In this document: positions 1-47,641 of the stretch, one piece after another
How positions within the stretch are numbered: position 1 is the stretch's first letter
Layout: every line of letters begins with the position of its first letter
NCBI GenBank assembly: GCA_002772895.1
Contig: PFCS01000064.1
Coordinates: forward strand, 1 to 47,641
Direction of reading: 5' to 3'
DNA: 47,641 bases
DNA from: Parcubacteria group bacterium CG10_big_fil_rev_8_21_14_0_10_36_14
GTDB taxonomy: Bacteria > Patescibacteriota > Patescibacteriia > GCA-002772895
Program-made: the position numbers and the translations under genes
Notes under the pieces: generated by a model
Seen by the model: the letters and a program-made list of their open reading frames with translations, nothing else
The model's database searches: none
Told to the model about the DNA's origin: nothing

Positions 1-123
1 GTGTTTAAACTACTTATCTCCTAACGAAGTAATTAACAAAGTGGTGCATTGTTAACTTGATTATTTATATTTTAACTAAAATTAAATATTTTCTTAAAAG
101 ATAGAAAAGTAGTCTCAGTCTAT

Positions 124-152
124 TTGACAAAAATTTGGGTTTGTGGTAATTT
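124..152 (+). promoter_or_regulatory. Promoter of the small orphan pair at 174-570
   Basis: TTGACA (124-129) is followed by exactly 17 nt and TAATTT (147-152), with TGG directly before it as an extended -10. The predicted start lies near 159, just before the Shine-Dalgarno sequence at 163-168. Confidence 0.7.
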
Positions 153-173
153 TGTTTTAGGAAGGAGGTGGAG

Positions 174-386
174 ATGGTTTGGTATCTGCTTTCTGCTTTA
201 GGTGGATTGATTTTGGGGTTTTCTGTTGGACGATGGCATAAGGATAGAGAATCGGCTGAAATGATAAGTACAGAAATGCCATCAATCATCGGTACCAGAA
301 AAACCTTGAAACAAAAAATAGAAAAGAATAAAGCAGAGGCTGATTTGCTTTTGAAAAGAGTAGATTTGGAGGAAAAAAATGATTGA
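174..386 (+). CDS. Small membrane-anchored protein, unknown function
   Basis: I do not recognise this 70-residue protein. The N-terminus is one hydrophobic segment (about residues 3-19, WYLLSALGGLILGFSVG). It is followed by a charged tail that is probably helical in its lysine/glutamate-rich second half, which suggests a single-pass protein with a cytoplasmic tail. An in-frame GTG lies at 168, but ATG 174 is preferred because AGGAGG (163-168) sits at normal spacing. The end overlaps the next gene by 8 nt, which implies translational coupling. It has its own extended -10 promoter and shares a terminator at 579-605, making a compact two-gene unit. Confidence 0.65.
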   Translation: MVWYLLSALGGLILGFSVGRWHKDRESAEMISTEMPSIIGTRKTLKQKIEKNKAEADLLLKRVDLEEKND

Positions 387-570
387 TCACGAACGCCTTC
401 GGCAATTAAGCATGCTTGCTCTAATTGCTCAAGCTCATCCGTCAGAACTTGACCATATTAAAAAACAGATAGAAAGCGGGGAATTAGGATTAACTGATGA
501 ATGTAAAAAAGAAGCATTAAAGATCATTGAAACAAAGAAGAAAGAGCTCGTTGAAGCAAAAAAAGAATAA
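379..570 (+). CDS. Small charged helical protein, unknown function
   Basis: This is a 63-residue soluble protein of alternating acidic and basic residues, predicted to be almost all helix. No signal or membrane segment is visible and I recognise no family. It starts inside the end of the preceding membrane-anchored gene (8 nt overlap, with GGAGG at 369-373 ahead of the ATG) and is followed directly by an intrinsic terminator. The two are therefore probably co-expressed, perhaps as partners; that is inference. Confidence 0.6.
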   Translation: MIDHERLRQLSMLALIAQAHPSELDHIKKQIESGELGLTDECKKEALKIIETKKKELVEAKKE

Positions 571-578
571 TAATATTT

Positions 579-605
579 AACAATGGCAATGCCCATTGTT
601 TTTTT
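579..605 (+). terminator. Rho-independent terminator
   Basis: AACAATGG (579-586) pairs with CCATTGTT (593-600) and is followed by a run of T. It closes the orphan pair at 174-570. Confidence 0.8.
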
Positions 606-736
606 ATTGCCGAAAAAATGAGCAATGAACATACTATGTGATACGTTCATTGGTTCTGTGGATAAGTCAGGAACTACTAATTTGCCCTCCTTGCCCAAGG
701 GTAGTAAAATAGAATAGATAATTAAATACAAAAAAT

Positions 737-1174
737 ATGATAAAAAACGTTATTGTGGCTTCGGGAGCCGTTATTATTAAAGAGGGTAAGGTATTTTTAA
801 ATAAGCACGGGGAAGATAAGTTTTGGAAATTTTTGGGCGGAAAAGTTGAAGAACGGGATTTTTCAAATTCCGAGATGTCATTGGAAGAAGCCTGCAGAAG
901 AGAAGTAAAAGAAGAAAATGGATTTGATATAGAAATTATTAGTCCGTTAAAGCCGATGATGGTGCCAAAGCCGGGTTCGGAAGATACATATGTAGTTCTG
1001 ATTCATTTTTTGGCGAAAAAAATCGGAGAAATAAAGCCGGGCGATATTGATGAATTTAGAGAATTTGAAATTGAAAAAATCTTAAACGGCGAATATGGCG
1101 AAGAATTTGCGCCAAACATCCTCCCGGTTTTAAAAAGTTATTTAGGGATGAAAAAAGCAGGATTAATAAAATAA
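737..1174 (+). CDS. Nudix hydrolase with an enlarged Nudix box
   Basis: A 145-residue single-domain Nudix protein, expected to hydrolyse a nucleoside diphosphate linked to another moiety with Mg2+. The core REVKEENGF (residues 55-63) matches the REUxEExGU half of the Nudix box, and GG (34-35) begins the first half. The spacing between them is about five residues longer than the canonical GX5EX7 pattern, so the loop is expanded. The fold is otherwise typical: a beta-rich N-terminus, then the box, then a C-terminal helix. Substrate cannot be told from sequence. The gene stands alone with no clear Shine-Dalgarno. Confidence 0.88.
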   Translation: MIKNVIVASGAVIIKEGKVFLNKHGEDKFWKFLGGKVEERDFSNSEMSLEEACRREVKEENGFDIEIISPLKPMMVPKPGSEDTYVVLIHFLAKKIGEIKPGDIDEFREFEIEKILNGEYGEEFAPNILPVLKSYLGMKKAGLIK

Positions 1175-1239
1175 AAAGGTTATTGTTTTTGTTAGATTGA
1201 AATATAGATTGTCATACTTCACTCGCAATAACAAAATTT

Positions 1240-1266
1240 AATTGCCTCATATGTTATGAGGCAATT
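1240..1266. repeat. Perfect 12-bp hairpin upstream of dnaE
   Basis: AATTGCCTCATA (1240-1251) and TATGAGGCAATT (1255-1266) form a perfect stem with a 3-nt loop. There is no good T-run on either side, so it is either a terminator remnant of the Nudix gene or an isolated repeat. Confidence 0.6.
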
Positions 1267-1294
1267 AGGAAATGTTTCGCAGGGACACCTCCCT

Positions 1295-1322
1295 TAAACG
1301 CTAACCGCTAATTGCTATACGC
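1295..1322. repeat. Heptanucleotide tandem repeat ahead of dnaE
   Basis: Four consecutive 7-mers, TAAACGC, TAACCGC, TAATTGC and TATACGC, run up to 8 nt before the dnaE start. The consensus TAAnYGC recurs at 15853-15873. Confidence 0.65.
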
Positions 1323-1329
1323 TATTATT

Positions 1330-4300
1330 ATGTTCATCCATCTCCACAATCATTCCCACTATTCACTGTTAGACGGACTGCCGAAGATTCCGGATATTGT
1401 CAATCGAGCGAAAGAGCTCGGAATGACAGCAGTCGCCCTTACTGACCATGGAACAACCTATGGTCTTATTGAGTTTTATAAGGCTTGTAAAAAAGCAGAA
1501 ATAAAACCAATCTTAGGAGTAGAGGCTTACGTAGCAAGAAGAGGGCATACTGACAAAGAACCCGGAGTGGACACTAAGCCATATCATCTTGTGCTTTTGG
1601 CAAAAAATAAAGAGGGGTATGAGAATATATTACGCCTTACATCAATTGCCCATCTTGACGGTTTTTATTATAAACCTCGAGTAGATAAAGAGCTTTTGAA
1701 AAAATATAGCAAAGGAATAATTGGGCTGTCCGCTTGTTTGAATGGTGAAATATCGCGCGCAGCACTTTCCGATAATATGGAAACAGCCGAACGGGCACTT
1801 TCCGAGTATAAAGAAATTTTTGGCGAAGGAAACTTTTATTTAGAACTTCAGCCTCAGACCGCCACAAAAAACAATGACCAGTCGCTTGCCAATGCGCGTC
1901 TTATAGAGCTTGCAAAAAAGACCAATACGCCCCTTGTTGCTACAAAAGATGTGCATTATATAAACTTTGACGATAAAGAGGCACAGGACGCTCTTTTATG
2001 CATTCAGACGGGCACTACGTTAGATAACCCCGACCGGCTAAGTATGATGGATATTGACTGTTCGTTTTCTACGGAAGGTGATATGCGCGCATGGTTTTCC
2101 GATACGCCTGAGGCAATAGATAATACAGTGAAAATAGCCGAGGCGTGTGACGTTGAGCTCACCCTTGGTGTGAATATTTTACCAAAATTTAAAACACCCA
2201 ACGGAAAATCGGACGTGGATTATTTGCGCGAACTTTGCGAAGACGGTATTAAGAGAAGATATAAAGAAATAACGCCAGAAGTTCGTGAGCGTTTGGAATG
2301 GGAGCTTGATACTATAAATAAAATGGGGTTTGCTTCATACTTTTTGATAGTTGCGGATTTTGTAAAATATGCAAAAGGTGAGGGGATAGTTGTGGGTCCC
2401 GGCCGTGGATCTGCAGCCGGCTCTATTGTTTCTTATGTTCTTGGAGTGACCGATCTTGACCCAATACATTACAAATTACTTTTTGAAAGATTTTTAAACC
2501 CGGATAGAATATCAATGCCTGATATTGATATGGATTTTGCCGATATAAAACGTCACAAGGTTATTGAATATGTTATGGAAAAATATGGGCGGGACAAGGT
2601 GGCTGGTATTATTACATTTGGGACAATGATGGCGCGCGCGGCAGTGCGTGATGTGGGCAGAGTAATGGGTTTGCCATATGGAGAAGTGGACCGGATTGCA
2701 AAAATGATTCCAACTCCGGTGCAAGGCAGGCATACACCTTTATCAAGCCATGTTGAAGAAGTAAAAGAGCTCCGCGATCTATATAATGACAATCCGGATA
2801 TAAAACGGCTTTTAGATTTATCTATAAAAATGGAAGGAACTGTCCGCCACGCCTCACAGCACGCTTGCGCTGTGGTAATTGCTGATAAACCGCTTATGGA
2901 ATATACGGCAATACAAAAGGCGCAGGGAGGGGATGTAGAAAGCGTAACCCAATATTCAATGAAGCCGATTGAAGATGTTGGTTTGCTTAAAATGGACTTT
3001 TTGGGTTTGGCTAACCTTTCTATTATTCAGGATACGATTGAAATTGTTGAAGCGGTGAGCAAAACAGAAACAGGCGAAGCAACAAAAATTGATATAGAAA
3101 AAATACCGCTTGATGATAAAAAAACATTTAATATTTTATCGCGGGCAGAGACAACCGGTGTTTTTCAGCTTGAGTCAAGCGGAATGAAGCGATATATAAA
3201 AGATTTACAACCAACGGATATAGAAGATATCATCGCTATGGTAGCTTTGTATCGTCCGGGTCCAATGCAGTTTATTGAGTCTTTTATCAATAGAAAGCAT
3301 GGCAGAGAAAAAATAGAGTATATGCATCCCTCTATGGAGAATGCCTTAAAAAATACTTATGGCATTCCTGTTTATCAGGAGCAGGTTATGCAAATATCAA
3401 AAGATATGGCAGGATTTACCGGCGGAGAGGCGGACACTTTGCGTAAAGCAATGGGAAAGAAGATTGCCGAGCTGATGGCGAAGATGCGCGCAAAATTTAT
3501 TGCCGGAGCAACAACACAAGGTATTTCAAAACAGCTGGCGACAGAAGTTTTTCAGACGTTGGAAGATTTTGCCGCTTATGGCTTTAATCGTTCTCATGCG
3601 GCCTGCTATGCAATGATTGCTTATCGCACGGCATATTTAAAAGCAAATTGGCCAAATTGTTTTATGGCGGCTTTAATGAATAGCGATTATGGAAATCTTG
3701 ACCGCATTACAATAGAAGTGGAGGAATGTAAATTATTGGGGCTCGAGGTTCTTCCACCGGATATTAATGATTCATATTCAAAATTTTCCGTTGTGCCAAA
3801 AACAAATAAAATCCGTTTTGGCCTTTTGGCAATAAAAAATGTCGGAAGCGATATTGCGGATGCAATAATCAAAGAACGCAAAGAAAATGGAAAGTTTGAG
3901 TCATTGGAGGACTTTTTGGAACGAGTAAACCATAAAAATTTGAATAAAAAAGTTTTGGACGCGCTTGTAAAGTGCGGGGCAATGGATGCTTTGGGCGCGA
4001 GAGCGGAGATGCTACATAATATGCAGAAGATGTTGGATTTTAATAGAGAAGTTCGCGCTTCATCCGAACAGCCGGTTGGGCTTTTTGGTAAAAATATTCT
4101 TTCCAAACCGACTTTGCAGATGGAGCCGGCTGAACCGATAGAGAAAAAAGAAATTTTAGCTTGGGAAAAGGAGCTTCTCGGACTTTATATAAGTGCTCAT
4201 CCGTTTCTAGATATAAAACCGTTAATAGCGGATTTAATAAAAAGTGTTGATGAATTAAAAGAAATGAAAGATGGAAATTGGGTAAATGTTGCCGGCGTAA

Positions 4301-4893
4301 TAACAAAAATTCATAGTATTAGGACAAAAAAGAATGAGCCAATGTGTTTTGTTACCATAGAAGACGGGATGTCCTCTTTTGAGATAATTGTTTTCCCCAG
4401 TATATTGGAATCAACGAGGACGATATGGCAGGAAGATAATATTGTGATTGTCGGAGGACGTCTTTCTTTTAAAGATGGAGAGATAAAAGTGCTGGCAAAT
4501 AAAGTAGAGGTTGTTAGTGTTGATAATATGGAAAAAATAAAAACGCAATTTGCCGATGGAAAATCAGAGAAACCACAAGTTTCTAATTTTAAACCCCAAC
4601 AAAATTTTAAAACTAAAAATAATACTCCCGCGCCGAATTTCAAGCAGGAATCAGAAGGCGCTGGTTTTCGTGGAAACGATAATTCGGATATTAAACAATT
4701 TTTTAATGGCAATATTGCGCTAAAGGATGATGGATTATATATTTCCTTACCAAAAAAGATGAAAAAAGCACAGGTAGAACATATGAAATCCCTTTTACAA
4801 AAACACCCGGGGACTACCCAAGTGTTTTTTGCTTTGCCGGATAAGCCGGCAATTAAAACGAGTTTTAAGATTGATTCAGAAAGGTTTATCTAA
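1330..4893 (+). CDS. dnaE: DNA polymerase III subunit alpha
   Basis: Replicative polymerase, 1187 residues, the normal size for DnaE. The N-terminal PHP domain opens with HLHNHSHYSLLDG (residues 4-16) and keeps LTDHG, so its metal site looks intact and it may proofread. The palm carries PDIDMDF (397-403) with D398 and D400, and KMDFLGL with D556, as the catalytic aspartates. GRGSAAGS lies just upstream. A helix-hairpin-helix region and a C-terminal OB domain follow. A TTG start at 1312 is possible, but ATG 1330 begins exactly at the family N-terminus. No Shine-Dalgarno is visible. The 3' end overlaps a convergent gene by 8 nt. Confidence 0.98.
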   Translation: MFIHLHNHSHYSLLDGLPKIPDIVNRAKELGMTAVALTDHGTTYGLIEFYKACKKAEIKPILGVEAYVARRGHTDKEPGVDTKPYHLVLLAKNKEGYENILRLTSIAHLDGFYYKPRVDKELLKKYSKGIIGLSACLNGEISRAALSDNMETAERALSEYKEIFGEGNFYLELQPQTATKNNDQSLANARLIELAKKTNTPLVATKDVHYINFDDKEAQDALLCIQTGTTLDNPDRLSMMDIDCSFSTEGDMRAWFSDTPEAIDNTVKIAEACDVELTLGVNILPKFKTPNGKSDVDYLRELCEDGIKRRYKEITPEVRERLEWELDTINKMGFASYFLIVADFVKYAKGEGIVVGPGRGSAAGSIVSYVLGVTDLDPIHYKLLFERFLNPDRISMPDIDMDFADIKRHKVIEYVMEKYGRDKVAGIITFGTMMARAAVRDVGRVMGLPYGEVDRIAKMIPTPVQGRHTPLSSHVEEVKELRDLYNDNPDIKRLLDLSIKMEGTVRHASQHACAVVIADKPLMEYTAIQKAQGGDVESVTQYSMKPIEDVGLLKMDFLGLANLSIIQDTIEIVEAVSKTETGEATKIDIEKIPLDDKKTFNILSRAETTGVFQLESSGMKRYIKDLQPTDIEDIIAMVALYRPGPMQFIESFINRKHGREKIEYMHPSMENALKNTYGIPVYQEQVMQISKDMAGFTGGEADTLRKAMGKKIAELMAKMRAKFIAGATTQGISKQLATEVFQTLEDFAAYGFNRSHAACYAMIAYRTAYLKANWPNCFMAALMNSDYGNLDRITIEVEECKLLGLEVLPPDINDSYSKFSVVPKTNKIRFGLLAIKNVGSDIADAIIKERKENGKFESLEDFLERVNHKNLNKKVLDALVKCGAMDALGARAEMLHNMQKMLDFNREVRASSEQPVGLFGKNILSKPTLQMEPAEPIEKKEILAWEKELLGLYISAHPFLDIKPLIADLIKSVDELKEMKDGNWVNVAGVITKIHSIRTKKNEPMCFVTIEDGMSSFEIIVFPSILESTRTIWQEDNIVIVGGRLSFKDGEIKVLANKVEVVSVDNMEKIKTQFADGKSEKPQVSNFKPQQNFKTKNNTPAPNFKQESEGAGFRGNDNSDIKQFFNGNIALKDDGLYISLPKKMKKAQVEHMKSLLQKHPGTTQVFFALPDKPAIKTSFKIDSERFI

Positions 4894-5686
4894 ATTTTGC
4901 CAGATACTTCTTCGTTACTTCAATTTCAGATTCCTCTTCTTTGATGTGTCTTTTAGCCTCTTCTTTTTCTTTTTCGGTCGCATCATCATTTTCCAGTACT
5001 TCTTTATAGTCAATAATTATTTTTTCTCCCAAATCAATCGCATCTTCCAAACCATCTAAGTATATTTGTTGCTGTTCCGGCCGAAGTTTTAGAAAGGCAT
5101 TTTTTAATTCTTCGTCAGGAACCGTAATAAATTCTGCTAATCCGCGTCTTAAGTTTGCGAGTTCTTCTGTAGATATTGTTTCAACTTTATCTTCAGCTAA
5201 AGAGTTGACGAGTTTTGAAAGAGAATTTCTTTTTTCTTTCAACTCTTTTATTTTATCTTCAACATCATTTTCGTCTGCTTCACGCAACACATCAATCTGG
5301 TCATCAAGAGATAGTTGGGCGTTTTCCAACTCACCTAAAAATTTTTCTTGGGTTTCCTCATCCATATTTTTAAACTTCTCAGCAATACCGTCTTTATCGG
5401 CTAAGAGCATTTCTGTGGTTTTTTCGTCAAACACAATGGCATTTTCTTCCGCTTTATCAAGTTTTTTATAAAGATTAAGATTTCCTTGCTCGTCAATATG
5501 AGTTCTATATTTTGCTTCCGGGTCAAAATCAATTTTTTTACCCTCAGCATCACGAAGATCTACTGTTTTAAAGCGATCCACAATACTGTATTTTAATAAA
5601 TTATCTATTTGAGTATGAGTTGCTGGTGGAGGAGTCTTTTCATGTTTAGCTGACTTTTTTTCTTCTGTTTTTTGTTCGTTGTTCAT
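4886..5686 (-). CDS. Acidic coiled-coil protein, unknown function
   Basis: A 266-residue protein I do not recognise. It is very rich in E, D and K with no signal or membrane segment. The first 30 residues look disordered (TPPPATHTQ). Residues from about 70 to the end are mostly predicted helix and coiled coil. It lies 9 nt downstream of another coiled-coil gene on the same strand and its 3' end overlaps dnaE tail to tail by 8 nt. The pair is probably one transcript. Role unknown; a scaffold or partner protein is only a guess. Confidence 0.7.
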   Translation of the reverse strand: MNNEQKTEEKKSAKHEKTPPPATHTQIDNLLKYSIVDRFKTVDLRDAEGKKIDFDPEAKYRTHIDEQGNLNLYKKLDKAEENAIVFDEKTTEMLLADKDGIAEKFKNMDEETQEKFLGELENAQLSLDDQIDVLREADENDVEDKIKELKEKRNSLSKLVNSLAEDKVETISTEELANLRRGLAEFITVPDEELKNAFLKLRPEQQQIYLDGLEDAIDLGEKIIIDYKEVLENDDATEKEKEEAKRHIKEEESEIEVTKKYLAKFR

Positions 5687-5695
5687 ATTTAATGA

Positions 5696-6724
5696 TTATT
5701 TTTTAAGTTTTAATTTTGGATTTTCAAAATTTTCAAGACCCGTATCTTCCACCTCATATCCCGGAGAAACATGCTTAGGATCTATCCACAAATATTCTAT
5801 CAAATCTTTTTTTATTTCAGCATATTTTTTATTGAGTTTATTCCAGCTCTCAATATCAATTTTACCCGTTTGTTTATTTTTTACAAGAAGCTCATAGTTT
5901 TTTGCTTCATCCAAAGCTCCCGAAGCTATCAGCAAGAGTTGTTTTCGCATGGCAGGTAGGATGCTTTGAATCGCTTCATCGCTATCCCCGAGGTATTTGT
6001 TTAGAATGATTTGTATTTTATGTCTCAGCTCTGTTTTTTCTTCAATAAGTTTTTGAAAGTCATCTTCAGACATCGGGGTTTCTGATACTATACTGAGCGT
6101 TGTGGCAAAATCTTCCAAAAAACTTTCTTCCTTTATTTTTCTTTCTTCCGCTGTTTCCGGAGAATTTTGGAGTCTCATACCGATATAACTGTCTTTTTCT
6201 TTTGCTTTTTCTTTTAAATCCAAATAGTCTATCATTTCTTCTTTTTGTTTTTCATAATCTTTTTCCAGGTTTTCAAGATTATTCAGTAATTCTTCTTTTT
6301 CTTTGTCAGAAAGAGTAGCTATATTTTTTCCTTGGCTTAATTCTAAAGCTTCTTTTCTGTGAGTTTCTGACAAAAGGTCTTCTATGATGTAGAGCAAGCG
6401 CATCTTGAGGTCTTCCTTCATTTTATGACTTTCCGGTTCCTGTATATCAAAAGCGCTTAATATTTTTTTTATTTTTAGCGATGTTTCCATTTCAGGCGAT
6501 ATAAGCTCTTTAAATTTTTTTTCATCAATATGTTTATCGGTACCTTCGGATAAAACATGGAACATATTATCAAAAAGCACGTCTTCATAAGGAGCGGATT
6601 CATTTTCAAGTTGTTTTGATATTGCTATGCTGAAGTTTTTTTTATGAGTTTCTGGTATAGAAAAAGCTGTTTCTTCATAAGCTTCCGGCACTCTTTGTTT
6701 TTTTTGAGGTTGAGTATTTTCCAT
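5696..6724 (-). CDS. Large acidic coiled-coil protein, unknown function
   Basis: This 342-residue protein is almost all helix by composition, with heptad-like stretches (about residues 110-180 and 185-260) and no membrane segment. I recognise no domain. It is the first gene of a two-gene minus-strand unit with the 266-residue protein 9 nt downstream. In composition it resembles the protein at 9968-10939, although I could not align them convincingly. The start is ATG 6724; the region upstream to the divergent gene at 6883 is AT-rich. Confidence 0.7.
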   Translation of the reverse strand: MENTQPQKKQRVPEAYEETAFSIPETHKKNFSIAISKQLENESAPYEDVLFDNMFHVLSEGTDKHIDEKKFKELISPEMETSLKIKKILSAFDIQEPESHKMKEDLKMRLLYIIEDLLSETHRKEALELSQGKNIATLSDKEKEELLNNLENLEKDYEKQKEEMIDYLDLKEKAKEKDSYIGMRLQNSPETAEERKIKEESFLEDFATTLSIVSETPMSEDDFQKLIEEKTELRHKIQIILNKYLGDSDEAIQSILPAMRKQLLLIASGALDEAKNYELLVKNKQTGKIDIESWNKLNKKYAEIKKDLIEYLWIDPKHVSPGYEVEDTGLENFENPKLKLKK

Positions 6725-6842
6725 ATGAGTATTTATGAGGAATTAAGTTAACATTATTATAGCATATTTTAGGGGATTTGTCAAGTTTTCCATAGTTTAA
6801 ATTTTACCATTTTTTTCTAAAATACGGCAAATTTTTTGCTTC

Positions 6843-6871
6843 TTGCACAAAGCGACGAGCTTTGATAAAAT
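6843..6871 (+). promoter_or_regulatory. Promoter giving an almost leaderless transcript
   Basis: TTGCAC (6843-6848), a 17-nt spacer ending in TGA, and TAAAAT (6866-6871). The predicted start is only about 5 nt before ATG 6883. Confidence 0.55.
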
Positions 6872-6882
6872 GGTTATATAAT

Positions 6883-8004
6883 ATGTTAACGCAGAAAAAG
6901 GGAGGGATATTCAAAAAGATAGGAATTTTATTCGCAAGCTCTATTTTGGTGCTATTTTTTGTTGTTATGTATATGGCGTTATCGCGTGCGACGGTTGTTA
7001 TCGAGCCGAAAGAAGAAACGATAAGCGCAGATTTAATTGTAACCGTAAAGTCGGTTGACCTAAAAAAAGGAGAGATTTTGGGTAAAATGGCAACAACAAC
7101 CTTATCCCGTGAAGCATCTTTTACGGTAAGCGGAAACGACCGTGAAATTCCAGCCAAGGCTGAGGGTGAAGTCATTATTTACAATAAATACAGCAAAGAT
7201 CAACAGCTTATTGCAACCACAAGATTTTTATCTGAAAGCGGAGTTTTGTTTCGATTGGTAAGCGGAATATTGGTTCCGGCTGGAAAAAGCGTTACCGCGG
7301 TTATAAAGGCAGATAAGGAAGGAAAAGAAGGGGAGCTGGAACCAACCAGTTTTGCAATACCCGGATTAAGCAAAGATTTACAGAAATATATTTATGCAGA
7401 AAATGAAAAAGCAATGACAGGCGGAATGAAGAAGGTTGCGGTTTTAACACAACAAGATATTGATGAGGCAGTTGAGAACTTAAAATCAACTTTAATAATC
7501 GAAGGAAAAGAAAAATTAAAAGATAAGGTTGGTATAGACAGTACTTTTGTTGGAGTCGTTTATACAGGAAGCGCAAAAGATAGCAAGATAAGCGCAAAGC
7601 CGGGCGACTCTGTGGATAGTTTCAAAATCAATATGACGATGGAGGTTGTGGGTATTGCATATAATAAAGACCTGGAGGACCAGGCGGCAAAAACTTTGGC
7701 AGGAATAGTTTATTCCGACAGAAAGCTTATATCATCAAACTTGCTGAATTTGGAACCAAAAGTAGAAACGATTAATGTTGGTGCAGGGGTTGCAACCCTG
7801 AAAGTCGGGATAGAGGGAAAAACAATCATTAATTCTAATAGCCAAATTTTTGATAAAGAAAAGATGGCAGGAAAAACCGCAGAAGAAGTAAAAAACTACC
7901 TAAATCAGTATGCTGGAATAAATAGTATTGAGATAAAGTTTTTTCCTTTTTGGCTTAATAAAGTGCCAAAACTTCGAGATCATATAAAAGTTGTCGTTAA
8001 ATAA
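6883..8004 (+). CDS. Membrane-anchored baseplate-J-like protein
   Basis: 373 residues: a short basic N-terminus, one transmembrane segment (about residues 13-33), then a beta-rich extracytoplasmic region. The pattern VIEPKEE...ISADLIVTV, an 'AxAEGEVIIYNKYSKDQQL' stretch and the closing 'GIxSIEIKFFPFWLNKVP' recall Patescibacteria proteins that automatic annotation labels baseplate J-like. The name rests on resemblance to phage and contractile-injection baseplate folds and does not prove such a machine; no other tail gene is here. A TTG start at 6862 is possible, but ATG 6883 fits the predicted promoter. No Shine-Dalgarno. Confidence 0.6.
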   Translation: MLTQKKGGIFKKIGILFASSILVLFFVVMYMALSRATVVIEPKEETISADLIVTVKSVDLKKGEILGKMATTTLSREASFTVSGNDREIPAKAEGEVIIYNKYSKDQQLIATTRFLSESGVLFRLVSGILVPAGKSVTAVIKADKEGKEGELEPTSFAIPGLSKDLQKYIYAENEKAMTGGMKKVAVLTQQDIDEAVENLKSTLIIEGKEKLKDKVGIDSTFVGVVYTGSAKDSKISAKPGDSVDSFKINMTMEVVGIAYNKDLEDQAAKTLAGIVYSDRKLISSNLLNLEPKVETINVGAGVATLKVGIEGKTIINSNSQIFDKEKMAGKTAEEVKNYLNQYAGINSIEIKFFPFWLNKVPKLRDHIKVVVK

Positions 8005-8072
8005 TGTTCAGCAATTATATTGCTTTACGACAAGTTAGTATGATAAAAACAGATATTGACACATTATAAAAT

Positions 8073-9929
8073 ATGACTAAAGAAAATATAGAAACAATTC
8101 GTCATAGTTCGGCGCATCTTTTGGCTGCAGCTGTGCAAAAATTATATCCAAAAACCCTTTTCGGAGTAGGTCCTACTGTTGATAATGGATTCTATTATGA
8201 TATGGAAGTAAAAGATAGGGACGGAAAGGAAGCCGTGCTTAACGAGTCTGATTTGAAAAAAATAGAAAAACAAATGAAGAAAATGAAAGCTCAAGGACAA
8301 AAGTTTGTTCGTAAAGAAATGGGGATTCAGGCGGCAATTACAATGTTTAAAAAAATGGGGCAGATATACAAGGTTGAGCTTCTGAATGATTTAAAGAAAA
8401 AGGGGACAACACTGCTTCACGAAGACTCTGAAGGACAGGTGGGACTTGCAAAAAACGGAAAGGTGTCTATTTATCAACTTGGAGATTTCGTTGATTTGTG
8501 CCGAGGTCCGCATGTCGCCTCAACCAAAGAAATAAAAATTTTTAAACTGCAAAAACTCGCTGGCGCTTATTGGCGAGGAAATGAAAAAAATAAAATGTTG
8601 GCACGCGTCTACGGACTATCTTTTTTAACTGAAAAAGAGATGGAAGACTATTTGAAAATGTTGGTAGAAGCGGAACGTCGGGATCACAGAAAATTGGGAA
8701 AAGAATTAGAACTATTTTTGATTGACCCGATTGTTGGACTTGGGCTCCCAATGTGGTATCCAAAAGGCGCATTGATATGGAGAACAATAGAAGACTTTTG
8801 GTATGAAGAACATTTGAAAAACGGTTATAGTTTAACAAGAACTCCGCATATCGGTCATCGCGCGCTTTGGGAAACGTCCGGTCATTGGAATTTTTATAGC
8901 GATAGTATGTATCCGCCTATGGAAATTAATAAAAGCTTGGAAGATCTCAAAAAAGGCAGAAAAGGAGAGGGCAAATCAGAAGAATATTTAATAAAACCGA
9001 TGAATTGCCCATTTCATGTAAGAATCTATAAATCAAAACCGTGGTCATATCGTGATTTACCATTACGTTGGGCTGAATGCGGAACGGTTTATCGTTATGA
9101 AAAATCCGGAGAAATATCAGGGCTTACTCGTGTAAGAGGATTTACACAAGATGATGCGCATATAATTTGTACTGAAGAACAAGTAGAGGCAGAACTTAAA
9201 AGAGTTATAAAATTTATAAAAAATATATTTAGCACTTTTGGATTTAAGGAATATAAGATATATTTATCTTTACGTGATTCTAAAAATAAGAAAAAATATG
9301 CCGGAAATGACAAGGGTTGGGATTTTACCGAAAAATTATTGGAGCGTGTAGCAAAAAATGAAAAACTTGATTATGTAAAAGAAGAGGGTGAGGCTGCTTT
9401 TTATGGTCCAAAGCTTGATTTCAAGATAAAAGATGTTTTGGGAAGAGAATGGCAATGTTCAACCCTGCAGTTTGATTTTAATTTGCCAGAACGTTTCGAT
9501 ATGACGTTTACAAATGACAAAGGCAAGGATGAACGGCCATATATGCTTCATCGTGCTTTATTCGGATCTTTTGAGCGTTTTATCGGGCTTTTAATTGAGC
9601 ATTATGCCGGAGCCTTTCCATTATGGATCAGCCCTGTTCAGGTGCAGATTGTGCCAGTAGGCGGCACACACAAAAAACCATGTCGGGAATTGGCAGAAAA
9701 GTTTAGAGAAGCGGGTATTCGTGTATTTGTTGATGAGTCGGATGAAACGGTTGGCTACAAAATAAGAAAAGCAGAAAAAGAAAAGATTCCATACATGATT
9801 GTTATAGGAGATAAAGAAAAAGATTTGAAAAAGGTTTCGGTGCGTGAAAGAGGAAAGAAAGATACGATAGAACTAAAAACAGATGAGTTTATAAAAAATA
9901 TTTCAAAGGATATAAATAACAAGAAATAA
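8073..9929 (+). CDS. thrS: Threonine--tRNA ligase lacking the TGS domain
   Basis: Class II synthetase charging tRNA-Thr. At 618 residues it lacks the usual N-terminal TGS domain and begins at the editing domain: HSSAH (H11, H15) and CRGPH (C143, H147) are the editing-site residues. The catalytic core has C312 in MNCPFH as a zinc ligand, motif 2 around RVRGFTQDDAHI, and motif 3 near the HRALFGSFERF segment. The C-terminal anticodon-binding domain starts near ISPVQVQIVPVG. No Shine-Dalgarno is seen. A strong bidirectional terminator follows. Confidence 0.97.
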   Translation: MTKENIETIRHSSAHLLAAAVQKLYPKTLFGVGPTVDNGFYYDMEVKDRDGKEAVLNESDLKKIEKQMKKMKAQGQKFVRKEMGIQAAITMFKKMGQIYKVELLNDLKKKGTTLLHEDSEGQVGLAKNGKVSIYQLGDFVDLCRGPHVASTKEIKIFKLQKLAGAYWRGNEKNKMLARVYGLSFLTEKEMEDYLKMLVEAERRDHRKLGKELELFLIDPIVGLGLPMWYPKGALIWRTIEDFWYEEHLKNGYSLTRTPHIGHRALWETSGHWNFYSDSMYPPMEINKSLEDLKKGRKGEGKSEEYLIKPMNCPFHVRIYKSKPWSYRDLPLRWAECGTVYRYEKSGEISGLTRVRGFTQDDAHIICTEEQVEAELKRVIKFIKNIFSTFGFKEYKIYLSLRDSKNKKKYAGNDKGWDFTEKLLERVAKNEKLDYVKEEGEAAFYGPKLDFKIKDVLGREWQCSTLQFDFNLPERFDMTFTNDKGKDERPYMLHRALFGSFERFIGLLIEHYAGAFPLWISPVQVQIVPVGGTHKKPCRELAEKFREAGIRVFVDESDETVGYKIRKAEKEKIPYMIVIGDKEKDLKKVSVRERGKKDTIELKTDEFIKNISKDINNKK

Positions 9930-9959
9930 AAAATACCCCGATTAATCGGGGTATTTTTT
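9928..9959. terminator. Bidirectional terminator, thrS / 9968-10939
   Basis: A perfect palindrome centred on CCCCGATTAATCGGGG, flanked by A-runs on the left and T-runs on the right. It serves both converging genes. Confidence 0.92.
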
Positions 9960-9967
9960 ATTTCTTG

Positions 9968-10939
9968 TTATTTTTTTATTGAGAATCCGCCAAGATATAT
10001 TCTTGTTGTATCTTTTGGGAAAAGTCTGTCTACTACCTCGGCATATTTCTTGTTATGTTTTTTAAGATGTGTTTTATAGGCCGTATCTGTCGTTTTATAT
10101 TGTTTTAAAAGCACATCAAATTCTTCAGTATCTGCCGGGTCCAGCTTTCTTCTAATATTAAACTTTTTAAACAATCCACCTTTTATTACATCAAATCCAT
10201 ATTTGGAAAGTAAGGTGTTTTCAATCCTTTGAAGACGTTGATCCATAATTGCTAAGTTCTGCGAAGACGATTCATAGTCTTCATAAGAAACACCATCTCT
10301 TTCCATATTTTTTTTAAGTGAGTTATCAATAATTCTTCCTTGAACCTCAATAACTTCTTTTTTTTCATCCACATCCAGCTTATTTAAATCTGCCAGCATT
10401 TTTTGAGGATTGGTTTCTTTATTTGGTCTTACCCAGAGTTTTTCTAATTTTGCCAAAATATTATCTTTCTGCGAAGGAACTTCGCCCGGGCTAAACCATT
10501 CATATTCGTCGTCTATATCTGTTTCGCTAAAATCAAAATTACTATCAATTGATTCAGCCGATTTTTTTAAAGGTTGTTTCTCGGGTTTTTTTAGAGAGGC
10601 TTGCAATATTTCTGTTCGTTTTTTTGATAGATTATCTTTCCTTGTTTTTTCGTCTTCAATATCTTCGGAACCTATTATCATATCATCGGTTACTTCAAGC
10701 TTTTCTTCCGGTTCGCTTAAGGCTTCTCGCAAGATATCTATTCTTTTTTTAGCGAGAGATTCTTTTTTGCTTTCTTTTAGGACTTCTTCCAAAAGTCTAT
10801 CTTTTATTTCTTCAATCCGATTTTTTTTGGGTCTTTTGCTTTCGGCTTCTTTGGTTAATTCTCGAGCAAGTTCGAGAAGAGGACTACCTTCTAATTTTTT
10901 TCTAAATTCTCCTTGTATTGGGCTGAAATTTTTAGACAT
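9968..10939 (-). CDS. Acidic coiled-coil protein with internal repeats
   Basis: A 323-residue protein I do not recognise. It is strongly charged and mostly helical with no membrane segment. Residues 62-80 (LAKKRIDILREALSEPEEK) recur as 104-122 (LSKKRTEILQASLKKPEKQ), a period of 42, and residues 41-60 look like an older copy. A middle region (about 130-165) is acidic and disordered. The C-terminal half (about 200-323) looks like a separate helical domain ending RIYLGGFSIKK. It is a single gene facing thrS across a shared terminator and divergent from miaB. Confidence 0.68.
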   Translation of the reverse strand: MSKNFSPIQGEFRKKLEGSPLLELARELTKEAESKRPKKNRIEEIKDRLLEEVLKESKKESLAKKRIDILREALSEPEEKLEVTDDMIIGSEDIEDEKTRKDNLSKKRTEILQASLKKPEKQPLKKSAESIDSNFDFSETDIDDEYEWFSPGEVPSQKDNILAKLEKLWVRPNKETNPQKMLADLNKLDVDEKKEVIEVQGRIIDNSLKKNMERDGVSYEDYESSSQNLAIMDQRLQRIENTLLSKYGFDVIKGGLFKKFNIRRKLDPADTEEFDVLLKQYKTTDTAYKTHLKKHNKKYAEVVDRLFPKDTTRIYLGGFSIKK

Positions 10940-11001
10940 AGTATAAGAGTTAATATTATTAATTATATTATACCTTATTCTTGATATTTCGCATAATTTG
11001 T

Positions 11002-11007
11002 TATAAT
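11002..11007 (+). promoter_or_regulatory. Extended -10 element of miaB
   Basis: TGT then TATAAT (11002-11007) ends 10 nt before the miaB ATG, predicting a leader of about 4 nt. The -35 is weak. Confidence 0.5.
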
Positions 11008-11017
11008 ATAAGCGAAT

Positions 11018-12334
11018 ATGCCGAAGGATACAAAATATTATATTGCTACTTATGGATGCCAGATGAATAAATCAGACAGCGAGAGAATTGAGGCACTATT
11101 GGAATCGAGTGGTTTTAAACGCGCTTCTAAAGCAGAAGATGCTGATTTAATTTTGCTCAATACTTGTTCTGTTCGGCAAACGGCAGAAGACCGGATATAC
11201 GGAGCTCTTTATAACTTTTCTAAATTAAAGAGGAAGAAACCCCATTTATTACTTGGTGTGACGGGCTGTATGGCAGGAAGAGATAAGAATGGCATAATTC
11301 GTAAAAAATTATTTTCCGCTCTTCAGAATGGAGGAATAAAAGGAGGTCCAATAGATTTATTTTTTGAAATTAATGATTTAGCTAAGTTGCCGGAAATGAT
11401 AAGTAAAAAATGGAAAAATAAAGTTAAAAATACCCAAAAGCCTTATAGTTCAAATTATTTGAGTATTGCGCCTAAGCCGGCTGAGTGGTGGAGAGGAAGT
11501 GTTGTGATTCAGACGGGATGCTCTAAATATTGTACATATTGTGTTGTTCCGTATGCGCGTGGAACAGAGAAGAACAGGTCGGTTAACGCGATTTTGAAAG
11601 AAGCTCGCGCATTGGTTAAAAAAGGAGCAAAAGAGATAATTTTGCTTGGGCAAGCGGTAAACAGTCATCCAAAATTTGCAGAAATATTAAAAGAAATAAA
11701 TCAGCTGGAAGGTGTAAACCGCATTAGTTTTGCATCTGCTCACCCGATGCATATGACGCCGGAAATTATAAAGGCATTGGCATTGCCAAAAATGGTAAAT
11801 TATTTACATTTGCCTCTTCAGTCGGGGAATAATGATATCTTGCGTCGGATGAATCGTAATTATACTTGCGAGAAATATATAAAAATTATTGAGCGCGTTC
11901 GCAAGGCGCGTCCGAATATTGCTCTTGCGACAGATATTATTGTTGGTTTTTCAGGGGAAACGCGCAAGCAGTTTCAAGATACGGTTAGTTTATATAAAAA
12001 GTGTGACTTTGATTTGAGTTATAATGCGATGTATTCTCCACGTACAGGCACATCTGCATATCGTGCGCTTCGTGATGATGTTTCTCGGGAAGAAAAACGT
12101 CGGAGGTGGCGGATTTTGCAGGAATTGATGGAAAAAAATATATTACGGAAAAATAAAAAATACTTTGGGAAAATTGTTGAAGTATTAGTTGATGGGTGTA
12201 GAGCAGGGAAGTGTTACGGTCTATCGCGAGAATATAAACGAGTAGTTTTTAAGGGCGACAAATTTTTAATCGGTAAGATTTTGAACGTAAAAATAAATAA
12301 AACAAAAGAATGGGAGCTGGAAGGGGAATTATAG
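11018..12334 (+). CDS. miaB: tRNA-2-methylthio-N6-dimethylallyladenosine synthase
   Basis: Radical-SAM methylthiotransferase that adds the 2-methylthio group to i6A37 of tRNA. 438 residues. The N-terminal UPF0004 domain holds the auxiliary cluster cysteines C14 (YGCQMN), C50 (NTCSVR) and C84 (GCMAG). The radical-SAM motif C168-x3-C172-x2-C175 (CSKYCTYC) follows, and a TRAM domain ends the protein. MiaA, which makes its i6A substrate, is encoded 2.6 kb away at 14930. No Shine-Dalgarno; an intrinsic terminator lies just downstream. Confidence 0.95.
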   Translation: MPKDTKYYIATYGCQMNKSDSERIEALLESSGFKRASKAEDADLILLNTCSVRQTAEDRIYGALYNFSKLKRKKPHLLLGVTGCMAGRDKNGIIRKKLFSALQNGGIKGGPIDLFFEINDLAKLPEMISKKWKNKVKNTQKPYSSNYLSIAPKPAEWWRGSVVIQTGCSKYCTYCVVPYARGTEKNRSVNAILKEARALVKKGAKEIILLGQAVNSHPKFAEILKEINQLEGVNRISFASAHPMHMTPEIIKALALPKMVNYLHLPLQSGNNDILRRMNRNYTCEKYIKIIERVRKARPNIALATDIIVGFSGETRKQFQDTVSLYKKCDFDLSYNAMYSPRTGTSAYRALRDDVSREEKRRRWRILQELMEKNILRKNKKYFGKIVEVLVDGCRAGKCYGLSREYKRVVFKGDKFLIGKILNVKINKTKEWELEGEL

Positions 12335-12353
12335 AAAGTAAAGATTACAAAGC

Positions 12354-12379
12354 AAAAATCCGCAAAGAGCGGATTTTTT
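12354..12379. terminator. Bidirectional terminator, miaB / marR-like
   Basis: AAAAATCCGC (12354-12363) pairs with GCGGATTTTT (12369-12378), with A and T tracts on each side. It lies between convergent genes. Confidence 0.9.
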
Positions 12380-12401
12380 GGTAGCTTAATGTTTGCGAGC
12401 T

Positions 12402-12830
12402 TTATTTAATAGTTCCGCCAAGCTCAATGAGTAAATCCGAGAGGCCTGTTAATTTTTTAAGTTTAGTGGGAGGAAATACTTCCTCAGAAAATAATTCTGC
12501 CTTTTCAAGCGTTTCAGCCAAATTACGCCCGCCACTTGCCGTTATTGCAACGTAGCTTACTCGCGCATCGCGTGGAGCAACTTCTCTTTTTATTAGGCCA
12601 ATTTTTTCCATTGGAGCTAATATTCTCGTTACTCCCGAAGCGGTAAGACCCATTTTTTCAGCTAAATCAGTTCTGCGTATTTTTTTATCGTGAGATAGAT
12701 TGGTGTGGAATAAAATCACGAATTCGTTAAATCCAAGTCCATCTAAACCGCCATTAAAGCGACGGCTATTTTCTGTAAGGATTTTTGAGAGATTAATGAA
12801 TATTTTTAGTGAGGGGTTTATTGATTCCAT
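12402..12830 (-). CDS. MarR-family transcriptional regulator
   Basis: 142 residues, typical MarR length. A winged-helix core is visible: RTDLAEKMGLTASGVTRILAPMEKIGLI (about residues 54-81) is the helix-turn-helix. REVAPRDARVSYVAIT is the wing, with the conserved D-x-R at its tip. N- and C-terminal helices form the dimer interface. It is the last gene of the set with the UvrA-like and kinase genes, but has its own promoter, which contains a tandem repeat that may be its own operator. That suggests autoregulation. Ligand unknown. Confidence 0.9.
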   Translation of the reverse strand: MESINPSLKIFINLSKILTENSRRFNGGLDGLGFNEFVILFHTNLSHDKKIRRTDLAEKMGLTASGVTRILAPMEKIGLIKREVAPRDARVSYVAITASGGRNLAETLEKAELFSEEVFPPTKLKKLTGLSDLLIELGGTIK

Positions 12831-12858
12831 AATGTTGAAATATAGTTAATAATTACTT

Positions 12859-12896
12859 TATATATCAAGTATATATCAACTAGATAAATATGTCAA
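12859..12896 (-). promoter_or_regulatory. marR-like promoter with tandem operator-like repeat
   Basis: On the minus strand TTGACA (12896-12891), 17 nt, then TATACT (12873-12868). On the plus strand TATATATCAA occurs at 12859-12868 and again at 12870-12879, an 11-bp period overlapping the -10 and spacer. The -35 overlaps the stop codon of the upstream kinase gene. Confidence 0.65.
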
Positions 12897-13411
12897 ATAG
12901 GAGTATCTTTTAGTAGGTCTTGAATATCTTTATTGTTTTTTATGATTATATAGTTTTTTGCGTATTTTTTTAAGTATTCCTGATATTTTTTTAAAGATAA
13001 AAAGTTATTTGGTTTGTGAAAATAGTTATAAATCCGTTTCAAAAGTATAAAATCGCTTCCTACGGTTTTTTCTTTTGTAGAAAGTAATTTTTTTAAATAT
13101 CTGAATATAATTCTTTTATAAGGCGTAAATTCTGAGATTTGTAGAAATATTACTAAGTCAGCATTCTTCCAAAAAGGCAAGGCCGGTTCGCGCAATGCGC
13201 CTTCAACTATCCAGGAATCTTTACCTAATATTTCTTTAATTATTTCTACTTGTTTATTCTCGGTGCGTTCTATATCAAATTTTTTTTCAAATTTGATATC
13301 GTCAAAATCGTATTTTTCTATATTTAAAATATCTGACAATTTTTTTGCCAGAGTTGATTTTCCTGATGCCGGCATGCCGACTATAAATATTTTGTTCCCT
13401 TTTAACGACAT
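12893..13411 (-). CDS. P-loop kinase of the adenylate-kinase-like (FlaR-type) fold
   Basis: A 172-residue P-loop NTPase. The Walker A motif GMPASGKST is at residues 12-20. DFDDIKFE (about 35-42) and SWIVEGALREPALPFWKNADLVIFL place it with small kinases annotated as topology modulation (FlaR) or adenylate-kinase-like proteins. A lid-like basic stretch (YKRIIFRYLKKLL) follows. The true substrate is unknown. It starts 1 nt after the stop of the UvrA-like gene, so the two are coupled, and its stop codon lies within the -35 box of the MarR gene. Confidence 0.82.
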   Translation of the reverse strand: MSLKGNKIFIVGMPASGKSTLAKKLSDILNIEKYDFDDIKFEKKFDIERTENKQVEIIKEILGKDSWIVEGALREPALPFWKNADLVIFLQISEFTPYKRIIFRYLKKLLSTKEKTVGSDFILLKRIYNYFHKPNNFLSLKKYQEYLKKYAKNYIIIKNNKDIQDLLKDTPI

Positions 13412-13412
13412 G

Positions 13413-14840
13413 TTATTTTTTATTCATATCAACGGTATAATCAGAGTTGTTTATTATTTCTATTTTATTATCAGTAACCAATACTGTATTATTCTTGTCT
13501 ATTATTTTTTGTAAAACAGTAACCAAAACGGGTAAATCAGAGAGATGAAGTCCTTTTGTCGGCGTATCTAAAATATAAACGCATCTGTCGCCTAATTTTT
13601 TGGAAAGAACTTTTGCCAACCGGACTCTTTGCGCTTCGCCTCCGCTTAAAGAATCTGATTTTTGCCGTAATGTTAGATACCCCAGCCCCACTTCTTGTAA
13701 AAACCTTAGCTTTCTTTTTATTAATTTTGAATCTGAAAATATTTTGATTGCTTCATCAATCGTCATATTTAAGATGTCATCAATATTTGCCCCTTTATAT
13801 TTTACCGAAAGTATTTTTGGTGAAAAATTTTCTTCATCCTCAATTATTTTTTTGTTTACTATAAAATCCGATGATTTTAGTTTTGCTTTTTTTGAGGCAG
13901 GGAGGTCAGCATAAATATTTCTGATACTATTCCAAATATTGAGATATGTAACCGGCCGGCTCGTAGGATGGTCGGCGATAGAAGTTTGCTCTACTGAATA
14001 CGTTCTTCTGACGTATTGTTTCCCGATGATATTACTGACTCCGTTTTGTTCTCTAATTTTCCAAGCGTTTCGGCCTTTAAACAGTGCAGAATAGACGACA
14101 TTTAGGGTTGTTGATTTACCTGATCCGGTATTACCGTAAATACACGTCAGAGAAGAAAGAGGGAAGCTGAAAGTATAGTTTTTTAAATTATTTTTATTAA
14201 TATTTTGCAAAATAACGTTTTTTTTCTGCATTGTTTTTGCTTTTTTACTCAGATTTCTTTTATAATGGACAATCTCTGCTTTATTAGAAAACACATAATC
14301 GGCAGTAATGCTTTTGGATTTTTTAAATTGATTCAAATCTCCTTGAAAGATTATTTTTCCTCCGTATTTTCCGGATTTTGGACCAAACTCAATTATATAA
14401 TCTGCGCCTGCGATTATTTCTTTTGAATGTTCTATGGTGATAACCGATTTACCTTCTTTTATCAATTTTTTGAGCTTGTTTAACACGTTAGTGCTTTCTT
14501 CTATCGTTAGTCCTGCGCAAGGCTCATCAACAATTAATAATTCATTTTTTTTCAGGTTGGATATGGCTTTATCCAATCTTTGAAGGTTGTATTCCCCGAG
14601 GCTTAATTTTATATTTTTGGGAATGATTACTTTTTGTCCTACTGCGTATGTTTTTGGAGTTGTTGAAATGCTACACCCAACTTTTTCACCTTGAGAAAAT
14701 TTATATAAAATATCATAGATAAGAGAAGTTTTTCCGCTTCCACTGGGACCTGTCACCACCACCAATTTATGCAGTGGAATTGCTATAGAAATATTTTTTA
14801 GATTATGGATGTTGGCTTTTTTTATTATTATTGAGTTCAT
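13413..14840 (-). CDS. Half-size UvrA-like ABC ATPase with degenerate second site
   Basis: 475 residues against about 940 for UvrA. Both nucleotide-binding domains are present. Site 1: GPSGSGKT (31-38), LSLGE signature (79-83), LLIVDEP Walker B (101-107), switch His138. Site 2: GNTGSGKS (236-243), LSGGEAQR (398-405), Walker B YILDTP. The UvrA block around DHPTSRPVTYLNIW (290-303) and VKYKGANIDDIL is clear. Zinc-finger cysteines and the large UvrB-binding insertions are missing. In domain 2 the catalytic glutamate is threonine (T426) and the switch histidine is also replaced. A repair UvrA is unlikely. An ABC protein of the UvrA-like resistance type is possible, consistent with its MarR and kinase neighbours. 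Confidence 0.85.
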   Translation of the reverse strand: MNSIIIKKANIHNLKNISIAIPLHKLVVVTGPSGSGKTSLIYDILYKFSQGEKVGCSISTTPKTYAVGQKVIIPKNIKLSLGEYNLQRLDKAISNLKKNELLIVDEPCAGLTIEESTNVLNKLKKLIKEGKSVITIEHSKEIIAGADYIIEFGPKSGKYGGKIIFQGDLNQFKKSKSITADYVFSNKAEIVHYKRNLSKKAKTMQKKNVILQNINKNNLKNYTFSFPLSSLTCIYGNTGSGKSTTLNVVYSALFKGRNAWKIREQNGVSNIIGKQYVRRTYSVEQTSIADHPTSRPVTYLNIWNSIRNIYADLPASKKAKLKSSDFIVNKKIIEDEENFSPKILSVKYKGANIDDILNMTIDEAIKIFSDSKLIKRKLRFLQEVGLGYLTLRQKSDSLSGGEAQRVRLAKVLSKKLGDRCVYILDTPTKGLHLSDLPVLVTVLQKIIDKNNTVLVTDNKIEIINNSDYTVDMNKK

Positions 14841-14929
14841 TTTAGATAAATAAATTGTTAGTGTAGTCTTTTGCTTTACACACCTTTAATTATAGTTTAT
14901 TCTAAAAATATACTATTTTCAAGTTTATT

Positions 14930-15826
14930 ATGAAAAATAAATTACAAAAATTAATTGTTGTGCTTGGGCCAACTGCGAGCGGTAAGACAGAACTCGCTAT
15001 AAAACTAGCAAAGAAATTTAATGGCGAGATTGTTAATGCTGATTCGCGGGCGATTTATCGCGATATGAAAGTGGGTACCGATAGACCAGAAAAAAATGAA
15101 GGTGGCGTGCGTCATCATCTTGTTGGTTTTCTCCTGCCGGACAAGGATTTTAATTTAGCAGAATATAAACAACTAGCCGTGGGTAAGATAAATGATATTT
15201 TGCGTCGGGGAAAACAGCCTTTTTTGGTAGGCGGAACATGGCTTTATATTTCTGCAATTACGGATAATTTAGAAATCCCAAATGTAAAACCAAATAAATC
15301 CTGGCGCAAGGCACAGGAGAAATTTCAATCGGAAACGCTTTACAAAAAATTGCAAAGATTGGATTTATCGGCAGCAGAACGAATTCATCAAAATGATAAG
15401 CGCAGAATTATTCGCGCTCTTGAAGTAATTCATTTCAGTGGACAGCCAATATCAAAACAACAGAAAAAGGGCAAACCGATTTTTAATGTTTTGAAAATTG
15501 GAATAAAAAGAGATTTGGACGAGGTGGAGAAGAGAGTAAAGAAAAGAATAAAGATAAAAATGGGGGATGCATTAATTCGTGAGATCCGCCGTCTTTTAAA
15601 AAAATATAGCTCAAACTTGCCGGCGATGTCCAGCTTGGGTTATCCGGAAATGATAAAATATATAAAAGGCGAGCTTTCCAAAGAAGATGCGTTTTTTCTT
15701 CTGGCAAAGAACACGCGAAGGTTTGCAAGGTATCAGATAAATACTTTTCGTCAGGATAAAAATATTAAATGGGTGAAGAACTTGCAAGATGCAAGCAATA
15801 AAATAAAGGGTTTTCTAAAAAAATAA
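14930..15826 (+). CDS. miaA: tRNA dimethylallyltransferase
   Basis: Transfers dimethylallyl to A37 of tRNAs reading UNN codons, making the substrate of MiaB (11018). 298 residues, normal size. The P-loop GPTASGKT is at residues 13-20, followed by NADSRAIYRDMKVGTDRP, the family block holding the catalytic aspartate. VGGTWLYI and the NDKRRIIRALEV motif complete the match. It is divergent from the UvrA-like gene. No Shine-Dalgarno is visible. Confidence 0.96.
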   Translation: MKNKLQKLIVVLGPTASGKTELAIKLAKKFNGEIVNADSRAIYRDMKVGTDRPEKNEGGVRHHLVGFLLPDKDFNLAEYKQLAVGKINDILRRGKQPFLVGGTWLYISAITDNLEIPNVKPNKSWRKAQEKFQSETLYKKLQRLDLSAAERIHQNDKRRIIRALEVIHFSGQPISKQQKKGKPIFNVLKIGIKRDLDEVEKRVKKRIKIKMGDALIREIRRLLKKYSSNLPAMSSLGYPEMIKYIKGELSKEDAFFLLAKNTRRFARYQINTFRQDKNIKWVKNLQDASNKIKGFLKK

Positions 15827-15846
15827 AAAATCACGCCAAAAGGCGC
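15824..15846 (-). terminator. Probable gatB terminator
   Basis: On the minus strand GGCG/CGCC form a short hairpin (15834-15837 with 15842-15845, TTTT loop) followed by TGATTTTTTA. The stem is short, so confidence is moderate. Confidence 0.55.
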
Positions 15847-15852
15847 AATAAT

Positions 15853-15873
15853 TAAATGCTAATTGCTAAATGC
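15853..15873. repeat. Heptanucleotide tandem repeat at the gatB 3' end
   Basis: Three in-phase 7-mers TAAATGC, TAATTGC, TAAATGC. The last one runs into the gatB stop codon. Same consensus as 1295-1322. Confidence 0.65.
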
Positions 15874-17420
15874 TATTTTTCAAGTTTTTCAATAAGCATT
15901 TCTTTTGCTGTTTCAGGGTTTGCTTTTCCTTTTGATTCCTTCATTACCTGACCGATTAAAAACATAATTGCCGTTTGCTTTCCGGCTTTATAGTCGCTTA
16001 CTGCTACCTGATGTTCATTGATTACCTTTTCTATTATTTTATCCATTTCATCTTTATCTTCTTTCATTGCGCCCAAGTCATGCTCATCTAAAAGCTGGGA
16101 CGGATCTCCTCCGGCTCCTATCATTAATTCTAAAAGTTTTAAGGCATTGGGACCGGAAATTTTATTTTCGTAAACCAAAGTTATAAACTCGGCAAAATTT
16201 TCCGGAGTTATTTTTAAAATTCGTATATCTATTGCATTTTGTGCCATAATTCCGCCAAGCTTGTTGATAAACCATCCGGAATAAAGTTTTGCCATCTTTT
16301 CTCCATAGTTATCCCAAATTTCGGTTTCTGTTCCTTCTATTTCAGGTAAAGACAAAAGCCACGAAACGAGTTCTGATAAAGCGCGCTCGGTATATTCCGC
16401 TTTATATGGGTCATCAGTCAAAATTTCTGCATCAGCCATAGAAAAACCATATTGATCCATAAATCGATATTTGCGCGCGCGAGGAAGCTCGGGAAGCATT
16501 TCTTTTTGTTTGTCGCGTATTTCTACAAGTTCCATCGGTGGAAGGTCTGGTTCTGGAAAATATCTATAGTCGCTGGAACCTTCTTTTGTTCTTTGTTCTG
16601 TTGTAACACCTTTTGTATCATCCCATCCGCGAGTTGCCTGCACGGTGTTTGGTGAGCCGGTTTCTTCCCAATGTTTTGTCTGTCGCGCAATTTCATATTC
16701 TAAGGCGCGTTCAACCGCGCGAAAAGAGTTTATATTTTTTATTTCTGTTTTTGGATTTAATTGTATGGCCCAGTTTTCATCCGGCGCAGCTCCTTCCACA
16801 TATTCGCGCATAGAAATATTTGCATCACAGCGGAGCTGTCCTTTTTCCATATCAGCGTCAGATACACCGAGATAACGCATAATTTTTCGCAGTTCTTGTA
16901 AGAATATTTTTGCTTCTTGTGGTGATTTTATATCAGGTTCGCTAACGATTTCCGCAAGAGGAGTTCCCCCACGGTTATAATCAACAAGAGTTGCGGTTTT
17001 GTCATCGCTGTGGGTATTTTTTGCCGCATCTTCTTCCATATGCAGGCGAGTGATGCCAACGCGCGCTGTTCTTATACCTTCTTTTGTTGGCACATCTATC
17101 TCTAAGAATCCTTTTTCTCCAACCGGCAAATCAAACTGTGATATTTGATATCCTTTTGGTAGGTCGGGATAAAAATAATGTTTACGGTCAAATTTTGAAT
17201 GTTCATTTATTTTGCAATTTAGAGCAAGGGAGGCGAGAACTCCCATTTTTATTGCTTCTTTATTTATAACTGGCAAAACGCCCGGCTGACCTGTGCAAAC
17301 AGGACAGATGGTTGCATTTGGCGCCTCAAACTCTCCACGGTTTGAACATCCGCAGAACATTTTTGATTTTGTTTTTAGCTGGACATGTATTTCCAAGCCA
17401 ATGACCGGTTCTAATTTCAT
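15873..17420 (-). CDS. gatB: Asp/Glu-tRNA(Asn/Gln) amidotransferase subunit B
   Basis: GatB activates Glu-tRNA-Gln or Asp-tRNA-Asn for transamidation with ammonia from GatA. 515 residues. It opens with EPVIGLEIHVQLKTKSKMFC, the family hallmark. The CxC pair (FCGCS) and the CPVC cysteines near residues 38-41 form the zinc site. HYFYPDLPKGYQISQ and the C-terminal helical tRNA-binding domain (QVMKESKGKANP) are present. gatA and gatC are not in the window. Promoter-like TATACT lies close upstream. Confidence 0.97.
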   Translation of the reverse strand: MKLEPVIGLEIHVQLKTKSKMFCGCSNRGEFEAPNATICPVCTGQPGVLPVINKEAIKMGVLASLALNCKINEHSKFDRKHYFYPDLPKGYQISQFDLPVGEKGFLEIDVPTKEGIRTARVGITRLHMEEDAAKNTHSDDKTATLVDYNRGGTPLAEIVSEPDIKSPQEAKIFLQELRKIMRYLGVSDADMEKGQLRCDANISMREYVEGAAPDENWAIQLNPKTEIKNINSFRAVERALEYEIARQTKHWEETGSPNTVQATRGWDDTKGVTTEQRTKEGSSDYRYFPEPDLPPMELVEIRDKQKEMLPELPRARKYRFMDQYGFSMADAEILTDDPYKAEYTERALSELVSWLLSLPEIEGTETEIWDNYGEKMAKLYSGWFINKLGGIMAQNAIDIRILKITPENFAEFITLVYENKISGPNALKLLELMIGAGGDPSQLLDEHDLGAMKEDKDEMDKIIEKVINEHQVAVSDYKAGKQTAIMFLIGQVMKESKGKANPETAKEMLIEKLEK

Positions 17421-17473
17421 AAGTTGAATTTTAAGTTATAGTATAATTTTATGGGTTTTGGGAGGATTTGTCA

Positions 17474-17499
17474 AAAAGTCTCGCGTGAGCGAGACTTTT
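17474..17499. terminator. Bidirectional terminator upstream of gatB
   Basis: AAAAGTCTCGC and GCGAGACTTTT form a perfect 11-bp stem with a GTGA loop. It terminates the minus-strand membrane protein gene at 17529. Confidence 0.9.
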
Positions 17500-17500
17500 A

Positions 17501-17528
17501 TTCGTAATTCGTAATTGAAAATTGATAA
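17501..17528. repeat. Heptanucleotide tandem repeat after the membrane protein gene
   Basis: TTCGTAA, TTCGTAA, TTGAAAA, TTGATAA in register, ending exactly at the stop codon of the minus-strand gene at 17529. Its unit differs from the TAAnYGC arrays. Confidence 0.55.
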
Positions 17529-18251
17529 TTATTTTCTAACTTCCCTAAATACAATCGTTCCGACAATGGCATAAAGTGGAGCAAAAAAAGCCACAATTAA
17601 ATCTGAAACAAACAAGATAACCAGATTTAGCCCAAGCCCCGTTTCGCTTAGGTTTATTACTGATTGTCCAATAATAAGTCCGATAAGATTGAAAATTCCT
17701 ACTAAGGCAAGATAGGCGATAATTCCCCAAAAAATATTTGGCACAACTAGCCGGCCAAATACAGGCCAAAATTTTCCACGTGAGAGTTCTCGGCTTTCTT
17801 TTAAAAGTTCCAACCCTTTTTTCTTTTGCAGTATCGCAAGATACATTGCAAAAGCATACCAGACAGTGAAAATTATACCCGGAATAATAAATAATATAAA
17901 TCCGCCGACTGTAATAAATCCCGCTAAAACACTGATAAGAATCGCAGGCCAATATACTGTAAAAATATCTTTTAGTTTGATATCCGGTTTTTTGTTGCTT
18001 AAAAATTTATCCGTATAATATATAATCGCGATAAGCACGACAAAATTTGCAAGATACGCCAAGAAAGAGATAGCGCTGGAAATTAAAAACTCTACGTTAC
18101 TAGGCAGAGTTAAGAGTTGGTCAATAAGAACCGCACTCAAACTTGTTAAAGCGGAAAGAATAAAAATAGCTCCCAAAAATGGGATGTATTGTTTAAATTT
18201 TGAAGTATATGTCTCCCAGGAAAGACGTATAATTTCAGCAATTTTTAACAT
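17529..18251 (-). CDS. Six-helix integral membrane protein, unknown function
   Basis: 240 residues with about six hydrophobic segments (near residues 22-42, 56-78, 105-130, 132-150, 175-195 and 212-232). The centre FIPFxxGIIFTVWYAFAMYLAIL...GLELLKESRELSRGKFWPVF resembles membrane domains annotated as glycerophosphoryl diester phosphodiesterase membrane domain or DUF975-like: a 'PGI..W.A.A' turn, then a conserved SREL..G.W helix. No catalytic domain is attached, so an enzymatic role is not supported. It lies downstream of tmk on the same strand, 30 nt after it, and may be co-transcribed. Confidence 0.75.
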   Translation of the reverse strand: MLKIAEIIRLSWETYTSKFKQYIPFLGAIFILSALTSLSAVLIDQLLTLPSNVEFLISSAISFLAYLANFVVLIAIIYYTDKFLSNKKPDIKLKDIFTVYWPAILISVLAGFITVGGFILFIIPGIIFTVWYAFAMYLAILQKKKGLELLKESRELSRGKFWPVFGRLVVPNIFWGIIAYLALVGIFNLIGLIIGQSVINLSETGLGLNLVILFVSDLIVAFFAPLYAIVGTIVFREVRK

Positions 18252-18281
18252 AAGACACAGTATTAATTTTAATACTATATA

Positions 18282-18962
18282 TTATATCATTTCCGAAACA
18301 ATTGCCCAAATTTTTTCGTGGATAAGGTCTATAGAAAGAAGTTCGCCGTTTTCTTCGCATTTTATCCGTACCCAGTTATTCATTTCCGAAACAAGACGAA
18401 GAGACTGTTCGTGCGAATCGGTTTGATGTTCTACACTGGATTCCACGCCGTCTTTTTTCGCGCCACCGGTATAATTGCGCGAGGCTTTTTTTTCAATAAG
18501 AATTTGCGATGTTTTTGGTTGAACGTCAAGGTATAAAATGAGGTCAGGGCGGGGGATTCCAAATACTCCATGTTCAATTTTATCTAGCCAATTCAAAAAT
18601 GTTTTACGTTTTTCTTCATCTTTTATTTTTCCGCCTTGATGAATCTGGTTTCCACTCACATATCTGTCTAAAAGGATAATTTTTTCTTCCGCCAGCCACT
18701 GGCGTATTTTTTCGCTTGATTCATATCTGTCGGCAGCATAAAGGACAGATGCAAGATATGGGTTAAACTTTGTTGGGTCGCCAAAATCTCCGCGTAAAAA
18801 ACAACCAATAATATTTCCAAAATGATTATTGTAATATTGCGGGAAATCCAATGTCTCTACTTTACGTCCTTCGTCAACAAACCGCTCTATAAGTTTTTTT
18901 GTTTGTGTCGCTTTGCCAGAACCATCAGTCCCGTCAATAACTATTAGTTTACCCAAAGGCAT
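18282..18962 (-). CDS. tmk: Thymidylate kinase
   Basis: Phosphorylates dTMP to dTDP. From ATG 18962 it is 226 residues. The P-loop is DGTDGSGKATQTKKL (about residues 9-23), ADRYESSEKI is the substrate-contact motif, and LLDRYVSGNQIHQG is the DR(Y/H) block. An upstream in-frame start at 19064 would run into thyX and adds no conserved sequence. It starts 13 nt after the thyX stop, so the dTMP synthase and kinase form one unit. Confidence 0.95.
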   Translation of the reverse strand: MPLGKLIVIDGTDGSGKATQTKKLIERFVDEGRKVETLDFPQYYNNHFGNIIGCFLRGDFGDPTKFNPYLASVLYAADRYESSEKIRQWLAEEKIILLDRYVSGNQIHQGGKIKDEEKRKTFLNWLDKIEHGVFGIPRPDLILYLDVQPKTSQILIEKKASRNYTGGAKKDGVESSVEHQTDSHEQSLRLVSEMNNWVRIKCEENGELLSIDLIHEKIWAIVSEMI

Positions 18963-18975
18963 AGAAATTTTTAAT

Positions 18976-20385
18976 TTATTTATTTCCAACGGTAGAAAAT
19001 GTTGTATCATCCATATCCACGGCAATATATTTTGCCAATAACGGATGAACGCTTTCCACTTCACGCCAGCATTCTTGTGCGATACGGCGATAAGATATAT
19101 GTCCTTTTTTACCGGAGCGTAAAGGTATAAAATGATGAAGCTCGCGCAAATTCCAAGTAATTAGAGTGCGTTTTTTATATGCCAGTGGCACGATATATTG
19201 CGCTTCTTCTGGAAATTCTTTTATTAGTTTTTGATAAGCTTCTTCTGCTACGGCCATAGCATTTTTAAATCCCGTTTCATAACCAGCTTCTATTATTTCA
19301 TCCGGTATGGAATATCCATGCACAGTTGTAACGGCTTGGTTGGTCTGGGTTGCCATTCTATGGCGCTGGATGTCACGAAAAGCCCCGTAGTCCATTAGAA
19401 TATCAAAAGTGTAATAAATATGCTCAAGCTCGCGCAAAGGCCTGTCATACGGCTTTTTATACTTTAAAGCCTCATTTATAATTGCTTCTTTTATTGCCAT
19501 CGGCATGCGTTCTATATTATCTTTTATCTGTGAATAGGGGAGAGTGCTAGTTTTATAAAGAAGCGAAGCAATCAATTTATTATCCGCCGATTTGTCATAA
19601 TTAACAAGTTTTACGGCAATATTGGAATTTGCCGGCTGAATACCAAAAATCCATTCATTTAATTTGCGGAGTTCTTGGTCTGTTTTTTGCAGATATTCAT
19701 TTGGCTCTGCATATTTTATCAGGGTAGGAGTTATTTTTTGTCCAACATTTTTTATTTCGCGTCCGATTTCTTGCATTTCTTCCAAAGGATGCGAGAGTAG
19801 TTTGGCAATTGCCCATTCCAAAGCTCTTGCGTTCATAGTAAGTCCGAGATTTGTTTGGGTTGCTGTTGGTAAAAGATAGCGGATATTATCACAGGCACGC
19901 GCTTTACTTACTGATTCATAAAGCTTTTCGCCCATATTTTCCGGTTTTGGATATTTTTTCTTTACAAAATTCATCATTGGTTCTGTCAGGGCTTCATAAA
20001 CTTGAAAAAGGTAATCGCCTGTTCGTTCGTATGTCTCCGCAAAAGGAGAATTTATAATTCGTTCCGGCTTGTAATATGTGTTTTTATCAAAAATTTGATA
20101 ACGGGTTGATTTTTCAGTATAAGATGCAAGGCGGTTATCTTCCAGTACTTTTGTTGCCAAAATTGATAGGTTTTCTACCGCAATAGAAAGAACGGCGTGT
20201 TCTGCAACAGATGAGTGGCCATAGCCTACGACCCATTTTTCATGAAATTCGCTTGATTTTTCTTCGGTCAGTTCTTTTGCTATTTCATCAAAAGGTTCTG
20301 GGGAGCGTGAACATTTTGCAAAACAAACCGCTTTTATCTCCGGTGTTAATCCCTCCAATGTATATATACGAAGCTTATTTGACAT
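18976..20385 (-). CDS. thyX: Double-length ThyX-family thymidylate synthase
   Basis: FAD-dependent dUMP methylation to dTMP. At 470 residues it is about twice a normal ThyX and reads as two fused ThyX domains. Domain 1 has GYGHSSVAEH (54-63), RLASYTEKSTRY (85-96), corresponding to the second half of the RHRxxSxNExSxRY motif, and a TMNAR segment. Domain 2 has RHR (341-343) but then MATQTNQAV, losing the S/E/S/R part, and later TWNLRELHHF. The signature is thus divided between the halves. ATG 20385 is used; longer starts lack conserved sequence. Next gene is tmk. Confidence 0.88.
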   Translation of the reverse strand: MSNKLRIYTLEGLTPEIKAVCFAKCSRSPEPFDEIAKELTEEKSSEFHEKWVVGYGHSSVAEHAVLSIAVENLSILATKVLEDNRLASYTEKSTRYQIFDKNTYYKPERIINSPFAETYERTGDYLFQVYEALTEPMMNFVKKKYPKPENMGEKLYESVSKARACDNIRYLLPTATQTNLGLTMNARALEWAIAKLLSHPLEEMQEIGREIKNVGQKITPTLIKYAEPNEYLQKTDQELRKLNEWIFGIQPANSNIAVKLVNYDKSADNKLIASLLYKTSTLPYSQIKDNIERMPMAIKEAIINEALKYKKPYDRPLRELEHIYYTFDILMDYGAFRDIQRHRMATQTNQAVTTVHGYSIPDEIIEAGYETGFKNAMAVAEEAYQKLIKEFPEEAQYIVPLAYKKRTLITWNLRELHHFIPLRSGKKGHISYRRIAQECWREVESVHPLLAKYIAVDMDDTTFSTVGNK

Positions 20386-20468
20386 AAAGGTGTTAGAGTT
20401 ATAAATTATAGTAGGAGTTCTTTTTATCAGTTTATAACAAAGCGGTGGAGCGCGCAAGGAGGGTCAAA

Positions 20469-21218
20469 ATGCTTGAAAATGAGGCGAGAAAAGATTTTTT
20501 GAAATGCATCGAAGAGTTTCCGGAAAATGAAGACGGCTTTGAGCTTGGACTGCATTATAGTTTTTTCCAAAAATTAGTGAAGATATTAAAAACAGAATAC
20601 AGATGGAAAAAATACGCTATGAAAAACCGTAGCGTTCAGGGCGGTGGCGAAGGTCAGGAAATGCCGGAAACTTTATTGGATCATATGTTACATAAGTTTA
20701 TGGTTGCTTCTGAGATGGTAGCAATTGAAAAGGGGTATGGTGGACATAAGAGTTTAGAAATCAGGCGTCGCCAGCTTTATTTGTCTTTTTTTATGTATAG
20801 CTTGGCTATGGCGGCTCATGGTGAAATATCCTTAATGGATAAAAATGCGTATGACTTGGCACAGGAAGATAATACTTTCATGAATTTTCTTAGAAAATAT
20901 CCGGAAGTAGCGCATGGACCGTTTAGAAGAGCATACGAGCTTTCACAGGAAAGAGATAGGGCGATTTTGGCCGGCAAAAACTTGGATAGTATTTCTGTAA
21001 CCGGAAGATTTTTGTGGGCGATTGTTGTAGCAACGTTTTTGGACAAATCGCTTTATGAAGTAAGGCGTGGTCAGCTTGCCTTTGCAAATACTTTTCATAA
21101 CGTTTGGGAAGATATTGAGCCTTTAATGAGAGAGTTTTATTCTTTTAGAATTAAGGTTTCGCCGATTTTATCGGAAATCAAGGGATATATGGATAGCTAT
21201 CCGCGTTGGGCTGAATAA
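20469..21218 (+). CDS. HD-superfamily paralogue with the HD dyad lost
   Basis: 249 residues, clearly paralogous to the protein at 21640. Shared are the (T/L)xxHxx...MxAIEK block, EISL/GISL, and especially the C-terminus (SLYEVRRGQLAFANTFHNVW against ALYEVRAGNLPFVNVFYDQW). The first histidine (H72) aligns, but the HD dyad aligns with Ala-Met (about 113-114), so metal binding and hydrolysis are probably lost. It may be a regulator or sensor subunit; that is inference. AAGGAGG stands 6 nt before ATG 20469, so the TTG at 20445 is rejected. Its terminator begins inside the stop codon. Confidence 0.72.
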   Translation: MLENEARKDFLKCIEEFPENEDGFELGLHYSFFQKLVKILKTEYRWKKYAMKNRSVQGGGEGQEMPETLLDHMLHKFMVASEMVAIEKGYGGHKSLEIRRRQLYLSFFMYSLAMAAHGEISLMDKNAYDLAQEDNTFMNFLRKYPEVAHGPFRRAYELSQERDRAILAGKNLDSISVTGRFLWAIVVATFLDKSLYEVRRGQLAFANTFHNVWEDIEPLMREFYSFRIKVSPILSEIKGYMDSYPRWAE

Positions 21219-21242
21219 TCCTCATTTTTATGGGGATTTTTT
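21217..21242 (+). terminator. Rho-independent terminator
   Basis: AATCCTCA (21217-21224) pairs with TGGGGATT (21231-21238), one G-U, followed by T6. The stem starts inside the stop codon. Confidence 0.82.
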
Positions 21243-21262
21243 AACTGTGGATAACTTTTGGG

Positions 21263-21291
21263 TTTACACTAATAAAAAAGAGGACTAAACT
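21263..21291 (+). promoter_or_regulatory. Promoter of the 21324-22404 pair
   Basis: TTTACA (21263-21268), 17 nt, TAAACT (21286-21291). A DnaA-box-like TGTGGATAA (21246-21254) lies just upstream. Confidence 0.55.
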
Positions 21292-21323
21292 TGAAAGTAA
21301 GTTCTTTTTTTAAGGAGGGAAAA

Positions 21324-21653
21324 ATGGACGAAGCAGACAGCTATCAAGATAAAACATATAGTCCACTTACGCATGACAAACAAAAGATTAGAGACGATTT
21401 GGTAATGTTTTGTCGAGAAGAGGGTATTGAAGTGCGTGATGGCTTTATGAAGATTCGCCTTGTTTTGTGTGAAGATTATTTAACAAGAATTTATAAAAAT
21501 CTTCCGACCAGAACCATAAAAACACTTTTGGATATAATGATTCTGCAAGGTATTGTGGGAATAAGAAGAGGCGAGAATACTAATAGATGGTATATTTTAA
21601 TTCCAGAGCATGCCAGCTTTGCGATAAAGGAGGGTGAAGATGAAACCAAATAG
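21324..21653 (+). CDS. Small protein with possible winged-helix fold
   Basis: 109 residues, no family recognised. The second half reads as helix-turn-helix plus wing: LPTRTIKTLLDIMILQGIVG (about residues 60-79), then IRRGENTNRWYILIP as a beta hairpin. DNA binding is plausible but unproven. AAGGAGGG (21312-21319) precedes ATG 21324. The end overlaps the HD-protein gene by 14 nt, so the two are translated together; it may regulate or partner that enzyme. Confidence 0.65.
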   Translation: MDEADSYQDKTYSPLTHDKQKIRDDLVMFCREEGIEVRDGFMKIRLVLCEDYLTRIYKNLPTRTIKTLLDIMILQGIVGIRRGENTNRWYILIPEHASFAIKEGEDETK

Positions 21654-22404
21654 AAAGTTGTTTAGAGATTATTTATTTGCCTTGAGAGATGCTGGAAGGA
21701 AAATAGACTTAATGGAATTTACTGCATTTTGCCGATCGTTTACTAATTCATTGGCAGAAGAAAAAAGATACGAATTATTGGCGGGCATTAGCAGGAAATA
21801 TAATTTTTCAGAATCAGGTGAGGTTTTGCCGGAAGCAGTTTTGACTCACACTGCATTTGATACGCCTTTTTTGGGGAATATGATGTTAGCGATTGAAAAG
21901 TACAAAGAAACTGCAGAATATAATTTTTTAGATAGCTCTTTATTGCAACTTGCATTTTTTGTTCATGATTTTGCCGAAGGTATTAGTTTGAAGGGTGATG
22001 TTGATTTTATAAATAAAGATAGCGCGGTTGAAAGAGAAGAAGAAGAAGCTTTGGAGTTATTGTTTTCAGTGCTTCATCCTGCTCTGGCGAATGAAATTAG
22101 AAAAGCGACTCTTATGGTTGAAACGGTTCCGCCAATTTGGCGAAGAGGGGAGACGCCGGAAAAAGTAGGTCTAACCGCACAGTTTTTTAATGCGGTAGAA
22201 AATGCTGGATATGTTTCCCGCGCGCTTTATGAAGTGCGGGCAGGAAATTTGCCTTTTGTGAATGTTTTTTATGATCAATGGGAAAAAGTTGAATATTATA
22301 TTAAAAAGTTTGAATCGTTTAGATCTCTTATTGAACCGCATTTGGAATTTATGGAGGACTTCAGAGAAAAATATAAAGATGCGCCGTGGCGTCATCAAAA
22401 ATAA
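21640..22404 (+). CDS. HD-domain phosphohydrolase-like protein (YfbR-like)
   Basis: 254 residues. The HD signature is visible: H70 (LTHTAF), HD at 109-110 (FFVHDFAEGISLKGD), then an EREEEEAL helix, as in HD_3/YfbR-type nucleotidases. The expected distal aspartate is not obvious (FFNAVENAGYVSRAL has Asn), so activity is uncertain. AAGGAGGG before ATG 21640 argues against GTG 21634. It is paralogous to 20469-21218, with a small possible winged-helix gene between them. The whole locus carries strong Shine-Dalgarno sites unlike the neighbouring housekeeping genes. Confidence 0.75.
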   Translation: MKPNRKLFRDYLFALRDAGRKIDLMEFTAFCRSFTNSLAEEKRYELLAGISRKYNFSESGEVLPEAVLTHTAFDTPFLGNMMLAIEKYKETAEYNFLDSSLLQLAFFVHDFAEGISLKGDVDFINKDSAVEREEEEALELLFSVLHPALANEIRKATLMVETVPPIWRRGETPEKVGLTAQFFNAVENAGYVSRALYEVRAGNLPFVNVFYDQWEKVEYYIKKFESFRSLIEPHLEFMEDFREKYKDAPWRHQK

Positions 22405-22426
22405 TCCTGACAATTAGTCAGGATTA
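22402..22426. terminator. Hairpin terminator between convergent genes
   Basis: TAATCCTGAC and GTCAGGATTA form a perfect 10-bp stem with a 5-nt loop. The T-run is best on the minus strand (TTATTTTTG), ending the phosphotransferase gene at 22446. Confidence 0.82.
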
Positions 22427-22445
22427 TATAATACAAAATATTTTA

Positions 22446-23495
22446 TTATAACAATGGTTTTTGGAGAGAGGATAACTTTGTGAGGATTGATATTTTAAAT
22501 TGGGAGATATTTTCATTGTCCCAAAAAAACCAGTTTTCTGCGGATTTTGGCAAAAATCTGTCTGAAGAAAAATTTTTATGCAAGTAATGTTCTTTCAACG
22601 GCCAGGTCAGATCTGCTGATGCAAGTCGGAGCATATCGGGTACAATTTCCAATTCTTTTTGTGTTAGAGGGTTAATGTCATGGTATATACTTAAAAATAC
22701 TTCTGCCCTTTCAAAATTTAATGGGGTATGAAAATTCCATGTCCAATCTGTTTTGCAGGCAAAAACCATTGCGCAGATAACTTCCCATATTCTTGGTTGG
22801 TGCTTTGCCAACTCCCAATCAACAACTGCGGAAACTTCTCCCTTTTCGTTAAATAGCATATTAGCAGCATGAAAATCGCCATGAATAAGAAGAGAGGGCA
22901 GTTCATCTGTATCAATTTTTGGCGCTAGATGCAGTTCGTTGATTTTATGGGTTAATATACTATTTATTTCTCTATCAAAATCATCAAAAAATGATTTTTT
23001 TGACAAGTGTCTAATTACGTCCGAATAAAGATGGTCTAGCGCTCCTCGGCTCCAAATAGGCACTATTGGTTCCAGGTCTAAAGGAATATTTTTTGCCAAA
23101 TAATGATAGCGCGCCAAAGTTTTTGCAATATTTATTAGTTCTTCGTCAGTTACGCTGTTTGTCGCTACTCTTGTATGGCCGGCAATATAATCAAAAAAGG
23201 TAAAGCGCTTGTTGTCTATTTCCGTTAGCGCATTGTCTTCATTATTTTTTATGAGTCCGGGAATAGGAAACTTTTGATCTTTCAAATATGCTAGCAACTG
23301 ATGTTCGCGCGAAATACGCTCATTAGTTTCGCGTAGATATTTTTTCAAAAAGAATTTTCCTTTGCTCGTTTCTATAATATAGTTATCATTCGTAAAACCA
23401 CCTTCTGCCCGGCTTAGGTTGGAGAATGTTCCCAATTCGTATTGGGATAAAAGAGAAGGGATGTCTTGTATCATTTGTCGCATTTTTTCTTGCAT
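22446..23495 (-). CDS. Aminoglycoside-phosphotransferase-fold kinase
   Basis: 349 residues of the APH/ChoK (homoserine kinase ThrB2-like) fold. GGFTNDNYIIETSKGKFFLK is the glycine-rich loop with the ATP-binding lysine. LIHGDFHAANMLF is the Brenner catalytic motif HxDxxxxN, and VVDWELA supplies the metal-binding aspartate. The substrate cannot be assigned: homoserine, choline, a sugar or an antibiotic are all possible. Its start lies just beyond the degraded DUF559 gene on the same strand. Confidence 0.88.
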   Translation of the reverse strand: MQEKMRQMIQDIPSLLSQYELGTFSNLSRAEGGFTNDNYIIETSKGKFFLKKYLRETNERISREHQLLAYLKDQKFPIPGLIKNNEDNALTEIDNKRFTFFDYIAGHTRVATNSVTDEELINIAKTLARYHYLAKNIPLDLEPIVPIWSRGALDHLYSDVIRHLSKKSFFDDFDREINSILTHKINELHLAPKIDTDELPSLLIHGDFHAANMLFNEKGEVSAVVDWELAKHQPRIWEVICAMVFACKTDWTWNFHTPLNFERAEVFLSIYHDINPLTQKELEIVPDMLRLASADLTWPLKEHYLHKNFSSDRFLPKSAENWFFWDNENISQFKISILTKLSSLQKPLL

Positions 23496-23500
23496 ATTTT

Positions 23501-23886
23501 TTACCCGCCCCTTTTGTAAAGGGAGGTTGGGAGGGATTTTATTTCATCTAAAATATATTCTATCACACCTTCAATATTTTTTAGGAGTTCTCGGTCATTG
23601 AATCTAAAAATCTTAAACCCCAAGCTTGATAGATATTTATCTCTTATTTTATTTTTTACTAAATATTTTTTTCAAAATGTTGTCCGCCATCTATCTCAAT
23701 TATTATTTTTTTAGCAGGACAATAAAAATCAACTATATAATTGCTAATTGGTTTTTGTCTGTAGAATTGCAAATTTTTAATTTGTTTTTTTCTGATATGT
23801 TCCCAAAAAATTCTTTCCGTGTCTATCATTTCCTTTCTTAATTTGCGCGAATATTTTTTAAGATATGATTGATATTTTGGCAACAT
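23501..23886 (-). pseudogene. Frameshifted DUF559 endonuclease-like gene
   Basis: The N-terminal part (23886-23659, 75 aa) contains SNYIVDFYCPAKKIIIEIDGGQHFE, the DUF559/Vsr-like nuclease core, then hits a stop. The family's C-terminal part (RDKYLSSLGFKIFRF, then NIEGVIEYIL) continues in another frame to a stop at 23501. One extra base in the T7 run at 23666-23672 would restore a single frame of about 128 codons. The gene is bounded by imperfect inverted repeats (23504-23540 and 23891-23925). A sequencing error cannot be excluded. Confidence 0.85.
23504..23540. repeat. Left inverted repeat of the DUF559 element
   Basis: Contains CCCCTTTTGTAAAGGG, itself a near-palindrome, then GAGGTTGGGAGGGATTTT. 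Its reverse complement matches the repeat at 23891-23925 in order and spacing. It lies inside the C-terminal coding part of the DUF559 gene. Confidence 0.72.
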
Positions 23887-23890
23887 ATCT

Positions 23891-23925
23891 AAAATTCCCC
23901 TTAATCCCCCTTTACGAAAGGGAGG
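23891..23925. repeat. Right inverted repeat of the DUF559 element
   Basis: AAAATTCCCCTTAATCCCCC followed by TTTACGAAAGGGAGG; inverted partner of 23504-23540. It starts 5 nt upstream of the DUF559 start and supplies the last codons (SLLPFVKGD) and stop of the upstream gene at 23901. Confidence 0.72.
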
Positions 23926-24467
23926 AGACTATTTATAAATTCGTCAACTTTTTCTTTTAATTGTTCTATGTTTCCGTCATTTATTATTGTATAATCGGCC
24001 ATTTTAATCAGTGGAGCAAGGTTTTGTTTTCCTTCACCACCTTCCATTTCTCGTTCTTCTTGCAATCTAAATTTTTCAAAAGATATTTCATCGCCTTCGC
24101 GTTGTCTATTTTTTATTCGTTCATAGCGAAGTTCAATCGGCGCATCTACTGCGACAAAAATAAAATTATCTTGGTTTTTAAGATATTCAGCTTCTTTTGG
24201 GTTTCTGATGCTGGTTATTATATATTTTTTTCTATTTTCAATGTTTATTTTTTTTATTATGCGTTTTGCCAAAACATCATAACCTTCTGTGGCGCGTAAC
24301 TTATTTGCAAGAGAGGTAAGTGTGTCGCGATCTTTTGGCAGGCCTTGATTATCGCACTCTTCTCTTATAGCGTCTGATAAAGAAAAATGAATAAATCCTT
24401 TTTGTTCAAGGTATTCTGCAACCGTATCTTTTCCTGCGCCAAGTGTGCCCGTAACTCCTATAATCAT
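23901..24467 (-). CDS. Dephospho-CoA-kinase-like P-loop kinase
   Basis: 188 residues from ATG 24467. The P-loop GTLGAGKDT (7-15) is followed by VAEYLEQKGFIHFSLSDAIREE, typical of CoaE-like or nucleoside-monophosphate kinases often annotated as dephospho-CoA kinase. YIITSIRNPKEAEYL and FVAVDAPIELRYERI fit the same fold. Whether it is the true CoaE is uncertain; a dNMP kinase would suit the dCMP deaminase upstream. It begins 1 nt after that gene's stop, so they are coupled. Its C-terminus is made of repeat sequence. Confidence 0.75.
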   Translation of the reverse strand: MIIGVTGTLGAGKDTVAEYLEQKGFIHFSLSDAIREECDNQGLPKDRDTLTSLANKLRATEGYDVLAKRIIKKINIENRKKYIITSIRNPKEAEYLKNQDNFIFVAVDAPIELRYERIKNRQREGDEISFEKFRLQEEREMEGGEGKQNLAPLIKMADYTIINDGNIEQLKEKVDEFINSLLPFVKGD

Positions 24468-24468
24468 A

Positions 24469-25047
24469 TTAGTATATTTGTCTGAAAGTATTAATCGGGG
24501 GATATTCTTGCTGAAGTTCTGCATTTTCTTCTAGTATAACTTCTTTTTCATTTACTTTCTTTACATTGTTTTCAAATAAGTTTTTTATATTTTCGTTCCA
24601 TTCTTGATTGGGTACGTAAAAGACAACTTCTAATCCAGCTTGTTTTAAGTAATCCATTGCTTGCGAGTTGCGATAAATTGTTTCAATAACAATTCTTTTA
24701 ATTCCGGCAGCAACGATATATTTGCAACAATGAATACAGGGTGAATAAAGAGCATAGAGAGTGGCACCTTCGGTAGTCTGTCCGGCAGTTACGGCGGCTT
24801 GTAAAATCGTGTTATGCTCGGCGTGGATTGTACGGACGCAGTGTCCTTCTTCCATAAGATGCCCTGCTTCGCTGTCACAATGCGGAAGCCCGGGCGGAGA
24901 ACCATTGTAGCCTGTGGATATTATTCTTTTATTTTTAACTAAAACCGCGCCAGCGCGAAGTCTGTCGCAAGTGCTTCTGGTGGCGATAATGCGCGCAATC
25001 GCCATGAAGTAATCGTCCCATGACGGACGGATAAAATTTTCAGCCAT
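24469..25047 (-). CDS. dCMP deaminase family protein
   Basis: 192 residues of the cytidine/deoxycytidylate deaminase fold. The zinc site is HAEHN (histidine plus catalytic glutamate) and SPCIHCCK (PCxxC). STGYNGSPPGLPHCD is the ComEB/dCMP-deaminase block. It would convert dCMP to dUMP, the ThyX substrate, linking it to thyX-tmk at 18282-20385. The C-terminal tail (about 45 residues) is extra. It is preceded by a good sigma70-type promoter and is coupled to the downstream kinase gene. Confidence 0.93.
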   Translation of the reverse strand: MAENFIRPSWDDYFMAIARIIATRSTCDRLRAGAVLVKNKRIISTGYNGSPPGLPHCDSEAGHLMEEGHCVRTIHAEHNTILQAAVTAGQTTEGATLYALYSPCIHCCKYIVAAGIKRIVIETIYRNSQAMDYLKQAGLEVVFYVPNQEWNENIKNLFENNVKKVNEKEVILEENAELQQEYPPINTFRQIY

Positions 25048-25073
25048 ATATTTTTTTATTTATTGCTATCTAT

Positions 25074-25102
25074 ATTCTAAAACATAGAGGCAAGGGAGTC
25101 AA
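25074..25102 (-). promoter_or_regulatory. Promoter of the dCMP deaminase operon
   Basis: On the minus strand TTGACT (25102-25097), 17 nt, TAGAAT (25079-25074), about 20 nt before the leader ends at ATG 25047. Confidence 0.65.
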
Positions 25103-25122
25103 AGTTTTATAATATAAAATTC

Positions 25123-25150
25123 AAAAAATCCCGCAGAAGCGGGATTTTTT
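25123..25150. terminator. Terminator of the secE-nusG-rplK-rplA operon
   Basis: AAAAAATCCCGC (25123-25134) and GCGGGATTTTTT (25139-25150) form a perfect 12-bp stem with an AGAA loop. Confidence 0.93.
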
Positions 25151-25172
25151 GGTTGGTTATGAAATTTGAAGT

Positions 25173-25916
25173 TTATATTTCCAATTTTATTCCAGGGCCC
25201 ATACTTGTGGATAAAACCAAGCCCTTAATAAATATTCCTTTTGAAGATGCTGGTTTTGATTTTTTCAAAACAGCAATAAATGTTTCAATATTTTCTTTTA
25301 ATGCGTTGTCGTCAAATGATAATTTTCCAAGAGCAACGTGCAGATTGGCGGTGTCATCATTTTTAAAAACAATCTTTCCTTTTTTTAATTGCTCTACAGC
25401 TTCTTTTATCTTTGTTGTAATCGTATCATTTTTAGGAGAAGGCATCATACCCTTAGGCCCCAAGACTTTTGCTAAAGGAGCCATTTTTGGCATTATATCA
25501 GGTGTTGCAACCGCTACGTCAAAATCAACTTTTCCCGATTGTTTTATTTGATTGATGAGTTCTTCGCCTCCGACAATGTCGGCACCGCTTGCTTTTGCAT
25601 CTTTTTCATTTTTTTCGCTTGTAAAAACTGCGATGCGAAGAGTTTTTCCTGTTCCATGAGGGAGAACAACTGTTCCGCGAACTTGCTCCTCGCCTTTTTT
25701 TGGATCAATTCCAAGGCGGGCGTGAAGTTCTACAGAAGGGTCAAATTTTACTTTTGAGGTTTCTCTTGCAAATTTTACTGCTTTTTCAACGGAGTATGTT
25801 TTGCTTTTATCAAACCCTGTATTTTCTTCCTGTTTTTTGACGTTTTTTTCTTCATTTGGTTTTTCTGTCTTTACTGATACGTTTTTATCTTTTTGCTTTT
25901 TTATTTTTTTTGCCAT
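25173..25916 (-). CDS. rplA: 50S ribosomal protein L1
   Basis: L1 binds 23S rRNA at the L1 stalk. 247 residues from ATG 25916, including a lysine/glutamate-rich N-terminal extension of about 40 residues before the core (KTYSVEKAVKFARETSKVKF). VRGTVVLPHGTGKTLRIAVF and GPKGMMPSPKNDTIT are the family signatures. The usual C-terminal beta strand ends GPGIKLEI. Last gene of the secE-nusG-rplK-rplA unit, followed by a terminator. Confidence 0.97.
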   Translation of the reverse strand: MAKKIKKQKDKNVSVKTEKPNEEKNVKKQEENTGFDKSKTYSVEKAVKFARETSKVKFDPSVELHARLGIDPKKGEEQVRGTVVLPHGTGKTLRIAVFTSEKNEKDAKASGADIVGGEELINQIKQSGKVDFDVAVATPDIMPKMAPLAKVLGPKGMMPSPKNDTITTKIKEAVEQLKKGKIVFKNDDTANLHVALGKLSFDDNALKENIETFIAVLKKSKPASSKGIFIKGLVLSTSMGPGIKLEI

Positions 25917-25982
25917 ATTTTTTTCGTGGTACAAATGCTATTGATAAGTTTATTTTATCTCCAGCTCCCACAAATTTAATTA

Positions 25983-26405
25983 TTATTTTACTTCAATTCC
26001 CATTTGTCTTGCCGTTCCTTCTATGATTTTCGTTGCCGCTTCAATATTATTGGCATTTAAATCAGGCATTTTTTTCTCAGCAATTTCTTTTATTTGCGCT
26101 TTTGTGACACTCCCAACTTTTTCTGTCAGCGGTTTTCCAGAGCCTTTTTTAACTCCGGCGGCTTTTTTCAAAAGTTCTGATGCAGGAGGAGTCTTTAATT
26201 TGAAGGTATAACTTCTGTCTTCATAGACATAAATTTCTACAGGAATTATTTCTCCGCGCATATCTTTTGTCGCGTCATTGTATTTTGCGCAAAACTCTGA
26301 AATATTAAGTCCGTGCTGACCCAATGCAGGACCAACCGGAGGTGCCGGATTTGCTGCACCGGCAGGGATTTGCAATTTTATAACTGTTTTTATTTTTTTT
26401 GCCAT
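25983..26405 (-). CDS. rplK: 50S ribosomal protein L11
   Basis: 140 residues. The N-terminal domain with [20 protein letters not shown] is the L11 signature, and the C-terminal rRNA-binding domain ends with [11 protein letters not shown]. Part of the GTPase-associated centre. It sits between nusG and rplA in the standard order. Confidence 0.98.
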
Positions 26406-26467
26406 ACTATTTATTTTATTATTAATGCCATAGAAGCTGTCAAAGACAATGGCACTAAAAAAATTAT

Positions 26468-27010
26468 TTAGAGTTTCTTCACCTGAAGGAAGTCTAATTC
26501 TACGGGTGTTTCGCGTCCGAACACATTTACAAGTACTTTGACCTTTCCGCGTTCGTTATCAACATTATCAATTTTTCCTTCAGAATTTTTAAATGGGCCA
26601 TCCGTGATTCGTACTGGATCGCCGATTTCGACATCCATTTTATATTGTGGTTCATCTACGCCCATTCTTTTCTGCAGAGCTTTTATTTCCTCTTCAGAAA
26701 GCGGTGTAGGGATTGTTCCTGTGCCGATAAATCCCGTTACATTTGGAGTGTTTCTTACCATATACCAGCTATCGTCAGTCACCATCATATCAATCAAGAC
26801 ATAGCCGGGAAATATTTTTTCTGTTACCACTTTTCTTTTTCCATTTCTAATTTTTATCTTTTTTTCGGTTGGAATTAGTACATCAAAAATCTTATCATGC
26901 ATATCGTATGAATCGATGCGTTGTTTTAAGTTTTCCGCAACATTTTCTTCATATCCGGAATAAGTGTGTACAGCGTACCATTGCCTTCCGCGTTCTAATT
27001 GTTTTGCCAT
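26468..27010 (-). CDS. nusG: Transcription termination/antitermination factor NusG
   Basis: 180 residues. The NGN domain begins [20 protein letters not shown] and includes [10 protein letters not shown]. The C-terminal KOW domain carries [19 protein letters not shown]. It binds RNA polymerase and couples it to Rho or the ribosome. Because the operon leader contains an intrinsic terminator, NusG could influence its own expression (inference). Confidence 0.98.
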
Positions 27011-27079
27011 AAAATTAGGGTATAGGAATAAGATATAGAGTATAAACTTGTATACAAGATACCATTTCCTGCCTCCTCC

Positions 27080-27262
27080 TTATTTTATCAAGTTTTCTAA
27101 TCCTAAAGTTAAAAAGTAGTCCAAAACTCCGAAAAAGAGGGCAATGCCCAAAGAAATTTCGATTACCAAGATTGTGTAATTGGTAGTTTCTTTTTTATTG
27201 GGCCAAACCACTTTTTTGAGTTCTGCTTTTGACTCCAGGATATATTTCATTACTTTATTCAT
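27080..27262 (-). CDS. secE: Preprotein translocase subunit SecE
   Basis: 60 residues, the short bacterial form. A cytoplasmic amphipathic helix with the conserved ELKKVVWPNKKET (about 15-27) is followed by one transmembrane segment (about 30-52). It is the first gene of the nusG-rplK-rplA operon. The upstream leader holds a hairpin terminator and a strong promoter shared back to back with the divergent gene at 27418. Confidence 0.96.
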   Translation of the reverse strand: MNKVMKYILESKAELKKVVWPNKKETTNYTILVIEISLGIALFFGVLDYFLTLGLENLIK

Positions 27263-27295
27263 ATATGTGGATATTTATAATCCATTATCTTTTCT

Positions 27296-27316
27296 AAAAA
27301 ACAGACCCGCAGGTCT
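27296..27316 (-). terminator. Leader terminator (attenuator-like) before secE
   Basis: On the minus strand AGACC-TGCG-GGTCT (27316-27303) is followed by G and six T (27302-27296). It lies between the secE promoter and start codon, ending about 30 nt after the predicted transcript start. Confidence 0.65.
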
Positions 27317-27333
27317 ATTAAATTTATAATAAT

Positions 27334-27362
27334 AATATAACATAGTATTATTTTTATGTCAA
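27334..27362 (-). promoter_or_regulatory. Promoter of secE-nusG-rplK-rplA
   Basis: Minus strand TTGACA (27362-27357), 17 nt ending TGT, TATATT (27339-27334): near-consensus with an extended -10. Its -35 forms a perfect palindrome, GTCAAATATTTGAC, with the -35 of the divergent promoter. Confidence 0.8.
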
Positions 27363-27366
27363 ATAT

Positions 27367-27395
27367 TTGACCTGAATCTATATTCGTGCTAAATT
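27367..27395 (+). promoter_or_regulatory. Promoter of the 27418-27908 orphan pair
   Basis: TTGACC (27367-27372), 17 nt ending TGC, TAAATT (27390-27395). The -35 is 4 bp from the secE -35 on the other strand. Confidence 0.72.
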
Positions 27396-27417
27396 TAGTA
27401 CAGAAAGGAGGATATAT

Positions 27418-27639
27418 TTGCAAAAAGACCAAATTTTTCGTGTAGTTCTTTATATCTTTGTTTTGATTCTTATGCTTGACGGAATGGCATATACGATAGG
27501 AAAGAAGAATTTTCCTGTACTTCGTTGGACACTTCGAAAAACCAAAGATTTCTGTATTTGGGTGCTGAAACTTCCGTTTCGCACGCTTAATATTGGCTTC
27601 AAAGCTCTTTTCAAAAACAAGAAAGGAGAGGGAAGATGA
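27418..27639 (+). CDS. Small single-pass membrane protein, unknown function
   Basis: 73 residues starting at TTG 27418, chosen because AAAGGAGG (27404-27411) is correctly spaced and no ATG fits. One hydrophobic segment (about residues 8-27, VVLYIFVLILMLDGMAYTIG) is followed by a basic, amphipathic tail (LRKTKDFCIWVLKLPFRTL). The family is unknown. Its stop overlaps the next gene's start as ATGA, so it is coupled to a lipoprotein gene. Confidence 0.65.
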   Translation: MQKDQIFRVVLYIFVLILMLDGMAYTIGKKNFPVLRWTLRKTKDFCIWVLKLPFRTLNIGFKALFKNKKGEGR

Positions 27640-27908
27640 AAAAGATATTTGCAGTTTTGGTAATTATTTTTTGTTTTGTAGGATGCGCGACTAAAGAAGA
27701 GAAAAGACAAGTTATAATAAAAAGAGCAAGACATTCGGTTTGGTCTATACATTACGTTAAGGACTATAGGTCGGATATCTGTTTTGCGACTAGATGTTGG
27801 CAAATAGGTGTTTGCCAAGACTTGACTATGGTCCCTTGCACGGAAAAAGTAATGACGCTAATTGTTAATCCTCGCGAGAGCGAATGTAAAAAAGACTGCT
27901 ATAATTAA
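27636..27908 (+). CDS. Small lipoprotein, unknown function
   Basis: 90 residues with a lipoprotein signal: MKK start, hydrophobic stretch, FVGC lipobox (lipid cysteine C17). The mature part has several cysteines (CFATRCWQIGVC, then VPC and ECKKDC), suggesting disulfides outside the cytoplasm. No family recognised. It has a strong Shine-Dalgarno (GGAGAGGG) and overlaps the upstream membrane protein gene by 4 nt. A long terminator follows. Confidence 0.7.
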   Translation: MKKIFAVLVIIFCFVGCATKEEKRQVIIKRARHSVWSIHYVKDYRSDICFATRCWQIGVCQDLTMVPCTEKVMTLIVNPRESECKKDCYN

Positions 27909-27914
27909 TCTGAA

Positions 27915-27947
27915 AAATAAAGACCTGAATTATTCGGGTCTTTATTT
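27915..27947 (+). terminator. Strong terminator after the lipoprotein gene
   Basis: AAATAAAGACC (27915-27925) and GGTCTTTATTT (27937-27947), extended by inner pairs to about 15 bp with a 3-nt loop. Confidence 0.9.
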
Positions 27948-27952
27948 ATAGA

Positions 27953-27981
27953 TTGACTTTTTTAAAAAAAATTGTTAAAAT
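27953..27981 (+). promoter_or_regulatory. Promoter of the 28001 lipoprotein gene
   Basis: TTGACT (27953-27958), 17 nt ending TGT, TAAAAT (27976-27981): extended -10 again. Confidence 0.7.
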
Positions 27982-28000
27982 TTTGTAAGAGGAGGAAGCA

Positions 28001-28306
28001 ATGAAAAAGCTTTTTGGAATTTTTATTTTGATGATTGCTTTTTTTGCAACCGGATGTATGGCGACAATGCGGACAAGAAATATTTCAATGGAAAAATGCA
28101 AAATTCCGCCATCAGTTACAGAATGCCATTTGGTTTATTATCATAATTACGAAACCAAACAAGAGCGGTATAACGGTGTTATCAAAATTAAAATTCCTTG
28201 TGAGAGGATGAGGGAATTAATGAAGGGGAGGTATTGCACGGGAGAGTACAATGTATATACTAAGCCAGAAGAAAAAGAAAATCATAGCAGACATAGTGAT
28301 GCTTAA
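28001..28306 (+). CDS. Small lipoprotein, unknown function
   Basis: 101 residues. The signal peptide MKKLFGIFILMIAFFATGC ends in an ATGC lipobox with C19 as the lipid site. The mature part has four further cysteines (KCKIPP, ECHLVYYHN, PCERM and YCTGEY) and a basic tail, with no known domain. GAGGAGG (27989-27996 region) precedes the ATG. It has its own promoter and terminator, although it stands next to the other lipoprotein gene; the two are not obviously paralogous. Confidence 0.7.
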   Translation: MKKLFGIFILMIAFFATGCMATMRTRNISMEKCKIPPSVTECHLVYYHNYETKQERYNGVIKIKIPCERMRELMKGRYCTGEYNVYTKPEEKENHSRHSDA

Positions 28307-28315
28307 TCCGACTTT

Positions 28316-28345
28316 AAGTCTGGGCAAAAAAAGCTCGGACTTTTT
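28316..28345 (+). terminator. Terminator of the 28001 gene
   Basis: AGTCTGGGC (28317-28325) pairs with GCTCGGACT (28333-28341) using two G-U pairs, then TTTTT. Confidence 0.78.
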
Positions 28346-28353
28346 ATTTGAGA

Positions 28354-28390
28354 AAAAAATACGGCTCACACTAAATGAGACGTATTTTTT
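28354..28390. terminator. gyrB terminator
   Basis: AAAAAATACG/CGTATTTTTT outer stem with an inner CTCA/TGAG stem and one mismatched base on each side between them. It terminates gyrB on the minus strand. Confidence 0.82.
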
Positions 28391-28429
28391 ATATTAAGTG
28401 CGGGATAATAGGATGGCTTGTGGATTTTT

Positions 28430-30451
<2,022 letters not shown>

Positions 30452-30545
30452 TTAACTTTTTTAGTAATAATTACTATTATATTTTAGCATATTATTTATT
30501 ATGTTGCAAGCTGGTATGATATAATTAAAATAACAAAAAATATTT

Positions 30546-31466
30546 ATGGCGTTTAATCCAAATCAACAACCTATTAGCCAGACCGAAACGAAAGAACCAA
30601 ACGTTTCCAAAAAGTCGTCTGACAAAGAAGGCGAACTAAAAGCATCTTTTAAATTTAGCTATTGGTTTTTTAGAAATAAGCCGTTTTTAAAAAAGGTTTT
30701 TATGGGTATTGTGATTATTATTGTTGCCGCGCCGTGGACATATACATTGATTTGGCTTTTGGATTGGGCGATTATAACGGGTCCCAAAGAACGGGCTAAT
30801 CTAAATACGATTTTAGATATCAAGGTAAGCCAGGAGGCAATCACAAACGTATCTGCCGTGCCATTGGATTTTGGCGAGGCGGAAATATTTGCCGGCGGAA
30901 TAGGGCAGTATGATATTTTCAGTCAAGTAAAAAATCAAAATGCTAAATGGTGGGTAGAATTTCAATATCGTTTTGTGGGAGAGGGGCTGGAAAGCGATTG
31001 GAGAAATGGTTTTATTTTGCCTGGCGAAACAAAGTATATAACAAATTTGGGAGTAGAGCGCGCTTTCCGTCCACGCAATATTCGTTTGGAAACAAGAGAT
31101 ATAAAATTTCACAGAATTGATAATCACGTAATACCAGATTATGCCAAGTTTAAAAAAGAACGAATGGATATCCCTATAAGCGATAAAAATTTTGATCCGC
31201 GGGCAATACAAAATAAAAAAAATATTGCGCTTCTGAGTTTTACTGCAAAAAATAACACCGCATATGATTATTGGTTGGTTGGATTTTATACTTATCTTTA
31301 TCGTGGAGATCAGCTCGTTGCATTAAATTATATTGGCGTACCAGAACTTACATCTGGCGAGGCGCGAGACTTGGAAATTTATTTTTATGAAGGACTTCCG
31401 GCAATATCAAAGTATGAAATTGTCCCGGAATTGAATATTTTTGATGAGGATGGATATATAAAATAA
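30546..31466 (+). CDS. Single-pass membrane protein with exported domain, unknown
   Basis: 306 residues. A disordered N-terminal tail (1-45) precedes one transmembrane segment (about 55-78, VFMGIVIIIVAAPWTYTLIWLL). A large beta-rich exported domain follows (about 95-300), with regular strands around KWWVEFQYRF, RFRPRNIRLE-type and LLSFTAKNNTAYDYW. It may be immunoglobulin-like, but that is inference. I do not recognise the family. It is divergent from gyrB, is followed by a terminator, and then by rodA. Confidence 0.68.
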   Translation: MAFNPNQQPISQTETKEPNVSKKSSDKEGELKASFKFSYWFFRNKPFLKKVFMGIVIIIVAAPWTYTLIWLLDWAIITGPKERANLNTILDIKVSQEAITNVSAVPLDFGEAEIFAGGIGQYDIFSQVKNQNAKWWVEFQYRFVGEGLESDWRNGFILPGETKYITNLGVERAFRPRNIRLETRDIKFHRIDNHVIPDYAKFKKERMDIPISDKNFDPRAIQNKKNIALLSFTAKNNTAYDYWLVGFYTYLYRGDQLVALNYIGVPELTSGEARDLEIYFYEGLPAISKYEIVPELNIFDEDGYIK

Positions 31467-31487
31467 CGCAAAACATTAAATACAAGA

Positions 31488-31515
31488 AAAATATACGTCT
31501 TATGGCGTGTATTTT
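31488..31515 (+). terminator. Terminator after the 30546 gene
   Basis: AAAATATACG (31488-31497) and CGTGTATTTT (31506-31515), one G-U pair, 8-nt loop. Confidence 0.75.
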
Positions 31516-31584
31516 GTTTACAAGAGTTGTGGATAAGTGATAAGATACTTCATAACTATTAGCCGTGAATTATAAAATATAAAT

Positions 31585-32676
31585 ATGGATTTGCGACAAG
31601 GTTTTATACAAAAATTTGATTGGATGTTGTTTTTGCCTGTTTTTCTTTTGGGAGCAATAGGTCTTGTAGCGATTTACTCTACTGATTTGGGAGAGGTGAC
31701 TGCTGATTTTGCCAATTTTAAAAAACAGCTCTTAACTTTTGCCGTAGGTATTTTTTTTGTTTTTGTTATAGCCGCGCTTAATTATCGCCAGTTAAAAAAC
31801 GGGAAAAATTTATTATACTTTATTGGATTTCTACTTTTAGCAGGTGTCTTAATTTTTGGAAAAAATATCAGGGGTACGACCGGTTGGTTTTATTTAGGTC
31901 CATTTTCTTTTCAGCCGGTTGAGATTATAAAAATAATTTTAGTAATTTTTTTGGCTGATTATTTTGCGCGCGAAGGCAGACGATTATTTTCTTTTTGGGA
32001 TATTATAAAAAGTTTAATCGCAGTTGCAATTTTCATTGCCCTTGTGCTTTACCAGCCGGACCTAGGTTCATCAATAATTTTATTTTTAGCATGGGCTGGG
32101 ATGCTTATTGTTTCGCGTGTTAGAAAAAAACACCTTATCATTATTCTTTTTGCATTTTTTGCCGTCAGCTTAGTTTCCTGGTTTTTTATATTAAAGGATT
32201 TTCAGAAGGATCGTATTTCAGTTTTTACAAATCCAGAGCTTGATCCTTTGGGTGCAGGATATAATATTAAACAATCAATTATAGCTATTGGATCTGGTGG
32301 CATATTCGGAAAGGGGTTGGGTTTTGGCTCTCAAAGCCAGCTTAGGTTTTTGCCCGAAGCTCATACGGACTTTATTTTTGCTTTAATTGCGGAAGAAATG
32401 GGATTTGTAATGGTATTTTTTATAATCGGACTTTACACGCTGTTTTTTTATAGGATTTTGAAAATAGCAAAAGATAGCAAAAATGACTTTAACGCCTATG
32501 TTGCAATTGGGTTTTTAGTGGTTTTTTTATGTGAAACTCTAATAAATATAGGTATGAATATCGGTCTTATGCCGGTAACGGGTATTGCTTTGCCATTTAT
32601 AAGTTTAGGAGGTAGTTCGCTTATTTCCAGTTTTATTATGGTAGGTATTTTGGAGAGTATGAGAGTGAGAAGCTGA
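31585..32676 (+). CDS. rodA: SEDS glycosyltransferase RodA
   Basis: 363 residues, about ten membrane segments. RodA/FtsW polymerise lipid II. Family blocks present: YSTDLG, RGTTGWFYLGPFSFQPVEIIKI, YQPDLGSS (with the catalytic aspartate), GAGYNIKQSIIAIGSGGIFGKGLGFGSQSQLRFLPEAHTDFIFALIAEEMGF and ISLGGSSLI. The absence of an FtsW-type N-terminus and the RGTTGW block favour RodA. The start is ATG 31585 with no Shine-Dalgarno. Confidence 0.93.
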   Translation: MDLRQGFIQKFDWMLFLPVFLLGAIGLVAIYSTDLGEVTADFANFKKQLLTFAVGIFFVFVIAALNYRQLKNGKNLLYFIGFLLLAGVLIFGKNIRGTTGWFYLGPFSFQPVEIIKIILVIFLADYFAREGRRLFSFWDIIKSLIAVAIFIALVLYQPDLGSSIILFLAWAGMLIVSRVRKKHLIIILFAFFAVSLVSWFFILKDFQKDRISVFTNPELDPLGAGYNIKQSIIAIGSGGIFGKGLGFGSQSQLRFLPEAHTDFIFALIAEEMGFVMVFFIIGLYTLFFYRILKIAKDSKNDFNAYVAIGFLVVFLCETLINIGMNIGLMPVTGIALPFISLGGSSLISSFIMVGILESMRVRS

Positions 32677-32745
32677 TAAATATTGACTAAAATCACAACT
32701 TATGTTATATTAAATATATTCTAAAAACCTAATATCAAAAGTTAT

Positions 32746-33408
32746 ATGACCGTCATATTAAATTCAGAAGCAAGAGGAGAAAAAACAATTTCAGCTTTAA
32801 GAGCCGAAGGCAAAATAACTGCCGAACTTTATGGTCCTGAAATAAAAAATCAGAGCGTTCTTTTGGATTATAAAGAATTTGATAAAGTTTACAATGAAGC
32901 AGGCGAATCGTCTCTTGTTGTTGTAAAAGCGCCGGACGGCACAGACATAAACGTTTTGATTGTTGAAGTTCAGTATCACCCGATAAGCGGAAAATATATA
33001 AATGTTGATTTACGTCAGGTCTCTATGAAAGAAAAAATAGAAGCTGACGTTGAATTGAAATTTATTGGCGAAGCGCCGGCTGTTAAGGGTCTTGGTGGAA
33101 CATTTATTCCTGCAAAAAATACACTTGCCATAAAGGCGTTACCGGCTGACTTGATTAGCGAAATTGAAGTTGACATTTCCGGACTTGCCACTTTTGAAGA
33201 TAAGATAACCGTAGCTGATATAAAATTAGCGCCTGGAATTGAAATAATGGATTCACCAGAATCATTAGTCGCTATTATAACAGAACCACAAGAAGAGGAA
33301 GTAGCGGAGCCTACGCCGGAAAGTGAAGCAGAACGCGTTGCTTCTGTAGAAGTCGCAGGAGAAAAGAAAGAAGATAGTGACGAAGAAAAGGAAGATTCCA
33401 AGAACTAA
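32746..33408 (+). CDS. rplY: 50S ribosomal protein L25 (CTC form)
   Basis: 220 residues: an N-terminal L25 5S-rRNA-binding domain (RGEKTISALRAEGKITAELYG) and the longer TL5/CTC C-terminal beta domain (about 95-185). An acidic low-complexity tail of about 35 residues (EEEVAEPTPESEAE onward) is unusual but common in this form. It is followed by the DUF3048 gene. Confidence 0.95.
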   Translation: MTVILNSEARGEKTISALRAEGKITAELYGPEIKNQSVLLDYKEFDKVYNEAGESSLVVVKAPDGTDINVLIVEVQYHPISGKYINVDLRQVSMKEKIEADVELKFIGEAPAVKGLGGTFIPAKNTLAIKALPADLISEIEVDISGLATFEDKITVADIKLAPGIEIMDSPESLVAIITEPQEEEVAEPTPESEAERVASVEVAGEKKEDSDEEKEDSKN

Positions 33409-33437
33409 GTACTTCTTTTTTACAAATAAATCCTGAT

Positions 33438-33443
33438 TATAAT
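33438..33443 (+). promoter_or_regulatory. -10 element of the DUF3048 gene
   Basis: TATAAT (33438-33443) ends 11 nt before ATG 33455, predicting a leader of about 4-5 nt. The -35 is poor. Confidence 0.45.
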
Positions 33444-33454
33444 TCTATTTAAAG

Positions 33455-34516
33455 ATGAAAAAGAATCCGGATATCAAAATAGTTATTGCGTTTGTTTTAT
33501 TTAGTATCATAGCTTTGACGGCTGTAAGTCTTATTTTATGGCAAGGACTTCGGCCGTTTTTTGTTTCTGAAAAATTTAGTATTATTTTTTCTGAAAAATC
33601 AAAATCTTGCACTAAGTATAGGTTGCTTGACGGGGTTTGTCTCGCGGACGAAGAGTCGGAGAAATATCCGATTACTGTTATGATAGATAATAAATATGAG
33701 GCCAGGCCATGGTCAGGACTTTCTTTTGCCGGGCTTGTTTATGAGGCACCGGTTGAGGGAGGGATAACTAGATTTTTAGCAGTTTTTTCTACTGATAGAG
33801 AGATTGATAAGATAGGTCCGGTGAGGAGCGTTCGTCCATACTTTATTGATTGGGCGATGGAATTTGGCGCAATGCTTTTTCATGTCGGTGGTTCTCCGGA
33901 AGCGTTGGGTATCATAAGTGGAGATACTGATATAAAAGAATTGGATTTGGATCAATATTTTGGCGGTCTTTATTATTGGCGAAGTCAGGATAGGATTGCT
34001 CCGCATAATGTATATACCTCAAGCGAACGTTTGGATAAGGCGAGATTAGCAAAAATTTCTGATCCAATAGTTGATTTTGATGCTTGGCAGTTTAAAGAAG
34101 ATGCTTATGAATCCGAAAGAGGCGATGACGGCAAAATTATTGCAGTAGAGTTTAGCAACTATACCGCTTATGATGCAAAATGGCGATACGATAAAAATAA
34201 AAATATTTACATAAGAGAGGGAGATGAATTGGCTTTAAAAGAAGATACTGGAGCTTTGATTATTGCGAAAAATATTGCTGTGCTTGAAACTAATATTTTG
34301 ATTATAGATTCAATGAGCCGAAGAAAAATTACCACGATTGGAAAGGGCGATGCATTGATTTTTCAGGATGGGAAAAAGGTAGAAGCTGTTTGGGAAAAAG
34401 ATGATATGTGGAGTAGGCTACGATTTTTTGATAAAAATGGAGACGAAATAAAATTTAATCGCGGAACAACTTGGGTAGAAATTGTTTCGGGAGTAGACAA
34501 GGCAACAGAAAAATAA
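33455..34516 (+). CDS. DUF3048 family membrane-anchored protein (YerB-like)
   Basis: 353 residues. An N-terminal transmembrane segment (about 9-30) is followed by an exported DUF3048 domain: VMIDNKYEARPWSGLSFAGL, VYEAPVEGGITRFLAVF, GPVRSVRPYF and FHVGGSPEAL are the family hallmarks. A second C-terminal domain contains the DGKKVEAVWEKDD-type region. The function of the family is unknown; it is an envelope protein, called YerB in Bacillus. Confidence 0.9.
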   Translation: MKKNPDIKIVIAFVLFSIIALTAVSLILWQGLRPFFVSEKFSIIFSEKSKSCTKYRLLDGVCLADEESEKYPITVMIDNKYEARPWSGLSFAGLVYEAPVEGGITRFLAVFSTDREIDKIGPVRSVRPYFIDWAMEFGAMLFHVGGSPEALGIISGDTDIKELDLDQYFGGLYYWRSQDRIAPHNVYTSSERLDKARLAKISDPIVDFDAWQFKEDAYESERGDDGKIIAVEFSNYTAYDAKWRYDKNKNIYIREGDELALKEDTGALIIAKNIAVLETNILIIDSMSRRKITTIGKGDALIFQDGKKVEAVWEKDDMWSRLRFFDKNGDEIKFNRGTTWVEIVSGVDKATEK

Positions 34517-34540
34517 AATTCTAATTTTTTTAATAAAAAT

Positions 34541-34565
34541 AGCAGATAATTATTCTGCTTTTTTG
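34541..34565 (+). terminator. Terminator after the DUF3048 gene
   Basis: AGCAGA (34541-34546) pairs with TCTGCT (34554-34559), then T6. Confidence 0.8.
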
Positions 34566-34644
34566 TTTAGTAATTTTTCTTGGATAATTTGAATATAAAT
34601 TTTTAGTATTGTCCCCCTTTCTTATTATATAGTAAATAATTTTT

Positions 34645-35469
34645 TTATGATTTTGTTAATGTTATTTTTATTATTCGCCGTTTACCGGAGAGATCGCGAT
34701 GGCATTCTATTTTTTTGGGCTGGAAAATTTTCATTGCCAATTTTTCTATTGCTGGTTTTTGTCTTGCGCCAATTTCTATTATCAAAGTTGCATTTTTGGG
34801 GTTCAGCTTTTTTATTTGCCGAAATAATTTTTCATAAATTTCTATGCCAATTTTTCCGCCTATAAGCGCGGATTTTGGTTCATAATGTTTTACATTTGGT
34901 TTTAAGCTTTGCCATTCTTTTTGGGAAAGATAGGGGAGATTTGCGGTTATAATAATATTATCGGGTAATTTTTTGAAAGGTGATAGTAAGTTTCCCTTTT
35001 TGAGTGTGATATTTGTTTTTAATTTTTTTGCATTTTTTCGAGCGAGGACGATAGCACGAGGGCTGATTTCTGTTCCATAAACCCGAGCTTTTGGGAAAAG
35101 TTTTTTTAATGTAATAGCAATAACTCCGCTACCTAATCCGATATCAATAATATTTTTCGGATTTTTTATTTGTTCAATTAGAGTCTCGGTTTCAGGGCGG
35201 GGGATAAGGACATCCGGAGAAACTAAAAAATCATATCCATAAAATTCTTTATGCCCTGTGATATACGCTATGGGCTCGTGTTTCGCTCTGCGATTAATAA
35301 AGCTTTTATATTTTGTAAGTTGCGTTTTGGTTATTTTTTTATCAGGGTGAGCAAATAAAAATTCTTTTGGTTTTTTTATTGTGTAAGATAACAAAATATC
35401 AGCATCCAAAAACGCGCTGTCTGATTTTATTTTTTTTGCGCCCCATTTAAGAGCTTCATTTATCGTCAT
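34645..35469 (-). CDS. prmC: Release factor glutamine methyltransferase
   Basis: Methylates the GGQ glutamine of release factors. 274 residues. The helical N-domain is followed by IPRPETETLIEQI, the SAM-binding IDIGLGSGVIAI, and TANLPYLS, a variant of the NPPY substrate motif with Leu for the first Pro. KSALIGGKIGIEIYEKLF matches the family. It lies downstream of prfA, whose product is its substrate, but a lipoprotein gene with its own terminator lies between. Confidence 0.95.
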   Translation of the reverse strand: MTINEALKWGAKKIKSDSAFLDADILLSYTIKKPKEFLFAHPDKKITKTQLTKYKSFINRRAKHEPIAYITGHKEFYGYDFLVSPDVLIPRPETETLIEQIKNPKNIIDIGLGSGVIAITLKKLFPKARVYGTEISPRAIVLARKNAKKLKTNITLKKGNLLSPFKKLPDNIIITANLPYLSQKEWQSLKPNVKHYEPKSALIGGKIGIEIYEKLFRQIKKLNPKNATLIIEIGARQKPAIEKLAMKIFQPKKIECHRDLSGKRRIIKITLTKS

Positions 35470-35482
35470 ATTGTTTTATAAA

Positions 35483-35507
35483 GAAAAAGGCTCCGAAAAA
35501 CTCGGAG
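35483..35507 (-). terminator. Terminator of the cysteine-rich lipoprotein gene
   Basis: CTCCGA (35491-35496) pairs with TCGGAG (35502-35507); on the minus strand it is followed by CCTTTTTCTTT. It lies between the lipoprotein gene and prmC. Confidence 0.85.
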
Positions 35508-35514
35508 TTAAGGT

Positions 35515-36102
35515 CTAAAAAGAAAGGCATTTTGCAAATGGCGAATGCCAAACATTATTGCAAGAAGTCAGCCTTCCGATTTCCCAAAGGTAAATATCCG
35601 GTGGAGTAATAATGATATTTTCATTTTGGATAGCAGTTCGCCACATACACGGACATTCCTTTGATGGTTTTAGTCCCTTTGCTTCACAAAGCGCATCCGG
35701 AGCTTTCAGTCCTTCTGTAGACTTTTCGTCATATCCAATAAATTGCCAATTTTCTTCACTGCATTTTAGATTGGTATAAAACGGTTTTACCATTTTTATA
35801 ACAAGGCAATCCCGTTTTAGTTTTTCGTCCGGACTAAATTTTGTTTTAAGGCATTGCCATTCGGGTTGAGGTATGGGATTTATTGCCATAACATCTTGGA
35901 TGCAAGACCAGATTTTATCAATTCTACCATCAATTCTGGCTAAATCAACTTGATATCCGCCTGTATCAACCTGGATACCTTTTGGAGTTGTAGCATTCGG
36001 ATTTACAGAGTAGTCTGTTATGGTCTGATAGTAATTTTCATAACAATCATTATCCTTTTCGCAGGTGAAAAGAAATATAAAAAGAACGAATAACCTTTTC
36101 AT
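35515..36102 (-). CDS. Cysteine-rich lipoprotein-like protein, unknown function
   Basis: 195 residues. The N-terminus MKRLFVLFIFLFTC has the form of a lipoprotein signal (lipobox LFTC, C14), though short. The mature part has about ten more cysteines spread over its length (NDC, WSC, WQC, RDC, LKC, ALC, KECPC, TSC, AKC), suggesting a disulfide-bonded exported protein. No family recognised. The Shine-Dalgarno AGGAAGGA lies in the last codons of prfA, 3 nt upstream of the start, and a terminator follows, so it reads as an insert in the prfA-prmC unit. Confidence 0.7.
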   Translation of the reverse strand: MKRLFVLFIFLFTCEKDNDCYENYYQTITDYSVNPNATTPKGIQVDTGGYQVDLARIDGRIDKIWSCIQDVMAINPIPQPEWQCLKTKFSPDEKLKRDCLVIKMVKPFYTNLKCSEENWQFIGYDEKSTEGLKAPDALCEAKGLKPSKECPCMWRTAIQNENIIITPPDIYLWEIGRLTSCNNVWHSPFAKCLSF

Positions 36103-36105
36103 TAT

Positions 36106-37131
36106 TTATCCTTCCTGTTTGTTCATTATTTTTAATTTTTCAATAATTGGTTTTATCCCGCCATTTAATATTTTTTCCATATTATGCCAAGATTCTTTTA
36201 TGCGATGGTCTGTTATTCTGTCCTGTGGATAATTGTATGTTCGTATTTTTTCGCTTCGGTCGCCAGAACCAACCTGACTTTTCCTTTTTTCTGCTTCTTC
36301 TTTTTTCTGTTTTTCTTCTTCAAGAGTAAAAAGGCGAGCGCGCAAAATTTCCATTGCTTTAGCGCGGTTTTGTTGTTGGCTTCGTTCATCCTGACAAGCG
36401 ACAACCAGTCCTGTTGGAAGGTGTGTAATACGAATTGCAGAGTAAGTGGTGTTTACGGATTGTCCGCCTGCGCCTTGTGATGTGGAGGTTTCTACTTTTA
36501 GATCTTTTGGGTTAATTTTTAGCTCTATTTCATCAACTTCAGGCATTACGGCAACAGTAGCGGCAGAAGTATGTATGCGTCCGCTTTTTTCTGTTTCCGG
36601 AATTCTTTGGACACGATGAACGCCACTTTCATATTTTAGCCAGCCATAAACACTAGTGCCATTAATTTCGGCAATTATTTCTTTAAATCCACCAATACCA
36701 ATGCGGTTTGAAGAGAGAATGTTTGTTTTCCATCCCATATCTTCAGCAAAACGCGAATACATTCTAAAAAGGTTGGCGGCAAATAAAGCGGCTTCATCTC
36801 CGCCTGTTCCGGCACGAATTTCCAGGATAACGGATTTTTCATCCGCCGGATCTTTTGGTGAAAGAAGATTTTGAAGCTCGGCTTCTATTTTTTCTTTTTC
36901 TTTGATAACTTCTGGAAGCTCATCTTCTAACCCGGGTTCTGTTTCCGCAAGTTTTATATCTTGATTTATTTTCTCAAGTTTTTCCGCAATATCGGATATT
37001 TCTTTTAATTCAGTATATTCTTTATTAAGTTTTTGGAATTTTTTTGTATCAGAAAATATCGTCGGTAGAGATAACTGACTTTCCAGTTCTTTAACCCGCT
37101 GTTCAATTTTTTGTAATTTCTCTTTGTTCAT
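36106..37131 (-). CDS. prfA: Peptide chain release factor 1
   Basis: Recognises UAA and UAG. 341 residues. [20 protein letters not shown] carries the GGQ that triggers hydrolysis; the residue after GGQ is Ser where His is common. [20 protein letters not shown] and the C-terminal [13 protein letters not shown] are RF1-type. The N-terminal coiled coil is normal. rpmE lies upstream with a terminator between, and a lipoprotein gene starts 3 nt after its stop. Confidence 0.96.
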
Positions 37132-37164
37132 AATCTAAGAATATAATAATTTAACAATTTAATC

Positions 37165-37196
37165 AAAAATCCGCCGAGCTGGAAAGCAGCGGCGGA
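37165..37196 (-). terminator. rpmE terminator
   Basis: TCCGCCG (37170-37176) pairs with CGGCGGA (37190-37196); on the minus strand followed by TTTTTG. It separates rpmE from prfA. Confidence 0.85.
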
Positions 37197-37215
37197 CTTT
37201 AAAATAAAAATTTAA

Positions 37216-37524
37216 CTATTTTTCAGTTTCTTCTGTTTTTACCTTTTTTACTTTTTCTGCGCGTTTTTTTGCTTGAGCTCTACGTTTTACGGCTTTACCT
37301 TTTCTATCTTTTCCGACAGATTCTTTTTTAGCCATTTTTTCTTGAAATTTTTCTACACGTCTTGCGGTATCAACTATCTTTTGCTTTCCAGTATAAAACG
37401 GATGACAGTTTGAGCAAAGTTCTGTTTTTATTTCCGGTTCTGTTGAACCAATAACAAACTCCATGCCACAAGCGCATGTGATTTTTGCATTTTTGTGATA
37501 AGTTGGATGAATGTCTTTTTTCAT
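37216..37524 (-). CDS. rpmE: 50S ribosomal protein L31
   Basis: 102 residues. The L31 core has [11 protein letters not shown], the first zinc pair CACG, and [24 protein letters not shown]. The four-cysteine zinc form is kept. About 35 extra lysine-rich residues follow the core ([17 protein letters not shown]), likely an rRNA-binding tail. The promoter overlaps that of the divergent gene at 37642. Confidence 0.95.
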
Positions 37525-37578
37525 AAAAATTAGCTTTTAACTTTTAGCTTGATTAGTTTTTTTAAACTATATAAATGT

Positions 37579-37607
37579 ATGTTATCATATCCTTGACAAA
37601 TTGTCAA
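37579..37607 (-). promoter_or_regulatory. rpmE promoter
   Basis: Minus strand TTGACA (37607-37602), 17 nt ending TGA, TAACAT (37584-37579). It overlaps the divergent promoter by 15 bp. Confidence 0.65.
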
Positions 37608-37621
37608 TATTGTGCTATATT
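37593..37621 (+). promoter_or_regulatory. Promoter of the 37642 orphan gene
   Basis: TTGACA (37593-37598), 17 nt ending TGC, TATATT (37616-37621): consensus -35, optimal spacing, extended -10. The -35 is half of TTGACAAATTGTCAA, whose other half is the rpmE -35. Confidence 0.8.
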
Positions 37622-37641
37622 ATGGACAAAGAGGAGACGAG

Positions 37642-38022
37642 ATGACCAATTTTCTGCTTTTTTTAATTTTTGTTTTTCTTATTGCTATCTTTGTGATGCA
37701 ATTTGCGTCTTTGCTCGGACAAACCAAGAAAAATGCTGAAGTTGAGAAAAAGATACAACTTGAGCAAGAGTTGTTTCATAAGAGTATTAGCATCATTCGG
37801 GAACGGGAAACCCATTTCGTCAAAACGGTCTACACTTATATCGTAAGAGATGAAAGCCCTGTTGTCACATATCTTGTGCATAATGACGGCTCAGAGCGAA
37901 TTTCTGTAGCAACCAATAAGCAAAAAAGCCCTCGTTTGAATATTTATGGAACAGACCAAATAAAGCTCCTTGGAGCGGCTATTCAGCACCAGAAAGGGTC
38001 GCTTTTCGATAGAGAAGAATAG
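37642..38022 (+). CDS. Small membrane-anchored protein, unknown function
   Basis: 126 residues from ATG 37642, chosen because of the AGAGGAG Shine-Dalgarno before it; the TTG start at 37612 lies inside the promoter. One N-terminal hydrophobic segment (about 4-24) is followed by a helix (about 28-55) and a small beta-rich domain (VYTYIVRDESPVVTYLVHN, RLNIYGTDQIKLLG). No family recognised. It stands alone between rpmE and rpsB, with its own promoter and terminator. Confidence 0.68.
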   Translation: MTNFLLFLIFVFLIAIFVMQFASLLGQTKKNAEVEKKIQLEQELFHKSISIIRERETHFVKTVYTYIVRDESPVVTYLVHNDGSERISVATNKQKSPRLNIYGTDQIKLLGAAIQHQKGSLFDREE

Positions 38023-38032
38023 ACTCATATTT

Positions 38033-38064
38033 AGCGCCTTAATAAACATCAAGGCGCTTTTTTT
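38033..38064 (+). terminator. Terminator of the 37642 gene
   Basis: AGCGCCTT (38033-38040) and AAGGCGCT (38051-38058) followed by T7. Confidence 0.93.
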
Positions 38065-38083
38065 GTCTAAAATAACCGTCGGG

Positions 38084-38112
38084 TTGACAGATATTTACAA
38101 ATATGATAATTT
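38084..38112 (+). promoter_or_regulatory. rpsB-tsf promoter
   Basis: TTGACA (38084-38089), 17 nt ending TGA, TAATTT (38107-38112): extended -10. The leader to ATG 38208 is about 90 nt. Confidence 0.75.
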
Positions 38113-38141
38113 ATTATAAAATATAAATAAATAATCCCACA

Positions 38142-38198
38142 CATCTTGCATTTCCTTAAATCGTATGAGAAATTTAAGGGCAACCGGCAGGATGGAGG
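38142..38198 (+). promoter_or_regulatory. Structured rpsB leader, candidate autoregulatory site
   Basis: The outer stem CATCTTGC (38142-38149) pairs with GCAGGATG (38187-38194), one G-U. The inner stem is CCTTAAAT (38154-38161) with ATTTAAGG (38172-38179). The outer stem ends in the first G of the Shine-Dalgarno GGAGG (38194-38198). This could let S2 protein or the stem itself limit ribosome access. Confidence 0.55.
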
Positions 38199-38207
38199 TC
38201 AAATAAT

Positions 38208-38987
38208 ATGGCAAATCTTCCAGCTTTATTGGAAATGCTAAAAGCAGGCGCCCATTTTGGGCACCGAACATCAAAATGGCATCCTAATATGGAGCCATTC
38301 ATTTTTACGGACAGAAATGGAGTCCACATCATTAACCTGGAAAAAACTCAGGAACAGCTTGAAAAAGCCGGAGAATTTTTGAAAAATCTAGGAATGGAAG
38401 GCGGGACTCTTCTTTTTGTTGGAACAAAAAAACAAGCTCAAGATATTGTTTGCGAAGCAGCGACAAAATGCGAAATGCCTTATGTAAAGGAACGCTGGAT
38501 TGGCGGAACGTTAACCAATTTTCCAACAATCAAAAAAAGAGTTGACCATTTTGTTGATTTGGAAAATAAACAGAAAACAGGCGGACTTGATAAATATACC
38601 AAAAAAGAACAAAATGACTTTGGTAAAGAGATAGAAGGGTTAAGAAGAAGGATAGGCGGACTCGTAAGACTTCCTAAACTTCCTGACGCAATATTTATTC
38701 TTGATGTAAAAACAGAAAAAACGGCTTTGCGTGAAGCTAAGAAAAAAAATATACCGGTTGTTGCCGTTTGTGATACCAATGTTAATCCAGATGGAATTAA
38801 ATATCCTATCCCTGCAAATGATGATGCTTTAAAATCAATAAAGATTATTATAGAGTATATTGCAGAAGCGTTTAAAGAAGGAAAAGACCTTGCTCCGGCA
38901 AAAGAACAGATGAAAAAAATTCAAGAAGAAAAGAAAAAAGAATCAGGTAAAGAATCAGCAGAGAAAAAGGATAAAAAACAATTTTAA
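38208..38987 (+). CDS. rpsB: 30S ribosomal protein S2
   Basis: 259 residues. It opens with LLKAGAHFGHRTSKWHPNMEPFIF-type S2 sequence, contains FVGTKKQAQDIV, RWIGGTLTNFPTIKKR and LPDAIFILDV, and keeps VPVVAVCDTNVNPDGIKYPIPANDDALKSI. The C-terminal 35 residues are a lysine/glutamate tail. It is co-transcribed with tsf. Unlike most housekeeping genes here it has a clear GGAGG Shine-Dalgarno, set in a folded leader. Confidence 0.98.
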   Translation: MANLPALLEMLKAGAHFGHRTSKWHPNMEPFIFTDRNGVHIINLEKTQEQLEKAGEFLKNLGMEGGTLLFVGTKKQAQDIVCEAATKCEMPYVKERWIGGTLTNFPTIKKRVDHFVDLENKQKTGGLDKYTKKEQNDFGKEIEGLRRRIGGLVRLPKLPDAIFILDVKTEKTALREAKKKNIPVVAVCDTNVNPDGIKYPIPANDDALKSIKIIIEYIAEAFKEGKDLAPAKEQMKKIQEEKKKESGKESAEKKDKKQF

Positions 38988-39015
38988 TAAATATAAAAAT
39001 CTATAATCAAAGCAT

Positions 39016-39597
39016 ATGAATATAGAATTAATCACCAAACTTCGTCGGATGACCGGGTGCGGAATGATGGATTGTAAAGCCGTGCTTGAAGAAGTAGGCG
39101 AAGATTTGGAAAAAGCCGCAGAAGCGCTTCGTAAAAAGGGGATTGCAAAAGCCGCAAAACGTGGAGAACGCGAAACTCGTGAAGGGCTTGTTGTAAGCTA
39201 TATTCACTCAAATAATAGAATTGGAGTTTTATTGGAGCTTTTATCAGAAACGGATTTTGTAGCAATGAATGAAGGATTCCGCGAGCTCGCTAATGATATT
39301 GCAATGCATATTGTGGCAATGAGCCCAATATATTTATCCGAAGCAGACGTTCCGGAAGAAGTTTTAAATAAAGAAAAAGAAATTTATGCGGAAGAATTTG
39401 CAGGCAGTGGCAAACCGCAGGAAGTTGTGGATAAAATCGTTGAAGGAAAGTTAAGCAAATTTTATGAAGAGACCTGTCTATTGAATCAGAGATTTATAAA
39501 AGATGAAGATATAACTATAGACGAATTGGTGAAAGGAAAAGTTGGCGTAGTCGGAGAGAATATCCAGATTGGAAAATTTGCGAGATTTGAAATATAA
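39016..39597 (+). CDS. tsf: Elongation factor Ts, short form
   Basis: Nucleotide exchange factor for EF-Tu. 193 residues against nearly 290 in E. coli, as in other short bacterial forms. The N-terminal UBA-like domain has LRRMTGCGMMDCKAVLEE, with an extra Cys for the usual Gly-Ala. ETDFVAMNEGF is the Phe/Asp EF-Tu contact block. The second core subdomain is reduced. It follows rpsB by 28 nt and ends with a terminator. Confidence 0.96.
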   Translation: MNIELITKLRRMTGCGMMDCKAVLEEVGEDLEKAAEALRKKGIAKAAKRGERETREGLVVSYIHSNNRIGVLLELLSETDFVAMNEGFRELANDIAMHIVAMSPIYLSEADVPEEVLNKEKEIYAEEFAGSGKPQEVVDKIVEGKLSKFYEETCLLNQRFIKDEDITIDELVKGKVGVVGENIQIGKFARFEI

Positions 39598-39640
39598 CCG
39601 CCACGGATTTTATTACACAAAAAACACAGATATAATTAAG

Positions 39641-39663
39641 ACTGCCAAAAAAGGCGGTTTTAA
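39641..39663 (+). terminator. rpsB-tsf terminator
   Basis: ACTGCC (39641-39646) pairs with GGCGGT (39653-39658), one G-U, then TTTT. It is weaker than the others. Confidence 0.65.
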
Positions 39664-39698
39664 TTTGTATAAAATTCATCACATCTGCTATGATATTT

Positions 39699-39723
39699 AT
39701 GTGCAGAATTGGATTCTGCACAT
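39699..39723. repeat. REP-like hairpin upstream of the transposase
   Basis: ATGTGCAGAAT (39699-39709), loop TGG, ATTCTGCACAT (39713-39723): perfect 11-bp stem, 20 nt before the transposase start. Confidence 0.85.
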
Positions 39724-39743
39724 AAGAAAAATAAAAAAAATTT

Positions 39744-40430
39744 ATGGCTAGACCAACATTATCAATAAATGATCATGCGCATATTTATAATAGAGGAGTA
39801 GATAAGCGCATTATATTTAATGAAAGCGCGGATTATACAAGATTTATTCATGCTTTGTATGTATGCAATGATACGGAATTTACTGCAAAAAATTTAAAAC
39901 GTACAATTAAAGATGTGCAGAATCCAATTCTGAACATTGGAGAACGAACAGGTGAGAGATTGGTAGATATCTTGTGCCTTACATTGATGCCTAATCACTA
40001 TCATTTATTATTAAGACAAAATATTGATAGGGGAATATCTAAATTTATGCATAAAATTAGTATCGCTTATACGCTATATTTTAATTTAAAAAATGAACGA
40101 AAGGGTTCCTTGTTTGAGGGCAAGTATAAATATAAAATTATAAATAACGAGCAGTATTTGGTTTATCTATCGCAATATATCCATTTAAATCCAATAAAAA
40201 TTATAGAGCCGAAATGGAAAGAGAGGGGGATAACTAATTGGAAACAGACAAATGTTTTTTTGGAAACGTATAAATGGTCCAGTTATCAGGATTATATTGG
40301 CATTAAAAATTTTCCTTCCGTTATTAATCTGGGACTGTTAGAAAAATATTATAAAACGCCAAAAGAATATAAAAAGTTTGTGAATGGTTATTCAGTTGAT
40401 GACTTGGCGAAAATAAAAGGTTTGATTTGA
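39744..40430 (+). CDS. REP-associated tyrosine transposase (Y1_Tnp, IS200-like)
   Basis: 228 residues of HUH superfamily, RAYT type. LMPNHYHLLL gives the metal-binding HxH (H85, H87), and YLSQYIHLNP gives the catalytic tyrosine (Y145) and the NP motif. NRGVDKR near the N-terminus is typical. It would nick and join single-stranded REP DNA. REP hairpins lie 20 nt upstream and at the stop codon, and a third falls within the coding sequence (residues 57-65). No Shine-Dalgarno. Length is normal for the family. Confidence 0.93.
   Translation: MARPTLSINDHAHIYNRGVDKRIIFNESADYTRFIHALYVCNDTEFTAKNLKRTIKDVQNPILNIGERTGERLVDILCLTLMPNHYHLLLRQNIDRGISKFMHKISIAYTLYFNLKNERKGSLFEGKYKYKIINNEQYLVYLSQYIHLNPIKIIEPKWKERGITNWKQTNVFLETYKWSSYQDYIGIKNFPSVINLGLLEKYYKTPKEYKKFVNGYSVDDLAKIKGLI
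39913..39937. repeat. REP-like hairpin inside the transposase gene
   Basis: ATGTGCAGAAT, loop CCA, ATTCTGAACAT. It is the flanking REP in inverted orientation with one change; it encodes residues 57-65 in frame. Confidence 0.8.
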
Positions 40431-40454
40431 TGTGCAGAATTGGATTTTGCACAT
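40430..40454. repeat. REP-like hairpin at the transposase stop codon
   Basis: ATGTGCAGAAT, loop TGG, ATTTTGCACAT: the same element as 39699-39723 with one change that keeps a G-U pair. Its first base is the last base of the stop codon. Confidence 0.85.
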
Positions 40455-40474
40455 TAGGGGATGTGTAAAATTTA

Positions 40475-40508
40475 AAAAAGACCACCCGTAATTTTGGGCG
40501 GTTTTTTA
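40475..40508. terminator. Terminator between transposase and the decayed cassette
   Basis: ACCACCC pairs with GGGCGGT (one mismatch), with A-run and T-run on opposite sides, so it can serve both strands. It ends the minus-strand cassette at 40568-41106. Confidence 0.75.
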
Positions 40509-40567
40509 GTTATGTGTTTTGAGATTTTTTATTGCTTTTGAATTTAGTTCGACTGTGAGTGCATACT

Positions 40568-40657
40568 TTACTCGTCTGCAGATGAAATTAACAACGAGTA
40601 GTTGCATGAGAGAGTGGGATCATTTTTGCCATTATCTAGGAGCTCTTTTTTTGTCAT
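40568..40657 (-). CDS. Tiny ORF, third gene of the decayed cassette
   Basis: 29 codons (MTKKELLDNG start, SSADE end). AAAGGAG precedes the ATG, which overlaps the restored stop of the preceding gene as ATGA. Family unknown; it may itself be a remnant. Confidence 0.4.
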   Translation of the reverse strand: MTKKELLDNGKNDPTLSCNYSLLISSADE

Positions 40658-40747
40658 TTTGCGTCTCCTTTTAGTTTTGAGATTTCGATGTCTATTTTTG
40701 CGAGTTTATCCAAGAGATCTTTTTTTTTGATACTCAAGGCTTTCCAT
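40654..40747 (-). pseudogene. Short cassette gene with frameshift in a T9 run
   Basis: AAAGGAG leads to ATG 40747 (MESLEYQ). The frame soon stops at 40706, but removing one base of the T9 run (40720-40728) gives a continuous ORF of about 30 codons ending KIDIEISKLKGDAK at 40654. The stop then overlaps the next start as ATGA. The ATGA overlap supports the second frame as real. Confidence 0.55.
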
Positions 40748-40804
40748 TTTTTCTCCTTTATTTTCTGTGCATCTTATTTTTTCAGCCAGTCTTTTCATGT
40801 TTTT

Positions 40805-41106
40805 CTAGGCTTTTTTATCAGAACTGGCTCTGAGCAATGTTTTATGTTCTAGCTTTATAGTTTTTCTATCTGGAGTAATTGTCCGAGCATTAGCGCCACA
40901 ATCAATTGATTCAACCCAGCATTCTTTAATGGTCGCGCCTTTTACGGTCAGCTTAACATCAAATAGCCCGCCACCGCCATGAAAAGTTTTCGCGCCAAGA
41001 TTGTTTCATCGCCATCACGAAGAACAATTTTTTTCCCTAATTTCATAAAATTGCCTTCGCAATCGCAAGTATAAAACAATATTTGCCATTCTGATTTTTG
41101 TGTCAC
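40805..41106 (-). pseudogene. Frameshifted orphan gene, first of the decayed cassette
   Basis: GGGGAGGA (41118-41111) precedes GTG 41106. Frame one reads VTQKSEWQILFYTCDCEGNF then KIVLRDGDETILARK and stops at 40948. Restoring one base near 40982-40990 continues as FHGGGGLFDVKLTVKGATIK and on to a stop at 40805, about 100 residues in all. The protein looks like a small beta-rich domain with cysteines; no family recognised. It is divergent from gap. Confidence 0.6.
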
Positions 41107-41159
41107 ACGTTCCTCCCCTTTGTTATAACATTAATTTATTTTTATAAAATTTACAAGGG

Positions 41160-41168
41160 TGGTATAAT
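41160..41168 (+). promoter_or_regulatory. Extended -10 of the gap promoter
   Basis: TGG directly followed by TATAAT (41163-41168). A weak -35 (TTTATA, 41141-41146) lies 16 nt upstream. Confidence 0.6.
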
Positions 41169-41209
41169 TATATAAAAGTAAATTAACTATTAATTAGTTG
41201 AATAATTTT

Positions 41210-42217
41210 ATGATAAGAGTTGTGATAAATGGTTTTGGCCGAATCGGCCGAAATACTTTTAAAGCCGGTTTTGGCCGAGCTGATTTAAAAAATATTGAAT
41301 GGGTTGCGGTAAATGATTTAACAGAGCCGGCAAATTTAGCTTACCTTTTAAAGCATGACACTGTTTATCACGATTATGATAAAAAGGTTGGTTATGGTGA
41401 TAAATATTTAACAGTCAACGGAAAAAAGATTTTGGTTTTTGCAGAAAAAGATCCAGCAAAACTTCCTTGGAAAAAATTGAGAATTGATGTTGTCTTGGAA
41501 TGCACGGGTATTTTTCGTGATAAAGAATCTGCTGGCGCTCATATAAAAGCAGGAGCAAAAAAAGTTATAATTAGCGCGCCGTCAAAAGGTGAGGGTGTCG
41601 GAACGTATATTTTGGGAGTAAATTCGGATAAATATGACGGAAAAGAAAAAGTAATAGATAATGGTTCTTGTACAACAAACTGCATTGCTCCGGCGATGGC
41701 TGTTTTGCATGCTGCTTTTGGCGTAGAAAAAGCGCTTATGACAACGGTTCACGGCTATACAGCCGACCAACGCTTAGTTGATGCTCCGCATAAGGATTAT
41801 AGGAGAGGCCGAACCGCAGGACAAAATATGATTCCTACGACAACCGGAGCGGCGATTGCTACAACAAAAACAATTCCGGACTTGGTGGGAAAATTTGATG
41901 GAATTTCTATCCGCGTACCGCTTCCTGCGGGTTCCATTTCCGATTTTACCTGTCTTCTTAAGAAAGATGTTACTATAGAGCAAGTGAATAATGCATTTAA
42001 ACGAGCTGCAAAAAATCCGATCTATAAAGGTATTCTAACTGTTACAGACGAGCCTATCGTTTCGTCTGATATATTAGGTAATCCGCATTCTTCTATTATT
42101 GATTTGGCGTTTACAAAAGTAATCGGTGGAAATATGGTAAAGGTTTTGGCTTGGTATGACAATGAATGGGGATATTCTAATCGACTTATAGAAATGGTAA
42201 AAAAAATAGCAAAATAA
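41210..42217 (+). CDS. gap: Glyceraldehyde-3-phosphate dehydrogenase, type I
   Basis: 335 residues. The Rossmann motif VVINGFGRIGRNTF starts the protein; GSCTTNC carries the catalytic C154, and TTVHGYTADQRLVDAPHKDYRRGR and WYDNEWGYSNR are standard. Oxidises glyceraldehyde 3-phosphate with NAD(P) and phosphate. ATG 41210 fits the family N-terminus; the TTG at 41198 is rejected. pgk starts 1 nt after the stop. Confidence 0.97.
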   Translation: MIRVVINGFGRIGRNTFKAGFGRADLKNIEWVAVNDLTEPANLAYLLKHDTVYHDYDKKVGYGDKYLTVNGKKILVFAEKDPAKLPWKKLRIDVVLECTGIFRDKESAGAHIKAGAKKVIISAPSKGEGVGTYILGVNSDKYDGKEKVIDNGSCTTNCIAPAMAVLHAAFGVEKALMTTVHGYTADQRLVDAPHKDYRRGRTAGQNMIPTTTGAAIATTKTIPDLVGKFDGISIRVPLPAGSISDFTCLLKKDVTIEQVNNAFKRAAKNPIYKGILTVTDEPIVSSDILGNPHSSIIDLAFTKVIGGNMVKVLAWYDNEWGYSNRLIEMVKKIAK

Positions 42218-42218
42218 A

Positions 42219-43409
42219 ATGAAGATAAAGAGCATAAAACAAATTAAAAATTTAAAAGGAAAACGCGCATTGGTTCGCGTGGATTATAATTTACCCATTA
42301 ATAAGGGAAGGCTAGATTTTAAAGAAGATTTGCGAATAAGAGCAAGTTTCGAAACCATAAGATATTTATGGAAAAAAGATGCTACAATCATTTTAATATC
42401 TCACTTAGGAAGACCGGAAAAGCGAGAAAAATCATTATCTCTTGCTCCGATTGCAAAATATTTAAGCAAAGAACTTTTGTTAAAGGTTAATTTTATGAAA
42501 GACGATTTAACAAAAAAAAATATCTCCAAGAAAATTAAGCCGGGAATAAATCTTTTAGAAAATATTCGTTTTTATAAAGAAGAAGAGTCTGACAGTAAAG
42601 AATTTGCAGAAAAGTTGGCAAAGCTGGGGGATATTTTTATAAATGAAGCATTTTCTGTTTCTCATAGAAACAACGCGTCTATATGTTGTATTCAAAACTT
42701 TTTGCCAAGTTATGCAGGTCTTCATCTGGAAGAAGAGATAAAGAATTTGTCCCGCCTTTTATCGAAAAATATAAAAAAATCAAACAGGCCATATATAGCT
42801 CTAATGGGCGGAGCAAAAATTTCCACAAAGATTAATTTGATTAGCAGTTTATTAAAGTCAACGGACTTTGTTCTTTTAGGGGGCGCGCTTATTTCTAATA
42901 TTTTAAAATTACAAGGTTATTCAATCGGTAATACATTTGTAGAAAAAATATCAAAAAATGTTGTGGAAAAAATTTGTAAAAATAAAAAAATAATTTTACC
43001 AATAGATGTTGTAGTTGGAAAAAAAGATGAACCACAAAGCGCGTGTATAGTTCGACTTAAAGACGGAAAAAAACTATGTAAGAATAATGAAGGCATTCTG
43101 GATATTGGTCCAGAGACAGTTCTATCATTTTCTAAATATATAAAAAGCGCTTCTACACTGGTATGGAACGGGCCGGTAGGTTATTTTGAAAATACAGCTT
43201 TTGCTTATGGAACTTTTAGCCTGGCGCGACTTATTGCTTCACGCGGAAAGGGTAAAACATATGCGGTTGTTGGCGGAGGTGAAACGATTTCTGCTCTTGA
43301 TATCACTGAAATGGAAGAAGATGTTGATTGGATTTCAACGGGCGGAGGAGCGATGTTGGCATTTTTAGCGGGTGAATCAATGCCAGGGTTAAAAAAAATA
43401 GTTAAATAA
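42219..43409 (+). CDS. pgk: Phosphoglycerate kinase
   Basis: 396 residues. RVDYNLP (21-27 region), SHLGRP and NEAFSVSHR are the substrate-domain motifs (NDAF is usual). GGAKISTKI and WNGPVGYFE-NTAFAYGT with GGGET form the nucleotide domain; GGGDS is more common. Transfers phosphate from 1,3-bisphosphoglycerate to ADP. It follows gap directly, so the two are co-expressed. Confidence 0.97.
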   Translation: MKIKSIKQIKNLKGKRALVRVDYNLPINKGRLDFKEDLRIRASFETIRYLWKKDATIILISHLGRPEKREKSLSLAPIAKYLSKELLLKVNFMKDDLTKKNISKKIKPGINLLENIRFYKEEESDSKEFAEKLAKLGDIFINEAFSVSHRNNASICCIQNFLPSYAGLHLEEEIKNLSRLLSKNIKKSNRPYIALMGGAKISTKINLISSLLKSTDFVLLGGALISNILKLQGYSIGNTFVEKISKNVVEKICKNKKIILPIDVVVGKKDEPQSACIVRLKDGKKLCKNNEGILDIGPETVLSFSKYIKSASTLVWNGPVGYFENTAFAYGTFSLARLIASRGKGKTYAVVGGGETISALDITEMEEDVDWISTGGGAMLAFLAGESMPGLKKIVK

Positions 43410-43455
43410 AGAGAAAATTAAAATAATAATTTTTTATAATTAATTTATAAGTTCT

Positions 43456-44238
43456 ATGTTTAAGTATCTTAAGGAAAATTGCTTTGTAAAATGGGCATTT
43501 AAAGGCGCGATGACATTATTGCTTGTCGTGCTTGCAATTTTTGTGGTTTTTCAAACCCGTAGCGCTATCCGTCAGTATGGTTATATTGGCAGAGCTCCTC
43601 TCAGTCAGTATACTATTAATATAAGCGGAGAGGGGAAGGTTAGCTCTGTCCCTGATATTGCGATGATAAATTTGGGCGTAACCAGTGAAGCTAAAACAGT
43701 AAAGCAGGCGCAAGATGACAATACAAAAAAAATGAACGATGTTGTAAAAGCGATAAAAGATTTGGGAGTAGTCGACAAAGATATTCAAACTACAAATTAT
43801 AATATTTATCCAAAGTACAGCTATGATCAAACCAGGGGCACAAGTAATATTATCGGGTATACGGTTTCCCAGTCAGTCACACTAAAAATACGGGAACTCG
43901 ATAAAGTTGGTTCTATTTTGGGGAAAGCGGGTGAATTGGGAGTAAACCAAGTTGGAGGAGTGGAGTTCACAATTGATAAGCCGGAATCATTAAAATCAGA
44001 AGCAAGAGAGAAGGCGATAAAAGACGCAAAAGATAAAGCTAGTATATTAGCGAAAGAATTGGGTGTAAATTTGGGGAGAGTTGTTTCTTTTAGTGAATAT
44101 ACAAACGGTTCTGTGTCGGCATATTCCAAAAGTTCTATGGAGGCATATGGAATAGGTGGTGGTGACGTGACGCCTGATATACAGGCCGGTAGTCAAGAGG
44201 TGATAATTAACGTAAGTTTGGTATTTGAGATAAAGTAA
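43456..44238 (+). CDS. SIMPL (DUF541) domain protein, membrane-anchored
   Basis: 260 residues. A hydrophobic segment (about 16-33) is followed by an exported SIMPL domain: INISGEGKVSSVPDIAMINLGV at its start and QEVIINVSLVFEIK at its end match the family, with the central TTNYNIYPKYSY. The family is periplasmic or extracellular with no firm activity. It lies inside the glycolytic run, 46 nt after pgk, and has no obvious metabolic link to it. Confidence 0.9.
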   Translation: MFKYLKENCFVKWAFKGAMTLLLVVLAIFVVFQTRSAIRQYGYIGRAPLSQYTINISGEGKVSSVPDIAMINLGVTSEAKTVKQAQDDNTKKMNDVVKAIKDLGVVDKDIQTTNYNIYPKYSYDQTRGTSNIIGYTVSQSVTLKIRELDKVGSILGKAGELGVNQVGGVEFTIDKPESLKSEAREKAIKDAKDKASILAKELGVNLGRVVSFSEYTNGSVSAYSKSSMEAYGIGGGDVTPDIQAGSQEVIINVSLVFEIK

Positions 44239-44271
44239 GCTAATTAACCTGCACAAGTAATAAAAATTTCT

Positions 44272-45507
44272 ATGAAAATAACAAAAATACAAGCCCGGGA
44301 GGTTTTGGACTCGCGGGGAAATCCAACAGTGGAAGCAAAAGTTTTTATTGGTACCGCTTTTAGCAGAGCGATGGTTTCGTCCGGCGCATCAACCGGTACG
44401 CATGAAGCTTTGGAGCTTCGTGACGGTGGAAAAAGATATAATGGTAAAGGTGTTTTGCGCGCAGTAGAGAATATAAATATAAAAATTGCCCGAAAGTTAA
44501 AGGGAATGGATGTATGTAATCAAAAAAAAATAGATGAAATGATGTTAAAACTGGATGACACAAAAAATAAGTCTGCGCTTGGCGCAAATGCGATACTGGC
44601 AGTGTCATTGGCCTGTGCCCGTGCTGGCGCAGAAGCTCACAAGATACCTCTTTATAAATATATAAATAAGACTTTTAGTTTTGGAAAAATGACTTTGCCT
44701 ACAGCCATGATAAATATTTTAAATGGTGGAAGACATGCAAATTTTGCAGCTGATTTTCAGGAATTTATGATTTTGCCAAAAGCAAGCAAATTTTCTGAGA
44801 GAGTTCGTATCGGTTCAGAGGTTTTTCATGCGTTAAAAGATATATTAAAGAAAAAGAAAATGAGTGTTGGAGTTGGCGATGAGGGCGGGTTTGCGCCTCT
44901 ACTTCCTTCTAATGAAGATGGTTTTAAGTTTATTTTGGAGGCAATAAAAAAAGCTGGATATCAACCTGGAAAAAATGTTAATTTGGCAATAGACGCGGCA
45001 GCAAGCGAATTTTATAAAAATAAAAAATATAATCTACAACGTGACGGCAAGATTTTGAATGCAGAAGATCTCCTGGTGTATTATAAAAAAATAGTAAAAA
45101 AATATCCGCTTATTTTAATTGAGGATGGTTTTGCAGAAGACGATTGGTCTGCCTGGCAAAAATGGAGATTAGCAATGCCCGGCACCATGCAAGTTGGCGA
45201 TGATATTTTTGTGACAAATACGGAACGCTTGCAAAAAGGTATTGATATGAAGGTCGCTAATGCGATTTTAATAAAAGTTAACCAGATTGGAACTTTATCC
45301 GAAACAATAGATGCGATACAGCTCGCCAGAAAAAATAAATACAAGATTATCATTTCGCATCGGAGCGGTACGACTTGTGATACGTTTATTGCTGACCTAG
45401 CTGTTGCAGTAGGCGCGGAATATATAAAAACCGGTTCTCTTTCACGTTCTGAACGCGTGTCAAAATATAATAGATTAATGGAAATAGAGGGGGAAATTAT
45501 AAAATAA
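44272..45507 (+). CDS. eno: Enolase
   Basis: 411 residues, converting 2-phosphoglycerate to phosphoenolpyruvate. SGASTGTHEALELRDG, GGRHANFAADFQEFMI, GDEGGFAPLL, IEDGFAEDDW and the catalytic-lysine block ILIKVNQIGTLSE are present. In the ISHRSG loop the usual E-T-E-D is T-T-C-D. The C-terminus SLSRSERVSKYNRLMEIE is standard. gpmI begins 6 nt downstream. Confidence 0.97.
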   Translation: MKITKIQAREVLDSRGNPTVEAKVFIGTAFSRAMVSSGASTGTHEALELRDGGKRYNGKGVLRAVENINIKIARKLKGMDVCNQKKIDEMMLKLDDTKNKSALGANAILAVSLACARAGAEAHKIPLYKYINKTFSFGKMTLPTAMINILNGGRHANFAADFQEFMILPKASKFSERVRIGSEVFHALKDILKKKKMSVGVGDEGGFAPLLPSNEDGFKFILEAIKKAGYQPGKNVNLAIDAAASEFYKNKKYNLQRDGKILNAEDLLVYYKKIVKKYPLILIEDGFAEDDWSAWQKWRLAMPGTMQVGDDIFVTNTERLQKGIDMKVANAILIKVNQIGTLSETIDAIQLARKNKYKIIISHRSGTTCDTFIADLAVAVGAEYIKTGSLSRSERVSKYNRLMEIEGEIIK

Positions 45508-45513
45508 TTTCTT

Positions 45514-47088
45514 ATGCGTCCAAAACCAGCAATTTTAGTTATTCTTGACGGATGGGGGGTCGCTCCTCCGGGAGAAGGAAACCCAATAGCAAAAGCAAAA
45601 ACTCCAAACATGGATAAGCTTATCACAAGCTATCCGGCAATGACTTTAACAGCTTCAGGAAATGAAGTCGGACTTTGCGTAGGTGAGGCGGGGAATAGTG
45701 AAACTGGTCATTTAAATATTGGCGCCGGCCGTGTCTTTTATCAGATTCTTCCAAGAATAAATAAGGCTATAGAGGATAAAAGTTTTCTTAAAAATGAAGC
45801 ATTTTTAGGAGCCATAGAACATGCGCGAAAAAATAAAGGTAATATTCATATTATGGGGCTTGTCTCATCAGGTGGGGTTCATTCACACGAAGATCACCTA
45901 TACGCTCTTTTAGATTTGGCAAAAAGCCAAAAGATAAAAAAAGTTTTTGTTCACGCTTTCTTAGATGGCAAAGATACTATTTATAATTCCGGAAAAGGCT
46001 TTATAGAAAAATTGCAAGATAAGATGAAAAAATTAAATCTTGGAAAAATAGCTACTCTTAGTGGCAGGTTTTATGCTATGGATAGGGATGGTCGTTTTGA
46101 AAGAACGGAAAAAGCATATTCTGCGATTGCGAAGGGAATAGGAAAAAAATCTACCAATGCATTAAAGGCGATAGAACAATCATATAAAGAAGGTGTATTT
46201 GATGAAGAATTTATTCCGACTTTTATTACGGATAGAAATGGAAAACCTTTGGCAAAAGTTGAAGATGGCGATGCTGTTATTTTCTTTAATTTCCGAGCTG
46301 ATAGAAGCCGTCAGCTTACTAATGCTTTTGTTTTAGATAATTTTAGCGGATTTAAACGGATAAAAAAACAAAATATTTTTTTTGTAGCAATGACAGAATA
46401 TGAAAAAGAACTTCCTTTGGAGGTTGCGTTTTTTGGGGATGCAATTACCGAGCCGTTAGCAAGAGCGCTTTCGGATGATGGATTAAGACAACTCCATATA
46501 GCTGAAACAGAAAAATATGCTCATGTGACATTTTTTTTAAACGGACAACAAGAAGAACAGTTTCAAGGAGAAGATAGGGTAGTCATCCCTTCTCCACATG
46601 TTGCTTCTTACGATAAAAAACCAGAGATGTCGGCAAGAGAGATTACGACAAGAGTAATAAAAGAGATAAAAGCCGAGAATTATGATTTCATTGTTGTTAA
46701 TTTTGCCAATGCCGATATGGTTGGCCATACGGGAAATTTTGAAGCAACTAAAAAAGGTATTGAGATTTTGGACAAGTGTGTTGGAGATATAGCCGAACAA
46801 ACACTTCTTTATGGGGGAGTAGTTTTTATCACTGCAGACCATGGGAATGCAGAAGAGATAGCAAATCTGCATACTGGGCGTATGGATAAGGAACATACTA
46901 CAAATCCAGTTCCGTTTATTATCGTTGGTGAGAAGTTTGAAGGCCAGAGTATGGGTCTTCCTGAAGGTGTAGGAGCGGATTTGTCTCTGGTGCCTCCTGT
47001 TGGGTTTTTGGGAGATGTTGCCCCGACGATTTTACATGTTTTGGGTATAAAACAACCAAAAAAAATGACTGGCAACTCGCTTATATAG
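45514..47088 (+). CDS. gpmI: 2,3-bisphosphoglycerate-independent phosphoglycerate mutase
   Basis: 524 residues, alkaline-phosphatase fold. LVILDGWG holds the first metal aspartate; GNSETGHLNIGAGRV carries the catalytic serine. DGRFERTEKAY, FFNFRADRSRQL and ITADHGNAEEI supply the other metal ligands. Interconverts 3- and 2-phosphoglycerate, completing gap-pgk-gpmI-eno in one cluster. mutM starts 11 nt after the stop. Confidence 0.97.
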   Translation: MRPKPAILVILDGWGVAPPGEGNPIAKAKTPNMDKLITSYPAMTLTASGNEVGLCVGEAGNSETGHLNIGAGRVFYQILPRINKAIEDKSFLKNEAFLGAIEHARKNKGNIHIMGLVSSGGVHSHEDHLYALLDLAKSQKIKKVFVHAFLDGKDTIYNSGKGFIEKLQDKMKKLNLGKIATLSGRFYAMDRDGRFERTEKAYSAIAKGIGKKSTNALKAIEQSYKEGVFDEEFIPTFITDRNGKPLAKVEDGDAVIFFNFRADRSRQLTNAFVLDNFSGFKRIKKQNIFFVAMTEYEKELPLEVAFFGDAITEPLARALSDDGLRQLHIAETEKYAHVTFFLNGQQEEQFQGEDRVVIPSPHVASYDKKPEMSAREITTRVIKEIKAENYDFIVVNFANADMVGHTGNFEATKKGIEILDKCVGDIAEQTLLYGGVVFITADHGNAEEIANLHTGRMDKEHTTNPVPFIIVGEKFEGQSMGLPEGVGADLSLVPPVGFLGDVAPTILHVLGIKQPKKMTGNSLI

Positions 47089-47099
47089 ATAACTATCAT

Positions 47100-47641
47100 A
47101 TGCCAGAATTACCAGAAGTAGAAACAATTAGAAGACAGTTGGACCGTACCATAAAAGGTGCGGTTATTAAAGATATAAAAATAAGAAACATAAAACCATT
47201 AAAAAATGTTTCTAAGAAAAAATTTATAAAATTAGTTAAGAGCACAAAAATATCAGGGACAGAACGTAGGGCAAAACTTTTGATATTAAACCTTTCAAAC
47301 AAAAATAATATTATTTTTCATTTAAAAATGACCGGCAGAATGCTTTTGGTTGGGAAAAAAGAAGCGCCAACAAAACATACGCATATTATTTTTGAGCTAT
47401 CCGGTTTGCGTAATCTTTTTTTTGAAGATTATAGAAAGTTTGGATTTATAATGTTATTGTCAGAAAAAGAAATGAAAAAATATTTTGAAAAAGAAGGATA
47501 TGGTCCGGAACCGTTATCTGCAAATTTTTCTTATAAAGTAATGAAATTATGTTTATTGGCGCACAGAACGAAAAAAATAAAACCGCTTTTAATGGAGCAA
47601 TCCTGCGTTGCCGGAATTGGTAATATTTATGCGTCGGAAAT
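47100..47641 (+). CDS. mutM: Formamidopyrimidine-DNA glycosylase, 3' truncated by window end
   Basis: Removes 8-oxoguanine and other oxidised purines. MPELPEVETIRRQL gives the N-terminal proline nucleophile and the glutamates. FHLKMTGRMLL, FFEDYRKFG and GIGNIYASE are family motifs. The window ends before the zinc finger. It starts 11 nt after gpmI and may be co-transcribed. Confidence 0.94.
   Translation, partial: MPELPEVETIRRQLDRTIKGAVIKDIKIRNIKPLKNVSKKKFIKLVKSTKISGTERRAKLLILNLSNKNNIIFHLKMTGRMLLVGKKEAPTKHTHIIFELSGLRNLFFEDYRKFGFIMLLSEKEMKKYFEKEGYGPEPLSANFSYKVMKLCLLAHRTKKIKPLLMEQSCVAGIGNIYASE

Follow-up and report, generated by a model that had tools for sequence, protein, structure and literature searches.

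YfbR of Escherichia coli (Pfam PF12917/PF13023; PDB 2paq, 2par and 2pau) and Lin2634 (3mzo) share the HD-domain fold and a typical R-W...H...HD..E....D signature. In E. coli YfbR dephosphorylates dCMP on the thymidylate route (PMC11592144), and a YfbR-like enzyme of T. brucei prefers dCMP, dUMP and dTMP (PMC5098729). Other HD phosphohydrolases, namely HDDC2, YGK1 and YGL101W (human 4dmb, yeast 5yox), likewise keep the HD dyad. Catalytically dead paralogues with a function are known from elsewhere. In trypanosomatids those of AdoMetDC and DHS form an activated heteromer with the active enzyme (PMC5201418, PMC3663545), and in RelA a hydrolysis-dead HD domain acts as a regulatory switch (PMC8012599). 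Literature searches yielded nothing on YfbR-type enzymes with a pseudoenzyme partner, nor on the present locus in Patescibacteria.

Here, we describe a YfbR-like subfamily in which an intact copy is repeatedly paired with one that has lost its active site. The enzyme family itself is known and the repeated pseudoenzyme pairing is the new part. The locus lies in a window of 47,641 nucleotides (the whole stretch of DNA that was analyzed) from a Parcubacteria genome of 0.93 Mb in 65 contigs that is 99% complete.

Organization of the locus

An earlier reading based on the DNA letters and their open reading frames (the sequence-only reading) had proposed three forward-strand frames, two of them HD-fold paralogues with a possible winged-helix gene in between. 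All three, here named A, M and B, are present (Table 1), and each remains below every Pfam and NCBIfam cut-off. The trio is flanked on one side by thyX and tmk, the start codons of thyX and A being 83 bp apart, and on the other side by genes for an APH-type phosphotransferase, a DUF559 ORF, the nucleotide kinase, the dCMP deaminase, L1 and L11; all these flanking genes are located on the reverse strand.

Table 1. Genes and candidate transcript signals in and around the trio (positions in the window)
Feature	Position	Strand	Basis
Thymidylate kinase (tmk)	18282..18956	-	Pfam Thymidylate_kin, E 6e-20
thyX, flavin-dependent thymidylate synthase, transcribed away from A	18976..20385	-	Pfam Thy1, E 4e-57
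Promoter-like site for A, TTGACA-17-TAAATT	20379..20407	+	consensus match only
Gene A, YfbR-like paralogue, 249 aa, predicted catalytically dead	20469..21218	+	alignment, AF2, Foldseek
Terminator-like hairpin 3' of A	21217..21238	+	consensus match only
Promoter-like site for M-B, TTTACA-17-TAAACT	21263..21291	+	consensus match only
Gene M, orphan 109-aa protein, predicted winged-helix topology	21324..21653	+	AF2 single-sequence, Foldseek
Gene B, YfbR-like HD phosphohydrolase, 254 aa, intact site, predicted 5'-deoxynucleotidase	21640..22404	+	alignment, family profile
Nucleotide kinase	23901..24524	-	AAA_18; weak DNMK match; same-site homologues in other cluster genomes
dCMP deaminase	24469..25047	-	Pfam dCMP_cyt_deam_1, E 3e-25

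The trio is probably read as two transcripts, since a terminator-like hairpin and then a promoter-like site lie between A and the M-B part. Such signals barely exceed what shuffled sequences give, with ten promoter-like sites in the region against a shuffle mean of 6.5 and two terminator-like hairpins against 1.4, all of them consensus matches.

The strong Shine-Dalgarno sites claimed in the sequence-only reading are confirmed by duplex energies of -11.9 (A), -12.6 (M) and -12.1 kcal/mol (B), whereas those of ThyX, Tmk, GatB, a membrane protein, nucleotide kinase, dCMP deaminase, L1, L11 and NusG range from +2.0 to -1.7 kcal/mol. Of all ATGs that the window contains, about 0.4% reach an energy of -11.5 kcal/mol. 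The adjoining APH gene (-8.5 kcal/mol) and DUF559 ORF (-8.3 kcal/mol) have moderate sites. The sole other listed gene of the window with an equally strong site encodes a lipoprotein-like ORF of 101 aa (28001-28306, forward strand). On the coding strand the trio shows a G-over-C skew of 0.28-0.30 at ordinary GC content. At third codon positions the skew amounts to 0.26 to 0.57 in the trio and to -0.39 to 0.11 in neighbouring genes.

The end of M overlaps the start of B by 14 nt, as was already seen from the sequence. A single-sequence AF2 model of M (pLDDT 76.3; two of five models confident) predicts helices at residues 19-33, 46-56 and 62-74 and strands at 41-45, 79-82 and 89-94. This order, H-E-H-H-E-E, corresponds to the winged-helix topology H1-S1-H2-H3-S2-wing-S3, so the suspected wing is supported by the model. 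In Foldseek most of the matches to it are winged-helix proteins, though with weak scores (E >= 0.012). Pfam, NCBIfam, PHROGs and PDB contain no match of note, no homologue was detected in 286 genomes of the class or in viral contigs, and 287 genomes of the phylum gave chance-level matches only (E >= 0.0037, low identity). A trio conserved in order, for which the sequence-only reading had proposed a search, is therefore rejected for the genomes covered, and A-M-B does not form one conserved operon. Related genomes hold a single gene at the site that the trio fills. One may guess that M regulates the locus transcriptionally; a search for a common operator in the two intergenic regions revealed no convincing shared repeat.

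Fold and family assignment

Both large proteins belong to the HD-domain fold related to YfbR and HDDC2, A according to its model and B according to its homology with A and the subfamily profile. The AF2 model of A (pLDDT 75.5, pTM 0.77) finds its best structural match in human HDDC2 (4dmb) with probability 1.00 and TM scores of 0.59 (query) and 0.75 (target); over 4dmb and 2par the Foldseek probabilities are 0.97-1.00 with E-values of only 0.015 and up. Searched against solved structures, the subfamily profile retrieves Lin2634 (3mzo, E 7e-17), E. coli YfbR (2paq, E 5e-11) and OxsA (E 8e-11), which agrees with the fold first read from the letters. B alone reaches only HD_3 in Pfam, below threshold (E 0.03), and neither A nor B matches PF12917. 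This Pfam family is hit by the member from genome G014 (E 2e-16, 60.4 bits) and by the intact half of a fused protein from genome G017 (E 6e-12, 46.1 bits), the cut-off being 25.9.

The site of B is read as intact, with R43, H70, H109-D110, E113, D120 and E187. The catalytic glutamate and aspartate (E72 and D77 in YfbR, for which E72A mutants are named in PDB titles) correspond to E113 and D120 in HDFAEGISLKGD. The putative metal site comprises H70, H109-D110 and Glu187, the latter in the place of an aspartate of YfbR. Glutamate as third (last) metal ligand, within the motif FFNAVE, is found in nearly the whole subfamily, and so its exact activity could differ from that of YfbR and Lin2634. 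Further differences from these two are a tyrosine in B where most subfamily members bear the substrate-site tryptophan, a two-residue insertion before GD, the presence of a dead sister copy and the location inside a dTMP cluster. The common signature, the profile match and the tie to dCMP and thymidylate supply are shared. B is predicted to be a divergent YfbR-like metal-dependent 5'-deoxynucleotidase.

Loss of the active site in A

A and B are paralogues, as had been proposed, with 25% identity and 50% positives over 218 aa (blastp, E 1e-18). It was also correctly recognized that the HD dyad is present in one copy only. Its counterpart in A is not Ala-Met, as stated in the sequence-only reading, but Tyr110-Ser111: blastp and three MAFFT alignments agree in placing FFVHDFAE of B opposite FFMYSLAM of A. 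Besides the dyad, M114, E119 and V186 stand where the site has E, D and E. Five of the eight pocket positions are thus changed, among them both dyad residues and the last ligand, and from its sequence A is predicted to be unable to bind the catalytic metal. HDDC2, YGK1 and YGL101W, in contrast with A, have kept their dyad. As in prozyme systems a paralogue that has lost catalytic residues (HD replaced by YS, and E, D and E by M, E and V) is thus found beside a live copy.

A retains R45-W46 and H72, the equivalents of which are presumably near the substrate in YfbR. These residues together with the conserved fold would suit a reaction other than phosphohydrolysis in the old pocket, but five of the eight positions are altered and the alignment of A with the two other dead copies known to us (see below) reveals no alternative motif common to them, which makes such a reaction very unlikely.

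Distribution and the dTMP cluster

A profile search detected the subfamily in 15 of 381 genomes of the class (the count includes G364, with a truncated frame and a lower score), apparently ABY1 of Patescibacteria, with Candidatus Uhrbacteria among the relatives. No equally strong match occurred elsewhere in 287 genomes of the phylum. A profile scan of contigs with alignment A3 gave six loci, all among the matches of the genome search.

In at least eight of the 15 genomes, the window included, the HD gene lies within a conserved cluster for dTMP synthesis with Tmk, ThyX or ThyA-DHFR, dCMP/dCTP deaminase, dUTPase and/or a nucleotide kinase. The others are G006, G018, G057, G058, G088, G115 and G364; some identities of cluster genes were assigned by reading of the sequence, and that of ThyA in G088 is tentative. 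The order in G006, ThyX(-), HD(+), kinase(-), dCMP deaminase(-), L1(-), L11(-), is that of the window with a single HD gene where the window has the trio. Both dUTPase and dCTP deaminase are found in the cluster of several genomes, and in G088 there is additionally a thymidine-kinase-like gene. The other subfamily members are located elsewhere in the genome or on short contigs; in G314 the HD gene adjoins uracil phosphoribosyltransferase. Among related genomes of the class, ThyX and ThyA-DHFR substitute for each other at one and the same place in the cluster (loci L048 and L049 versus L041, L047 and L044). Since the HD gene is retained when ThyA replaces ThyX, it is tied to dTMP supply, and its link is with the supply of pyrimidine deoxynucleotides regardless of the type of thymidylate synthase.

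These surroundings bear on the question whether the trio might be a small mobile or foreign module that settled beside thyX. Its G-over-C skew, the strong Shine-Dalgarno sites unlike those of the neighbours and the orphan M would fit such an origin, but in seven other genomes the subfamily is found at this very place of the cluster, the GC content is ordinary and strong Shine-Dalgarno sites also precede HD genes of some relatives (G014, G018 and G088). A foreign module is thus hardly probable. A viral origin of A and B was considered and rejected, as a search of IMG/VR found no relatives of them; viral relatives of M were not found either.

Pairs of live and dead copies and their phylogeny

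Sensing or control by a dead copy had been brought into play from the window only, and the same pairing of enzyme and dead copy now emerges in two other genomes. In G017 both copies are joined in a single protein of 435 aa (L036 5860-7164, reverse strand) with a live N-terminal half (FHDIGEG) and a dead C-terminal half, in which the first histidine is replaced by arginine, HD by HK and the acids by lysine or valine. The public record DYHP01 is titled Candidatus Methylomirabilis, and G017 groups with the class of the window in our analysis. In G058 (L043 593-1471, forward strand; L044 3-389, reverse strand) the live gene is split by a contig end, with an overlap between contigs C8 and C17, and is directly followed by a dead frame of 298 codons in the same dTMP cluster. 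The dyad of this frame reads Gln-His and its top match is the live copy; the copy is very divergent (4.1 changes per column), and its assignment to the subfamily is based on this match (E about 6e-6) together with the gene position. Two adjacent HD genes of G362 (L122/L046 1296-2993) were dismissed as a further pair because neither has lost its dyad and the two are members of a different HD subfamily.

A live copy only is found in 12 of the 15 genomes, in which a search tuned to dead copies detected none, and so the dead copy is not generally required. The same search found no genome with a dead but without a live copy.

Phylogenetic analysis places A next to B as its sister (97/97), the two halves of G017 are joined with moderate support and long branches (87/78), and the dead copy of G058 falls into the group of its live copy with G018 and G088 (93/85). 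A single ancient dead lineage was rejected by the AU test for all three dead copies as one clade (p-AU 0.02), with long branches limiting the tree, and was not rejected for A with the dead half of G017 alone (p 0.105). Thus, the three pairs probably arose separately, and live-dead pairing as such is well supported in the window and two other lineages.

The length of the branch of A (1.8 to 2.0 changes per column) and the absence of a counterpart from most related genomes are what one expects of a duplicate that decays without selection. In contrast with decay, the frame of A has remained free of stops over 249 codons at 25% identity to B (chance about 3e-9 in random sequence of the same composition), its codon-position composition is gene-like, its Shine-Dalgarno site is strong, and the dead copies of G017 and G058 are intact too. 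We regard ongoing decay as having very little probability. Patescibacteria have very small genomes, and a copy kept through divergence to 25% identity in such a genome suggests that it is useful. The repeated combination of active and inactive copies suggests that the inactive one has been maintained as a partner for its active sister.

Putative function

Comparison of sequences and structures establishes the family, the paralogy of A and B, the loss of the site in A, the place in the cluster and the pairing in two other lineages. The substrate class of B is deduced from knowledge of the family. We propose, with a probability of roughly 0.55, that B is an active dNMP phosphatase which is controlled or assembled by its pseudoenzyme sister A. 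B would remove the phosphate from pyrimidine dNMPs (dCMP, dUMP or dTMP) and thereby trim, limit or reroute the dNMP pool that feeds the adjacent thymidylate synthesis. A would be a duplicate that lost the metal-binding and catalytic residues and kept the fold; most likely it forms a complex with B and modulates the activity of B, and it could for instance bind a (deoxy)nucleotide as effector. Sensing or allosteric control by A is plausible. The physical complex, the direction of the effect and the effector we infer, the complex being suggested only by the fusion in G017.

Alternatively A could act independently of B, as a stand-alone nucleotide-binding sensor or as a scaffold for other enzymes of the dTMP cluster. 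This is compatible with the presence of a promoter-like site and a terminator-like hairpin for A alone (consensus matches) as well as with the retained R-W and first histidine, which presumably lie near the substrate in YfbR. Dead copies, however, occur only where a live copy exists, and in G017 both are one polypeptide. That the pairing recurs and was once fused speaks for A acting through B, and an independent role seems rather unlikely.

With the AdoMetDC prozyme and dead DHS the proposed control of B by A shares the combination of an active enzyme with a lineage-specific, catalytically dead paralogue. The folds are unrelated and those systems are eukaryotic; moreover, the heteromer is proven there and proposed here. 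The pseudo-hydrolase domain of RelA is comparable with A as a dead HD domain with a regulatory role and differs in being fused to a (p)ppGpp synthetase, in belonging to another HD family and in regulating another domain type.

For the whole class we put forward, tentatively and with more doubt than confidence, that separate duplications have repeatedly given rise to a dead sister which forms a heteromeric, nucleotide-sensing dNMP phosphatase with the live one of the dTMP cluster, i.e. a bacterial prozyme-type control of deoxynucleotide pools that was once fixed by fusion into one polypeptide. If the three pairs arose separately, this subfamily is a natural test case for the evolution of pseudoenzyme control in bacteria. 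If the proposed role of A is true, thymidylate supply has an extra control point that is missed by standard annotation (Pfam/NCBIfam).

No dUTPase of PF00692 was detected in the 99% complete genome of the window, in which dCMP deaminase, ThyX and thymidine kinase are present. Since the thymidine kinase encoded there could recycle nucleosides, a dN/dNMP cycle is possible.
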